Origin: Mrakia gelida
Lineage: Eukaryota; Basidiomycota; Tremellomycetes; Cystofilobasidiales; Mrakiaceae
Length of the DNA: 64,000 bases
NCBI GenBank assembly: GCA_024345305.1
Contig: BRON01000004.1
Coordinates: 2,108,001 to 2,172,000, forward strand
Direction of reading: 5' to 3'
Shown: positions 1 to 64,000 of the stretch, in pieces
Layout: each line of letters begins with the position of its first letter
How positions within the stretch are numbered: position 1 is the first letter of the stretch
Position numbers and translations under genes: made by a program
The notes under the pieces: generated by a model
The model's input: only the letters and a program-made list of their open reading frames with translations
Told to the model about the DNA's origin: nothing
Database searches by the model: none

Positions 1-1
1 G

Positions 2-1024
2 AAGGACAAGACGTTCAAGAAGGTCCTGGTCGCGGCTGGACCAGGAAACCAAGGGCTGGATGGACTTGTGGCTGCTAGGCACCTTGGTGAGTTCAGTGGG
101 AGAGGGAGGACGAGGGAAGGGACGAGATGGTTGAGCTCGAGCTCACCTTCCTTCCTTTCCTTTCCTCGTTTGTTCGAAGCTCACTTCGGATACGAGACGG
201 TCGTTTACTTGCCCAAAGTGAGATCTACATACCTCTAAGCTTCCTCTCGAGTCCAAGTGGTGCTGACAGATTTGCTCTACAGCCTGGATCGAAACCTCTC
301 TCGTTCGCTCTCTTGAAGCAGGTCCAGAACCTCGATCTCCCCGTCGTGAGCTCGCTCGAGGATTTCGAGAAGGAGCTTGGGAAGGCTGATTGTGTGCTTG
401 ATGCCCTGTTCGGTGAGTTCATCCCTCAACCTGCCTCGAGAAGGACGAGGATCGAGAAACGGAAGGACTCCGAAACTGATGAGCTCGACCTCTCCTTCTC
501 GTTCGCAGGCTTCAACTTCCGTCCTCCTCTGCGAGAGCCCTTCACGGCTGTTCTCCCTCTGCTCTCCAAGACCAAAGTGCCCATCCTCTCGGTCGACATC
601 CCATCGGTCAGTCCAGTGTCCTTGGTGATACCTGCCTCCTCCTGGAGAGCCCGAGACTGACTCTCATCCTTGTTCGTTCGACCCCGTCCAGGGATGGGAC
701 GTCTCTCTCGGTCCTCTGCCTTCCTCCGTCACTTCCTTCCCAGCGCTCAAACCCTACGCTCTCATCTCTCTCACAGCTCCGAAGGAAGGGACGAGGTTCT
801 TTGGTGGTAGGAAGCACTGGTTGGGCGGGAGGTTCATTCCGCCGTGAGTCTCCCACCTTGTCGTTCGTCGAGAAGAGCGAAAGCTGACCGATGATGGTTT
901 GATCGCGAACAGTGCCATGGACAAGCAGTTCGAGCTCAACCTCCCCACTTACCCTGGTACCGATGGGATCGTCGAGATCGAGTCTCTGGGCGAGAAGCCA
1001 AAGGAGGAGGAGGACGAGGCTTGA
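2..1024 (+). CDS. NAXE: NAD(P)H-hydrate epimerase (YjeF N-terminal domain), 5' end outside window
   Basis: NAD(P)HX epimerase interconverts the R and S forms of damaged, hydrated NAD(P)H so that the dehydratase can repair them. Six exons are visible: 2-86, 180-217, 283-412, 509-606, 692-843 and 913-1024, all joined by GT-AG introns in phase. The reading starts inside the nucleotide-binding loop ([16 protein letters not shown]) and continues with [32 protein letters not shown] and the C-terminal block [10 protein letters not shown], all family landmarks. The usual loop is GPGNNGGDG; here NQGLD replaces NNGGD, a mild departure. The tail is acidic (KPKEEEDEA). The start codon and at least the first part of the domain lie upstream of the window. 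Family assignment is firm; activity is inferred. Confidence 0.93.
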
Positions 1025-1214
1025 CGAGCGAGTCGAGTCGCGACGCGTTTCTGATGAACTTTTTACGACGGCGATTGATGACCTCCCTTTCCCACCCTTT
1101 TCTTTCGAGCCAGCAAGCACTTGTCAAATCCATACGTCATCACGTGTCGTTACTAAGACATCTTCGTTGTCGTCAGGTCGTTACAGGAAATCTACGTCGA
1201 CAAGAGCAGCCCGT

Positions 1215-1955
1215 TCAAAACCACCCATCCTTCCTCCCGACCCCAACCGCAACAATCTCCCCTCTCCCCTTCTTTCCCCTTCCAACCGTCATCGCCCCTT
1301 CCCTCCCACCAAACGTCAACCCACTAACCTTCACGCCGCTCCATTTCTCCAACCCCTCCCGTCCTCCTCGTCGTCCAATCGATCCCCACCGCTCGACCTT
1401 CTCATCCGACGAGACGACGTTCCTGTTCCCACCACCGACTCTCCACTCCTCTCCCAGCCTCAAAGCCTGAATGAGATCCTCTCGTCTCTTCTTGGGCGGG
1501 GTAGGAGGAGTGACTTGGAGTTGAAGAAGAGGACCGCGTCGAGGGGCGGGTCGAGGTGGCGAGTTCGGGTTTGCTGAAGAGGAAAACGAGTCGGTTGCAG
1601 GGACGAAGCAGGGCATGGAGGGTCGATGTTTGAGGGCCGAAGGGGAAGTGATGATCGTGAGGGTGTTGTTCTGGAAGCGAACGAGGGAGCGAAGGAGCGA
1701 TATCGTCAGGTCTTTGGGAGATGAACGACGACGCGTCGCAGTCTCGAACGAGCGACCAGAAAAAGAGAACGAATAACTCACATTCCCAACAGCAGACCTC
1801 TTCAAACTCAGCTGAACTTTCCCTCCTCTTCTTCCGATAGACTTCAAAGCCAGCGCTGGAGGGGGTGGGACGGCGGAGGATTCGAGCTGAAGGGGAAGCA
1901 TTCGAATGGGTTGAGGAGGAGGGGAGGTCTGGGCAAGTCTAGGAGCACAGGACAT
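1215..1955 (-). CDS. uncharacterised protein, about 209 aa
   Basis: I do not recognise this gene. Two exons, 1955-1782 and 1670-1215, are separated by a 111-nt intron that keeps frame and holds the octamer GACGCGTC (1730) and a CTGAC branch region before a TTCCAG acceptor. Exon 1 begins MSCAPRLAQTSPPPQ and ends with a basic stretch (SIGRRGGKVQLSLKRSAVGN). Exon 2 contains NNTLTIITSPSALKHRPSM, then a Pro/Ser segment and KKRREDLIQALRLGEEWRVGG before a Gly/Arg-rich tail. No signal peptide or membrane segment is evident. It sits tail to tail with NAXE. The typical intron supports expression, but the sequence is of low complexity and the C-terminal third could be misassigned. Confidence 0.5.
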   Translation of the reverse strand: MSCAPRLAQTSPPPQPIRMLPLQLESSAVPPPPALALKSIGRRGGKVQLSLKRSAVGNVSYSFSFSGRSFETATRRRSSPKDLTISLLRSLVRFQNNTLTIITSPSALKHRPSMPCFVPATDSFSSSANPNSPPRPAPRRGPLLQLQVTPPTPPKKRREDLIQALRLGEEWRVGGGNRNVVSSDEKVERWGSIGRRGGREGLEKWSGVKVSGLTFGGREGAMTVGRGKKGRGEIVAVGVGRKDGWF

Positions 1956-2363
1956 CGTTTCGTTCGTTCACTCGTTCGTAATTGTCGTGGTTGGGAGAGA
2001 GCGAACGAAGACGAGAGGCCGGGACGAAAGAGACGAAGGAAGGCTGGTTTGGTTGATTTCAGTTTGGACGCGTCCCGCCGCCAGCGAACTGACGTTTCGT
2101 TCGCCCAGTTTGGAAGTTGGGTTGTGCGCAGAGGCTGATATCCTGGGAGAGAGTGTGCAGTGAGACTACTGTATAGAGCGGACGAGCTCGGGCAACGAGA
2201 ATCGAACAACGAGAAAACCGGCGTCGCGTCGCGTCTTGAGGTCATCGGAAACCTCGACTTCGACTTCTTTTGCCCCGGAGCCGGAGCGAACAATGCACAC
2301 ATCATCTCATCAAAAGTTTGGCCTTCTTCACCTCCCCATTCCAGCCGGTCACTATGCTCACAT

Positions 2364-3772
2364 TTATCTTCCCCTCCTCATCTGCCTCTCAACTAACTCC
2401 CTCACCCCACCCGTCGCCTCCCAATCCCGCTTCGTGATCCCTCCAATCCAAGCATCCTGCGAGCTACCCCTCTCTCTCTCCCTCCCATCCTCATCCAGCT
2501 CCCATCCTAACTCCTCGAGCGGATTGAACGCAGTCCCCTCGCTCCCGAACCGCCACGTCCATTTGTTCCGGACAATCCCCTCTGCTTTGAATCCCATACG
2601 GAGAGCAGCGTTGACGGAGGGTGCGTTGGAGATGGTAGCGGTCCATTGAGCTCGGCGGAGACCCAGTCCTCCTCCTGTACCGATTGAGAGAGTGGGCGAG
2701 GACGACGAGGGTGAAGGTCGAGGTTGGGTAGAGGTTTGAGTTGGAGGGGTGAAGATCCAAGTAAGGAAGAGGGAGAGAGCGTGTGTGAGAACGTGAGTTC
2801 TTCGGAAGGGAGGGAGGATCACGACGTAGCCTATCTCGGCTGACTGAGGAGGGTGTGAGACAAACGGACGACGCGTCGAAGGTCAGTCAGCCTTTGCTCG
2901 CTCTCGCGACGTTTCTCTCTAGGCAAGTGAGCGAAGAGAGCGGAAGAAAGACATCCGAATGGGTAAGCACTCACCAACGTCTCCAAATCACACAAATAAA
3001 GCCTCAACAGCCCAGCGAAGACGGGGTCCGTTCCCTTGGTCGTGTCGAGAACGGCGAACAAGACAGCCGTCTTGTCCTTTCGTCCTTCTTCCAGGAATCG
3101 AAGGACGGAAGGGAAGTCGTCTTTGGACCAAGGTCCTCCTCGGACGTAGCGACTGAAACGCGAGAAGGAAGAGAAGAACAGCGACAGGAAGGAGGGGGCG
3201 AGAGGAAGGGTGAGCTTCGAGATGAAGCGTGGAACGACCGAGTGACCGACATGGAGCAGGGCAAGATGGGAGAGACGAAGAGCTCACAAGATTCCTTCGG
3301 GATCGAGTTGGGATCCATCCAAGAAGGCTTGAGCGTGTAGAGAAGGCTGAGTCAGAGTACGAGCAAGCGAGCGAAGAGGGAGTCAGCGCAGGGAGCAGGA
3401 GAGCTTCCCTCGAGTCGAGCTCGTCTTTTTCACTCACGATGAAAGGCGTCACAGTGACCTTATCGCTCTTCAACTCCTGGACAGGGAATATGCAGTTGAG
3501 ATCGTATTCGCTTAAAGGCGTATCCTTGTGGGGAGCACGCTCGGGATCAGGCTGAGAGGGACGAGAAGGGAGTGAAGGAGAAGACCGAAAGGTGAGCTCG
3601 ACGTGGAGGTTCGAAGGGCGAACGAAGCGAGCAGCGAGCAATGAGAGGAGAGCTCACTAGGACCGGAGCTCGGAGCGTACCCTTGTTTAAGAAAGTCATA
3701 GGGAACGAGGAGAGATGGGGGAGTGTGAGGGGAGGGTGACCGTTGGGAGGTAAAGATGTGTTCGAATGACAT
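2364..3772 (-). CDS. GNAT family N-acetyltransferase (RimJ/RimL type)
   Basis: GNAT-fold enzyme that transfers acetyl from acetyl-CoA to an amine; the substrate is unknown. Exons read MSFEH..LLVPYDFLKQGYAPSSGP, then DLNCIFPVQELKSDKVTVTPFI, PSLHAQAFLDGSQLDPEGI, RYVRGGPWSKDDFPSVLRFL with FAVLDTTKGTDPVFAGLLRL, and finally SAEIGYVVILPPFRRTHVLT through GLGLRRAQWTATISNAPSVN and AALRMGFKAEGIVRNKW. The last two pieces are the acetyl-CoA loop region and the typical N-x-x-S-x-x-A-x-x-x-G-F-x-x-E-G motif. A Ser/Thr/Pro linker (about 30 residues) is inserted before that motif. All junctions splice in phase except exon 1 to exon 2, where no canonical site pair gives an open frame (see findings). The start at 3772 is chosen because upstream sequence looks like leader. 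Confidence 0.85.
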
Positions 3773-3973
3773 TGGAGGAGGGTGAGTGTTGAGCTGGAAG
3801 TTCAGACAAGCGATCGAGCTGAAGAACTTGGAGGGCTGACAAACAGCTCTGTTTCTTTCTCGTATCCCGCCTTCTTGATCCAAGCACTCCATCGACACTC
3901 GAGCAAGTAGCATCACTCGCACTAAAACAGTCTGTCTACGCCCCATCCATCGCCCGCTCGCCGACTCCCATCC

Positions 3974-6900
3974 TCATCCTCTCCCACTCCCAATCAACCC
4001 TTCCCAAACTCCCCAAATCCCTCCTCCACCCAACCATCCCAGCCCAAACCTCTCTCCTCCCAGCCCCCAACCTCCCAACCCAACGCCTCTTCTCCCCTGA
4101 GCCTGAGCTCTCCAAACCCCCACTCCCACCGCTCCCACAACCACCAGCACCGCGACTCCCACCGCCCACGAGGGGATGTTGACTCCGAAGGGTAACGACG
4201 AGATCGAACGAGAGCGAGAAGGTCGACGAACGATCCTTCCTGCTCGACCCTTCTCCTCCTTCTCCCTCGCCGCGTCGTCCTCGTCCTCCTCGTCCTGAGA
4301 GTCCACGTCCTCGACAAACGAGAGGTTGACCATCTCCCCTAAGCTCGCTACAATCCGTTCGGCTTCGATCACGCGTTCCTCTTCCCTTCCGATCTCTCGC
4401 TCGTACTCGTCGTGTTCGGATGGCGTTGTCGTCGTCGAGCGGGTTTGTTGCTCAAGTCGCGTTCGCCGTTCCTCCCATTCCTCCTCGTACGTGAAAACGA
4501 CGCTCCTAGCACCCATGACTTCCCCTACTCCCACTCCACCTTCGGCGAGGGGTTTGAAGGGCGGGTGAGAGGTGTAGAGCTGAGTGGTGAGCGCGAAGAG
4601 GGTTGGGAGGGGGAGGGGTGGGTGGTTGATGGGTGTTTCCGGGGAGGAGGGGGTGGAGGTCGTTTGTGGGAGAGGAGGTGGTGGTGTGGATGAGGGCTCG
4701 GTGGTAGGTGGGGTGGTGGTGGGTGGAGTTGGGGGGTCCGTTGATGCTGGAGTCGGTGTTGGTGTCGAGGAGACGAGGAACGGAGGGAGGGACGAGAGCG
4801 TTGTGTGTAGGAGACCTGGGTCAGAGGCGAGGTAGGGCGAGAGGGTGAGGATGAGGGGTTTCTTGGAGATAATGATCTGTGAGAGCGAGGCGAAGACGCG
4901 AAGGAACTCAGAGACGAACAACACGGGCGCGTCGAACGAGGCGCAGAAGCGAGAGAGGAGACTTACAGCGACCGAAAGGTAAACGACCACAACGGGGTTA
5001 TGGCTGAGCAGGAAGTCGAAGAGGAGTTGGATGATAGGGAAGGAGTCGACGTCGTGTGAGAAGAGGGTGAGGAGCCACGAGAGAGCGAAGAACGGCAGGG
5101 GTGTTGCTCTGTTCGGACGAAACGAACGCGAAGGAGTCGACGCGTCAGTTCAGCTCAGCTCCGTCTCTCTCTATTCTCCCTCCTCGCCTTAACGAAAAAT
5201 TCACCAACACGTCAACTCACTGGTTAACAAGCTTGCTAAGTTCTGGATCCGCCACTCTCAGCAATCGTTTCATCAACCTGAAACCCAGACCAACCCAAAT
5301 CGAAAGACGCGTCAGTCCACTCGAATTCGGTCTCGGCTCGTCCTTCCCCTCATCTGCCTATCCTGCCCTGCCCTCAAGCGAGCAAGTACCACCCACCTCA
5401 GCAACCCCATAACAGGCTCCAACCCCTCTCCCATCCCATCCCTAATCCTAAACAAGCTCAACCTCTCCAAACATCTCGCACACAACTCGGCTCGTTCCCT
5501 CTCCCACGCTTCCCTCTGCTGCTTCTCCTTCTCGCTCTCCTCCTGGACTGCGAGGGAGTCTCCAGTCCCATTCACATGACCGTTCACTCCCACTCCGAAT
5601 CCAAGCCCGTTGAGCTGCTGCTGGTGTTGATGATGATGCTGGGACGGGCTCCTCGACCTCGAGTGTTGTGGCGTGTGGGAGGAAGGCGTGTGGGTCGTTG
5701 TTGCGCTGTTACTCGCAGGTAGGAGAGTCGAGAGGGGAAAGAACGTAAGGAGGAGAACGGAGGAGATGTCGTGGAAGCCCTGTTTGAACGAAACGAGCGC
5801 GTCGAGGTCAGTTCGAGCGAGCGAACGAGCGAACGAACGAGCGATAGATGGAGGAAGGGAAAGAGAGGACGACTGGCGAACCTGGAAGTACCGAAACGGA
5901 GGATGCCTCCTCATGACGGTGACGATCAGAGCATGGAGGGAGGATTGAAGGAGGAGTCTGTTCTTGTGGGTCACTGGAGGAGGAGCGAAACGAGGCGAGG
6001 GAAAGGAAGGGGAGGAAAGGGACGCGTCAGGGTCGAGTTTGTTCGTTGTTCGTTTCGCCCTTCCGCTCCCTCGTTTCCTCTCCCTTCTCTTCCAGGATAA
6101 GCATATAGAGACGAGCCCACTCACCTTCCGGCCAAACGACGAACCCCCTCCTCGTATCCAACCGAATCTGTCCTTCGTCCTTGTGAACCTCCAACTCCTC
6201 CGCTTTCCCACCTTCGAACAACCCCCACTCGATGGGAGCTGCTGCTGCTGTTGTTGTCGAGGAGGAGTAGTACGCTGGTGGTGGTGGGGAGGTAGGTGGA
6301 GGGGAGGAGGGTAAGGGTGGAAGATGAGCGAACGATTGAGAAGGGGACGGGAAGAGGAGGGAGTTGGAGGAGGTGGGTTCGTCCATCGTGGGTTGGGTTC
6401 GGTGGAAGAGGGAGGGCGAGGAGGAGCGGGAACGGGAGCGTGAGTGCGAGTCGGTTGAGGTCGAGATGATGGAAGAGGACATAGTGTTGTTGGTTTCCTT
6501 GGTGGTCGAGATGAAGGAAGAGTCGAGGATCGAAGTCGCAAGGGAGGACGAAGAGGAAGTTGAGCTCGAGCTCGCCAAGGTACCATCTCCCTTCCCTCCT
6601 CCGTTTACTCTCCCTCTCCCCTCCTCCTCGGTATCATCCGCTTCCAATCCAGCGACCCAGCTGCCCTCCATCCCATCCGTACTAGATCTCGAGCTCTCCT
6701 CCTGTTCGTGTTGATGGTGAAGGGAGGAGGTCGAGGAGGAGGAAGAAGAAGAGGAGGAGTCGGGTTGGATCCATGATTCCGAGAGTGGATGAGTCGACGA
6801 CGAGGAAAGCGAGGGAGTGAGAGATCCTTCCCTCGTAGCGGATATAGGCGTCGGAGGCAAATCCAGAGCGGGAGGAGGAGGCGAACGCTCGACGATGTTG

Positions 6901-7191
6901 ACCTCGACCTCCTTCCCTTCCCTGTCCTCGTTCGTCTCCTTCGAAGTCGTTAACCCCAGAAGGAAAGGCCTGATCAAACAAACGAGCATATCAACCTCCT
7001 TATCTCTTCGGCCAGACAAGTCGTATAGAAACGTTCGCGACTCACCAAACCCTCGCCCTCGTCTGATCATCGACGAACCCTCCCTCCAGCGAAGCGAGCT
7101 CCCGAAGTTGATCCAGATCCTGAGACGAAAGAGCAGAGAGGATGGATTCCTTCTTGAGAGCGAGGAAGGGGGAGAAGGGTGGAGAGGACAT
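3974..7191 (-). CDS. TBC-domain Rab GTPase-activating protein, Gyp8/TBC1D20-like, tail-anchored
   Basis: Rab GAP of the ER-anchored TBC1D20/Gyp8 type. Exon 1 (MSSPPFSPFLALKKESI ... LRELASLEGGFVDDQTRARVW) matches the family N-terminus and continues into PFLLGL. After a very long Ser/Thr/Pro/Glu insertion (roughly 260 residues) the domain resumes with HKDEGQIRLDTRR, carrying the catalytic arginine-finger pattern I-x-x-D-x-x-R, then RYFQGFHDISSVLLL with the glutamine finger (Y-F-Q-G where Y-Y-Q-G is usual). Later exons give LMKRLLRVADPELSKLVNQ, LPFFALSWLLTLFSHDV and FDFLLSHNPVVVVYLSVA. The C-terminus has one hydrophobic segment (SWAVGVAVLVVVGAVGVGVW) before a Gly-rich tail, which fits a tail anchor in the ER. 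Introns carry GACGCGTC at 5139, 5306 and 6021. Confidence 0.88.
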
Positions 7192-7402
7192 CTTCTGGGA
7201 AAAAGAAGAAAGGAACGAAGAGAGGAAAGGGATGGGAAGCGAGCTCGATGTCGGGAGGGAGCGAGAGAGCGAGGCAGCGAGGTTGGGGAGCCGTCCGTTC
7301 TACGTGCGTCGCTTTTCGGTAGGGGTTGATTTTTGGTTCGTTGAGAGCGTGCGAGTATGCATAGGTAGTCGTATAGGATGCGTACGTCGCTCAAGCTCAA
7401 GC

Positions 7403-9215
7403 CTAATCCAACCCACCAGCAACCTCCCCTTTCCCAACCTCCTCCTCTTCTTCCTCGTCCGAATCCAACTCGGCCCTCCTGTTCTCCTCCTCCTCAACCT
7501 TCAAAGCAGCCAAGATCTCCTCCCTGAACGCGAGCAGCTCAGCCGACGAGGGTTCGTACTCCAGTCCGAGGTTGATGGCGCTGTGAGAAACGAAAGGGGA
7601 ACGGGTGTGAGTGGGAGAAGAGGAGGAGGAGAGAGACGCGTCGCGAGAGAGAGAGAGAGATGGAAGGTGGGAGGGAGAGACTCACGAGAGAGCGTCTCGA
7701 GGCCGGGAGAGGCCGAGGAGAGCTCTGAAAGGACGGGCAGCAGGAGAGAGGATGTTCGCGTTAGTTAAAGAGAGCGAAGGAGTCGAGGCCGGGCGAGTGG
7801 AGAGAAAGAGGGACGACGAGGGAGCAAGGAATCGAGACTCACTTCGCCTTCCTGAAATGACCCTTCGACCAAGGTCGCTTCATCTTCACAACCGCATCGG
7901 CATCAGCGTAGCTTGCTGCCCACTGCGCACGAAACCAACACCAAAGCGAGAACGAGTCAGCCTTTTGTTCGAGCTCGAGCTCGAACTCGTCTCGTCCGTC
8001 CCAACCTCCCCTCCCGCCTCCCTCCCTCCCCACCCACCCACCCATCTCGCCGAAGCGAGTCAAACTCACATCTCCCATAGCTCCATACGCAGCACTCCTA
8101 TTACATAGCACAGTACTCATCTCCTCCTTGAAGATGCCCGAAGCTTCCCAGGGCATTCGTTGGGAGGCGACGGCGAGGGAGGCAGAGTAAAGGAGGATGG
8201 ATTGATCGTACGAGCGGGCTTTGAATTTGGCCTGGGAGGGTGGTGGGATGAAGAGGAGGGGGTTAGTGGGTGGGATGTGGGAGGGGGGGATGAGGGGTGT
8301 GTGGAAGAAGGGGAGAGTGAAGGTGGGGAGGAGATGGGAGAGTTGTTGAGCTTCGTTCGTTCGTTCCCTTCCTCCTTCGTGTCCTTGTCCTTCCTTCGAG
8401 CGAGTGATCCCACAGCCCCAGCCTTTCCCTTCTTCTGCGTATATATTTCCGCGTCTCCCTCGCCTCCCCTCCGTTCCCAAGCCCCGATCAAAAAAGATCC
8501 ATCCAACCTCTCTCGAGCGAAAGAACTCACATTCCCCTCATCCTTCAACTTAACGACCTGAGCGCTCCTTCCCTGATCGATCTTCTGAGGCGGCGGTGGA
8601 ATCGCCTGAGGAGGAGCCGTCTTGAACAGCTTGGCGAGCGAGTTGATCCCATCCACGATTTCGGAAGGAGTCGGATCTCCTTGGACGAGCGAAGGCGAGG
8701 ATGAGAGGAAGTCGGCGGGGAGGGAGAGAGAGTGCTCCGTTCGGTTCAGGACGAAGGGGAGGGAGGTGAAGGGCTGAGCGAAAGGGACGAGGAGAGAGGA
8801 GGTTAGTCTGTATGTGCTGCGGAAAGTAACCAACAACAACGTCCCAAGGGGGGGAGGAGGAAAGAATAGAGGCGAGCGAACGCTGGCGAGCGTCGAGCTC
8901 AACCCTCCCTTCCCTTCCCTTTGCCCTTCGGTTCGAGCGCACTCACCTCGTCGTCTATGCTAGGAAGTGTCTGCGCTCTCTGAAGGTTCTGCTGCTTGTT
9001 GTTTTCGAGCTGAGCTTGATGCTGCATCTGAGCTTGAAGGAAGGCTTGCTGTTGAGCTGGGTTCATCCCTGGTGGACCTTGGAACGTGTGGGTCGTGCCA
9101 GGAGGAGGGCCGCCTGATGTTGGTGGAGGAGGGGGAGGCGCCTGGAAACAATGGATGGTCAGCTCGATGCGTACGTTAGGAGGAGAGGGAGGAGATGGGA
9201 GCTTACGGTGGACAT
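7403..9215 (-). CDS. SEC72: ER translocation complex subunit Sec72 (TPR protein)
   Basis: Cytosolic TPR subunit of the Sec63/Sec62/Sec71/Sec72 post-translational translocon; in the family it docks Hsp70-type chaperones at the ER. The first exon is only MST; exon 2 is a Pro/Gln-rich N-terminus ending QTLPSIDDE. Then come the family core (FVLNRTEHSLSLPADFLSS, VQGDPTPSEIVDGINSLAKL), TPR-like helices (AKFKARSYDQSILLYSASLA, EEMSTVLCNRSAAYGAMGD, ASYADADAVVKMKRPWSKGH, FRKAKALLGLSRPRDAL) and AINLGLEYEPSSAELLAFRE with an acidic end. The start at 9215 is fixed by the in-phase MST/APPPPP splice. Length and order fit the family. The Cns1/TTC4 co-chaperones are related TPR proteins, but the LSLPADFLSS...EIVDGIN block is specific to Sec72. 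Confidence 0.92.
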
Positions 9216-9566
9216 GCTGGCGAGGGGAAGATGGTTGATGGGGAGGAAGGAGGAGGTGAGCTGGCGTCGAGGTTGAGCTCGACGAGATCTCGGAGATTTA
9301 TTTTATTCTTGAGATGTCCCTCCGATTAGTGAGAGTGAGAAATAGCGCGTAGGTGTGGGCGAGCTCGAAATTAGGGCGAGAAAGGAAAGAAGAATGAACG
9401 GACAGCGAATGCGAGAGAAGTAGATCGAACGCGTCGACGTCGCTGCTCCTCCTCGTCTCGTTGGTCACCTCTCCGATCGCTTCACCCTATCCCGATTTTC
9501 CTTCGGCTCTCTCCTTCCTCCTCATCGTCTCCACTTCTGCCCAATCGTTTGAGAAAACACAGCTCA
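9216..9566. other. intergenic, between SEC72 start and IES2 stop
   Basis: About 350 bp that should hold the SEC72 promoter and leader and the end of the IES2 transcript. A short A/T-rich run (ttattttattcttg) lies near 9300. The near-octamer AACGCGTC occurs at about 9429. No gene or RNA is visible. Confidence 0.5.
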
Positions 9567-11156
9567 TCACATCACACCTTCCCCTCCGCCCTTCACCATC
9601 GCCTGCACCACCTTCAAATGCTCAACCCCACACCCACCCCACCCTTCCTGCCACTCCCTACTCCCGCCCCCAACAACCCTATACTTCCTGTCCTTCCCAC
9701 ATCCCTCAACCTTACAAACTCCCTTCCCTCCCGTCTTCACCACCGCATCTCCCTCTCCCACCACCGCTCCCGGCCCTGTCAGTTTCGCTAGGTACACCGG
9801 ATCCTCAGGCGCCGAGAGGGTGACTTGGAAGATGCCAGTCTTGATGGAGGTGATGGTTCTGAAGACGGTCGGTGGAGGAGGAGGGAGAGCAGCTGCTGCT
9901 CGAGAGGAAGGCGAGTCGTTGAGGTTTTGGGAAGGGTTGGCGGAACGAGCGGCTCCTCGGCCGCGAGAGGATTGGGATTTGAGGAGACGGTTGATGGTTT
10001 CGATCTGGGGTGGGTGAGTGGGTTGGGTGGGAGGAATGAAGAATGAGATGGGTGGGAGGATGGAGGCAGAGGGGAAACAGGAGGTTCAGTTTCGACGACG
10101 CGACGACGAGCAGAAAGGACGAGCGAAAGAGAGACGCACCTTATCATCCTCCAACTTCTTCTCACTCTGATTCTTCCTCCTCCTAGCCGTTTCAGCTCTT
10201 CGTGCTTCTCGCTCGGCCTCGGTGAGGGTGAAGCCTTTGAACTCTGTGGGAGTGGGAACGCGAGACGAGGAGGGGAAACGAACGCGTGTCAGTTTCCATC
10301 GTCTTGCCCTTAAGGCTCCTCTCGTCCCCTCTTCGAAGACAGCGAGCGAAGGATCCGTACAGCCGACAGAGAAAATACAAAGCGAACACTCACCAGCAGG
10401 CAACTCCAACAACTCCCCACTCAAGCTCATATCCCCTTGAGCAGCTCTCTGCCTCGCCGTCAGATGCGAATTCGCGAACGGATCCAGTCTCGACCTCCTC
10501 TCTGCTGGTTCCTCCTCCTGTTCCGAGTCGCTGAAGATGTCGTCGTCCGAGAGAGCGGTGGCAGCGGGAGTGTCGTTGGTGTCCGAGTCTTCGAGTTCGT
10601 CCTCTTCTTCGAGTTCTTCTTCGTCCTCCTCGTCGTCGTCGTCGTCGGCGGAGGAGGGTTCAAGCTCGTCTTCGTCTTGTTGAGCTGGTGGACGACAGAA
10701 GGCGAGAAGAGAGAGGGTGAGGGGGAGGTGGGGAGTTAGAGGAGATGAGAAGAAAGAGGAGAGGGACGGAGGCGCGTCAAGAAAGAGGGAAAGAGTTGAC
10801 GCGTCAAACGACACCCCGAGGGAACGCAACGACACGAAACAAAAGACGGCCTCCGACTCACCAGGTTCCTCAAACTCCACAGCTCTGCCTTTCCCCTTCC
10901 CACTACTATCCCTCGCACTCTTCATCGACGAAGTTCCTGCTCCTCCCTTCCCTGCCTTCCCTCCACCCCCTCCTCCAGCGGGACTGCTGGGACCACTGAC
11001 GTCCGAGCTGAGCTTGAGCTTGATCTTGAACGCTCCTCCGTCGGTCTTCTGCTTCTTGGAGGGAGATGGTCGAGAGCTGAAGGAGGAAGCTCCTGGTGGT
11101 GGGAGAGGTCGGGAGGTGGAGGCTGCTCGATCGGGAGAGGAGGGAGGGGAGGACAT
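9567..11156 (-). CDS. IES2: INO80 chromatin-remodelling complex subunit Ies2/INO80B
   Basis: Subunit of the INO80 remodeller that stimulates ATPase and nucleosome sliding. Exon 1 (MSSPPSSPDRAASTSRPL) is disordered and includes AFKIKLKLSSDVSG; exon 2 is a long acidic tract (DEDELEPSSADDDDDEEDEE) ending SLSGELLELPAG. Next is the PAPA-1 block EFKGFTLTEAEREARRAETA RRRKNQSEKKLEDDK followed by ETINRLLKSQ, and the last exon carries VTLSAPEDPVYLAKLTGPG with a zinc-knuckle/HIT-like end C-x4-C-GKDRKYR ... GCGVEHLKVV. This domain order is characteristic of Ies2/INO80B. The start at 11156 is the only good ATG. Introns contain GACGCGTC (about 10797). Nucleus is the expected location. Confidence 0.9.
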
Positions 11157-11382
11157 GGAGGAGGAGGAAGAGGCTTGGGAGGAGGGACCTGGGAAGGAGA
11201 GGGAAGAGAGCGAGGTTGTGTGAGTTAGCGAGAGGTTCTCGAGGAAGAGTGAGAAGCGAGGCAGCGTGGCGAGGGTTGAAGAAGCGAGGCGAGATGAAGA
11301 AGGGTGGGAAGGAGAAGGAAGTTGAGCTCGCTCGCTCCTCAGTGCCTCAGTCTCTGCGGGATCCAGCCAAGGCTAGATAAGG

Positions 11383-11914
11383 CTATGTGGGTCTGCACCG
11401 TAAGATGCGTCCCTTTACAATCTGGCAGATCCTCTTGATCTACGAGCAACAGGACGGCATGTCTCGTCCCTCCCTCCTCGTCGAGCTCACCTCCCTTCCT
11501 TCCCTCCATCTTCTCCTCTCACCTCTCCCCTCCAGCCCAGAGCTCAATCTCACTCGGAGAGCGCTCTCAGCCTTCCAACCAGCTCCACTCAGCACCCCCG
11601 ACCCATGCTAGCGGATCTCCCACCCTTGGAGCTCGACCCAAATCGAAAACATGTCAAGCTCACCTTGGTTCCTTCCTCCTCCCGACTCTTCCTCTTCTTC
11701 CATCTCCACGTCTTCTTCGAGCTCGTCCTGCAAGACGAACGACGAGTGGGGAGATAGTGTGTCAGCCTTCTTATCGACTAGAACGAAGGGCAGGTGTAGT
11801 TCGAAGCCATGTCAAACGAGAAGGGAACTGAGAGAACGAGAGCGAGAGACGAACCTCCTCGTCCTCTTCCGACTCGGACTGGATCGTTCGTCCTTTGTTG
11901 AGAAGCTTAGCCAT
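11383..11914 (-). CDS. small acidic/basic protein of unknown function, about 75-95 aa
   Basis: Not recognised. Exon 1 from 11914 reads MAKLLNKGRTIQSESEEDEE; after an intron with a GCTGAC branch and TTGCAG acceptor, exon 2 reads DELEEDVEMEEEEESGGGRN. In-phase continuation gives QAGWKAESALR and then IKRICQIVKGRILRCRPT before a stop at 11383. The exon 3 end is ambiguous: a donor directly after SALR gives about 75 residues, a later one adds a Gly/Arg-rich stretch. The acidic N-terminus and basic C-terminus suggest a nuclear partner protein, but this is only composition. The leader upstream of 11914 is pyrimidine-rich without ATG interference. Confidence 0.5.
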
Positions 11915-12399
11915 AAGTGGAGATGATAGAGAGGGCGATGTGAAGTGAGGGCGAAGGAGGGTTGGAGTGGGTGTTGAGGGTGGTTGATGGTTTGGGAGGA
12001 AGGAGAGTTGAGGTGGTGATGGGCGAGAAAGAGCTCGCCGGCCAAGCTCATTTGCATCTCTACTTTTCTCAAAATTGACACTTTGGCTTTCGGTATATAC
12101 TCTCTTCTTCGCTTGTCGCCTTTCTGCGAACCGAAGACTCGCAAGGGCAGCAAAGCGACGGACGAGATGGGCGAACGTTCCTTCCTCCCTCCCCTCCTCG
12201 CTCCTTCCCCTCCGTCAAGAACGTATGTTGAATGCATTTAAGAAGCTTGTTCGTGACTATCTCCCGTCGTGCCCTGCCCCTCCGCCAGCCACCTTAAGAT
12301 CGCCCCCGACGTCCTTCGTAGATCTGCATCCCTGAAGAACGGTTGACGTTGACGTTCATGAGTTTGAGCTCACGTCCTCCTTCCGAGTCGTTCGTTCGT
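11915..12399. other. intergenic, leader of the small acidic gene and 3' flank of KGD4
   Basis: About 485 bp. The first 120 bp upstream of 11914 resemble an untranslated leader (CT-rich, several ACCACCC-like strings on the minus strand). The open frames present on either strand have no recognisable protein, intron pattern or family motif. I see no RNA gene. Confidence 0.4.
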
Positions 12400-13018
12400 T
12401 CAACCCCTCAGGCTGGCTCCTCCGCTCTGTGAGAAACCAAAAAAATCCGAATGCGTAGAGTCAGCTTCTCTGTGCGAGCAAAGTCGACGACGAGAAAAGA
12501 GGCAGGAGAGGAGAGAGCGAGAGAGCAAACTGAACTGACCATAACCGCCTCGAGCTCACTCTCATCGAACTTCAACCTTCCCAACCAGAACCTCGAAGGA
12601 CTGCTGAACTCATCCTCGTAGTCGGCAGCGGGACCCTTCTTGCCTCCCGTGTTGGAGGTACTTTTGACGGCCGAGGAGGACGAAGAGGAGGAAGGGGAAG
12701 GGAAGGAGTTGGACACTGGAGGAGGAGCGAACGAAGCTGATTTGGCCGAGTTGAGAAGAGAAGTCAAGTACGACGACGAGGAGATGATCGTGGACGTCGC
12801 GGAGGGGTGGGGGTGAGGGGTGGAGGAGTCTGTACACGATGGAGGAGAGAGACTCGGTCAGCGACAAAGAAGGGGAGACGTGACTCGACGAGAGGCAGAG
12901 GGAGAGGACGGAGGAGGAGAGGAAGAGACGAACGGTTGGCCCATCGGTTGGCAGCTCCAGTGAACTTGATCATAGGGACTCGGTGCCACTGCTCCATGGC
13001 TTTGAGGGCAACGCGCAT
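12400..13018 (-). CDS. KGD4: alpha-ketoglutarate dehydrogenase subunit 4 / mitochondrial MRPS36-like
   Basis: Kgd4 (Ymr31, MRPS36) tethers E3 to the 2-oxoglutarate dehydrogenase core in mitochondria. Exon 1 reads MRVALKAMEQWHRVPMIKFT GAANRWA, matching the family start where a basic N-terminus is followed by PLIKF-(T/L)-G. Exon 2 begins DSSTPHPHPSATSTI, continues with a Ser-rich linker and ends FSSPSRFWLGRLKFDESELE AVM; the last tiny exon gives SGGASLRG. The block F-W-x-x-x-(R/K)-L-x-x-x-E-(L/M)-E-A-(V/M)-x-S-G-G-A is the family signature that binds E3. A 5' leader with a TATATATATA run lies upstream near 13,175. All three exons join in phase. The assignment rests on these end motifs because the middle is unalignable. 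Confidence 0.85.
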
Positions 13019-13729
13019 CTTTGTAGTAGAGGGAGAGACAAGGGAAGTGGGTTGGGCGAGGGAACGGTGTTTTGGTTGGAGGAGGAAGAGGTGAGAAGGA
13101 GAAAGGCGAGCTCGACTTCGAAACTTGGCGACAAACCCGAAGGGAAGGGAAGATCCGAAGGTCGCCGAGATTGTATATATATATTTGAGACGGCGATGTC
13201 TCTGCTCGTCGAGGGGAAGCAAAGGATGGAGAGCGAGAGTATCTTTCTAGTGCGTTCGGAGGAGGAAAGGAGCCGGTTTGAGGACGACCACGTCGAGGTC
13301 GGACGCGTCGTTCTTTTCCTCGACTTGACCTGAAGATCTACAGGAAAAGTTGCGACCAGTCGATCCACAGCTAGATCACATCCAAAACATCGTTTGGTTT
13401 CGAAGGCATGAAGGGAGCAGCAAATCTGCAGTCCTAACAACCCTTCTCGCAGCGACCATCTTCTCCCGACTTCGAGCGAGGCTCACCTCTCGTCGATCCC
13501 AACTTCCACACCTGTCGACTCTCTTTTCTCCGAGCTCAAGTTACAGCCAGACCCTATGCCCCCGTTCTTCGACCCATCCTTTCCGAACATAGACCTCAAA
13601 AGTCGGTAGGGATTCGTCGCGAAGGAGATCCAAATCGAGCTCGCTTTCGCTCGACGTCACTTTCGCATCTCCTCCCTCCACCCTCCTCCTCCCCCTCCCT
13701 CTCCTTCTTCCTTCTTTCCCCTCCCAAGC
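13019..13729. other. divergent promoter region, KGD4 / dehydrogenase
   Basis: About 710 bp between two divergent genes. It contains a TATATATATATTT run around 13,173-13,186 (leader side of KGD4) and CT-rich tracts just before the start at 13,730. Short open frames on both strands lack family motifs. No transcription-factor site can be named with confidence. Confidence 0.4.
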
Positions 13730-15560
13730 ATGGTCTTCACTCTTCGATGGGGATTCATCTCTACTGGCGGAATCGTCGAACGGATGATCAAGGTGAGTCG
13801 CTCTTCTTGAGAGCAAGGCAAACACGAAGCTCACCCATCTCCTCCTCCTTCGCTCGTTTGTTCTCCAGGATCTTCTCCTTCCTCCTTCAGAGTACGTTCA
13901 ATCACTCTCAACTGTCGATACAACCCTTACTGATGCCTCACTCCTGGTTTCGCCTCCTCGTTCCAGTCGAGACGTCTCCGATGTCCAGCACGAAATCGTC
14001 GCCGTCGCATCTCGTTCGAAGGAGAAGGCCGACAAGTTTGTCGAGACGCATCTTCCCAAGGAGATGAGGACGAAGGCCTTTGGGAGCTACGAAGAGCTGT
14101 ACTCTTGTTCTGTGAATGTCCTCCTTCCTCCTTTGAGCGGGAGGAGAGGAGCAGGGAGGGCAGGAGGAACACTTCGAAGGAGGGAACGAATCGAGCTCGA
14201 GCTCACCTCCACTTCACTTCCTTCTTCTTCCCTCCCCTCTCACGCAGGATGTCGACGTCGTATACGTTGGAACACCTCACCCTCAACACTACCAGAACGT
14301 CAAAGACGCTCTTCTACACTCCAAGAACGTGCTCTGCGAAAAAGTGAGCTCCTGCTCCTCGATCCCCTCCTGCTCTCGTTCATCTCCGAAGCTGACTCTC
14401 GTGCCCTCCTCGTTCCTTCAGCCCTTCGTCTTGACCTCAGCTCAGTCCGACGAGCTCTTCGATCTCGCCAAGAAAAACGGTTGCTTCTTGATGGAGGCTG
14501 TTTGGACTGTGAGCTCTTCTCTGGCTCTCTGAAGTCGACTCGAGCGACGAGCTCACCTCTGCTCCTCCATTCCTCCTCCCTGGTTGTTTCCGTCGTCTGC
14601 CTCACAGCGCTACCAACCCGTCGTCGCCGCTGCTCAGAAGGTCGTCTTCGGAGGAGAGATCGGAGCGATCAAACGAGTCGACTCGAGGTTCGATAAGGAT
14701 TTCGGAGGTTCGTCGTTTCCTCCTCACCTCGCAACGCGTCGCTGACCTCGTCCATCGTCTTCTTTCCTCCTCAGACCTCGACCACTCTCACCGAATGCTC
14801 AACCCTACTTCAGCTGGAGGAGCCTTCTACGACCTTGGACCCTATGCTCTGCTCTGGTCGACGCTCCTCCTCTACCAGCACCCCGACAACGCCCAGGAGT
14901 TCCCGAAGGAGATCAAGTCGGTGATGAGGGTCGACAAGAGGACGGGAGTGGACGCTTCGATGAGCTGGATGATGCTTTATGAGAAGCTGGGTGCTACCGT
15001 GAGTGCTACGTTTCGAGTCCTCGTGAGGAGACAGGACGCGTCGAGTCTGACCTTGCCGGTTCGATCGAACGCGTCGGTTGTCGTCTCTTTGCATGCAGGC
15101 AACCTGCTCCGTCGCTCTCGACACTCCCACTCCCGACTCCTGCATCGTCGTCACCGGAACGCTTGGGACTCTCAGTTCGTCCTCTCTCTCTCGTGCGCTA
15201 CCTCGTCCCTTCTCTAACCCATCCGTCTTCTCTTCCCCTCCGACCTCGCCTCCGTCTCCAGCCCTCCACGGAGCCTCTCCCTACCCCTCCTCCTTCACCA
15301 TCCACCTCTTCGCCAACCCCCAATCCACCACCTCCGCTCTGTCCTCCCCTTCCTCAACCACCTCGTCCTACCCCATCAAGAGCGGTCGAGGCATGCACTG
15401 GCAAGGCGATGCCGTTGCGCGAGCGATTCGAGATGGGAAGCTGGAGGAGGAGAAGTGTAGTTGGAAGGAGACGAAGTTGGCACAGTTTGTGTTTGATGAG
15501 GTTAGGGTTAGGAGTGGGTTGGATGAGATTTACAAGGGGAAGGGCGTCGAGGGGGTTTGA
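13730..15560 (+). CDS. Gfo/Idh/MocA NAD(P)-dependent oxidoreductase, dihydrodiol / D-xylose dehydrogenase type
   Basis: Rossmann-fold sugar or dihydrodiol dehydrogenase. Exon 1 (13730-13792) reads MVFTLRWGFISTGGIVERMI, then DLLLPPS joined to RDVSDVQHEIVAVASRSKEK, EMRTKAFGSYEELYS, DVDVVYVGTPHPQHYQNVKD ALLHSKNVLCEK (the E-K-P motif is completed by the next exon, PFVLTSAQSDELFDLAKKNG), LMEAVWT, RYQPVVAAAQKVVFGGEIGA, GGAFYDLGPYALLWSTLLL and a C-terminal MHWQGDAVARAIRDGKLEEE. The EKP lysine and the GGAxxDLGxY block are hallmarks of the trans-1,2-dihydrobenzenediol dehydrogenase branch, which in fungi includes NADP-dependent D-xylose dehydrogenases. Substrate cannot be chosen from sequence alone. 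About eight introns; one holds GACGCGTC at 15035 followed by CTGAC. Confidence 0.9.
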
Positions 15561-16133
15561 GGAGGTTGAGAGGGAGGGTTGGGTTGGGTTGGTTCGCGAA
15601 CACGCTTTCGGTGATGGAAGGAGTCCTTTGAATTGTTCTTCACAGATCTTGCGGAAGGGTCGAAAGACGAGAGACGAGGTGCATCGAGGGAGAGCGAGAA
15701 GGAAACGGAGAAGTCGTAAAGAAGGAAAGAAAAACGCGAGAACGAGACGGGAGACGAGACGCGACGAGTGGTATGTAGACAAACGAGACGAGAATGAGAG
15801 GACCAACGAGGTGGGCATTAGTGACTAGGGGAGGGAGTAGGTGTAAACGAACATGGAAGGAAGATATAGACTAGGGACGAGAGGACGAAACGAGGATGAG
15901 ACGAGAGACGAGCGATGTGCGAGAACAAAACGAAACCACGCGCGAGAAACAAACTAGGACTAGGTAGATTATGGAGAGGTTGTTATGAGTTAGGCGGTAA
16001 GTACTAGTGTGGAGAAGAAGACACAGAGAGTGCGAGAGAGAAACATCAATGGAAAGGAAGGAAAGAAAGGGAAAGCGAATCGAAGACCAGCTCCGATCGA
16101 AACGCGCGACGCGACTGTGTCCGTGCCTCCTTC
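15561..16133. other. convergent intergenic region
   Basis: About 570 bp between two convergent stops. The sequence is strongly purine-rich on the plus strand (aagaaggaaag, gagacgagacgcgacg) and has no recognisable gene. The minus-strand frame at 15871-16143 is composition-driven and ignored. Confidence 0.4.
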
Positions 16134-17126
16134 TCAGAACCAACCCGCCAAGCTCCTGTGCCCCTGAGCGGTCCAGTATCCATCATCCTTGAGCCCAAGT
16201 CCTTGAGATTGCCACCGTGGGACTGGAATCGCTGGTCCGGAGGAGAAGGAGGAGTTGGTCGAGGCGAACGACGAAAGGGAGGAGAAGGATCCGTTTGAGG
16301 AGTCGAGGGAGGGTCGGGTGGGGGTGGTGGAGGCTGCGTGGACGAGGAACAAAGCGAAAAATTAGTCCGAGATCAGTTGGAGATGAGAAAGAGACTCGAG
16401 AGAAGGGGAAGGGAAAAAAGAGAGAGGACAAACGAGATCGAGACCCAGAATCGATGAGTGACGTGACGGATACCAGGGCTCGACCGTAGATCTTGGTCTT
16501 TCGGTGCGAAGTAAGAGAGTCTGTAAAAGGATGAAGCCGTCGAGAGTCAGACAGGTGATCCGAGAGCGAAGGCAAGGAAAAGAAACGAACCGAGAGAAGG
16601 CATCGAGCTCGACGCGTAGATGACTGAAGCAGCTCGATGTTGCTTGGCAGGAGAAGCTGAGGAATAACCGGTGAAAAGAAGCGTTAGCCGGTGATCGAGG
16701 AGAGAGGCGAGCGGGGAAGAAGAGGAAAGAACGAACTTCGAAGCAAAGTGATGGAGTTCGAGCCGACTCCTCCGATTATCGAGCCTTGAGGGACGAAAGT
16801 TCGAGCGACTTCGGTACAGACGTTGGCCATGTCGAAGTCGAAGCCTGAGGACTAGAAGACAAGAGGCAGGAGAGAGCGCGAGTCAGCATTGAGAAACGAA
16901 CTGGACGCGATCGCTCGTCTCGAGCGAGATCGACTCTGAGACCTCGACGCGAAAAGAACTCACCAAAGACGAGCAAATCTGCACCACCCTCCTCCTCCCT
17001 CCTCTGCTCTTTCTTGACCCTCCTCTCCTCCTCGGCTCTCCGCTCCTCGTCTCGAGCCTGAGCTTCAGCTCTGCATCGGTCGCAACCGCTCGACGACTGA
17101 AAGTCTCCGAACGTGAAGTCCGGCAT
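16134..17126 (-). CDS. uncharacterised protein with charged coiled region
   Basis: Not recognised. From an ATG at 17126 the first exon reads MPDFTFGDFQSSSGCDRCRA EAQARDEERRAEEERRVKKE, a charged probable coiled coil, and ends GGADLLVFG. Following exons splice in phase: FDFDMANVCTEVARTFVPQG SIIGGVGSNSITLLR, TSPAKQHRAASVIYASSSMP, DSLTSHRKTKIYGRAL, and a last Ser-rich exon ending QGLGLKDDGYWTAQGHRSLA GWF. No family motif is evident beyond a C-x-x-C near residue 15. The same frame stays open upstream to about 17,340 (YVIRIFYGMPVTMLPLAL), so the gene could begin further up or even be joined to the F-box gene; I prefer two genes because the F-box frame closes naturally at 17378. Confidence 0.55.
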
Positions 17127-17377
17127 TTGGGGAATGAGTGAGTGACCGAGTGGGAATTGAGGTACTGATTGAGTTGGATCTAGATTGAAAAGGAGGAAAG
17201 AGGTCGAGACAGCGTGGGAGGAAGGAAGCGAAGGCGAGCTTGCTGTCGACGGACGACGCAGAGCGAGAGGGAGCATCGTAACGGGCATGCCATAGAAGAT
17301 TCGTATGACGTATCTGAAGAATGAAAGAAGAACTTCAGTACGTGAACGGGACGAGGAAGAAGGAGAAGGAACAAAGC

Positions 17378-18770
17378 TCACGGCGAGAGTTCGACGCGTC
17401 GAGACTTTAAGGAGGACGGCTTGAAGAGGGGTGAGAGGATGTTAGGACTCGCAAGTCGTGCACTGGGAGGGTTCGTCTGGAAAGAGCGAGCGAGCGAAGG
17501 AAGGCGTCAGGGAAAGCGCATTCGCAGGGAGTCGACTCGAGGGTCGGGGAGGAAGACTCACGAGAGCGAGGGAGACGGCGTTGGAACGAGTCTGGCGTTG
17601 GAACGCGAGGATGTCGGCAAGGTCTTGAGTCGAAAAACGTTGGACGGCCTGGAGAATTTCAGAGAGAAGACAAGAGGTCAGCGAATAAGAAGAGGAGAGT
17701 TGGAAGAAGACGAGAGCTTACGAAGTCGACGCGTCAAATCTCTGCTTCGCGCACGACCTCGTAGGTGATAAGGCCCTTCCTTCGAGCCAGGTCCGCACCA
17801 GTGACGCTCTTCATTACCCATATCCTGCTCAGCCTCTCCTGCGCCAGGTCGTTCAACTCCTTCGAGGACGCCCGAACGACGACCTTCTTCATCCTCGTCG
17901 ACTGCGAGCCCGTACACATGTAGACGGTAGGCATAATCGAGAGAGCGTCTATGCGGGAGAGAACTACAACAGTAACGTCGGAGCCCTCTCCTCTCAAGCA
18001 TGGCCAATCCCCAATGCAGCTGCCGAGGCACCGGTCGAACGAGAGGATGGAGAGGTTGGGCCACGCCGCCGGTCGAAGGTCGATGGTGGGTGGCAAAGAG
18101 TTGAGTCCGACTAGGTGGACTGATCTCGGGTTCAAGAGGAGAAAGAGGTTGGTCCAGCAGGGTCTGTAGGGACCGTCCCGTCGGTTGGCTCTCTGGGAGA
18201 GTCTGAGGGTGAGGGAATCGACCTCGACGGTTGAGGCTGTTGGAGGCATGCGATCCGACGAGATATGGGGGATGGGAAATGTGAGGAAGCAAGTCCGAGA
18301 GAAGGTTAGGGATCGTATTCGAGCAAGGGATAGGTAAGGGTCTAGTTGGGGTTGGTTGGAGGAGTCCTGCGACGAGAGATGGGGGAAGTCAGCTTTGAGA
18401 CCGAGCTCACCACTGCCGCCGTAGCCAGCAGGTGGGCGATGGACGTTTGGAATGCGAGATGAAGACTCACCCTAGAGCAGAAGAGCTTTGCCAGAGTCTC
18501 GAATCCTGTGATAACGATCTCGTCGTAGAGGAGGGGAGAAGAGAGCTGGAGGAAGGCGAGGGAGAGGGACGAGGTTTTGGCGAGCGTGGGAGGATCGCAG
18601 AAGCGAAGGATCTCTCGTTTGAGCTCGGTGGGGAGGAGGGGAAGTGGTCTTGATGATGAGCTGGCAGGGGAGTCGGATAGGGAGTTGTTGGATGGGTCGA
18701 GGGAGGAGATGATGAGGGAGGGCAGGGAGATGGAGGAGGAGGGAGGAGGGGTTAGGGGAAGAGCGGCCAT
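17378..18770 (-). CDS. F-box protein
   Basis: Predicted substrate receptor of an SCF ubiquitin ligase. Exon 1 (from 18770) has a Ser/Pro-rich start, then the F-box LPTELKREILRFCDPPTLAK TSSLSLAFLQLSSPLLYDEI. Exon 2 begins DSSNQPQLDPYLSLARIRSL and contains leucine-rich, LRR-like text (VEVDSLTLRLSQRANRRDG, SVHLVGLNSLPPTIDLRPAA, WPNLSILSFDRCLG). It can either stop after ITYEVVREAEI at 17734 or, as I prefer, splice after ITYE to AVQRFSTQDLADILAFQRQT, because the skipped stretch holds GACGCGTC, a CTGAC branch region and a CTCCAG acceptor; the reading then ends KPSSLKSRRVELSP at 17378. The substrate is unknown. F-box assignment is good; the 3' end is moderate. Confidence 0.72.
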
Positions 18771-19575
18771 TTCGATGGCGAAGGAGGACGGGTTGAGTAG
18801 ATTCGAGGTCGTAGGATGTAGGGGGTGATGGTTATGACTGTTGATAGTCCAGAAAGAGTCGACAAGAAGGATGGCTTTTTGATGGTGGAGGAGAGAGGGA
18901 AGGGGAGCGTGAGCTCACGCAAAACGAAGTTGAGCTTCGTCCTCTTCCTTGCATCCGTCCCTTTAACTGCATCTCCCTCCCTTCGACAGCTTATAAGATC
19001 TTCGGACATCCCATCTTGCGGGACGGGCTCCCTCAAGCCATGCTCCTCTTCCATGAACGACCTCACCTTCCAGCCTCGAGGGGTTCGTTCATCTTCCTCC
19101 CTTCCCTCGCCTCTCCTTCCCTCCTCCCTCCCCTTCCCATCGACCTCTTCCTTCCTCGATCAACTTCTCCTCGCCAGCCAGCTCCCCCTCGTCACATCAC
19201 CAGCACCTCGCCAACCATCACCTGAATCTTCATCTCCAATCGAACATGTCAGGAGAAGGAAAAAATTCTGAGACCCAGCTCACGATCGCGTTCAAAGCGG
19301 GAAGGGAGGGAGGTGAAGTGAGCTCGAGGAGATCAACCTTCTTACCCTCTCCTCCCTTCCCTCCTTCTCTCCCTCAACCACATCCTCCCTGAACAACATC
19401 TTCACTACCGAATCCAAATCTAAACCAGAAGAACCCTTCCACCGAGCGGAATCAACCCAAACCCACTCCTCCCACCCAGCTCAAATCCAAACCCAAACTG
19501 CCCGCGTCCTTCCTCCCTCCCCCTCTCCTCCCAACCCACCCACCCGACCCACCCACCCAAACCAACACCACAACT
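18771..19575. other. divergent region between the F-box gene and the next plus-strand gene
   Basis: About 800 bp. On the minus strand a stretch at 18.9-19.07 kb reads as a plausible spliced leader: a GTGAGC donor near 18,913 and an ATCAACAG acceptor near 18,845. Open frames of about 100-150 codons on both strands here have no family resemblance. Most of it is CT-rich promoter-like sequence approaching 19,576. Confidence 0.35.
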
Positions 19576-20478
19576 ATGCTCTCCTTCATCCCCCGAATCT
19601 TCTCCCTTGTCTTCGCTCCCTCTCCCGTCATCGTCGTCATCTCTCCCTCGTCCTCCATCCTCTTCAACGACGACAAGCTCGCCCTCCCTCTCCCCTCCTC
19701 GTCCCTCTCGGCCCTCGACCAGCTTAGATACGTCCAGACCAAGTTCAACATCCAGGCTCCTCTCTCTTCCATCATCTCTTCGGACGAGAAGCGAGCGAAC
19801 AAGTCTCTGACTATCGTCGTTCAGGCGAGGGAGGAGGAGTCAGCTCGCGGAGGGCGGAAGGTCGTCGACGCGGGAGGACGCGAGTTGGGCTCTTCGTCTT
19901 CGACCCCCTCTTGCGTCGAGGCTGCTGCTTACGAAGCCTCTCCGAGACCAGAAGCTTCAGGCCACGGTCGACGAGTTGCTCAAGCTGTCGAGATTCGAGG
20001 ACGAGGAGGAGGAAGAAGAGCTCCAGTGTGTCTTCGCCGCAGAGGAGGTCAAGCTTGTCGAGATCGACGAGGAGCGACTCGAGCTGGCGAAGGTCGTGGC
20101 CGTCCGAGCTGCTGCTGCTGGCCTGGCTCGACGGCGAGAACAGGTAGAGAAGAAGCTGCACCGAGCTGTACGTATCCGCTTCCTCTCTTCGCTTCTCTCT
20201 GCGATCCATCCCGCAAGGTCGTTGCTCGTCGGGCTGACCTCGTCTCTTTCTTCCTCTTCCTCCAGGAAACCCTCGCGATCCTCGCTGGAAAGCCTCACCG
20301 AGCCACTGAACTTGCTGCTCGCGGCATCATCGAAGATCGAAGGCTCTACAACTTCCTCGCTGATAGCAGGAAGGAGCTTCGACTTCCTTCGTCGGGAGTT
20401 CTCGAAGTTTGGGAGGAGGAGGGGGAGATCAAGAGGCAGTGGAGGGCCGCGAGGAGGCTTAGGGTTGAGATCATCTGA
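19576..20478 (+). CDS. uncharacterised protein with hydrophobic N-terminus and coiled-coil centre
   Basis: Not recognised. The N-terminus (MLSFIPRIFSLVFAPSPVIV VISPSSSILF) is hydrophobic and could be a signal anchor or mitochondrial signal. It continues SALDQLRYVQTKFNIQAPLS to ARGGRK. A 91-nt intron (about 19,862-19,952, donor GTCGTC, containing GACGCG, acceptor ACCAG) restores the frame KLQATVDELLKLSRFEDEEE EEELQCVF ... REQVEKKLHRA, a charged helix. A second intron leads to ETLAILAGKPHRATELAARG IIEDRRLYNFLADSRKELRL and the end RRLRVEII. Without the first intron the frame becomes low-quality Arg/Gly text, so I infer the splice. Two further GT-AG introns lie after the stop. Confidence 0.55.
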   Translation: MLSFIPRIFSLVFAPSPVIVVISPSSSILFNDDKLALPLPSSSLSALDQLRYVQTKFNIQAPLSSIISSDEKRANKSLTIVVQAREEESARGGRKVVDAGGRELGSSSSTPSCVEAAAYEASPRPEASGHGRRVAQAVEIRGRGGGRRAPVCLRRRGGQACRDRRGATRAGEGRGRPSCCCWPGSTARTGREEAAPSCTYPLPLFASLCDPSRKVVARRADLVSFFLFLQETLAILAGKPHRATELAARGIIEDRRLYNFLADSRKELRLPSSGVLEVWEEEGEIKRQWRAARRLRVEII

Positions 20479-21282
20479 GGAGGGGATGCTTCGGGCTTGG
20501 GAGGCGGCGAGTGTGCGCGAGAGGAGGAAGGGGAGAGAGAGAGGGACTCGGGTCGGGAGGAGGTGAGTCTTCGTCCTTCTCGTGTTCGCTCTCGACGAAG
20601 AGCTTCGCTGACGTTCTCTCTTTTTGATCCGCCCTAGAGCATCTAGACTCCCACATCATCATCGTCGTCATCATCATCATCATCATCATCATCCGTCGGA
20701 GCTAGTCCTCGAGACTTCGCTCCTTCGTCGAGGCTTTCGTCCTCATCTCATCGCGTCCGTTCGGACGAGGTTCGTTTCGCTTCCTCTCTTCCTCCCTCCT
20801 GCTCGTTTCGATTCTCAAGCTGACTTGAACGTCTCTTCCTCCTCGTAGACTCATCACACCGCCTTCCTTTCTTTCCTCGTTCGATCTCCCTTCCTCCTTC
20901 CTCTATCCATCAAAACCAAAGACGCGTCTCGACGTGCTCATCATTCAACATCGCCTCATGCGCGTGCCTTCCCTCGCTGGTCGAGCTGGCTTTCCGTTCT
21001 CGTGTTTCCTTCTTCATCCTTGTTTCTGTTGCTATCGTTTCCACTCTGGTCTCTGTTCCCTCTCCTTTTTCGTAGCTTTGCTCCCCGTCCTTTCTCTCGT
21101 CTCGATCGATCCAAGTTTTGTTCCTTCGTTCCTCTCGTCTTGTCGCGTATTTCCGTAAAATCACATAATCGTTCTCGGTTTCGGTCTGATGCATAACAAT
21201 CAATAGTGCCCCCCTGACTGGCAAGAAACCCGAAAGAACAACCGAACTTCTCCGTCAGACGACTCGCGTCTCGACCGAGTTC
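20479..21282. other. 3' untranslated region with intron-like segments; CAT microsatellite
   Basis: After the stop at 20478 there are two segments with the full intron look: GTGAGTC (about 20,562) ... GCTGACG ... CCTAG (about 20,638), and about 20,770 ... GCTGACTTG ... CGTAG (about 20,849). They suggest a spliced 3' UTR. A CAT/ATC trinucleotide run occupies 20,653-20,693. GACGCGTC occurs near 20,922. No gene is recognised. Confidence 0.4.
20653..20693. repeat. (CAT)n microsatellite
   Basis: About thirteen consecutive CAT/CGT triplets with two CGT interruptions, lying in the probable 3' UTR of the preceding gene. Confidence 0.9.
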
Positions 21283-23258
21283 CTACGATTCCTCCACGAC
21301 GGATGAATCCGAAGGCGAGAACGAGCGCACCGACTCCGATGTTCGACGTCGCTGCGAGGGAGGTGGTGAGGTTGAGTTCGGTGGGTACGGTCGCTTGAAG
21401 TGGGGGCAGGCGGAGGGGTGGGGTGGAGCAGGAAGGATTGACGACGCGACGGAGGAGGAGCGGATGGATCGGTCGGTCGAGGTAGACTGTGGAGGAGAGA
21501 AGAAACATGCAGATCAGTAAACGGGATAAAGGAGGAGCCTTAAGATGCTGCGTACTCGTTCTCAGTCTCGCCTTATCGTCTCCTGAGTTTGAACGAAGGC
21601 AAAGCGAGGGCTCAGTTTTCGTTCCATCAGGTTCCGTTCGTGAACGAGAGACTCGAACGAAAGACTCACCAGCTCTTCTAACCTTCTCTTCAGATCCTCA
21701 TTTTCCGATCTCAGTGAGATCTCATCCAACCTCGAGCCTCCTCCCGATCGTTCCAAACCAGCCAGCTCAATCTTCAAGCTCGCGATTCGAGCTCTCGACT
21801 GCTTCCCATCCCCAACTACCCTCACAACAAGCTCGCTCCTTCCGGCCGAAACCATTCTTTCCAGCTCTTCTACCCTATCTCGCAGCTCGTCGACCCTAGA
21901 TTCGGTTTCCAGTCTCGACGTTCTCTCCTCCTCCCAGCCAGACGTGAGACGCGTTGTCGTCGTCGACTTCGAGTTGGACGATGAGACCCTCGAGGATTCG
22001 ACCTCCTGTTGCGACTCGTGATCGGCTTCCAAGGGAGAGGCTACGATGCCCGTCCTAGCTGTTCTCTGCTGCTCGAGAAGAGTCTCGGCCTGACTCAACT
22101 CGTTGAGAAGATTGTTTCGTTCCAACGTAAGCTGGAGGATCCTGGTTTCAAGTCGTTCCTTGTCGTCAGCGGCGAGTTGTCGTTGGAGGTGGAGTGATGA
22201 TATTGAAGAGGAAGGTTCGAGGGAAGAAGAGGGGAGCTGATCCGAGGATTGGGATTGATCTGGAAAGGAGCGAGGAGACGCGACGCGTCAAGACCTCGAG
22301 TTCACGACTCACGAGGCTGAAACTGACAGAAAAGCTCACGAGACGGAAACGGAGAAGCAGTAGCGTGACTTGAGGTCCTGAAATCAAGAACAGAGGAGAA
22401 GAGAACGTCAACTTCCGAACGAAACGTCGAGCGCAAAAGGAACAAAGAAAACGAGACGCGACGAACCATTGCTGCAGAACCTCCTTTCTCTCATCAGAAC
22501 CAAGACCGAGAGACGTCGAACCTTCGACGGTTTCCACAAGGATGAGGCTCCTGGACGACTGGTTTTCGACGACTGGAAGTCCTGCATCGACTCCCGTCGA
22601 GCTCGACGTGCCCTCTCGTCGTCCTGCTCCATCCGTCGTCGATCCCGAACCCTCCTCTCCTGCCAGGAGCTTCGCCCAGTAGCTTCCCACACATCCTTTG
22701 ATATGAGTAGAGATGTTGCTCGTGTACTTCTGTCCATTCCCGCACAGAGGGCAGCGAAGAAGCAGCTCTCCCACAAGTTTTCGTTTCGACGTGATGACTG
22801 TCGTTCGATCCAAGAAAGCATGCAGAAAAGCGACGAAAGGAGGGTCAGCTGAAAGGTTTGAGGTTAGAGCGATGTCCTTCGACACTGTTGAGACAATCGA
22901 GGGAAGGATGGAAGGGAAGAGACGAACCGCCATGAGGAGTGCCGACCATCGTGCTCTCGCAATGAGCACCAGAACGATGACCGTTGAGCTTATCCTTGGA
23001 ACCGTAGGCTCTCGAGCAGAGGGTGCACGAGAAGGGCAGGAGAGGAGAGGAGGGGTTGACGATTGACGAGGATGGTTGGACGAGGGAAGACGAAGAGGGG
23101 GAGGAGGAGTGGAGTTGAGCTTCGATTTGGGAAGTCGGATGCTGTTGGAGCGAGCTTCCTCCTGTTCCTACCGATGGAGGACTGCTGTTGGGAGGATTGG
23201 ATGAAGATGGAGAGGCTGGGCTAGCAGAGAGACGAGAGCGAGAGTTGGGTCCTTCCAT
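21283..23258 (-). CDS. zinc-finger / coiled-coil protein, C2H2 plus C2HC
   Basis: Five or six exons from the ATG at 23258. The N-terminus is Ser/Pro-rich, then a C2H2 finger: CTLCSRAYGSKDKLNGHRSG followed by AH (C-x2-C-x12-H-x4-H). After an intron comes a C2HC finger, CPLCGNGQKYTSNISTHIKG followed by C (C-x2-C-x12-H-x3-C). Next are an acidic/Ser linker, WTSSHATASPFPS, and a long coiled coil (ERLETRILQLTLERNNLLNE; SRVDELRDRVEELERMVSAG; SENEDLKRRLEEL). The last exon, spliced in phase 0, ends DSSVVEES at 21283; an alternative frame of the same exon stays open to 21200 and would add a hydrophobic stretch. DNA or RNA binding is plausible but not shown. It is one of three similarly built genes here. 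Confidence 0.7.
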
Positions 23259-23481
23259 GTTGAGAGAAGGTCATGGTTGAGGAGAAAAGAGCTCGACCGA
23301 AATGCACGGAGACGTCGACGGCGAAGATCAGCTCCGACTCGTTTGAGCTCATCACTCGTGCTCCTCTTTCCCGGGTCGCGAAGATATAAGAGGGGAAGAC
23401 ATAAAGGCATACGGTTCGTTATGAAAGAGATGAGGATAAATCGAAATGACTACGAGACACCGACGCGACGACACCCACCGC

Positions 23482-25219
23482 TCACTTCTTGACCTCCAAT
23501 TTCCCAGCACAAATCTTCTTCCAACCCGGACCATGACTCGTTTCGAGGTGTCCCAGAAGGGCTTTCCCAAGCAGGAGTTCCGATTGCGCGACGTTGCGCT
23601 CGAACGTGAGGGGTTTGGTTGGGATAGGGGAGAGAGCTTTGACGTCGGAGCTAGGAGATGAAGGAAAGGGCGCGTCAGGATTCGAAGCGTTCGAGGAGGA
23701 CCACCTCTTCGAGACATGGAAGGAAGACGAGAGGGCTGAGCTTACCGTTCACAGAGCAAACACATCCTACCTTCGTTCCGTTTCGCGAACAGGGCTCGGA
23801 TCCAGTAGTCGATGAAGAGGGTCCTGAGCGAAGGCAAGGGAGGGAGAGGAGTCAGAGTTTGCGTCGAATTCGAACTTGTTAAGGCCAGCGAGGCGGACAA
23901 AGAGAGAGAGAGAGGGTGCATGTACGAACCTCTCAGCTTTGGTCTTCGGCATGCCGTCTTGAAACTTTGCCTTCTTCTGAGGAGGTTGGGAAGCGCGAGA
24001 AGAGGAGGACGAGGACGCGTCGAGAGGTCGCTTGTTGAAGGATTGGAAGGAGGCCGAGAAGGCGGAGAATTGATCCATCTGGAGGATGCAAAGGCGAAAG
24101 AGAACGAGTCAGAGAAAGTCGGAAAGAAGAGTTGGAAAAGATGGAAGAGGAGCGAACCTGTTTCGTCCTCTTCGACTCCTGCGAAGAAAGGTAACAGCGA
24201 CGCGGCGAGAGGTCAGTGACGAGTTCCGACTCCCCTTCGTCTCAAAGCCTCAAAGAGAGACACCGAACACTCACCGACTCCTGCAAAGCCGCTGCTATCG
24301 ACTCCTTCTCCTCTCCCAATCTCGCAATCTCCCGATCCTTCGCCTCCAGAGCGTCTCTCAACTCCTTCTCGCTCTCCCTCGCTCCCTCCAACTGCCTCTC
24401 CAACTCCCTCCCAGCCTTCAAAGCGTTCTCCAACTCCAGAACCTTCCCTTCATCAACCGAGATCCCCCTCTCTTCCAGTAAAGTCTCGTACCGCCTAGCC
24501 TCCGACGAAAGCTCGCCTCTCAACGTCTCGTTCTCCCTCGCCTTCAAGGTCAACTTCTTCTCGAGCTGCTCGACTCTCTTCCTCAACCCTCTCGTCTCCT
24601 CCTCCCTTCCCTTCTTGGATCCTTCCAGGTCATCTCCCAGATCGTCGAGTCGTTCCTTGAGAGCTGCCTTCTCCTCCTCGAGACGGGTGATCTGGGATTG
24701 ATGGTCCAAGGCGAGGGCTTCCGAGAACTCCTCCTCGTCCTTCTTGACCCTCTTCCTCTCCTCGATGAACTGAGCGAGTTTGGCGTCCTTCTTCTCTCGT
24801 TCGGAGACGAGAGAAGCGTTGGTTGCCTCGAGGGTTGCTCTAGCTGCTTCGGACTCTGAGAGACGACGTTGGAGGGAGGAGGAGGAGGAGTCGGTTGAGC
24901 TCGAGTTGTGGAGCGACGGTTTGGGAGGGAGGGAGGAAGGAGCGTGGGGTCTGGAGGAGTTGGAAGAGTGGTTGTGAGGAGGAGAAGCTGAAGGAGAAGG
25001 GCTGGGGAGGAGAGGTTGGGAGAGAGGACCTCGGTAGGTTGACGAGGAAGGGTGTCCGATCAAAGGGAAGGAGGAGGAGGAGGAGCGCGAGGGGAAGGGA
25101 GGTGGATTCGATAAAGGATGTTGCTGCTGCTGTTGACCGTAAGAATGCTGATAGTTCGTAGGAGGATAGTGCGGAGGGCAGCCACCTCCTGCATGACTCG
25201 AGCTCGTGTTGGAGTCCAT
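23482..25219 (-). CDS. coiled-coil protein with C-terminal CxxC...HxxxxH finger
   Basis: From ATG 25219 (MDSNTSSSHAGGG) a disordered Ser/Pro/Gln-rich region leads into a coiled coil of about 200 residues (EREKKDAKLAQFIEERKRVK; KRVEQLEKKLTLKARENETL; RELERQLEGARESEKELRDA). Small exons then join in phase: ESKRTKQ, MDQFSAFSASFQSFNKRPLD with KKAKFQDGMPKTKAER, TLFIDYWIRALFAKRNEGRM CLLCER, and SDVKALSPIPTKPLTFERNV ending GHLETSHGPGWKKICAGKLE. C-L-L-C and H-L-E-T-S-H could bind one zinc across a long loop. The MDQF exon looks like a gene start but its phase-0 splice to ESKRTKQ indicates one gene. The reading frame stays open up to 25408, so an earlier start is possible. Confidence 0.7.
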
Positions 25220-25522
25220 CGCCGTTGGGAGAAAGGGAACGGAAGGAGAGGAGGGGAGGAGGCGACGAAGCTCACGCGAGGGAGAGGCTCTCGCCATCAC
25301 GACCGTCAGACCAGATGAATTTTGCGATTCTAAAGTCCTCCTCATCCGAGAGGAAATCGCCTGAAGACCGTCATCGACAAGAGGCTTCAGCGTCTCCTCG
25401 GTTGTCAAGCAGCTGGTCGACCTATTTCCTCCTCCCTCCTGACAAGCTCACTCCCTCCCTCGATCCCAACTCTCCCTCCCTCTTTTCCCCTCTTCTTTAC
25501 CTCGTTGCACTCTCGCTTCAAG
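25220..25522. other. divergent promoter, coiled-coil gene / SUP35
   Basis: About 300 bp between two divergent starts, CT-rich toward SUP35. The minus-strand frame is open through it up to 25408, so part may be leader or extra coding sequence of the neighbour. Confidence 0.4.
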
Positions 25523-28500
25523 ATGTCAGGAGGACTCAATCCCAACGCTTTCCAGTTCAACCCAGCCAACGCTGTCCCCTTCGTCCCTCGATCTCAGCAA
25601 CAGAACCAGCAGTGACAATGACTCGATAACGAGCGACCTTCCCTCGTCGCTCCTCCCCTCCCTCCTTCCACCATCCAAGGAGGTTTCCAGACTCAGAATC
25701 GGCAGAATCAGTATACCCAGCAAGCAGGACAGGAGGGAGGAGGACACCAGTACGGAGCTCAGCAGGGGGGAGGAAGAGCTCAAGGAGGAGGGTTGGGAGG
25801 AGACGGAGAAGGAAGAAGAGGTGGTGGAGGTGGAGGGTTTGAGCAAGGAACAGGTGGTCACCAAGGAGGATACCAGCCGCTTGGGGTAACAGGAGGAGCT
25901 CACGATACCTACCGAGGCGCTCACGGAGTAGGAACCCTAGGAGCCGAGGACGTCCGAGCTAAGCCCACCTCCACTCCTCGACCTCCTCCTTCCCTCGTTC
26001 AACAGACACGAGTCGCCACCGCTCCTCCCTTCGTTCGAGTCGAAGCTACAACTCCTCCCAGGCCTGCTCCCACCATCTCGCTCGGAGGTGTCAGGACATC
26101 CGTGGGAATCTCGAACTCCCTCGCCACCACCCAAGTCGTCAACTCCACCTCCCCTCCCTCGTCTTCCTCCGCCGTCGTTGTCGCTCCAGCTCTTGCTGCT
26201 ACCACGGATAGGACACCTGCCAACGAGCTCGCCGTCGAGGTTGAGAGGCACTCGGAGGTCGCTGCCATCGGAGGTCTTTACGGAGGACGAGAGGCCGACG
26301 AGAATGGTTCGTTTCTTGCGTCCTCCTTCTGTCTCTCTCTCGTCGTCCGGTTCTGACCTTGTCTTGTGTTCCTTTCGTCTTTACAGTCAAGGATCACCTC
26401 AGTTCGTCTGCGTTCCTCGACGTCGATCTCTTCTCATCTCAGCCTCAGGCCATCTAATCACCGTCCTCTCCTCTTCTTGGTTCCTTCGTTCTCAGACTTG
26501 GTCTTGATCGGCCACGTAGACGCTGGGAAATCAACTCTCGGAGGACAGCTTCTCTGCATCACTGGAACGATCGATAAGCGAACCGTTGAGAGACTCAAGA
26601 AGGAAGCCATCGAAGCTGGACGAGAGGGATGGTATCTCAGGTCCGTTCAGACGCGTCTCTCTCGACTCGTCCCTCTTCTAAGCGACCCTGACCTTGCCTT
26701 CTACTCCTCTATGTACACATCAGCTGGGCTCTCGACTCTACTCCTCAAGAACGATCCGAGGTCCGTCGCGTGGTCTCCTTTCGCTTTCTCTTCGGTCGTC
26801 GCTGATCGCTGACGCTCATTCCTCCTTCTCGGCTCTCCTTCAGGGCAAGACCGTCGAAGTTGGTCGAGCGTACTTCGAGACCGACACTAGGAGATACACC
26901 ATCCTCGATGCTCCCGGACACAAGACCTACGTTCCCTCGATGATTGGAGGTGCCGCTCAGGCTGATGTCGCCCTTCTCGTGAGTTCTCTTCTTTCCCCTC
27001 GCGTCCGGTCCTATTGGTGTCCTCGTCTTTCGAACAGACGCAGTACCGACCCTCTCTTTTTTCGTTCCTCTGCAGGTCATCTCTGCTCGAAAGGGAGAGT
27101 TCGAGGCTGGGTTCGACAAGGGAGGACAGACGCGCGAACACGCGATGCTCGTCAAGACCGCTGGAATAACCAAGCTCGTCGTCGTCGTCAACAAGATGGA
27201 CGATCCTACCGTCCAGTGGTCTCAGGAGAGGTGCGTTTTCACGGGATTGTTTCGCGAGGGTCTGCTCGCCTCAAAACTGACGGGACGTCGATCCTCGCTC
27301 TCCGCAGATTCGAGTTCATCAAGACTCAACTCTCTTTGTTCCTCAAGAGGGGTCTCTTCAACCTCAAGGACGTCACCTTCATCCCCGTCTCAGCTTACAC
27401 CGGAGCCAATGTCAAGGATCCGGTTCCGACGGAGGTCTGCTCGTGGAACCAGTGAGCCTTTCCTCATACGCAACCCGTCGCTCGACGCGTCCTTCCTCTC
27501 GTCGCTCATCTTCTTCTTCCTCCCCTCGACTCTAGGTATCCCTCCCTCCTGTCTTTCCTCGACGGCATGCTCGCTCCGGATAGGAACGTCAACGCTTCCT
27601 TCTTCCTCTCGATCTCCCAGAAGTACACCGACCTCGGAACCGTCGTCGCTGGAAAGATCGAGTCTGGAAGAGTCTACAAGGGAGACGCGCTTCTTTTGAT
27701 GCCCAACCGCGTTCGTCCTTTGCTCTTTCGTTTTTGTCACCTTTCGATCGGAGACTGACTCTTTTCCTCCGTCTCGTCGTTCTCAGGTCACCGTCGAAGT
27801 CGTCGCCATTCTCAACGAGGGTCTCAAGGAGCTCGACGCCGCTCAATCGGGCGACAACGTCAAGTTCCGTCTCAAAGGAGTCAAGGACGACGAGGTCTCT
27901 CCTGGATTTGTTCTTTGCAGCGTCGCCAGACCCGTCAAGACTTCTACCCTCTTCCACGCTCAGATCGCGATCCTCGAGTCGAAGGTTCGCTCTCCTTCTT
28001 CGTCGTCTGCCCTCCTACCTTTCTTTCCTCGCTGACTGTCTCCGACTCCCCTCCTTTCTTCCAGAACATCATCACCAGCGGCTATTCAGCTGTTCTTCAC
28101 GTCCACAACGCCGCCGAACCCGTCAAGCTCGTCGTGCGTTTTCTCTCCCGCTCACGTCTCGATCCATCTTTTCGTCTCGTCGAGTCGGAACTCACGCGTC
28201 TTCCCCTTCCTCTTCCTCTACAGGCTCTGCTCCACTACCTCGAGCTCAGGACAGGAAGGAAGTCCAAGAAGCCTCCTCAGTTTGCGAGGACTGGTGAGTT
28301 GGCCGCGTCTTCCTCCTTCTTTCTCGTCGCATTTCTCTCGACGGCGAGCTGACTCGGCTGTCGCTTCTTTGGCCCTCTCTCTCTCTTTTCTCCTTCGTTC
28401 AGGCCAGCAAGTCATCGCTCTCCTCGAAACCGAGCAGCCCATCTGCATCGAGAAGTTCGCCGACTATCCTCAGCTCGGAAGGTGAGTTTTCGTTTCGTTC

Positions 28501-28844
28501 CCGCCCTCCTTGACGCGTCGTCGAGTTCGTCGCTAACGTTGCGACTTCGTTTCCTTCTTCTTTCGCGTTTTGACTCAAGGGTCATGCTTCGAGATGAAGG
28601 GAAGACCGTTGCGATTGGGAAGGTACGTCTCTGTCCTCTGGAGTGCGACCAAGCAACGAAACGAACGATCCAATCGCTTCGTTCCGTTCCTCTTCTCTCA
28701 ACTCCTCTGGACCTGACCTCCCCCCTCTGCTCACTCTCTCTCCTCGTGCAGATCACCAAGATCCTCACTCCCGCCCAAATCACCGCTCTCGCTCTCGCTG
28801 AGAGTCACACTCCCGACGTTGGTTCCTTGTCGCTCGATGCTTAA
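25523..28844 (+). CDS. SUP35: translation termination factor eRF3 (GTPase)
   Basis: eRF3 is the GTPase partner of eRF1 in stop-codon recognition and peptide release. The N-domain is Gln/Asn/Gly-rich (SQQQNQQ, then [20 protein letters not shown] across the first intron, 25612-25679), followed by a Ser/Pro linker. The GTPase core is spread over about ten exons: GHVDAGKS (P-loop), [69 protein letters not shown] (G3), [18 protein letters not shown] (G4), [10 protein letters not shown] (G5). The C-domain has [40 protein letters not shown] and ends DVGSLSLDA. The extreme N-terminus [18 protein letters not shown] fits two overlapping PAM2 motifs. The start at 25523 begins that motif (MSGGLNPNA). Confidence 0.96.
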
Positions 28845-29336
28845 GCTTAGTTTCGATTTGGCTGTCGTTTCCTGGAGTCCCTTTCCTAGTTCGGTCAACG
28901 TAAGAGTTTGTTTGATCCATAGTAGTTTCGAAACTTGAGCGCTCGCTCGGAGCTGGAAGCGAAAGCAAAACCCGTCTTGTTCGCGTCGCTTCCTCCTCCC
29001 CTCCTTCCTTCCTTGCTCTCTCCTTTCCTTCGCCACCGAAAGAAGAGCACCATGAGCAAATCAGGCCAAGAAAGCAAAGCAAAGGGAGTGAGAGAAAGGG
29101 ATAAGATTGTTCGTGAGGTGGGAAGGAGTATCGAAGTGAGAGGGAAATGCAAGAGGGTATGAATGAATAAAGCGACGAGTCGAGAGCGAGAGATGAGGTA
29201 GAAGCAAAGCGAGCCAGCCGAAAGACGAAACGGTATAGTCCAAAGGAAAGAGATCGGGTCTGAAGTCGAAGGAAACGATCTTCGCCGAACAAAAAAAAAA
29301 GAACGGACGCGCCAGCGAAACGAGAACGCTAGGCTC
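28845..29336. other. convergent intergenic region, SUP35 / DSF2-like
   Basis: About 490 bp between convergent stops. It contains an A10 run near 29,290 and several AT-rich strings that may serve 3' end formation. No gene is recognised. Confidence 0.4.
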
Positions 29337-32300
29337 TCACCCCTCCTTCATATACTTCCTCTTATGCACCCAACTCAACCCCGAATCCGACGCTCCCTGA
29401 GCGATGGCAGCTCTGAACCAGAAAGCCGATTGTACCTTGTCCTTCTTGCCCTTCGTTCCCAAGCCGTGCAGGTAGCAGGAGGCGAGTTCTGGGGGAGTGA
29501 GTTGGGCGTTTGAAGAGGGTTGGAGTGGGTGAGTGGGTGGAGAGAGTCGAGGGGAGAGGGAGGAAAACTTCAGTTTCGAAGTCGACGCAGAACCGAAACG
29601 AGTCGAGGTTGGGGAAGGGAGAGAGGTGGGCCACTCACGAAGCTGAGCATCCACATCCCCCATTTTGGCAGCGACGAGGAGGTAGTTGACTGCCTTTTCG
29701 GGATCCTGAAAACGGGACGAAACGAAATGAAGGGGGAAGACGCGTCAAAAGAACGAAAACCAAGTCAGCTCGCGCTCGCGTCATTCAGGTCAGGTCTCTC
29801 TCGACCCTGACTCTCGAGAAGGGCGGCAACAAACTCACCTTCGCACACCCCCACCCATGCAAAAAACACTGCGCCACCTCCAGAATCGCCACCACCATCT
29901 CCGGAGCCAAAGCAGCAGGTTCGGTTCCTCCCCCTCCTCCCGCTCCCATCCCTCCCTCCCCACCTCCCCCTCCTCCTTTCCCACCACTCATCGCCCTAGG
30001 CTCACAAGCCCTCCTCAACCACTCAAACCCCTTCCTCTCATCCTTCACCACCCCCCACCCACTCCTCAACGTCAGTCCCCAAAACAACATCCCTCCCTGA
30101 CACCCGCCATCGAGGGTGGCTGCTTCGCGGAAGTACATTGCTGCGAGGGAGAGGTCGTCCGAGGAGTGTTGGTTGGAGTGGTGGGAGATACCGAGTTTGA
30201 GGTATTGTTCGGGACCCATTCGGATGGATGGGAGGGAAGGTTGGGAGCGGGAGGAGGAGGGGGATTGGGTGTGGGAGGGTTCGTCGACGATTTCCACCTT
30301 CGTGTAAGATTCCTTGATGGTGGTGGTGGCAGGAGAAGCGAAGGATTCGCGTGTTGGGGAGGCTGACCGGGAGGAGGGGCCGAGTTCGTCTGGAGGAGGA
30401 GGGGGAAAGAACGATAGGTCAGTTCGTCGAGGTCGCGTTTCGTTTCTTCTCTTCTCTACAGTCGCCCAAAAACGGAAAGGAAGGCGAGAGCAAAAAAAGT
30501 TTGAATGAGGAGGCAGACTCACAAACAGAAAACAGCCCAGGATGCAGCTCCGCTCTCGACGTCCCCGGCGAAAGTCTCAACGAAGCTGGCGTCCCCACGA
30601 TCTCCCTCTCCGACGAAGAAGACGACTGCTGGCTCAACGGCGACGTCGCTGAACTCGACCCTGACGACCCTGATCGATCCCTCGACGTGACTGTGAACGA
30701 TGGTTTGGGAGGAACAGCAGCGAACGAAGGAGGTCCCGAGTTGGTCCCCGTGAGAGGCGAGAGTCCAGGACGCGTCGATGAGTCGTGGCCCTGCTCAGAC
30801 TCGGAGTAGGCTCGAATCCGTTGGGAGGAGGCGGAGAGGTTGGGTTGGAGACCTTGAGGTTGGAGAGGGAAGGCGGGAGAGGGAGGGTAGGTTGATTTAC
30901 GTTGGGAGGGGAGTTGGGGAGTGAATTTCGACGAGGAGGAGGAGGAGGTGGTGGTTGAGGAGGAGGGAAGGGTGGGTTGCCAGTTCGCCGCGCCGTTGCT
31001 TGGATGGGCTTGTCGATAAGGTTGCTGATTGTTCGCCGAGGAGAATGATGGGACGAGTCTGACGGAAGGAGTATCCGAGGGAGTGAGAGTGGTGCCGTTG
31101 AAAGCTGGTCTGTCGACTGGCGGAGGAGGAGCGCGTCGAGTTGGAAGGGACGAGATGGATGAGATGGAGGAGTTCGATCCGAAAGTGTTGGTTGCGAACT
31201 TGGGACGAGGAGGACCGTAAGGGGTGGTTGGGGAGACTGGGGAGGTGGCTGGAGGAGATTGAGGTCGAGACGAGGCGGTGGAGGTGGAGGAAGAGGATTG
31301 TTGTCGAAGGGTGGAGGGGAGTCGAGGGGAGAAGGACGGGGATGGACGAGCTGCTGAGGGAGTTGGACTGGGGATGGGATGTTGAGGGAAGGGAACTGGA
31401 TCAATAGACTTCTGATCGTGCTCGAAGGGGGGAGTCCACGGTGGGGAGGGCGACCGTGCGAGCTGAGGAGCTTCTCCTGTACCTTTCCGACGAAGACTCG
31501 CGGAACGCTGAGGAGGATCGATGTAGTCCTTCTGACGCGACGCCGACGAACTACCAGCGAGAGGAGAGCTGGCTCCGACTCCCGAGAGCTTCATCGGTCG
31601 TGAGAAGTTGCTCGAACCTGGCGAGGAAGGGGAGGGACCTCCTCTTGAGGGTTCCGAAGGGAAAGGTGGGCGCGAAGGTGTTGCTCGATTCCAGTCCTGA
31701 TCTCCACCATCCCACTGGTTTCCTGCGTCTCCGTACACGCTCGAGATCTCGATCTGAGGTCTGATGACCTCTGCTCGTCGTTGGGTGACTCCTCCGATGC
31801 TGGCGTTCCGGACGAGAGAGGGAGGAGGGGAGGGGAGGGGTGAAGACGCGGGAGGGGAGGACGAGTAGGCGTCGGATGGTTTGGGGACGACGCTCTGGGA
31901 TGGGATCCTTCTCGAGACCTGCTCTCTGGACGAGGCCGACGAGTAAGCTGAGGAAGCGCTCCACTGAGAACCGAAGGAAGTGTCCTGATCCTGCTCGTCC
32001 TCGTCCTGAGCTGAGTCGAGAAGCATCCGAGAGATCCTGGAGGACGTCGTGAAGTTCGGCGAGTTCCGACTGCTATCCTCCGACCTCAGACCGACGCTTC
32101 TGTAGTACTGCTGCTGAGTAGGCACTCCTCCTCCTCCATGGTCGTCGATGGTGGTATCCTCGTCGTCGTCATCGTCTATCTCCTCGAGTTCGTCTCGGTC
32201 GTCGTCTCCACCTCGCTCTGTCCTCGCATCGTCCTCGTCCGACTGCTCCTGTTCGTCCTCGTCGTCCTCTGGTCTTCTCCCTTCCCAGTAAGCGTGATTG

Positions 32301-32880
32301 TCCTCCGAGTTCGAGTAGATGGACGAGGTGTAGTAGGTTGAGGAGTCTGACGCTGTTGAGTTACGGAAGGAGTTGAACACGAGCGGGGAGGACGAGCTCG
32401 AAGCAAGTTGAGGTCGAAGTGTTGAGCTCGACGGTTCAGAGGAGGGAACAGCCTGAGAAGGGGAAGGGAAAGACGGGAAGGGTAGGTCAGCATGGATCCT
32501 ATGTCGACAAGCTGACTCTGTTCGAATGCTTTATCGAAGACGAGTTTGAAGTTGAGAAGATTGGGAGACGAGCTCGTGTGTTGCTTCGCCTCCCTTCGTT
32601 CCCTTCCCTCCCTCCCTCTCCTTGAACGAAGAGCTCAACCTTCCGCTCACTCTCGCACGAACTCACCTCTAAGCTTCCCTTCCTAGCTGTCCCGGCTAGC
32701 CTTCCCAGCTGTTCCAACGGCGAAGCTGCTGGTCCTACGTTTGAGATGTCGACGGAACGAAGAGGTGCGACCGTCGCTCGAGAGGGCTCGTAAGAGCTCC
32801 CCTCCCCTCCTTCCCATCCTGGCTGAGCATACCGCCGTGGAGGAGAGCTCCGATTCGAGGAGTACGACATCCGAGTCCGA
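29337..32880 (-). CDS. Sel1-repeat protein, DSF2/Nif1-like
   Basis: Large protein of roughly 1,000 residues. The N-terminal two-thirds are disordered: MSYSSNRSSPPRRYAQPGWE, an acidic patch (DEDEQEQSDEDD, EEIDDDDDEDTT) and long Ser/Pro runs. The C-terminal part carries Sel1-like repeats: MGPEQYLKLGISHHSNQHSS DDLSLAAMYFREAATLDGGC, GMLFWGLTLRSGWGVVKDER KGFEWLRRACEP, VAQCFLHGWGCAKDPEKAVN YLLVAAKMGDVDAQL and ELASCYLHGLGTKGKKDKVQ SAFWFRAAIAQG. This layout matches fungal DSF2 / S. pombe Nif1, linked to mitotic control and polarity; Skt5/Chs4 activators of chitin synthase are the other Sel1 candidates but lack the DAAMYF-type first repeat and end in a prenylation box absent here. The repeat exon contains a Gly-rich insertion. 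Confidence 0.8.
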
Positions 32881-33750
32881 GATAGAAGTGAGGAGGAGGT
32901 GAGAGGAGGGTGAGAGTTGAGTGTTTGGAAGCGGGAAGGGAGGAGATTTGAGACGAAGGGAGGGAGGGAGGGAAGGAAGAGAGCGATCTGTGGAGTCCTC
33001 AAACGTCGTCCCAAGAGCGCTAGGCGGGTCGTCCAGAGAAATCCAAGAGGGATGAGTCGACAGAGGGGAGTGTAGAGGAGGAGAAGAGGAAAGAGGAAGA
33101 GCTCCTTCTTTCGCTCTGTTGGCCGTTTAGGAGAAGAGGAGGCCAGGTCGCGTTGGCGTCGCCCTTCCCCTGAAATCCGAGCTGTCACCCCTGCTTCGCT
33201 CTCGATCTCGTCGTTCTTTCTTCTCGAAGGCCAGGGAAGGGTGTGGGCAGGCATGGCTTATGTTTATAGAAGGGAATTTCGCACAGGACATGGTAAAACG
33301 AAGTGGGAAGAAAGAGAGAGAGGGTACAGCAGCCAGGCTCGCCCTCGAACGAAAGACGAAACGAAACCGAATCCAAAAAAAGAGGAGGAAGAGACGAGCG
33401 AAGGCCCAAGAAGGAGAGCGAGAGAGATAGAAAGGGATGGCAGTAGAAAAGAGAGAAGAGTCAAAAATGGAAACCAAGAGAGAAAAAGACGAACGAAAGA
33501 AGGGAGGCGCGTGAAAAAGAGAGAGAGAGAGAGAAGAGAAACGTGAGACGAGAACGGGACGCGAGACGAGAAGGGAAAGGAATACCGAGTACGAACAAAG
33601 AAACAAAGGATGGATGGCAGGGAGAGAGAAGATAAGGTTACGGCGTGAAGGAAAGAAAAGAAAAGATATCGTGGATCGAAAGGGAAGAAAGGGAAGGAAG
33701 AGAAAGCGAAGTGGGAGGAGGTCCAGCGTTATCGACGAGGGACGACGAAG
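32881..33750. other. intergenic, purine-rich
   Basis: About 870 bp between two minus-strand genes. From 33,300 to 33,720 the plus strand is almost entirely purine (gagagaaaaagacgaacg and similar), so it is polypyrimidine on the transcribed strand. It should contain the DSF2-like promoter and the 3' end of the membrane-protein transcript. Open frames here are low complexity and were not called. Confidence 0.4.
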
Positions 33751-36180
33751 TTACTGCTGGTGAGGGTGGTTGTTGGCGTTTCCTCCAGAGTAGGACGAGT
33801 ATCGAGAGTTATCGCTGAGCCTGGAGAGAAGGGAAAAGAAGGAAGGGAGAAAGCGAGTCAGCAACGCGAATCAAAACACAGGACGCGTCTTGTTCCTCCT
33901 TCGATCGAGCAAGGGATGATCTGTTACTCACATCGAGTTCCTGAAAGGGTTGTTGACACCACTGGCGACACTCAATCGGTTGTTTCCTCCAGGCGAGGTC
34001 ATGGCGGGCGAGGTGCTAGGAGTCGCTCCGAATCCGAGTCCTCGCTCGTTCTGTCCAAGCTCGAACCTGGGGGTACCTCCGTTCGCGTGAGCGCTCCTCT
34101 GGGCGTAGGCTCGAAGAGCGTCGTCGGGAGTGATGGAGGTGGAAGAGGAGAGGGGACCTCCGGGGATGAGGGTGGAGGTGGCGGCAAGAGGAGGGGAGGG
34201 AAGGGCGATGTGCTGGGAGAGAGGGGAGGCAGCTCCGAACGAGCTGGTTCGGTGGGTGCTACCGGAAGGTCGAAGCTGCTGCTCAGAGAGAACCTCCTCC
34301 ATGCCTTCTCCGTTGGTAGGGACTCGAGTGGCGTTTCCGGATTGCTGCTTTCGCATGACTGAAGAAAGAAGGAAAAACGAAGGCGCGACGTCGTCAGAAT
34401 CGAGTTCTTCGACCTGTTTCGCGACGAGAAGAGGAAAAGAAAGGGAGAAGCTAAACTCACGCATGACAGCCTCCATCGACCTCAAACCCTCATCGACGCT
34501 GGGCCTTCCTCGTCCGTCGACGTCGTCCTCTCCGAGAACGAAGGGTCCCTGAGCCTGGATGGGCGAGACGTTCATCTCCTCGGCTCGCTCCCTCTCCGAC
34601 TGGAAGCTCCTCTTCGGAGGCGTAGACTTGTGAGGAAGCGAGTGGATGGAGGCCGACTTGCCCTTTCCGGCGTGGGAGGAGAGTCCGGAGTGGTTGGAGT
34701 GGGTAGGTCGAAGAGCGTCTCCGAACGAGACCCTGGATGCTCGCTGTCCAATCTCCTCGGGAGCGAACGAGACTCGGTTCTTCTTGCCGTCGTCGAACAT
34801 GGAGATGGCTCGTCCGGAGGGAGAGGCGATGAACTGGGAGTCTCGCGACTGTCGATCGATGTAGGAGGCTCCTCGAGCGAACGAAGGTCGGTCTCCTCCT
34901 CGCTGGGACATCTCGGGTTGCTCGTGCTGGTTGGTTCCTCGTCCGGCCATGTTGTTCTCGACGGCGAAGGTGGAAGAAGCTCGTCCGTTGTCGAAGACGG
35001 ACTCTCCTCGAGTGTTTCGGTTCGTCGACATCGAGGGTCGGTGCATCGATCCGGAGGGACGGTGAGTCGACGTTCCAGGTTGCCAGTGCTGGGAGATGAC
35101 CGACATTCGGTTGTCGATCGCCTGAGACCATCTGCGAGTGAGGGAGAACGAAGGAGAGAAGGGATCGAAGACGAACAGTCAGCGAGAGCGAACGGAAAAG
35201 GGAAAGGCGGCGACGACGTCGAAGAGGGAAAGGACAACGAGACGAACCTCTCTCTCTTCTTGGCCTGCTTCGCCCTGATCCATCGAACGTAGAAGAAGGT
35301 ACCCGTCAACAGCACCAAGATGGGGATCAAGGCGGCGGCGGCGACGCTCCCAGCGGGGAGACCTGACTTTCCACTCGAGGCGGCGTCGTAGACGATGGAG
35401 TCGACGGTGTCGGTGTTGGCTGCTGGTGCTGCTACCGATCCAGTTCCGGTTCCGGTGGCTGCGACTTTAAGGAGGCTCTCAGGGTAGGTGACGGCGAAGG
35501 GAGGACCAGCGACGATGCTTTGGAGGAAGGAGGGGAGGGTGGAGTCGGCGTCCGAGATGGTGATGGAGAGGGAGGCGGTCGTGGTAGCCCCCCACCACTT
35601 GGGGAGGAGAGCGACCTTGTAGGATCCGGTGGTTTGGTCGACGTTGGTAAAGATCTGCAAGACGAGGAGAAAGATATACAGGAATCAGTTTGAGGAGAGC
35701 TGCGACGAAGGAGGGAGGAGAACGAAGGGCGCCTGAGACTGACCTTGATCAAAGGCGAAGTGAGGTTGGAGGCGTAAAGCGAGATGTCGATCTTTCCCTT
35801 TGTTGCGACGGTGCAGGCAGGGTCCCAGGTGAAGGTGATATCTCCAGAAGAGGCGTCGAAGGATGAGCTGGTAGCGGTAGGGTAGGTGTAGAGCTGAGCG
35901 GCCGTGCAGATCTCTGTAGAAAGGGGAAGAGAGGTAGGAGGAGGGGAAGCAGGAAGGGAAGGGAAGGAAACACAAGGGCGGAGAAGGACGTCAGTCTCGA
36001 TTCCCTTCACAGAGTCTTCCCATCCAGCTTTTCCCGTTCGGAATTCAACCGACCACCGTCTCTGAGCCCTCCCGATTCTGTTCGTGGCACTCTCGAGTCT
36101 GTAGAAAGAAAGGACGACTCACTGTCCTTCTTCGCGAGTCGCGAATGACGAGTGGACCTGGCGGAAGAGTCGAGCGACAT
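33751..36180 (-). CDS. single-pass membrane protein with Ser-rich extracellular and cytoplasmic regions
   Basis: Not assigned to a named family. Exon 1 (from 36180) is short and polar, MSLDSSARSTRHSRLAKKD. Exon 2 starts ICTAAQLYTYPTATSSSFDA SSGDITFTWDPACTVATKGK, exon 3 continues FTNVDQTTGSYKVALLPKWW GATTTASLSITISDADSTLP, a beta-rich ectodomain. One membrane segment follows, GSVAAAALIPILVLLTGTFF YVRW, then a basic stop-transfer (RAKQAKKRE) and RWSQAIDNRMSVISQHWQPG, a cytoplasmic motif I associate with fungal single-pass surface proteins from memory. The rest is Ser/Thr/Pro-rich with NRLSVASGVNNPFRNSMRLS near the end. No signal peptide is visible before the ectodomain, so either topology is set by the membrane segment or an upstream first exon is missing. 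Confidence 0.7.
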
Positions 36181-37606
36181 GTTTGAGGAGTTGAAGGTTA
36201 AGGGGGAGGTTTCGTAGAGAAAAACGAGTTGTTGGAAGGAGAGGGAAGTCCTAGGTTGCTGGTGAAGGTGTTCGTAAAGTGTGAGAGGGTGTAGATTCGT
36301 CGAGGAAGGGGGAGAAGGAGGCTTTTTCGTGGGTTGTTGACCGGAAGGGAAGAGAGCGAGGTTTGCTGAAGAGCCGTGGGGGAGAGAGAAACTGGGAGAG
36401 TTTCTTCTTTTGTCGGAGAGAGAGAGGGCGAGGGTTGTCGACCGAGGGAGAAGAGAACGGAGAGAAGAAGGAGAAAGGGAGGCGAGAGAGGATGGAAGGA
36501 GTTGGAGGAGAGGGAGCACAAGGCTTCAAGGATCGAAGGAAACGAGGGTGGGCTCGTTCTCCAGCGGGAGGCAGCGGGCCTGAACCAGCCTCTTTCCTCA
36601 CTCAATATTGTTCGCAGAGTGAGAAAATTGGGTTCGCGGTCTTCGGTTCCCATTCTTCATCCAGATCAGTATGAAAATCTGCACAAAGGGAGAGGAAAAA
36701 GTTGTTTGACCACGCACAGTCAGGAACCCCAGAATCGCCTCGATGTCTGAGAGAGAGAAAGAGAACAGAGGCTGAAGGGAAGAGGTTTTTCGAAGAGAGA
36801 GGGTTTGGACGTACTGAAATCAACCAAAAGAGAATCCGAAGGCCTTTAGGAAGAGAGAAAGGTGAACCGTCAACAAGTCGCGTCCTTCTTGAAACGCGTC
36901 ACAAGCTCGAGAAGGGCGATCACCCGATCTTCCTCGACAGGCAAAAACCTTCTCAGCCCTGTCTGTACGCCTGTACTCCTCTTTAGGCCGAAGGAAACTG
37001 CTTTTGTAACCCTCTTTGTCGTTAGAGAGCGCGGTTCTTGATGAAAGTGACTCGAAAGGTGGATCCGAAGCTCAGCTCGAGACGCGTCGCATGAGCTGCT
37101 CTGCCACCAGGACGGCGATGCTGGAGCTTCCTTGCACCTCGAGCACCCAGACTTACGCTTAGTACTGGATATCGAGCTTGTTGTTGATCCGCGGGAGTTA
37201 TTTCTGGTTGAGGAGGACGTCGACGGATGAGATGCGCGACGCGTCTGAGTTGTAGAACAGATCCATCGCCGCTTCCGAGAGTTACGACGTGACCAGTCAG
37301 ATTCCATGCATATAACCACTCTTCTGCAGCATATTCCCTGCAAGAAGACGTATCAGTCTGCTCTTATCGGTTCTCGTCGATTCGCGTCGTCGATCCTTCA
37401 GCTCGACCCTCCTTTCCTCGACTGCTGATCCTTTTCATCTTATCTTTGATCTAATCTAGATCGCTGCCTATTCATCTCCTGACGCTTTGACCTCTCATCC
37501 CCTCTCGCAGATTTTCCGCCTCATTCTTTCTATTTCGACGGACGGCCCCCTCATGCGAAAGTGCAAGCTCACAACCTTGGCTCAACCTCCTCCTCCCCCA
37601 ACCGCC
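36181..37606. other. divergent region with an unexplained spliced-looking exon
   Basis: About 1.4 kb between the membrane-protein gene (-) and the GT61 gene (+). The first 400 bp are leader-like for the minus gene. At about 37,340 the minus strand shows an acceptor (CTGAT...TTGCAG) followed by an open stretch reading EYAAEEWLYAWNLTGHVVTL GSGDGSVLQLRR. GACGCGTC occurs at about 37,080 and 37,229. I cannot identify a gene; it may be a decayed one. Confidence 0.35.
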
Positions 37607-40123
37607 ATGTTCACTCAGCTCAAGCGCTACCTCCCCTCCTCTTCGAAACGACTCTCCCTGCCTCTTCTCCTCGCCACCTTCACCTTCGTCCTCGTAACAG
37701 TCGCCTACCTCTCGTTCGACCATCCCTTCTCAACCTCCCTTCTCTCGCTGAATGACGAACGAGCTCAGCTTGAGCTCAACGATCTCCTTCTGCCAAAGTT
37801 TCTGAGCGAACTAGGAGGGAAGGCGGATCTCTTTGGGTCTGATGGGAGCTTCAGGATTGATAGGGAGACGAAGTGGGTCGGAGGGATACCTGGATGGTGT
37901 GAGTGCAGCTGTCTGGGAGGAGGGAAGAAAGAGGAGGGAGGACAGATTCGTCGGTTGTCACCTTTTTCCTCCAAGCTCACGCTCGTTCCCTTCCTCTTGC
38001 CTTCGATACAGCTTCCTTCGAGAACCTCTACTTCATGGGAGGAAGATTTGGTCAGTCGTTACATTCCTGAGCCCTCGAGGAACCGGACATGAAAAGCTGA
38101 ACCTGTTCAACCTTCTTCCCCGCCGTCGTCAGTCGCTGTGACATCCAACTTCTCCTCGATCCCTCCGCTCGGCACCCTCCTCACAGACATTCCCCTCGAC
38201 GTGTTCTCCCCGGAGGAGGCTTTAACGACGTGGTACGAAGAGCGTGATGGAGCAGAGCCGAGGCGAATCTCGGAGCTGAGAGGAGGAACGATCTTCATGG
38301 CCAAGAGCGGATGGGGAGGAACGAGTGAGCTCCCTCTTTCCCCAAGCTTCTAGTAGCGACTGAAGAGAGCTGACTTCTTCGTCTCCGGTGATCTTTTAGC
38401 GTACTACTAGTAAGCATCATCCTTTCTCCGGTCGGGACGACTCTGTAGAGCCAAATCTGACTCGAGCGCCGCGTCGACTTCAGCCATTACGTCGCCGAGG
38501 TTTATGCTGGCTTGATGTACCTCTTCACCTCCACCTCGGATCGTTTTGTCTTCCCTCGAAGGCTTATCAACTCAGGAGATCAGTGGAAAGGGTTCCACGG
38601 CGGTTTGAACGAGTGAGTCGCCTTCGATCCTCTCGCCCTCGGCGCGTCCCTAGTCGCTTGCCCTTTCGAAGCTCACCATAGGCCCTTATTCCTTCCTTTA
38701 GATGGTTCATGGAATCTCTTTCCCCAAAGACTCAGATGCAGGACGTCGAGATCTGGTCGGAGATGAGCGATTCAGGAGAGCTGTTCGTCTTCGACGAGAT
38801 CTCGATCTTCGATCGATGGAGAGCTCACGAACACAACGAGCAGGCTCAGCTTTGGAACAAGGTCAGTCTCGCACTTTCTCTCCGCCCTATACTGCCGCCC
38901 GAGTATCGACGTCTGACGCCTCGTTTGTCTTTCTGCAGGCTATGGGAGGTGAGTCGTCGTGCGAGTCCCCGTCGTGGCGACCAGGTCGATTGCTGACTCT
39001 CGTTTCGCGCTGCGCAGGACTGTACGACATTCTTCCACCTCGTGAACACTGGTGGGAGCCCGTACGAGGCCAGATGCAGAGTGTGTTAGGCTTGAAAGCG
39101 GTGAGTTCAGCTCAGCCTCGAGCCCCTCCTCGCGTTGCTCACTTTCTGACTTTCGACCATCGCTTATCTAGTCGATACAGGATCATCCTCAAACTCTCCC
39201 GAAGGTCGTCTACGTGTCACGGTGCGTTCTTCTCCTCCAACCCTCCTCGCTCATCTCCCTCAACGTCGTTTCGATCTTCGCTGATGATCGTCGACAACTT
39301 TTCCGTGCAGGCAACCGTCCTGGCATCGAAAGCTAATTCAGGAGGATCACGAGGTACTCGTATCAACTCTCAAGTCCACACCGGGCATCGATTTCGTCTT
39401 AGCGGAATTCGAGAACGTGAGTCGATTCACATTTGACGCGTCGTCGACCAACCTTTTCGCTTCGCTGACCATTCCGCCGTCACGTCTCCAGATGACCCCC
39501 TCCGAGCAGATCTCCCTAGCTCTCCGAACCGATATCATGATCGGAGTTCATGGCAGTGGGTGAGTCTCTCGAATCCTTCACCTCGTCTCGTCTCGTCTCG
39601 TCCACCATTCTCGAGCGAGCTGCCGAGCTGAGCTCTCCCCTCCCCTCCTCGCCCTCCACCTCTTTCCCTCCCAGTCTAACCCACGAAGTCTGGATGCGCA
39701 ATGGCAGCTCCCTCATTGAGAGTACGTCGTCTCTCTCCCTTTCCCTCCTCAAACCCTCTCGCCTTTCCGAACTCACGCATCTGATCCCCGTTCGCTTTCC
39801 TCGCCGTCCTAGTCTTCGACGCCCAATCCTTCATCAGGGACTACCAAATGGTCGCTGCTCCTCTCGGATTCAAGTACTTCCCGATCCACAACGACACGAT
39901 CTACGATTGGAAGAAGGAGGCGAAAGGTTTGTCGCCTCTTTCGACTTTTGAGAGAGCTGTCGCGACGAGGCGAGACGAGTCGAGTCGAGCTGACTTTTTG
40001 TTGTTTTCGGCGATTGGGTTGGGATCAGGTCTGGAACTGGGACCGGAGTTCAGTGGATCTAGTATACGAGTGTACGCGCCGACGATTAGGGATCTGGTTC
40101 TTCAGCTTGTGGGTTCGTCATAA
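37607..40123 (+). CDS. glycosyltransferase family 61-like, type II membrane protein
   Basis: Predicted Golgi-type glycosyltransferase. From ATG 37607 the N-terminus (MFTQLKRYLPSSSKRLS) precedes one membrane anchor (LPLLLATFTFVLVTVAYLSF), a type II topology. Luminal exons read GGRF, IPPLGTLLTDIPLDVFSPEE, VDFSHYVAEVYAGLMYLFTS TSDRFVFPRRLINSGDQWKG, MQDVEIWSEMSDSGELFVFD, GLYDILPPREHWWEPVRGQM, PKVVYVSRGNRPGI and VLVSTLKSTPGIDFVLAEFE, then MTPSEQISLALRTDIMIGVH GSGLTHEVWMRNGSSLIE. G-V-H-G-(S/A)-G-L-T-(H/N) is the conserved GT61/DUF563 block. The end has FKYFPIHNDTIYDW and RDLVLQLVGSS. Donor sugar (xylose or N-acetylglucosamine in characterised relatives) is not readable from sequence. An in-frame ATG at 37553 is a less likely start. 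Confidence 0.85.
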
Positions 40124-40345
40124 TAGATGGGTTTGATTCGATTCGACGCGTCGCATCGCCTTGTTCGACTCTTTCCTTCTCTCGAGGACTCAGAAGAAGT
40201 TGTCGTGGAAGTCATTACGTTATCCGAGAGAGGAAAGCAAAAGTGAAACACGGACGAACAAGACTCGAGAACAAATCGACCGAGAAGCATAACAAAACGA
40301 ACGAACGACGAAGTGCGAACGAGCGAACGAACCAACACTGAACCC

Positions 40346-43213
40346 TCAACCACCCCCCCACGTGCTCGCCAACCCCCTCATGTCCCCTCCCACCGGATCC
40401 GCGATCGCGTTCCATTTCTCCGCGTGGTACGACCTAACGTGCTCAATGGCCTCCATCGAAAAGAACGAATCTTGTTCCGAGTTGACGCTGAGTTCGATGA
40501 ACGGGTCGTTGGAGTATCGAGGGTCGGATCTGTGAAGAGTGAAGGGAGGAGAGGGAGGGAAAGGGCGAGTCAGTTGGTGTTTGGGAGGAGAGAGGAAGCC
40601 GAGGGAGAGGGAGGAGACGAGACGACTCACTTGCAAAGTCGACATTTGGCCTTCTTTCGGTTGATGAGCTTCTGGGCCCAGAAGAGGAGGAAGGCAGGTC
40701 TGGAGGTGTCGAGGCATACAAGGAGGCGGAGAGGGGGGTCAGCAAAGGATTCGAACGCGCGAGAGACGAGGAAAAGAGGACGAGGAGCTGACCTCTCGTT
40801 GATGTTGTCGGGCAGACCACAGATCCACCTCTTGTCGAGGTTGGAAGGCTCCATCGAAGATGAGTTCTCGTCAACGATGACCTTGGAGGTCGAAACAACC
40901 GGCTCGGGAGATCCAGCGTCCAATCGAGGTCGTTTGGCGGGAGGAGGGGAAGGGAGGTCCTCGTCGTAGTCCTCGTGGAGTTGGAGATCTCGTTTCGAAC
41001 TTGAGAGCGGTGAGCGAGGGACGGGGTCTTCATCCAGATCGATGTCAAAGTCGAAGGATGCGAGGTCACAGTCGATGTCAGTGGGCTGAGAGAGAAGAAA
41101 GAAAGGAAGGTCAGAGGACGGGAGATCAAAGAGGGAAGAACGCGACTCGACTCACGGAAACGGAACGCGAAGGGAAAGCCTCAGGATCCTGCGGGAAACG
41201 AGAGCGAGACGCCGGCGAGTCAGTATACATTCTAAGAGTCGTGAGGAAAGTAGGAGAAATAGAGTGGAACTCACAAACACCCTCAACCTCCTCTTCAAAT
41301 CCTCGTTTTCGATCGCGAGTCTCTCCGACATCTCCTCCTGCTCTCCCAACGTCAGATCCGCCGTTCTCGTCTGAGCCCTAGCCACCAAAACCTCCTCCTC
41401 CCTCTGCTCCATCTTCCTCCTCAGATCTCCCGCCGCAGCCTCGGCCTCAATCCTGCTCCTCTTCTCGTCCTCCAACTGCAATCTCAGCGAAGCGACCAAG
41501 TCCGACTCGTCCTGCTTCGAGCTCCCTCCTTCTGTGACTCCTCGTCCCTCGAGTTTTTCGGAGCTCGGTCTTCGTTCGATGGAGAGTTGAAGGTCGATTA
41601 TGTCCTCGACTGCTTCGACGTCCGACGAGCCGGGTCGAGGTTTGGGCTCCTCCTGCTGTCCGCGACCATTCAGAGAAGGCGAAGCTCAGGCTGAGGACTC
41701 GTCGTGCTGGTGCTTGTGGACATCTTGATCGAGAGAGGCGGGAGGGACGAGATTCTGAGTGGAGGAGATGGAAGGGTGCGAGTGCGAGGAGTCGTTTGCT
41801 GAGGAAAAGCAGAACGAAGCTGGGATCAGCGAGCGACGACGAACGCAAGTCGAACGAGGCGGGAACAGAGACGTACATTGATGAGAGGTGGGCTTCGATG
41901 AGGATCCTTGACTGTGGGATTGGATGAGAGCGAAACGAGGCATCGAATGAGCTAGTGTTGAGAGCGAAAGAAGAAGGGGAGGGAGACGGACGCGACGAAC
42001 CTCGATCTTGCCACTCCGTTCAATCTCGACGGACCAGCGACGGCATTGGAGGATGGAGGGGGAGAGAATTTGACGAGGGAAGCCATAGCCTGATCTGCCA
42101 GTCCGGGTTCGATCGGAGCGACGAGGTCGTCGAGGGGATGGGCGAAGAGATGGAGGGGAGAGGGAGGTCGAGGTCGAGGTTCTGAAGGCGATTTGGATTG
42201 TTGAGAGACCTTCGTTCTGAAAGGTCTGGGAGTGGAGGAGGAGTTGAGAGCGTGGGAGGAGGCCTTCTTGGAGGGAGAGTTGGCGAGGCTGAAAGAGAAG
42301 AGAGAGATGGGGACGAAGGTCAGCTCGAGCGATCCGACTCTTCCCTCGCTCCTCCAGTTTTGAAGACCAAACGAGAGCTCACCGACTAGGTCCAGCATCC
42401 TCAGGCCCTTCATCTCGATTCAGATCAGACAGCCTTGTCTTCGGTGGCGAGGATCCGAACGTTGAGCTGACTGAAGCTGGGAGGAAGTCGTTCTCCTCGC
42501 TCGTCTCCTCCCTCTGGTCCGTCGTCGGTCGCGGACCATAGATCTCGTCCGCCGGTACGCACACCTCGACGTGGTCGGGCCAGGCATCTCGACGCTCGAA
42601 AGTCTTGGAGCACGAGGAGCAAGGGAGGAGGTTTCGGGAGTCTCGAGCAGCGGTGATCTCTGAAGAAGGAGTCGTTGAGGTCAGCGCGAGGCGATGGACC
42701 GTCCAAGGGAGGAGAAGACGAAGCTCACTCACTCTTGTTAGAAGGTAGGAGATGGGAGACGATCTTCTTGTGGTAGAGCTCTTGGTGCTCGTTTGCCTCC
42801 TCCTCGTTGTCGATATCGATGTCGGGGTGGTCATCGCAGTCGAAGAGCGTCAGATCGATTGGAACGTTCGAGTTCAGGCCAGGAGGGGGAGGAGGAGGGG
42901 AGGGGGGTCGTTGTTGCTTCTTCTTCTTCTTCTTCTTCTTCTTCTGGGTAAGGGGAGTTGAGACCGTAGGAGAAGCAGGGCGGGGAGGAGAAGAGTTGGG
43001 GTTGGAAGATGTAGCCATGGGAGGTGGAGAGGACGCGAGCCAGTAGCCAGGGGGGATAGAGAGAGAAGGAGAGCGAGCTCGAGCTGGAGCTCGACGGGGA
43101 GGAGGAGATTCGGCAACGGTCTTGGACGACGTAGAACCAGCTTGACCGTGGGAAGAAGAGGAGGACGAAGGATGGAGGGTAGCGCGAGAAGAGGAGCCAG
43201 CGGGAGGTTTCAT
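40346..43213 (-). CDS. zinc-finger / coiled-coil protein, possibly with an alternatively retained intron
   Basis: From ATG 43213 (MKPPAGSSS) exon 1 is disordered and includes a run of nine or more lysines (CTT repeat, about 42,919-42,946) and SNVPIDLTLFDCDDHPDIDI. Exon 2 holds a C2HC finger: CSSCSKTFERRDAWPDHVEV followed by C (C-x2-C-x12-H-x3-C). Exons 3-4 are Ser/Pro-rich. A coiled coil follows (SLRLQLEDEKRSRIEAEAAA, SERLAIENEDLKRRLRVF), then DPEAFPSRSVS, an acidic stretch with PPAKRPRLD, and the C-terminal PAFLLFWAQKLINRKKAKCR LCK ... EHVRSYHAEKWNAI with C-x2-C and H-x4-H like the 23,482-25,219 gene. An in-frame TGA at 41,686-41,688 interrupts the frame; it is removed if a 66-nt intron with a GTCCAC donor is spliced. 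Confidence 0.65.
42919..42946. repeat. (CTT)n microsatellite encoding poly-lysine
   Basis: Nine or more CTT triplets on the plus strand, coding for consecutive lysines in the minus-strand zinc-finger gene. Confidence 0.9.
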
Positions 43214-43358
43214 CTTGAAGGGCGAGTCATCGTTGGCAGGGCGAAGAGGAAGAGGGAGGGAGAAGGAGGAGGAGTGTGAGCTCGAATCACCGCAGTGCCC
43301 ACCGACTGCGACCTGCCCTCTCTCTCGTCGAGAAAAAAATCCTTCAAGATTGGTCCCC

Positions 43359-46300
43359 ATGCTTTCCCATCCAGTTGGAGGGCCCACCCAAGCTTCAGCT
43401 AAGGGTAAGCTCCCCTTCAGTCCCTTGGAGCGTAAGCAGATTCTCCGACGAGCTCACCATCCCTCCTCCCTTCCCTCGTCCTCTCCACCTCCTTCCTTTC
43501 CAGCTCTTTCAACCTCCAACACCTCGACCTCCACCTCATCCGAATCCGAATCCAACGACTGCTTCGCTCCTCGAAGACCAGCCGGATACCCTCGAACGTC
43601 AGCCGACAGGAAGAAGATCAAGAAGGAAGCTCAACGAGAACGACCATCAGGAGGGAGGGACGTCAAGGTGGAGCAGCCGGCTTCTCGACCGTTCAAGAAG
43701 GGAACCAAGTCCAAGAGCTTGAGACACGGATACGACGAGTACGGAGACTACGAGGATGGAGATATTTTGGACGAGGAGGACGCTCTGGGAGGTCGGGCTG
43801 GACGGTCGAACAAGAGTGAGCTCGCGCTCAACACTCGAAGGCGACCTTTCCTCTTCTCGGTCTGACCTTGCTCTATGCGTTCTTCTCCTCTCTTCAGGGA
43901 AACGTGGAACAACGAACAAGAAGAAGAAGGAAGCTCGAATCAGCCCTCTCCGAATCCTCGCTCGCGACCTCTCGGACGACGACAGCAGCGAGGACGAGGA
44001 TCAGACGATGAAGGTCGGGTCTGTCCGACCTCTCCTTCCTCCTCAGCCTTCGAAGGCGACAGGTACGTTTCGCGTCTCCGCTAGCATGTGAAGTTTGATC
44101 GAGAGCCTAGTATACTGAATCACGTTCGTTCGCAGTTTCCTCCCCTGCAACAGGCGAAACCACCGAGGAGGAGGACAGCGAGGATCTCGACCTCGAGATC
44201 GATACCTACTACCAAGCCGTCGAGAGCTTGAAGAAGATGGAGGTCGTGGATTCGGAGGACGAGGATCTCTCGATAGACTCCTGGGAGGAAGAGCAGAGGA
44301 GGAAGGATCAGGTCCTGGGATCCCAGGTCGTTTCGAAGGCGCGTCCGTTTTCTCTTCGTCTCGCGTTGATCCCAGTCTCGAAGAAGTCGAAGCTGACTCC
44401 TCTAATCGGTCTTCCTAACATCCGTCTACCAAGATTTCCTCCTTGCCATCGAGCAACAACATCGCCATCTCCTCCCCATCGCCTTCGACGCGACAAGCTC
44501 ACGCTCCACCTCGAGCTCCATCGCCCTCCCTCCCTCCTCCTCCTCGTCACGCCGCTCCTCCAAGACTCAACGTTCGACCTGCCTTCCCTACCACTCCCGA
44601 GCAAGATGCCACTCCTCCCTTCGTCCTCGAGCCCGGAGTCGACGCCACGGATCCTGGAATCGTCGTCCCTCAGTTGATCAACGTCCACCTTCGCGACTAT
44701 CAACGCGATGGAGTTCGCTTCCTCTTCGACAAGTGGAAGGACGGTCGAGGTGGGATCTTGGGAGACGACATGGGGTACGTTGACCCCGCTCACCGACCAT
44801 AAAGAAAGGAAAGGGAAAGGGAGGAGAACTGACGACTCTCGACCTCATTTTGCAGTCTCGGCAAAACGATCCAAACCATCGCCTTCCTCACCGCCTTCAT
44901 GAAGCTCAAAGGAGAGAAACGAGAGCAGGGACGACGAGGGAGGTGGTCGGATAGGATGAGAGAACAAGGAAGGATGGAGAAAGGGCTTGGGAGGAACAAC
45001 GCGAAGCCTTCAGAGGAGTGGGTGAGTCGCTTTTCCGTTCCCACTCTTGCGTCTCAGCCTACTTCGAGAAGCGGTGAGCTGACTGCTCCCGTCTTCCCAT
45101 TTTTTCCAGCCTATCTGTCTCATCATCGCTCCAGCCTCAGTCTGCCTCAAGTACGTCTGCTGCACTTCGCTCCCTGCTTTCGTTCGACGCGTCCTCGTCT
45201 TCGCTTACCGCCCGCCACCGCCTCTCTTATCTCTCGTTCAGCTGGAAACGAGAACTCGAGACGTGGACCTACGCGAGCGTCGGGATGTACACTGTGGACG
45301 AGGACAAGCCTGAGATCCTGGCTCGCTTCAAGAGAGGGTTGTTTGACATCAGTTCGTCGACGGAGACCTTGTTCGTTCGCGTTCTCCCTTCGTTTTCGAT
45401 ACTCACTCCCTTCGCCTTGATCCCACTCCCGTGCAGTGATCGTTGGATACGAGGCTTGCCTTCGTGGGATCTCGAACCTCTGGGATCTGGACTTCTCTAT
45501 GATCATCGCCGACGAGGTTCATAAAGTCAAGAACCCTGTGAGTCCTCGTTCTCTTGTTTCGTCCTTGTGTCGGGCTTCGCGAGACGATCTCTGACCCGTC
45601 TCAAATTGCTCTTCGTCTCTCAAACAGGCTGCTCAGACGTCTCGAGCTCTTCGACAGTTCGGTGAGACTTCGCGCGGCAAGCTCGTCTCGTCGATCAAAC
45701 TGACCCTCGTTCTCATCCTCCTTTCCTCGCAGACTGCAAAGTTCGACTGGGACTCACCGGAACCGCCATTCAGAATCGAGACTCGGAGTTCTGGTGCATC
45801 CTCGACTGTGAGTAGACTTGTTCTCCCTCGACGAGACGTTCGCTCGAGCGACAGAGCTGACTCGTTCGCCCTCGTTTCCAGGGTGCTGCCCTGATCAGCT
45901 CGGAACTTTGATAGAATGGACCGAGTACATCACCTTCCCTCTCCGACTGGTCAGTCTCTTTTCATCGCCCAGCTCTTTGACAGGCGGTTCTAAATCGACG
46001 TCTGATTGAACAGGCGCAAAGTCACGACGCGACTCCCGACGAACTTCTTACGGGACGAGTTCGAGCTCGACAACTCGTTAAGCTCATCCTGCCTAGGTTT
46101 TTCCTTCGACGGTGAGCTGACGTCTCAGATCGAAGTCTCGTCTCGTCGTTCTCGTGAGCGTCGCTGACCTTTCGCCTCTCTTTGCTCGAACAGAACAAAG
46201 CAACTCATCGCTCATCAGGTTCGTCGAAGCTCGAACGCCCTTTTATCGCCAGGCAACTTGGCTGACGAAGCTTCCCTTTTTTCTTGCAGCTTCCCAAGAA

Positions 46301-49152
46301 GATCGACTTCGTGGTCATCTGCGAGCAGGCAAGTCTTATCTCCCCGTCTGTTTGAGTCTCGAGAACGCGAGCTCACCTCTGCCCTTCCTTTTCGAACACC
46401 AGACTCCCGAGGTACGTTCTCACGGACTTCAAACCTTCTAATCTATAAATCGACGACGCTGACTTGTCGCTCTCTCTCTCGACTTGCAGCAAACTCGAGT
46501 CATCAACCTTCTTCGAAGCACCGAGAACGTCCAACTCCTCATCACGAAGGACGACCCGTGCGAATGCAGAAGCGGCAAGATCCGAGGTCACTGTCATTAC
46601 GTCTGCAATGAGGATGGAGTGAAGTGGCAGGATATGGTTTTGAAGTAGTGAGTACAGTACGACTGAGAACGAGAGTCCTCGAAGACCCGCTGACTCTCTC
46701 CCGCTGACTCTCTCTCCCTTTCGCGTTTCGTCCTTCCTCTTTACCAGCTGCACCGTCTTCAGGAAGGTCGCCAACCATCTCGCTTTTCTTCTTCCCTCGG
46801 ACGAGGATAACCCCGAACAGGTGAGCTCGATTCCCTCGCTCGAAGAGAGGACCGAAACCTGCGCTGACTTCGACGCCGTCGTTTTGTTCTCCTTCTTCCT
46901 CCAGCGAGCTCTCGCGAAATCCATGACCGGCGCCTGCTTCCCTACCTGGAATCCCGAGGATCTCAAGTTTTCGATCGCAACTCTCACGAAGGGAGACACG
47001 CTGTGTGGCAAGTGGAAGATGCTCGTGAGTCTCGCTTGATTCGACTCTACGCGTCCGTCTGTCCATTTCTCGACGCTGACCGTACCGTTCTTTCCCTTCG
47101 CCCCTGTACTTTCTCCTCCAGAGACGTCTTCTCGACCAGTGGTCAGTACCTTGGTCCTCTTCATCCAAGTCTTCGGTTCTCGACGAGCCGAGACTGAAAC
47201 GACGCTGCTTTGGTTTTCGAAGGGAATCGGAGGCCAAGGGACACAAGGTCCTCATCTTCTCGATGTCGACGCAGTTGCTCAAGCTCATTCGAGTGAGTCT
47301 GCCTCTCCTTCAACTGTTCAACGTAAAATGCTCACTGGCTCCTTCCTCGTCAGTTCTACCTTGAATCGGAGATGTATCACTTCGAGGTTCGTCGCGTCGT
47401 CTTCTTTCTTCCTTCACCCTGTTATCTCTCGATTCTGACTTGAGACTTCTTCAATGCAGTCTCTGACCGGAGCCGACCCCATGAACACTCGAATGGGCAT
47501 CATCGACAAGTTCCAGAACGATCCTTCGTGCTCCATTCTTCGTGAGTTTCCCACCGTCGCTCTCTTTCCCGTTCGAGCTTCCCGCGCGTCCTAACTCGAG
47601 GCCCTCTTCTCTTGTGATTCACTCAGTCGTCTCGACCCTCGCCGGTGGAGTGGGACTCAACCTCACCGCCGCCAACAAAGTGGTCATCTTCGACCCTTCG
47701 TGGAATCCAGCCAACGATTTACAAGCCATGGATCGAGCTTTCCGGATCGGCCAGAAGCGTGACGTCGAAGTCTATCGACTCATTCTCGGAGGATCCATCG
47801 AGGAGATCATCCACGAGAGGTTTGTCTCGCTCCGTTCCTCGCGGACTCTTGTCGACGCGTGCGCTCTCGCTGACTTTTGCTTTTCCGAGTGTCGCAGACA
47901 ACTCTACAAGCGAGCCGGTGCGAACGTCGGATACGAGGCAAAACTCGAGAAGAGGAACTTCAGCGGAGTGATGGACGATTCTGATCGACGAGGGGAACTT
48001 TTCGGGCTGAAGAACGTGAGTCGCGTCTCGCGATCTGCTCGGTTGACTTGGCCGTCGCTCGCTTCTTCATTCGCTTCTCCTTCCTTCTCTTTCACCCAAT
48101 AGCTCTTTTCTCAGAGGGAGGATGGACTCGCTACCGCCGACATGAACGAGAGAGTCTTCCAAGCCGAGCTGAAGTGCCGTATCGAGTCGAAGGAGGAGGG
48201 CGAGGTTGAAGATCAGTCGATCGTTCGTCCCATTTCCTTCGTTCGCCCTTCCCGTCGCCTTTCTCTGAGTTTTCCTCTGACCTCGACCTTGTCCTCTCCT
48301 ACGCTTGCAGAGAGACACCATGGAGGACGACATCCAATCCATCATCAACTCCACGGCCGAGCACAACAACCCTTCCGAAGGAGGCCAACTTCCCGACGAG
48401 GAGATCTTGAACATCTTCGCTGAAGCTGGTATCTCCCCACCCCGCAACGTTCCACTCCTCTCGTCTCTGACTGACTCTGTCTTCTCTTCGCTCATCGATG
48501 CAGGAGCTACCTACTTCCACGTTGGAGACGCTCCTCTCGGAGAGTCGGTTGCTGAGCGAGAAATCCTGAGGCAGGCGAAGATCATCAGGTGCGCTTTAAC
48601 TCTTCTCTCTCCCTTCACGCTCTTCTCGAGAGCCTCTGGACCGACTCGTGTCCGACTTGATCTCGCAAGAAATCGAACTCAGCCAAGGCGAAACACATCC
48701 GAGGTGAGCTTCGACTCGCTGTCTTTTTCGACGCGATTTCGACGAGAGCACGAGATCGAAAGCGAGACTGACGCGCTTTCCTTCTTCTCCTCCGCTTGCT
48801 TCACCCAGCTTACGATCTTCTGGGAGACTGGCAGCGAGGTGAATCGTCCAGGAAGTCGACGTGATGGATCGGTGAATCGGGCGTCGCGAATCTGCTTGTT
48901 TTCTCGTTTGAATTCACCTTCTGCAGTACTATTCTCTCTCTTTCTCGACTTTGACGATCTTAACGACTGTAGCCCTTCCAATATGAACCGGTTTTGGACG
49001 ACATGAAAGGAAGACAGCGTGGAGGGAATACCAGCGCCGATCGAAGAGGAACGAGACGCGTCCCTGTTCACGACTCGAGCCGTTCTCTCGCGCTTGCCAC
49101 TTCTTCCAAACGAAGACCTCGAAGCCAAGAAGACCGTTGCGATCCTATGTAA
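43359..49152 (+). CDS. SNF2-family helicase-like ATPase, ERCC6L2-like
   Basis: DNA translocase related to CSB/Rad26 and closest in layout to ERCC6L2, which acts in transcription-coupled and break repair. The N-terminus is disordered and charged ([30 protein letters not shown]). ATPase motifs by exon: [29 protein letters not shown] then [11 protein letters not shown] (motifs Q/I), [34 protein letters not shown] (motif II is D-E-V-H), [20 protein letters not shown] (III), then [20 protein letters not shown], a Cys/His-rich insertion. C-lobe: [35 protein letters not shown] and [37 protein letters not shown] (V/VI). The C-terminus has [12 protein letters not shown] and ends EDRCDPM at 49152. About 25 short introns, some exons under 30 nt. 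Start 43359 (MLSHPVGG) avoids overlap with the divergent neighbour. Confidence 0.88.
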
Positions 49153-49260
49153 ATTATGTAAATTACTGCAAATGCCCAAACCATCCAAACCAAACCAGCA
49201 AACCCAGTCTAGCTGCTGACCCCTCTCTCTCTGCTCGAACGACCCAACCTCCCGCGTGTC

Positions 49261-51284
49261 TCACCGATCCTTCCTCCTCTCTCCCTCCTCCCTCCCACCC
49301 CAACCCCTCTTCTCCAAAATCCCACCCTCGCCCAGCACCACCTCCTCTGAGCTCCTCACACATCCTTCGAGCAGCGGGATCCCCTTCCAAGCGTACGCGC
49401 CGACGAACCAGATCCCAGCTTTGCCCTGGAGCGTTTGGGGGTGGGAGGGGAGAAGACGAGGGAGGAGGGAGGTGGAGAGGGTGGTGGGGAGAGCTCTGTT
49501 GGGTTGGGTTGGTGATGGGAAGGGAGGAGTGGGAGTCAGCTTTGGGAATGAGGATGAGGAGGAGAGAGAAGGAAGGTGAAGACAAGTACGCCAACGAACC
49601 TCTCCAGATGAGCGGCCGACAGAATCGTTTCCTCCGGGATGGGCATGATGGGATTCGTCGTTTGATAAACTGGTCCGTGAGTTTTCGAATGAGAAGGGGG
49701 AGGGTAGAGGATATGTGTGGACTGAGTGTACGTGTTTTGAGGGGAGGGAGGGAAGTAGTCGAGTCGTTGCGAGGTTTCGTCGTGGCCGGTCGGCGCGAGA
49801 GGAGGCGGCGAAGGACATCGGAGGAGGTTGATATCTCGGATGTCTGACGAAGGAGTAGGGAGGACGGTAGGAGAGGTGTGGTTGATGACGATGGTTTTGA
49901 CGTAGCGGAAGTGACCCAACGAGGTCGAGACTTCTTCGACTTCTTCCAACGCGGACGTGTCGGATCCGTCCAGGCTGGGAAGGAGACTGTCCAGTAGACG
50001 CTTGGCTTGGTTGGCTTGGGTGCCGATGATGATTTCGTCGAAACCTGACATAATGAGGGTTTCGTTTGAGGAGGAGGTGGTGTAGGAGATGGAGGTGGTG
50101 GCGGAGGAGAGGTCGCGTCGAAGGGAGGTGATGGAAGTGGAGAGGTGGATGTTTGAAGGAGGTATTGAGCCTGTGAGAGCTCGGGAAATGGATGAGGAGG
50201 AGGTCGGTGCAGTGTAGTGATCCGTGAAGAGAGTGAGGTAGATGTATTCTGAGGAAGGAAAGAAGGAGAGAAGAAGACGCGACGATCAGCTCTGTACTAG
50301 ACGTCTCTTCCACAGTCATGGTTTCCTTCAAAAACGAGGCGCAAAACTCACCCAGTAGTAAGCCGACCTCCAACCCGCCAACATCCTGATCTCTACACGT
50401 CCCAACAGCTCCAAACAAGCCTCCCAGAATCTCGTCGACGAACCTTTCCCACCTCCCTCCGATCCAACCTCCCCAAACACCTCTCCCGACCTTCCTCGTC
50501 CACTCCTCGACCGTTCCTCCCGGCCAACGGAACAACCAGAAGCTGAAGGAGAGAAGGAGGAGATATAAGTAGCTGAGGGCGTAGGTGAGGAGTCGACCTA
50601 GCGAGGTGAAGAGCGACGAGGAGGTTGGTAGTGAGGGGAGAGCGAGACCGTTGGATCCCTCGTAGACGAAATGAGTCTTCATGGTCGGAGGAGAGGTGAA
50701 TAGGAGGTGAGAGAAGGAGTAGGTGAAGGCCATGAGCTTGATGGGGATGAAGAGAGACTTGTAGAGAGCGAGGAGGTGAGGGTAGTAGCCTGGACGAGGA
50801 AGGAAGGCAACGGTGTGAGCTCGCTCTCGTTTCATGCGTCTGATCTCTTTGCCCTCGGTTCCCTACACACTCAGCAGAGAACGAGAGCACGAAACTCACC
50901 TCCTTGGAAGCTCCTCATAGGCACGTCTACGATCCATGGCTTGGTTGAAGGTTTAGCGAGGATTCCATCGTCATCGTACGAGAGTGAGTCGGAGTCGAAG
51001 GAGGTGGAGGGAGAGGAGGAGGGAGGGATGCTGATGGAGCTCGAGTGGAAGCCTAGGGAGGAGGACTGAACGTTTAAAGGAATCTCATGTCAGCTACGAG
51101 CTCCAGTCGACCTTTGAGTCGCAGAGAAAGAGGGAAGAACCGAGGGCGGGCTGACCTTCTCGAACAGATGGACCTCGAGCTCAACTCCTCTTTGACTCGC
51201 TTCCCTCTCGAGAAGATAAGCAGCAGTCAAGCCAGCGAGTCCTGTACCGATGATGGCGACCTTGAGAGGTCTTCGACTATCCAT
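49261..51284 (-). CDS. FAD-dependent amine-oxidase-like flavoprotein (COG2907 type)
   Basis: Rossmann-fold flavoprotein of unknown substrate. It starts MDSRRPLKVAIIGTGLAGLT AAYLLERE, the dinucleotide-binding G-x-G-x-x-G with following helix, then VEVHLFEK. Exon 2 reads KPWIVDVPMRSFQGGYYPHL LALYKSLFIPIKLMAFTYSF, typical of the COG2907 group in which a V-D-x-G/P-x-R-x-F and N/Y-P-x-L-x-x-L pattern follows the FAD motif. A hydrophobic stretch (LLTYALSYLYLLLLSFSFWL) is unusual and could be a membrane segment. Later exons: FDEIIIGTQANQAKRLLDSL and SLGHFRYVKTIVINHTSP; the end GKAGIWFVGAYAWKGIPLLE GC is the FAD-pyrophosphate closing motif. Bacterial relatives often sit beside cyclopropane-fatty-acid synthase genes, not the case here. 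Confidence 0.85.
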
Positions 51285-51593
51285 CCAAAGTGGAGTAGAA
51301 AGCTGGGTTCGAGGGGAAGAGATGGTTGGGGACCAAATCGAAGAAGGTCGAAAACCAGCTCGACGGAGGCCAAGGCGCTTCGGATCGAGCAGTCCCCGAC
51401 GCCGGTCGCTGATTCTGAATATTTTTGCTCGAGAAAAAGGTCGTCGAGGTCTAATCTTCGTATGTATGTGGTCTAAATACTGAGGGTCGGAAAATTCCCA
51501 GAGAAAAGCTCGGTCGCTTCGGGGATGGCGCGAGCTCGAACGCTTCGACCTCCACGACTTCTGCTCTCCTTCTTCCACTTCCAACGCCCATTC
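51285..51593. other. divergent promoter, flavoprotein / ChaC
   Basis: About 310 bp between divergent starts. An open stretch on the plus strand mirrors the neighbouring coding region and is ignored. TATGTATGTGG-like AT-rich sequence lies near 51,460. No RNA gene seen. Confidence 0.4.
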
Positions 51594-52852
51594 ATGCCGT
51601 TTATCGTCTTCGGCTATGGATCCCTCGTATGGAAGTGAGTACTGGCTACACCCCTTTGCCCTTTTCTACGCTGATTTATATCTCCTTGTGGGCTCGCAGA
51701 CCTCCTCCTCACACCGTCGAAAGAAGTGAGCTCGCCATCCCTTCCTTCCCTTTCGCTTCCTCCTCACCCATCGCTCCCCCTCACTCACCGCTCCTTCCTC
51801 TTCCTCTTGTCACCGCTCAGCGACCGGCTACGTAAAAGGCTTCGTTAGGCGTTTCGCTCAAGTTCGTTCGCCCTCCTCCTCATCGTCTTCGAAGCTCAAG
51901 CTCGAGCTCACCTCATCTCTTCCTCCCTCTCTCGCCTCGCTCAGTCATCCAACGATCATCGGGGAACTCCTGAACGAACAGGTCGAGTCGTCACTCTTGT
52001 TCGAGCTCAGGACTGGACGGATCTGACTGGGGAGCCTACTGATGGAGAGCAGAAGGTATGGGGGGTGGGCTGGACGATTCATCCGGAGAGGGAGGACGAA
52101 GTCAGGGTGGATCTCGGTGAGTCGTCGCTCTCGTTCGCTCCATCGAGATTTCGAACTGAGACGTAGTCAGAGTCAGCTAACATGCCCTCCATGATGTCTT
52201 TGTCCTCTCCGGCTGTATAGATCATCGCGAGAAGGTGGGCGGAACGAATGCTCGAGTCGACCGGGTCTGCGCGAAGTTCGAACGCTGACTCGTCCTCTCT
52301 CTCCTTGCCCTCATCGCTTCTTTCTAGAACGGCTACTCCGTGCAGTCGGTGGATATCTACAATCTGGTCGACGGAGTGGAGACGATCGTTGTTCATCAGG
52401 TGAGCTGGAGCTTTCTCGTTCGTCGCGTCTTCGATTCTAGCTGACCGTCCCTCGTTTTTTCCCTTCACAGGCGACCATCTACGTCGGCGAGAAGACCAAC
52501 GAGGCTTTCAGTGAGTGCTACCTACTCTCTCCCAAGTGGCTACTTACTGATTTTCCGTTCTGGTCGCTGCAGTCGGCGCCGAGCCCATGCCAATCCTCTC
52601 TGCTCGAATTCATTCGTGCTTCGGTCCTTCGGGTCTCAACAAAGTGAGCTCGCACCCATCTATGGCTCTCTGAGCCGAACTAATATCTTCTATTTGTCTT
52701 ATCAGGACTACCTCTACAACCTCGCGACCGCGATTCGAGAGCTCGACGCCGAGACGGACGACGACTATCTCTTCGAGCTCGAAGCTGCTGTAAAAAAACT
52801 GGACTCTTTAGAGATAGCTAGCGGGGCTGAAAGATCGTCAGCAGATTCATGA
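51594..52852 (+). CDS. glutathione-specific gamma-glutamylcyclotransferase, ChaC family
   Basis: ChaC enzymes cleave glutathione to 5-oxoproline and Cys-Gly in the cytosol. Nine short exons give a compact protein of about 200 residues: MPFIVFGYGSLVWK (the substrate-binding Y-G-S-L loop), PPPHTVER, TTGYVKGFVRRFAQ, SSNDHRGTPERTGRVVTLVR (the D-H-R-G-T-P block), WGVGWTIHPE, DHREKNGYSVQSVDIYNL (the conserved glutamate of R-E-x-x-G-Y is the catalytic residue in the family), ATIYVGEKTNEAF, IGAEPMPILSARIHSCFGPS GLNK, and DYLYNLATAIRELDAETDDD. All family blocks are in order and length is normal. First gene of a plus-strand trio with ABCF and STRAP; the only link is orientation. Confidence 0.94.
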
Positions 52853-53041
52853 CCTCTCTTTCCTTCGACTCAAAAAGAGCGATCGCAGCGAAATCTGCCA
52901 GTCGAATCAGTTCGTCGGATCCGCGCTTCGCTCTCGTCCGCGAAACCATGACTCCCTCCTTCTCTTCTTCTTTCGTCCCTTCTGCCTCCCGTCCCTGAAC
53001 ACCCAACTGCAACCCAACCCGTCTCATCGAAAGAAGCTACC

Positions 53042-56000
53042 ATGGTCTACAACATCACCTGTGTCTCGCAACAATCAAGGTCAGCTTTTCATCCTTCCTT
53101 CCCCTCCCAAGACCACGAGGGACGTCGAAGCTCATTCTTCCTCCTCTTTCTGCCCCCCTCTTCCTTTCCAGATTCCACGCTGAAACCCTTGATACAGCTT
53201 CCACTGAGGTTGATCTGAAGGGAGTCACCATCACCGTTGGAACCAAGCTCGAAGTCTTGTCGGACTGTCATCTCAGGTTCAAGAGCGGGGTGCGATACGG
53301 TTTCCTCGGAAGGTGAGCTCTCGACGAACGACCCATGCTTGCTCTTCCCTTTCCCTCTTCTCGCACGCTCTCTCACGCGACATCCTTTCCAAGGATCCAG
53401 ATGCTCAAGTAGATATACAGAGCTGACCCTTCCCCTCGTTTGATTCACTGCAGGAACGGCTCCGGCAAATCCACCCTCCTCCTCGCCCTTCGAGACTCCC
53501 TCATCCCAGGTTTTCCTCCTTCCGTTCGAGTCCTGCTCGTCTCCCAGACGGAAGAGGACTCGTCTCCGGATTTGAAGGACGGAGGAGGTGGGACGGTTCT
53601 AGAGAAGGTCATCGCGACGGATAGGAAGAGGGTCAGAGCGGTCAGGGAGTTTGATGGTGAGCTCGACGCTTTCGCTTTCCTTCCTCCCTTTGACTCCCTC
53701 CGTTCGTCGAGCTGGGGAGAGAGCTGACCTCCCGCTTCTCGTTTGTTCGTTCGTTCGTTTTATCGAATAGCTCTCACCCACGCTGTAGAGTCGAACGACG
53801 TGGATCAGATCAGTCGAGTGGTCGCTGAGATCGAGAGGGATAAGGTCCGGGACGAGATGGAGGACAAGAAGAGGATCGCGATGAGGAGGTCGGGGACGAG
53901 GTGAGCTCTTCTCCCTTCTTTCCTAGCCCTTTCGTCGATCCCGAGCTGACCTGCGACATTCTCTTGCCGCACAGAGGAAACGAGGCTAGGAAGGAAGAGC
54001 TCAAGGCTGAAGCTAAGATGGCTGAGGCGGAATCGAAGTGAGTCGTTCAGCTCCCTCTCTTTTCCAGCTCGCCTTCGAGCTCGACTGACTCAATCTCGTC
54101 TCGTCCAACAGGCTCGCTGCCCTATCGGTATCCAATCCCTCTCATCATCTCGACATCGATCCTCTCGCGGCTGCCGTCACTCTGCTCGCCGACCTTCAAA
54201 CGACCCTAGACCTCGTTCGTCCCTCCTCCTCTCGCTCTTCTCCTCGTCTCGCAAGCTCACCTTCGTGCTGCCTTCGTTCCAGCTCGACTACAAAACCACC
54301 GTCGCTCGAGCCTCCGTCATCCTCTCCGGCCTCGGATTTACTCAGGAGATGATCGATGGGAAGTATACGAAGCTCTCGGGAGGGTGGAGATCGCGTTGTG
54401 CTCTCGCTGGAGGACTTCTCGTTGGGAGCGAGCTGTTGCTTCTTGATGGTGAGTCGTATCTCTCATCATCAGCCGACAAGGGAAAGGATGGATCGAACTG
54501 ACACCCATGTCGAACTCGCGTCGTTTCGCAGAGCCCAACAACTTCCTCGTCAGTCGTTCTCCCCTCATCGACGCGTCCCTTCTTTTTTGTCCGTTCCCTC
54601 CCCTTCCCAAACCTGACTGACTCGATTCTTCTCGCCACTTTCCCCCTCTCCAGGATCTCGAAGCGACCATCTGGCTAGAGCAATACCTCGTCTCGTCCGA
54701 AGGAGACCGTACCGTCGTCATCACCTCTCACGACCAGGACTTCCTCGACAACGTCGTCGACGAGACCGTCTACATCCGGAACAAGACCCTTCGCTACTTC
54801 GAGGGAACCCCTCGTCAACTGGAGATCCACGAGAGGAAGGAGAAGAGGAAGAACGAGAAGGCTATGGGAGCGATGGATAAGAAGAAGGCTCACGTGAGTT
54901 GCCGTCTCTACTGTACCCTTTTGTTCGCTCTCGCGACGCGTGAAGCTGACTTTCTGCTTCTTCGTTTGGTTCTGTAGATCGAGAACTCGATCCGCGAAGG
55001 GAAGAAGACCGGGAAGAAGACTGGAGACGAGAATCGACTTCGGATGGTTGCGAGTCGACAGAAGAAGCTCGACGAGCGATGGGGAATCGAGCAGTCTGCG
55101 AAGGGAGGGAGGTTCAAGCTCAACAGGGATCATATGGGATTCCACAAGTGAGTCCATTTCACTTCAACGTCGGAAGGAAACAAGGAGGGGGAGGAGTCTC
55201 GTGAGACGCGTTGACTCGCGAGCGGCCCTCCCACCTCCGACACGATCTTCGCCCTGAGCTGACGAACCTCCTTTACTATCCTCCCCTCCCCAGCACCAAC
55301 CGAGCAGAACTCGCCGCTGAAGACGTCGAGCCTCCCGTTCGGATCTACCTCTCCTCAGGTCAACCAGCCAAACTTCGCACGACGGGGAACCTCGTCACGC
55401 TCGAGAACGTCTCGTTTCGCTACCCCAAGACGAAGAAGCCGATCTTCGAGGGAGTCACTCTCGGAGTCGATCAGGGCGGGAGGTGTGCGTTCGTTGGCGC
55501 TGTGAGTGCTTCTCTCTCTCCTTTTCCTCCCTCCGTCGCGCGCGTCGTCGCGTCGTCCCTCGCTCACACCTCCCCTCTTGCTATCGCTCCCAGAACGGTC
55601 AAGGCAAATCCACCCTCGCCAACCTCATCACCGCCTCCCTCACCCCCACCTCCGGAACCATCACTCTCCACCCTCTTCTCAAGATCGGACACTTCTCTCA
55701 GCATTCGGTCGAACTCCTCTCGTCCTCGGTCGCTGGGACCAAGATCACACCGCTGGAGTACTTCTTGAAGCAGTTCCCTGGGACGGAAGAGGGAGAAGCG
55801 AGAGCTTGTCTGGGTGGGCTGGGATTGAGTGGGAGGTTGGCGACGGGGGTGGCAGTGGAGGCGTTGTCGGGAGGGCAGAAGGTGAGTTCATTTAGCTGGA
55901 GGAGGGAAGAGGGAGAGAGAGGGAGGCGACGTGACTGAGAGCCCTTCTTTCTTGATTTGATGTTCAGGTTCGACTGGCGTTCTCCCTAGTGATATTCCGA

Positions 56001-56621
56001 CCGCCGCCGCTCCTGTGAGCTTCCTCCCTTCCCTCTCGCCTCGCCCGCGTATGGAACGTCCCGAGAACCTGACGCGTCGCACTTGCTTCCCTCCCCACTC
56101 CAGCCTTCTCGACGAACCTACAACCCATCTCGACATCTCCACCATCCGAGCCCTAGCAGTCGCCCTTCGAGCGTACGAAGGAGCCATCATCCTGATCTCG
56201 CACGACCGATGGTTCTGTCGAGTGAGTCCCACATCTCCTCTCTTCTCGTCCCATTCCTCTCTGCCCTCCCCTCGCCTGCCCTCCCCGACTCCTTCCGAGA
56301 CGCCTTAGCTCCGTTCACTGACTCTCTCTCAACCCCTTCTACTTCTGCTCCCCTCCTTCTCGTCTTGACTAGACCGTCGTCGAGCTCGCTCCTCTTCGTT
56401 CAAGATCCGACTCGGACGACGACGACGACCCTGACTCAGGCTCCGATGCCGAGGAGGAGTCCTCTGGCGGGACGAAGAAGAAGGGGACCGTCTATCGAGT
56501 TGGAGGAGGGAAAGTTCGTTTGATGGAAGGAGGAGTGGACGAGTACGCTGCGAAGGTAGAGAAGCTTGTTGCGAAGAGGGAGAGGATCGCTGCTGCCGCT
56601 TTGGCTGCGAAGACGAAGTGA
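53042..56621 (+). CDS. ABC-F family ATPase (two ABC domains, no membrane part)
   Basis: Soluble ABCF proteins act on ribosomes. Domain 1: [20 protein letters not shown], Walker [12 protein letters not shown], an inserted charged coiled segment ([20 protein letters not shown]), SLFT-like [20 protein letters not shown], signature [12 protein letters not shown], Walker [21 protein letters not shown] and H-loop [16 protein letters not shown]. The linker is basic and helical ([40 protein letters not shown]). Domain 2: [20 protein letters not shown], Walker [14 protein letters not shown], signature LSGGQKVRLAFSL, Walker [22 protein letters not shown]-loop [12 protein letters not shown], then an acidic Asp/Ser patch and a Lys/Ala-rich end. 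The first Walker B reads E-P-N-N-F-L-D where E-P-T-N-H-L-D is usual. About 14 introns, all in phase where checked. Start [13 protein letters not shown]. Confidence 0.93.
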
Positions 56622-57029
56622 AGGGTTGGACGAGTTATCTCTCTCTCGGTCGATTTTTTTCCGTCATCTTTCCTACACTGTATCTACTACGCTCGCTTCG
56701 CTCTTGAGACCATGAGCTTGAACATGAAAGCAGGAAGGAAAAGGAGAGGACGCGACCGAAAAAGCAAAAACCGCCTCGCTCGCTCGTCCTCCTTGACAAG
56801 TTGACCTTCAACTCCCTCCTCGAGTCCCCTTCCCTTCCCCTTCCCCCTTCGGTTCCTCTTCCCTTTCTTCCTTGAACGACTACTTTAACGACCAAACTTT
56901 ACGTCTACGAAATCAACCACCAACCATCAACAACCACAACCCATCTATACCCTCTCGCAACCCACACGCAACTCAGACAACCCTCCAGCAACCAAACCTC
57001 CTCGCAGCTCGATTCCCTTCCCTTCTACG
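56622..57029. other. intergenic, ABCF / STRAP-like gene
   Basis: About 410 bp in tandem orientation. The last 150 bp before 57,030 (accaaccatcaacaaccac and similar) are CA-rich and lack ATG, typical of a fungal leader. No other feature seen. Confidence 0.45.
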
Positions 57030-59207
57030 ATGAACGCCAACCAACCTCGCTCGGTCCCTCTCGTCTGCTCAGGTCATCAGAGACCTGTCGTCCATCTTCA
57101 TGCGAGTAGAAGTGTTCTCTTTTCTCAAGTGAGACGAGGAGGTGGTGGTGGCGAGGAAGGGAAGGAGGAGGGGGAGGGAAACGAGCTCGACCATCAGGAA
57201 CGACGACGACTACAAAGACACGAGGGAGAAGGGAAGGAAGGACTTCCTCCATGCCCGATACCTCTCTCTCAGAGCTCAGCCTACACTTGTGTCTCTTTCC
57301 CACTCTTCACTCCCACTCCTCACTCTCCCTCCCTTCACAACCTCGCTCGCTCCTTCTCGTTCCTGTCCCTCCAGAGCTTGTCGAAGCTGACGCCCCTCTC
57401 CTCCCTTCCCTTCCCTTCTTCTCAGTTCTCTCCCCTTCTTCAGTCGGATGAAACGTACATGCTCATCTCCAGTTGCAAGGACGGTCAACCCATGCTTCGA
57501 GACTGGACGGGAGACTGGGTGGGAACCTTCTTGGGTGAGTAGTTGATTGAGCTCGAGCGAACCAACCTCCTTCCTTCCTCTCCCTCCTTGTCCTCCCGAG
57601 ACGACGTTGAACGAGTCTCGTTTCGCTGACCCTTTCTTCATATGCGCTTTCGTCTGTTCAGGTCACAAGGGAGCTGTCTGGCAGAGCAAACTCAGTGCTG
57701 ATACCTCCAGAGCTGCTACGGGGAGTGCCGACTTCTCAGCGTGAGTTTTGAGCTCGAGCTCGTTCCTTTTCCCTTTCCTTCCTTCCCTCCCATATCCACC
57801 TCCCTCGCTACTCCCTCTCTTCGCTCGCACCACCAACATCAGCTTACCCTTGCTCTCTTCTTCTTCCGCCTCCAGCAAAATCTGGGACACCTTCACCGGA
57901 GCACCTCTCCACACCTTCGCTCACAACCACATCGTCCGAACCGTCGCTCTCTCCCCTACCACCTCTTCCTCCTCCTCCTCGGGAGCCTACCTCCTCACCG
58001 GTGGCCAGGAGAAGAAACTCCGAATCTTCGATCTCGCCAGACCCGAGTCGGATCCGCTCTACCTCGTGGGCAAGGGAGAGCCCGAGGGAGAGAAGGGGAA
58101 GGCGCATGAGGGGACGGTGAGGAGTGTCGTTTGGGATACTCAGGATGGGAATGTGGCTGTTAGTGCTGGGGAGGAGGGAGTCGTTAGGTGAGTACCTCCA
58201 CTCGCTTCGTTTGGGTTGGAATGGGGAAGGGTGGTGCGCTGAAGAGAGGGAATAGGAGGAGGAGGGAGGAAGGGGATGTTGAGCTCGAGCTCGCGCTGAC
58301 TTCCTTGCCCTTCCCTTCGTTCGTGTTCGTTCTCTCTCCTCAGATGGTGGGATCTCCGAACTCTCACCCAAACGGCCGAACTCAAACTTCCCGATCCCGT
58401 CTCGTCCATGGAACTCGCTCACGGAGGTGGAACCCTCTGCGTCACCAGTGGGAAATCAGTCGTCTTCCTTGATATCGCTAGGTTCGTCGCGTTTCCTTCT
58501 CCCTCGTCTCCCTCTCCTCGTTCCCTCCCCTCCCTTCACCTCGACGCGCTCACTCGAGAACATCTTCGCTGACCTCTCTATTCTTCATTTCTCGCCTCGC
58601 CTCGGTTCGACTGTCACACAGACACGACCCTCCCCTCTCGGTCGCTCTTCCTCACCCTCCCACGTCCGTCTCGCTTCACCCGTTCTTGAGGGATAGGTTC
58701 ATCGCTGGTTCGACGAACGATCCTTGGGTGAGAGTCTACGACTTGGATACGGCCACGGAGAGGGAGTGCTACAAGGGTTCGTCTTCGCTTCATCCTTGCT
58801 CTCGTTCTGGAGTCGGCGTTTCGAGCTGACCTCCGTCTCGCGGCTGCTCGTCTTTTCGCGTGATCAGGTCACCACGGACCAGTCCACTCGGTCTCTTACA
58901 GTCCTGACGGAGAGATGTACGCGTCTGGAAGCGAAGATGGAACGGTGAGTTCCTTCGTCGTCGTCGCGTCCACTCTTCTTCCTCGTTCGTCGACGCGTTG
59001 CTGATCACTCCTCTCCTTCTCTCTCCCACCTCGCTCTCACCTCCTCAAGATCCGACTCTGGCAAACCCACCCTGGACAGTCTGTCAGTTCCCTCTCTCTC
59101 TCCCTCTTCCCGTCCCCTCCTCCCTCTCCCGCCTCGAACTGACGCCCGCCCTCTTTCCCTCGTTCTTCGCTCGCTCGCAGTACGGTCTCTGGCAAGGAGC
59201 TGCTTAG
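57030..59207 (+). CDS. WD40 protein, STRAP/UNRIP homologue
   Basis: WD40 propeller of the STRAP (serine-threonine kinase receptor-associated protein, SMN-complex UNRIP) family. Exon 1 [23 protein letters not shown] is followed by an unusually long first intron (about 320 nt). Then [218 protein letters not shown] and YGLWQGAA. The ACKDG-like, GDW-(I/V)-GTFLGHKGAVW and final YGLW blocks separate it from eIF3i, the nearest look-alike. The end at 59207 matches the family end exactly. Confidence 0.93.
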
Positions 59208-61057
59208 ACTCTTCTCCTCTCCCACTTCCGACAACCTTGCTTCACTCGCCGTCTCTTTGCTTTCAAACACGCTCCTCCTTGCTTTTTCACCACCTCCTCT
59301 CGCTCGCTCGCTCGCTCTTTCATTTCCCCTCTCGTTCGCTCGCTCGCTCGCTAGCTTTCTTCTCTTCTTCACTCCTCATCGGTCAACTACAGTAGGCATC
59401 CATCCTCACATCTTTCATGCATTTTCTTTCCAACTTCTCGAAGAAGGCAGGGAGGGAGGGGGTCGGTCGGCAAACGGGATAACCTGACCTCTCCTTTCGT
59501 TCCGTCGTCCAACTGAAACCACGTTTTCTTTGTAGCCCTAGTGCGGGAGCATCGTCCCCGACCTTTGCGACTCGATTACATGCTCGCTGGAGCGTTTATA
59601 TCGGCCTCGATCGACGCGTCGCGTCTGCGCAGCAGCTGTCGACAAACGCGTTTATTTGCTCCTCACGGGTCAGTTTTGCGCAGATTTTGATGCTATTTGG
59701 TAAATGAGACCGTCTATAGTATATCGATCCACACACCAACTCGTGCAACGATCCGTGGACTGCGCGGGTGTTTGTTTTCGTTTCGTAGCGTTCGTCGCCA
59801 GGGACTCGGACGCGTCTTTTCAGACAGGTCAGAACATGAAGGGAGAGCGCAAACACTCAGCCTCAGGGAAGCGGTCAGGGAAGCGGTCAGATTACTGCTA
59901 GAACATCAGCAGAGTCGTTTCCATTCAGCCACTACCTACGAGATGCATCCAAAGTCATCTCATCAACAAGAAGAAGAGCGGAAGCAGTAGAGATCAAGCG
60001 AAAACAAGAATCTAACCCAGCCAGCCTGAGACGCGTCTTTCTTCGTTTTCAACCTTCCTCCCCTCCTGCACCACCAACCAGACCTCGGATCTCTACCAAA
60101 ACACTTCCCAGACCTCGTACTAGTATGGAGAATCAAGAAAAAGGTCCGTAAACCTTTGTACCCCCAGATGCTGCTACAAGATCAGCTCGACACTGACAAC
60201 GCGTCTTCACCCCCTCCCCGTCCATTCACAAGCGAACAGATCGTTCTCAACACCCAGACCAGCCAGCTAGGTGAAAATTGGTACCCAACTCAGTCGCTAC
60301 GTATACATTGATGATCCAAAGTCAGATTTGAGCTGGACCTCTTTTGCAGTAAATTCTCACCGCTGCCTGCTTCAACCTTCAGCTCAACTCAACTGCGACG
60401 GCCCGTTCTATACCGAATACTGCACCGATCGATTCAAACTCACTTCCCAGCTGGAACTACATCCAAACACGTTTGGAAATCAACTCCAAAACCTACTCAC
60501 CCCCGGAAACAGACATTCCGCTCTCCACGTCCGTTCAGCGTCTATTTACGCAGGTTGACCCTAAGCGTGCCCTTCTATCGAGGGGTACAGACTTCTCGGC
60601 ATCTTTAATCATCAAAGGTAGTCTGTTGCGTTCATTTGGTGAAGCAGCACAGCCCAGATCAACGTTCAACGTAGGAATCAAGCCAGCCGTCTTCCAAGTT
60701 GCGTCCAACTCCTCCTCCCGTCTTCCCTGTCCCTTAGAATCTACTTCCACTGCCCTCCCCACCTCGGGAATCTTTCTAAACTCAATAAACATGTTCAACA
60801 GTCAACGTTTCAAGGCCAAAACCTACTCACCCCTAGATTCCACTTCTCGAGGAGGACGCGTCGCGCAAGGGGTTTAAAACAAGTCGCGTCCACTTCCGAC
60901 GTTATCTAGTAGAGTAATCCTCTTGCTACCACTTCTCAGCCATCACCTAGGATGGTTACTTCAACTTAAAGAGCGTCAGAGCAATGGGTAATGGCTTCCA
61001 GTTAAATTTGAGCCAGCAAGGGAAGCCAACGGTTGAGACGCGTCCCATCTCCTAACC
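59208..61057. other. gene-poor flank with possible gene remnants
   Basis: No intact gene. CGCT/TCGC tetranucleotide runs occupy about 59,293-59,352. GACGCGTC occurs at about 59,613, 59,810, 60,030, 60,856 and 61,036, now outside recognisable introns. A stretch at 60,170-60,310 reads MLLQDQLDTDNASSPPPRPF TSEQIVLNTQTSQLGENWYP and stops; the string AAAACCTACTCACCCC occurs twice (about 60,487 and 60,820). A plus-strand open frame at 60,473-60,877 (134 codons) has no recognisable motif. I read this as decayed coding and repeat material. Confidence 0.4.
59293..59352. repeat. (CGCT)n tetranucleotide runs
   Basis: Two clusters of CGCT/CTCG repeats separated by about 15 bases, just downstream of the STRAP-like gene. 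Confidence 0.85.
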
Positions 61058-61187
61058 GTATGCGCCCCGTTCCAACGCGTTGGAACGGTCGTTTCCGTCA
61101 AGTCGACTTGACGGATCCGTCAAGTCCGAGCGTTCCAACAGGACTTGACGGACTTGACGGACTTTGCGTCGCTTCGTTCTCCCTCCC
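61058..61187. mobile_element. nested-palindrome element, copy 1
   Basis: Begins GTATGCGCCCCGTTCC and ends near GCTTCGTTCTCCCTCCCCT. It contains a perfect 22-bp palindrome at 61,067-61,088 (arms CCGTTCC, centre AACGCGTT), a second at 61,094-61,115 and a third, overlapping, at 61,105-61,126. The last two are built from the 10-base word TCCGTCAAGT, present forward at 61,094 and 61,116 and reversed (ACTTGACGGA) at 61,106, 61,143 and 61,152. The match to the copy at 63,869 is scaffold-only. Classing it as mobile is inference from its two-copy, unrelated-flank occurrence; no transposase is seen. Confidence 0.6.
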
Positions 61188-62539
61188 CTCCCCACCGAAT
61201 TGCGAGCGGGAAAAACGACCAGCTAGATCTACCTATGAAGTACAATGTATCAGATGCACAGCTGTATACGAGAAAAGCTGCATCGTCGACAGATATTCTC
61301 CCGAGAGGTACCTCAAAACGATGAAGAGGGCGAGCTCGAGCTGACTTCCGCGAGTTCTTTTCGGGGGAGCTCCATCCTCTCTCTTTTAGCTGCACTGTAT
61401 ATTCAAGGCCGAAACCGCGGATTGTAAAGGGCTGGAGTCGTTCGTACGTAGCTCTATTATGTCCCGTAAAGAGGGCTTAGCTCTAGAGTGAAGATTTGCC
61501 GACGTCTCGAGGTTGAAACGTATGAGCTCAAGCTCACCTCCCAGCTCCTCCTCCTTTCTCCTATGCGAGTCTGAGCCTCGTGGTAAGAAAAGTTGCTCGC
61601 TCGAAGGAGGAACGTGTTCTTTATATCCGGCCTCCTGACTAATATGTTTTCAGATTTCGAGTTACTGCTAGAGTCGTTGCGCAGCGGCAGCGAACCTGTC
61701 GATGGAAGGGCCCTCTCGTTCGTTCAAGCTCAACCCCCATCTTCCCTTGCCCCTCGCTCTATACATGCGCTTCCCCCTTGCCCCTCCTTCTCCATTATGA
61801 GTCTATGGTAGTATAGGAGTAGCCCTATCCACTTTTTATCTTTCGCTAGGGTTGGATGCAGGAGAAAATGAGCTCGATCAATGTGAGCTCCACCTCCACC
61901 TCCTCCCCTTCCTTCCCTCCATCTTCTCTCCTTCCGTTCTCCTCACCTCTTGCTCGGATCGCAATGGGACTTCGGGGGTATAGTAGGGCAGCTAGGGTGC
62001 CTAGGTGGAAGGTCTCAGATTTCGAGGGATGTATACGGTTGAGGCTCCTCGCTCATGCAGTCTTGTTGAGCTTGACTCTCCTTCCTCCCATGCATCCGAT
62101 GCTGCTGAGACTCTCGTACTCACTCTATCTTCTCATTCTCTCTTTCCTACCACTCTAGTATACCTCCTCTTCCATCGCGAAACACTCCCACTACCCCTCT
62201 TGCTCCACCTCTCCCTCCCTCGACCTCCCCACTCCATGCGCTGGCAGCTCGACCTTTCTCCTTCCTTTCCTTTGTCGAAGCTGTCGAGACGAGTTCTTGC
62301 TCCCTTTCCTCCCTTCTGGCGAATACATCCGGCTTATATATAGTGGGCCCATAGTTGGAGAAGTAGAGGGATACTGTAGGAGTGTTGGAAGGCCTCTCTC
62401 GGTCGTCGAGTCGGCTTGCGTTGAGCTCACCTCTCCTCCCCTTCCCTCCATCTCGACCTTGCCTCCCTTCGACGTTCGTCAGTTCTTCCGTGGCACTGCT
62501 AGATGACCTACCTATGATCTCGTATTGCTTCGCTGACTC
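61188..62539. other. gene-poor region with exon/intron debris
   Basis: Several short segments look like exons bordered by this genome's intron style, though the whole does not assemble into a gene. At about 61,222-61,320 the text EVQCIRCTAVYEKSCIVDRY (C-x2-C) runs to KTMKR, followed by an intron-like stretch (GCGAGC start, GAGCTGACTT, CTCTTTTAG at about 61,389). Similar intron-like strings with GAGCTCACCTCC occur at about 61,530, 61,880 and 62,420. Cryptic TATATA at about 62,335. Best read as decayed gene or transposon fragments. Confidence 0.35.
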
Positions 62540-63790
62540 TCTGGGTATGTTCAGTGCCGCTCTAGCTGCGGAGTTGGGAGTGCTCGGAAGTGGGTGCGAG
62601 ATGGTGGACGCGCTCTTCGACGGCTACTAGAACATGAACGGGCGCACCTGTATACTCGCGGGCATATGCGATCGAAAGGGAATTGAAAGTCGGTTTCAAC
62701 TATGAATCACTCGAGGTGATCTATACGAGATGGAAGCGATCAATTCGGGACTTCTCCTTCCAGTCACGTCCTCCCTTCTTCCAGCCAAGTTCGACTTGCT
62801 CAAATCTTCTCTGAGCTGATCGAAACCAATTCGGATCATCTCTAGTAGTCTTGGCGGTTCTCCCAATATGTTCGGTGCCGCTCCAGCTGTTCTGGGTCCG
62901 AAGTTAAAAGTGTTCGCAAGCGGATACGAGAGGGTGGACACGCCGTTAGACGGCTACTAAGACATGATTGAGACCACCTCTATACTCGTAGGTATATGCG
63001 ATCGAAAGGGAATTGAAATTCGGTTTCAACTATGAATCACTCGAGGTGATCTACATCAGATGGAAGCGATCGATCTAGGACTTCTCCTTCCAGTCGCGTC
63101 CTCCCTTCTTCCAGCCAAGTTCGACTTGCTCAAATCTTCTCTGAGCTGATCGAAACCAATTCGGATCATCTCTAGTAGTCTTGATGGGTCTCCCAATTTA
63201 TTCGGTGCCGCTCCAGCTGCTCTGGGTCCGAAGTTAAAAGTGTTTGTAAGTGGGTGCGAGATGGTGGACGCGCTCTTCAACGGCTACTAGAACATGAACG
63301 GGCGCACCTGTATACTCCCGGGCATACGCGATCAAAAGGGAATTCAAATTCGGTTTCAACTATGAATCACTCGAGGAGATCTATACGAGGCGGAAGAAGT
63401 CGTTTCGTGATCCCTTGTTCATGTCGCGTCCTCTCCCCTCTTGTGCCAGTTCGACTCACTCAAATTTTCTCTCAGCTGGTCGAAACCAACGCAGATCATC
63501 TCAGGTGCCTTTGAGGGTTCTCTCAATATGTTTGATGCCACTCCAGCTGCTTGGGGCCCGAACTGGGGGTGCTCGCGAAGAGATGCAAGAGCGTGGACAT
63601 ACTTTTCACCGGCTAGGAGAACACGAACGAAACCACCACTATAGTCGTGGGTATATGCGATCGAAAGGGAATTCAAATTCGGTTTCAACTTTGAATCACT
63701 CGAGGTGATCTATAGGAGATGAAAGGGATCGTCTCATGACTCTTCGTTCCAGTCACGTCCTTCCTTCTGACGAAGCACCCTTCCCTGACC
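62540..63790. repeat. tandem repeat with 330-bp period, about 3.7 copies
   Basis: The landmark TGAATCACTCGAGG starts at 62,703, 63,033, 63,363 and 63,692, i.e. 330, 330 and 329 bp apart. Copies 2 and 3 are nearly identical over long stretches; copies 1 and 4 are more diverged, with a small deletion in copy 1. Every copy keeps ATATGTTC/ATTCGGTGCCGCTC and AAATCTTCTCTGAGCTGATC-like blocks. On the minus strand the repeat carries open stretches with EMIRIGFDQLREDLSKSNLA, interrupted by a stop in each unit. A subtelomeric satellite is the likeliest reading. Confidence 0.85.
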
Positions 63791-63868
63791 TGCTCAAGTT
63801 GCCACTGATCTACTTTCCAGCAATGAAGACAGTCTTGAAAAGTGAAAACAACTAGCTGAAACCTAACG

Positions 63869-64000
63869 GTATGCGCCCCGTTCCTGCTAGCAGGAACGGG
63901 CCTCTGCGTACCCTCGAGGGTACGCATGCGTACCCTCCGACCGTTCCTGGCGCCTTTCCGGAGGGTACGCAACCTGCGCGGCTTCGTTCCTCCCTCCCCT
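63869..64000. mobile_element. nested-palindrome element, copy 2, cut by window end
   Basis: Same scaffold as copy 1 (GTATGCGCCCCGTTCC ... GGCTTCGTTCCTCCCTCCCC). Perfect 22-bp palindromes lie at 63,878-63,899 (arms CCGTTCC, centre TGCTAGCA), 63,905-63,926 and 63,916-63,937. The word is now TGCGTACCCT: forward at 63,905 and 63,927, reversed (AGGGTACGCA) at 63,917 and 63,962. The distance between first and second palindrome starts is 27 bp in both copies. The 3' limit lies outside the window. Confidence 0.6.

Follow-up and report, generated by a model that had tools for sequence, protein, structure and literature searches.

The 64,000-nt stretch of Mrakia gelida DNA analysed here (the window) covers positions 2108001-2172000 of contig C4 (2,184,394 nt) and stops 12.4 kb short of the right contig end. 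Its right edge is occupied by two palindrome-rich blocks, hereafter called heads, each with three hairpins, H1 to H3 (Table 1). Seven perfect palindromes of at least 20 bp are found in the window, six of them in these two blocks and one at 7967-7986. The three perfect palindromes per copy of the original prediction are indeed present, together with their 27-bp spacing, the altered words and the altered centre of the first palindrome, but they are not all 22 bp long, the first of copy 2 measuring 24 bp. The second and third are real in both copies, with the correction that they overlap by 11 nt (the third occupies 61105-61126 in copy 1 and 63916-63937 in copy 2). Likewise, the shared opening is genuine but its true start lies earlier, at C61052 and C63863 (CTAAC), and the blocks do not close at the CT-rich tail, homology extending ~2.8 kb further. 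The window also contains an ORF of 653 aa with 75% identity to a Mrakia frigida protein.

Table 1. Features of the two palindrome-rich blocks, in window positions.
Feature	Position	Strand	Details
Head, copy 1	61052..61180	+	C61052 common to target and element, then TAACCGTATGCGCC, H1, H2, H3, TTGCGTCGCTTCGTTC
Hairpin H1, copy 1	61067..61088	+	CCGTTCCAA-CGCG-TTGGAACGG; perfect palindrome
Hairpin H2, copy 1	61094..61115	+	Word TCCGTCAAG, loop TCGA, complement; perfect palindrome
Hairpin H3, copy 1	61116..61161	+	TCCGTCAAGTCC, loop with CGTTCCAAC, complement; two tandem copies
Remainder of conserved ~685-nt head region, copy 1	61181..61734	+	
Tail region common to full-length elements, copy 1	61433..63862	+	Helicase body absent here
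330-nt tandem repeats in tail, copy 1	62546..63844	+	4 copies
Head, copy 2	63863..64000	+	Shared C at 63863; abuts truncated copy 1 tail; continues beyond window
Hairpin H1, copy 2	63877..63900	+	CCCGTTCCTG-CTAG-CAGGAACGGG; perfect palindrome, 24 bp
Hairpin H2, copy 2	63905..63926	+	TGCGTACCC, loop TCGA, complement; perfect palindrome
Hairpin H3, copy 2	63927..63971	+	TGCGTACCCTCCG, loop with CGTTCCTGG, complement

The assembly surveyed encompasses 34.86 Mb in 25 contigs, and all sites come from this one assembly; CCCTAA repeats open six of the 20 left contig ends fetched. It also holds an apparent vector and a fused end. Within the window the opening GTATGCGCCCCGTTCC occurs at exactly two sites, those of copies 1 and 2, at three mismatches or fewer; dinucleotide shuffles gave a mean of 0.31 matches and reached two in 4/100. 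Genome-wide, the opening has 68 matches at two or fewer mismatches compared to six for the reversed control, and the arms CCGTTCC-N8-GGAACGG have 91 sites at one mismatch or less compared to none in the control. As these counts lie far above the controls, the blocks occur well beyond chance and are not two isolated copies, and both chance and an isolated rearrangement were ruled out by the shuffles and the genome-wide counts. The scaffold search of the full genome, named as a check in the original prediction, located 77 heads (76 of the 91 arm-pattern sites and a head on contig C6 found separately), of which 74 were parsed and the other three read by eye. The other copies do not all share one word, since seven H3 words are found in the parsed heads, and the second copy belongs to a genome-wide family rather than being an isolated rearrangement, two of the three points on which the prediction had staked itself. 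The survey of this family supports a mobile-type element and the view that point mutation alone is insufficient. Copies 1 and 2 are two lineages with different cassettes from the seven-word H3 repertoire, not one rewritten copy.

The heads are directed towards chromosome ends. Among the parsed heads 73/74 face the nearer contig end and 72/74 lie within 35 kb of the end faced, the two beyond this distance being C15:1069039 (197 kb) and C23:131278 (131 kb, facing the farther end). A head is present in 35 of the 50 contig-and-direction combinations, or in 34 without the interior C23 copy. This C23 copy passes its tail and then enters a stretch resembling the copia-type region of locus L025. The interstitial C15 copy terminates at an inverted telomere array, which rules out an internal two-ended insertion; it is a fusion scar or a misassembly. 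Whole ends have been duplicated, giving two sets of four copies with one junction flank per set, and copies arising in this way are not independent. Heads are also stacked on short remnants, at spacings of 362, 413 and 381 nt at C4 and C13 and of 142 nt at C22. No distal flank was seen; copies stack outward, and the older ones lack their telomere-side part, cut off at the next head. The occurrence of new heads on truncated older copies indicates that each event replaces the distal DNA, that is, a one-ended, terminal addition. The target-site duplication proposed as a further check is not visible, since the joint is preserved on one side only.

Joining takes place at a fixed point of the head, between C and TAAC, and the target is a C close to a chromosome end in DNA that is otherwise arbitrary. 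The common start point CTAA..TATGCG is found in 71/74 parsed heads (three are without CTAA), and the nucleotides between CTAA and TATGCG are lineage-dependent. The 71 CTAA heads have 63 distinct flanks, otherwise arbitrary and many of them inside other family copies, and the base preceding CTAA over these flanks is C in 38, T in 18, G in six and A in one. An uninterrupted flank copy (three or fewer mismatches) was available for 35 flanks among the fetched loci. In these a C stands first in the target at the joint in 34/35 (background C 0.29), the exception being a telomere repeat, and a T stands second in 19/35; in a looser flank alignment some diverged relatives continue with a base other than C. 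Besides two of the 63 distinct flanks, which abut TTAGGG, the unparsed C24 head lies near telomere-like repeats, and at C17 (L025) a truncated head region is met immediately by telomere repeats. On its outer strand the head terminates in ..CGCATAC-NN-GTTAG, to which the target adds GRR, so that the sequence across the joint resembles a single telomere repeat. At C15:4074 the joint retains an extra, telomere-like unit, CTAACCCTAAC.

The head folds into three hairpins: H1 and H2, each of 9 bp and a tetraloop, and H3, whose stem of 11-14 bp encloses a loop containing CGTTCC; folding z-scores are -5.2 to -6.2. H3 is perfectly paired over at least 11 bp in 74/74 parsed heads, and all eight variable pairs change on both sides. 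Over 27 distinct heads none of 297 cells is mismatched, with no G-T or A-C, compared to a mean of 106 and a minimum of 59 mismatches over 2000 shuffles of the 3' arms. By eye H3 is paired in all three unparsed heads as well, of which the C24 head has an eighth word of 9 bp and the C6 head a broken H1. H1 is perfect in 70/74 parsed heads. H2 is missing from 3/74 and perfect in 46/71, its 12 mismatched cells being T-C (7), G-A (4) and A-C (1). The first word (W1) equals the second (W2) in 47/71 heads and differs from it in 24/71, W1' complementing W2 in 66/71, and in two heads with one common flank H2 and H3 carry different words. Since H3 pairs throughout despite seven words and despite the heads in which W1 and W2 differ, it is the pairing that has been kept and not a repeated site. 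The H1 loops CCTC and GAGG are reverse complements, as are the H2 loops CCAG and CTGG, a relation that occasional inversion of a hairpin during copying or recombination would produce. The H1 spacers TGCCTCCA (21) and TGGAGGCA (5) are reverse complements too. Positions 8-9 of H1 track the H3 loop, being AA (29) or TA (2) with CGTTCCAAC and TG with CGTTCCAGC (32) or CGTTCCTGG (11). An outer closing stem, CTAAC/CGTT, appears in the folds; by eye it has no covariation support. No curated Rfam model matched the copy 1 head region (best E 0.52, below the gathering score, and no ribozyme), and a known Rfam RNA was discarded as a candidate.

A quick tree was built from 280 adjoining nt (72/74 rows, two being too short; SH-aLRT support only); on it the H3 word requires a minimum of 14 changes and the H1 type a minimum of 18. 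The words are lineage-clustered but patchy: supported branches force at least four changes for TCCGTGGAGTC and at least three for TCCGGGTAGTC, while TCCGTCAAGTC is found in two separate clades. Cassette exchange is the simplest reading of this pattern, and repeated origin or loss may also account for it. Copying of hairpins from a template, one of the two explanations originally offered, is possible in view of the lack of G-T and A-C intermediates in the distinct H3 stems and of loops in both orientations; the data fit either such copying or selection for pairing.

The full element is ~11 kb long and consists of the head, a multi-exon SF2 helicase gene, a 2.4-kb tail, a nearly C-free tip and TTAGGG repeats, a length that fits the several heads located 11.3-11.7 kb from a contig end. 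Homology runs for ~685 nt past the CT tail, after which it splits; full-length copies (L013 and the left end of C3) have a body of ~7.7 kb and then the 2.4-kb tail with 330-nt tandem repeats. At six telomere-bearing ends a stretch of 120-396 nt directly before the telomere array is C-free and ~300-600 nt are nearly so, the C content further inward being mostly 16-33%. The 300-nt segment at 61433-61734 of the window flanks the helicase body on both sides in L013, which suggests that copy 1 lost the body by deletion between these direct repeats. The linked open reading frame that the original prediction proposed to look for is present in the family; copy 1 is without it, and for copy 2 it is found past the window edge (exon B at C4:2176314-2177477, + strand, 4.4 kb past the copy 2 head).

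The gene reads toward the telomere in several exons, the exon model having been built by hand. The protein matches DEAD (E 1.6e-6) and Helicase_C (E 5e-5), both over the Pfam cut-offs, while an N-terminal zinc-finger-like stretch (E 0.01) and an OrsD match (E 0.0013) are under them; a search for homologues gave nothing useful. Exon B has no relevant match in Pfam, PHROGs, NCBIfam or PDB, a single Pfam match to NAD_binding_8 (E 0.17) being taken as chance, and the element ORFs scanned have no sequence match to a known nuclease or recombinase family. Among the matches listed, 29 for exon B are full-length, all near contig ends and with 96-100% identity. In the best-periodic 300 nt of a copy comparison 134/138 mismatches fall at third codon positions, and judged by this pattern the helicase gene is under purifying selection. 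Introns are kept in all checkable cases (A 14/14, B 7/7, B2 9/9, C 5/5), which rules out sense-mRNA retroposition.

In the most probable reading the palindrome block is an attachment head; it would belong to a mobile element that is directed to telomeres and carries a gene of the telomere-linked-helicase type. That the hairpins keep pairing while their letters change suggests a folded signal for rebuilding chromosome ends. An eroded or broken chromosome end with the 3' terminus ...YC (often ...YCT) would pair by 1-3 nt with the head outer strand, which is the favoured contact, and would then be joined to, or extended along, this strand, the chromosome thereby gaining a ready-made subtelomere and telomere. 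From the position and conservation of the hairpins we infer that the three of them, H3 above all, may act in joining as a signal folded from single-stranded DNA or RNA, by which the joining end is defined and presented. With pairing as the only constraint there, words would be free to drift through compensatory changes or changes templated by the hairpin, and recombination may exchange entire cassettes among elements. The chemical route may be trans reverse transcription of antisense RNA, DNA end joining or a tyrosine recombinase, end joining being the plainest form of this main reading.

The reverse-transcription route is a tentative alternative, in which an antisense transcript, read inward from the telomere, would carry the hairpins and ...GUUAG at its 3' terminus, and a reverse transcriptase (RT) acting in trans, telomerase or another, would prime on the exposed chromosome 3' end, as happens with endonuclease-deficient (EN-deficient) Penelope-like elements and HeT-A. 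It would produce the pattern given for EN-deficient Penelope-like elements in one account (PMC3846280), i.e. a constant attached end, another end truncated and telomere-capped, and a location at chromosome ends only. The invariant C with its T enrichment is compatible with pairing of primer and template at their termini, the C15:4074 junction retains its telomere-like unit, and three RVT_1 ORFs lie between heads in the arrays on C3, C10 and C18. RVT_1 ORFs in the genome make an RT acting in trans available; however, no RT domain is found among the scanned ORFs of the repeated body, and most of the 20 RVT_1 genome hits (16/20) are open frames of 1246-1493 aa that are present away from heads too, on both strands. 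The kept introns exclude sense mRNA as template, but not antisense RNA. About equally doubtful is the proposal that a putative tyrosine-recombinase domain in the helicase protein (R..E, K, RH, GH-9-Y) acts on the head palindromes with H1 as the core site. The fixed 7-bp arms and free 8-bp spacer of H1 would then explain the palindromes, the spacer changes and the inverted spacers, the two H1 spacer types being mutual reverse complements. From the set R..K..HxxR..H/W..Y exon B has R, K (by eye), R, H and Y, and its ordered motifs GGRASEL, QTVRH and QRGHSLKTDEAAY were met in 0/60,000 shuffles (the last two alone in 14), although the motifs were picked after inspection. The H-to-Y spacing of nine residues is that of XerC, XerD, FimB and FimE, and the motifs after the first are kept in a paralogue of 56-64% identity. 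These tyrosine-recombinase-like motifs are suggestive at the level of sequence. The profile comparison with XerC, XerD, FimB and FimE is nevertheless not significant (hhalign E 0.57), the database searches of exon B gave no relevant family, and there is no Phage_integrase match anywhere in the genome. In addition, the first catalytic histidine position is Q (QxxR instead of HxxR), GGRASEL was not seen upstream in the paralogue, and the junctions are 14 nt outside H1 and not within its spacer. More speculative still is the combination of both activities in one protein, a tyrosine recombinase and SF2 helicase, by which a sequence-free folded head would weld a complete subtelomere and telomere onto any YC-ending break, so that chromosomes would be healed by a recombinase beside telomerase.

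It is improbable that these are ordinary Y'-like subtelomeric repeats spread by homologous recombination and break-induced replication only, with the hairpins as a fragile site. Whole ends are duplicated and cassettes appear to recombine, but homology-driven copying gives neither one exact start on ~60 flank positions nor a near-invariant target C. The other original explanation, that the words are binding sites of a co-evolving element-specific protein, is weakened to a similarly small likelihood. Most words match within an element and word type is lineage-clustered, as such sites would be; however, W1 and W2 disagree in a third or so of heads as given above, nothing in the site model calls for W2 and W2' to pair perfectly in 74/74, and exon B is nearly identical among its full-length matches listed.

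Genes for telomere-linked helicases are often found at the ends of fungal chromosomes, where what they do is a matter of debate. With the helicase gene on a unit that has an exact joining end and a YC target rule, movement becomes directly testable. If the head is the joining signal, chromosome ends would be rebuilt without long homology or an RT found in the element. The hairpins are in addition a natural record of stem evolution, with seven words, perfect H3 pairing and half-finished H2 changes.

Subtelomeric telomere-linked helicase repeats include tlh of S. pombe and Y' of yeast. Like the U. maydis UTASa/UT5 repeats, the Mrakia element is subtelomeric and multicopy, with a helicase-like gene next to telomere repeats, its protein being placed at the level of SF2. 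Unlike them it has an exact, structured and self-defining head and a one-ended joining to arbitrary DNA at C; to our knowledge no such joining head belongs to telomere-linked helicase repeats. The available part of the U. maydis account places an OrsD domain near the telomere-linked helicase and describes no exact structured joining head for UTASa/UT5 (PMC10532341). As in telomeric retroelements, one constant end is found at termini and the other is truncated and telomere-capped, although an RT of its own is not found in the scanned repeated-body ORFs. HeT-A also has its constant end attached to exposed chromosome termini, with a gene orientation opposite to that of the Mrakia element. Compared to Penelope-like elements and HeT-A, the Mrakia element has no RT in the scanned repeated body, its gene reads toward the telomere, introns are kept and a hairpin cassette sits at the joint. 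MoTeRs and FoTeRs form chromosome-end arrays, FoTeRs often beside helicase genes (PMC12857005). MoTeRs and FoTeRs carry an RT (FoTeRs with a REL endonuclease domain) and are located in telomere repeats, in contrast to the Mrakia heads with their few TTAGGG-abutting flanks. Mitochondrial double-hairpin elements and GC clusters have palindromes that are conserved in structure and shuffled between copies (PMC4478555). The Mrakia element is instead nuclear and subtelomeric, on TTAGGG-ended contigs, its hairpins being part of a long (~11-kb) element in one orientation and not a short free-standing unit. Helitrons have a Rep/helicase gene, which is not found in the element, the genome having only two Helitron_like_N fragments, both on C21. 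Cryptons are tyrosine recombinase elements, and by the Xer and Fim yardsticks such elements resemble the Mrakia element in motif set and spacing and in palindromic sites with a free spacer, and differ in that it has no statistical sequence match and its joint lies outside the palindrome. In the open-access literature searched no description of such an element was found, in agreement with the original prediction. The Mrakia element behaves like EN-deficient Penelope-like elements and HeT-A and carries a telomere-linked helicase gene, yet has an exact joining end.

At six telomere-bearing contig ends (loci L011, L022, L026, L015, L023 and L027), the telomere-ward strand is entirely devoid of C over the 120-396 nt adjoining the TTAGGG array, no more than ~0.8 kb from where each contig starts, and past this tip the C content jumps back to mostly 16-33%. 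As the head, the palindrome block at the front of the element, requires a C for joining, the C-free tip could not serve as its target. Three pairs of unlike heads have their joints at an identical flank or one base off (see table). Such common flanks may represent target hot spots, or the distal part may have been exchanged later.

Selected features of the Mrakia gelida genome (25 contigs)
Feature	Location	Remark
818-aa ORF, RVT_2 (copia-type)	L025:270-2723	subtelomere (contig C17)
RVT_1 open frames, ~1435-1442 aa	C3:2322970+, C10:13161-, C18:26126+	between heads
Older, diverged exon B relative (L088)	C3:2253205-2253954	56-64% identity; ~88 kb inside contig
Head pair	C5:2052386 + C16:1238789	same or 1-base-apart flank
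Head pair	C4:12306 + C4:14404	same or 1-base-apart flank
Head pair	C10:1577005 + C11:26270	same or 1-base-apart flank

The diverged relative of exon B, the helicase-gene exon, retains most of the putative recombinase motifs. Within C15 (1074.4 kb; locus L086, base ~5040), an inverted CCCTAA array abuts a truncated element, a junction which is either the scar of an end-to-end chromosome fusion or a misassembly. Apparent cloning-vector sequence lies outside a telomere array at the left end of C1 (L009, bases ~1-970) and is probably an assembly leftover; by eye, we take it to comprise an I-CeuI site and an F-plasmid-like ccd region.

Heads flank the RVT_1 reverse transcriptase frames in three subtelomeric arrays (C3, C10 and C18), and this ORF type is also present elsewhere in the genome. 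The interior head at C23:131278 adjoins sequence closely resembling the copia-type RVT_2 region of L025.
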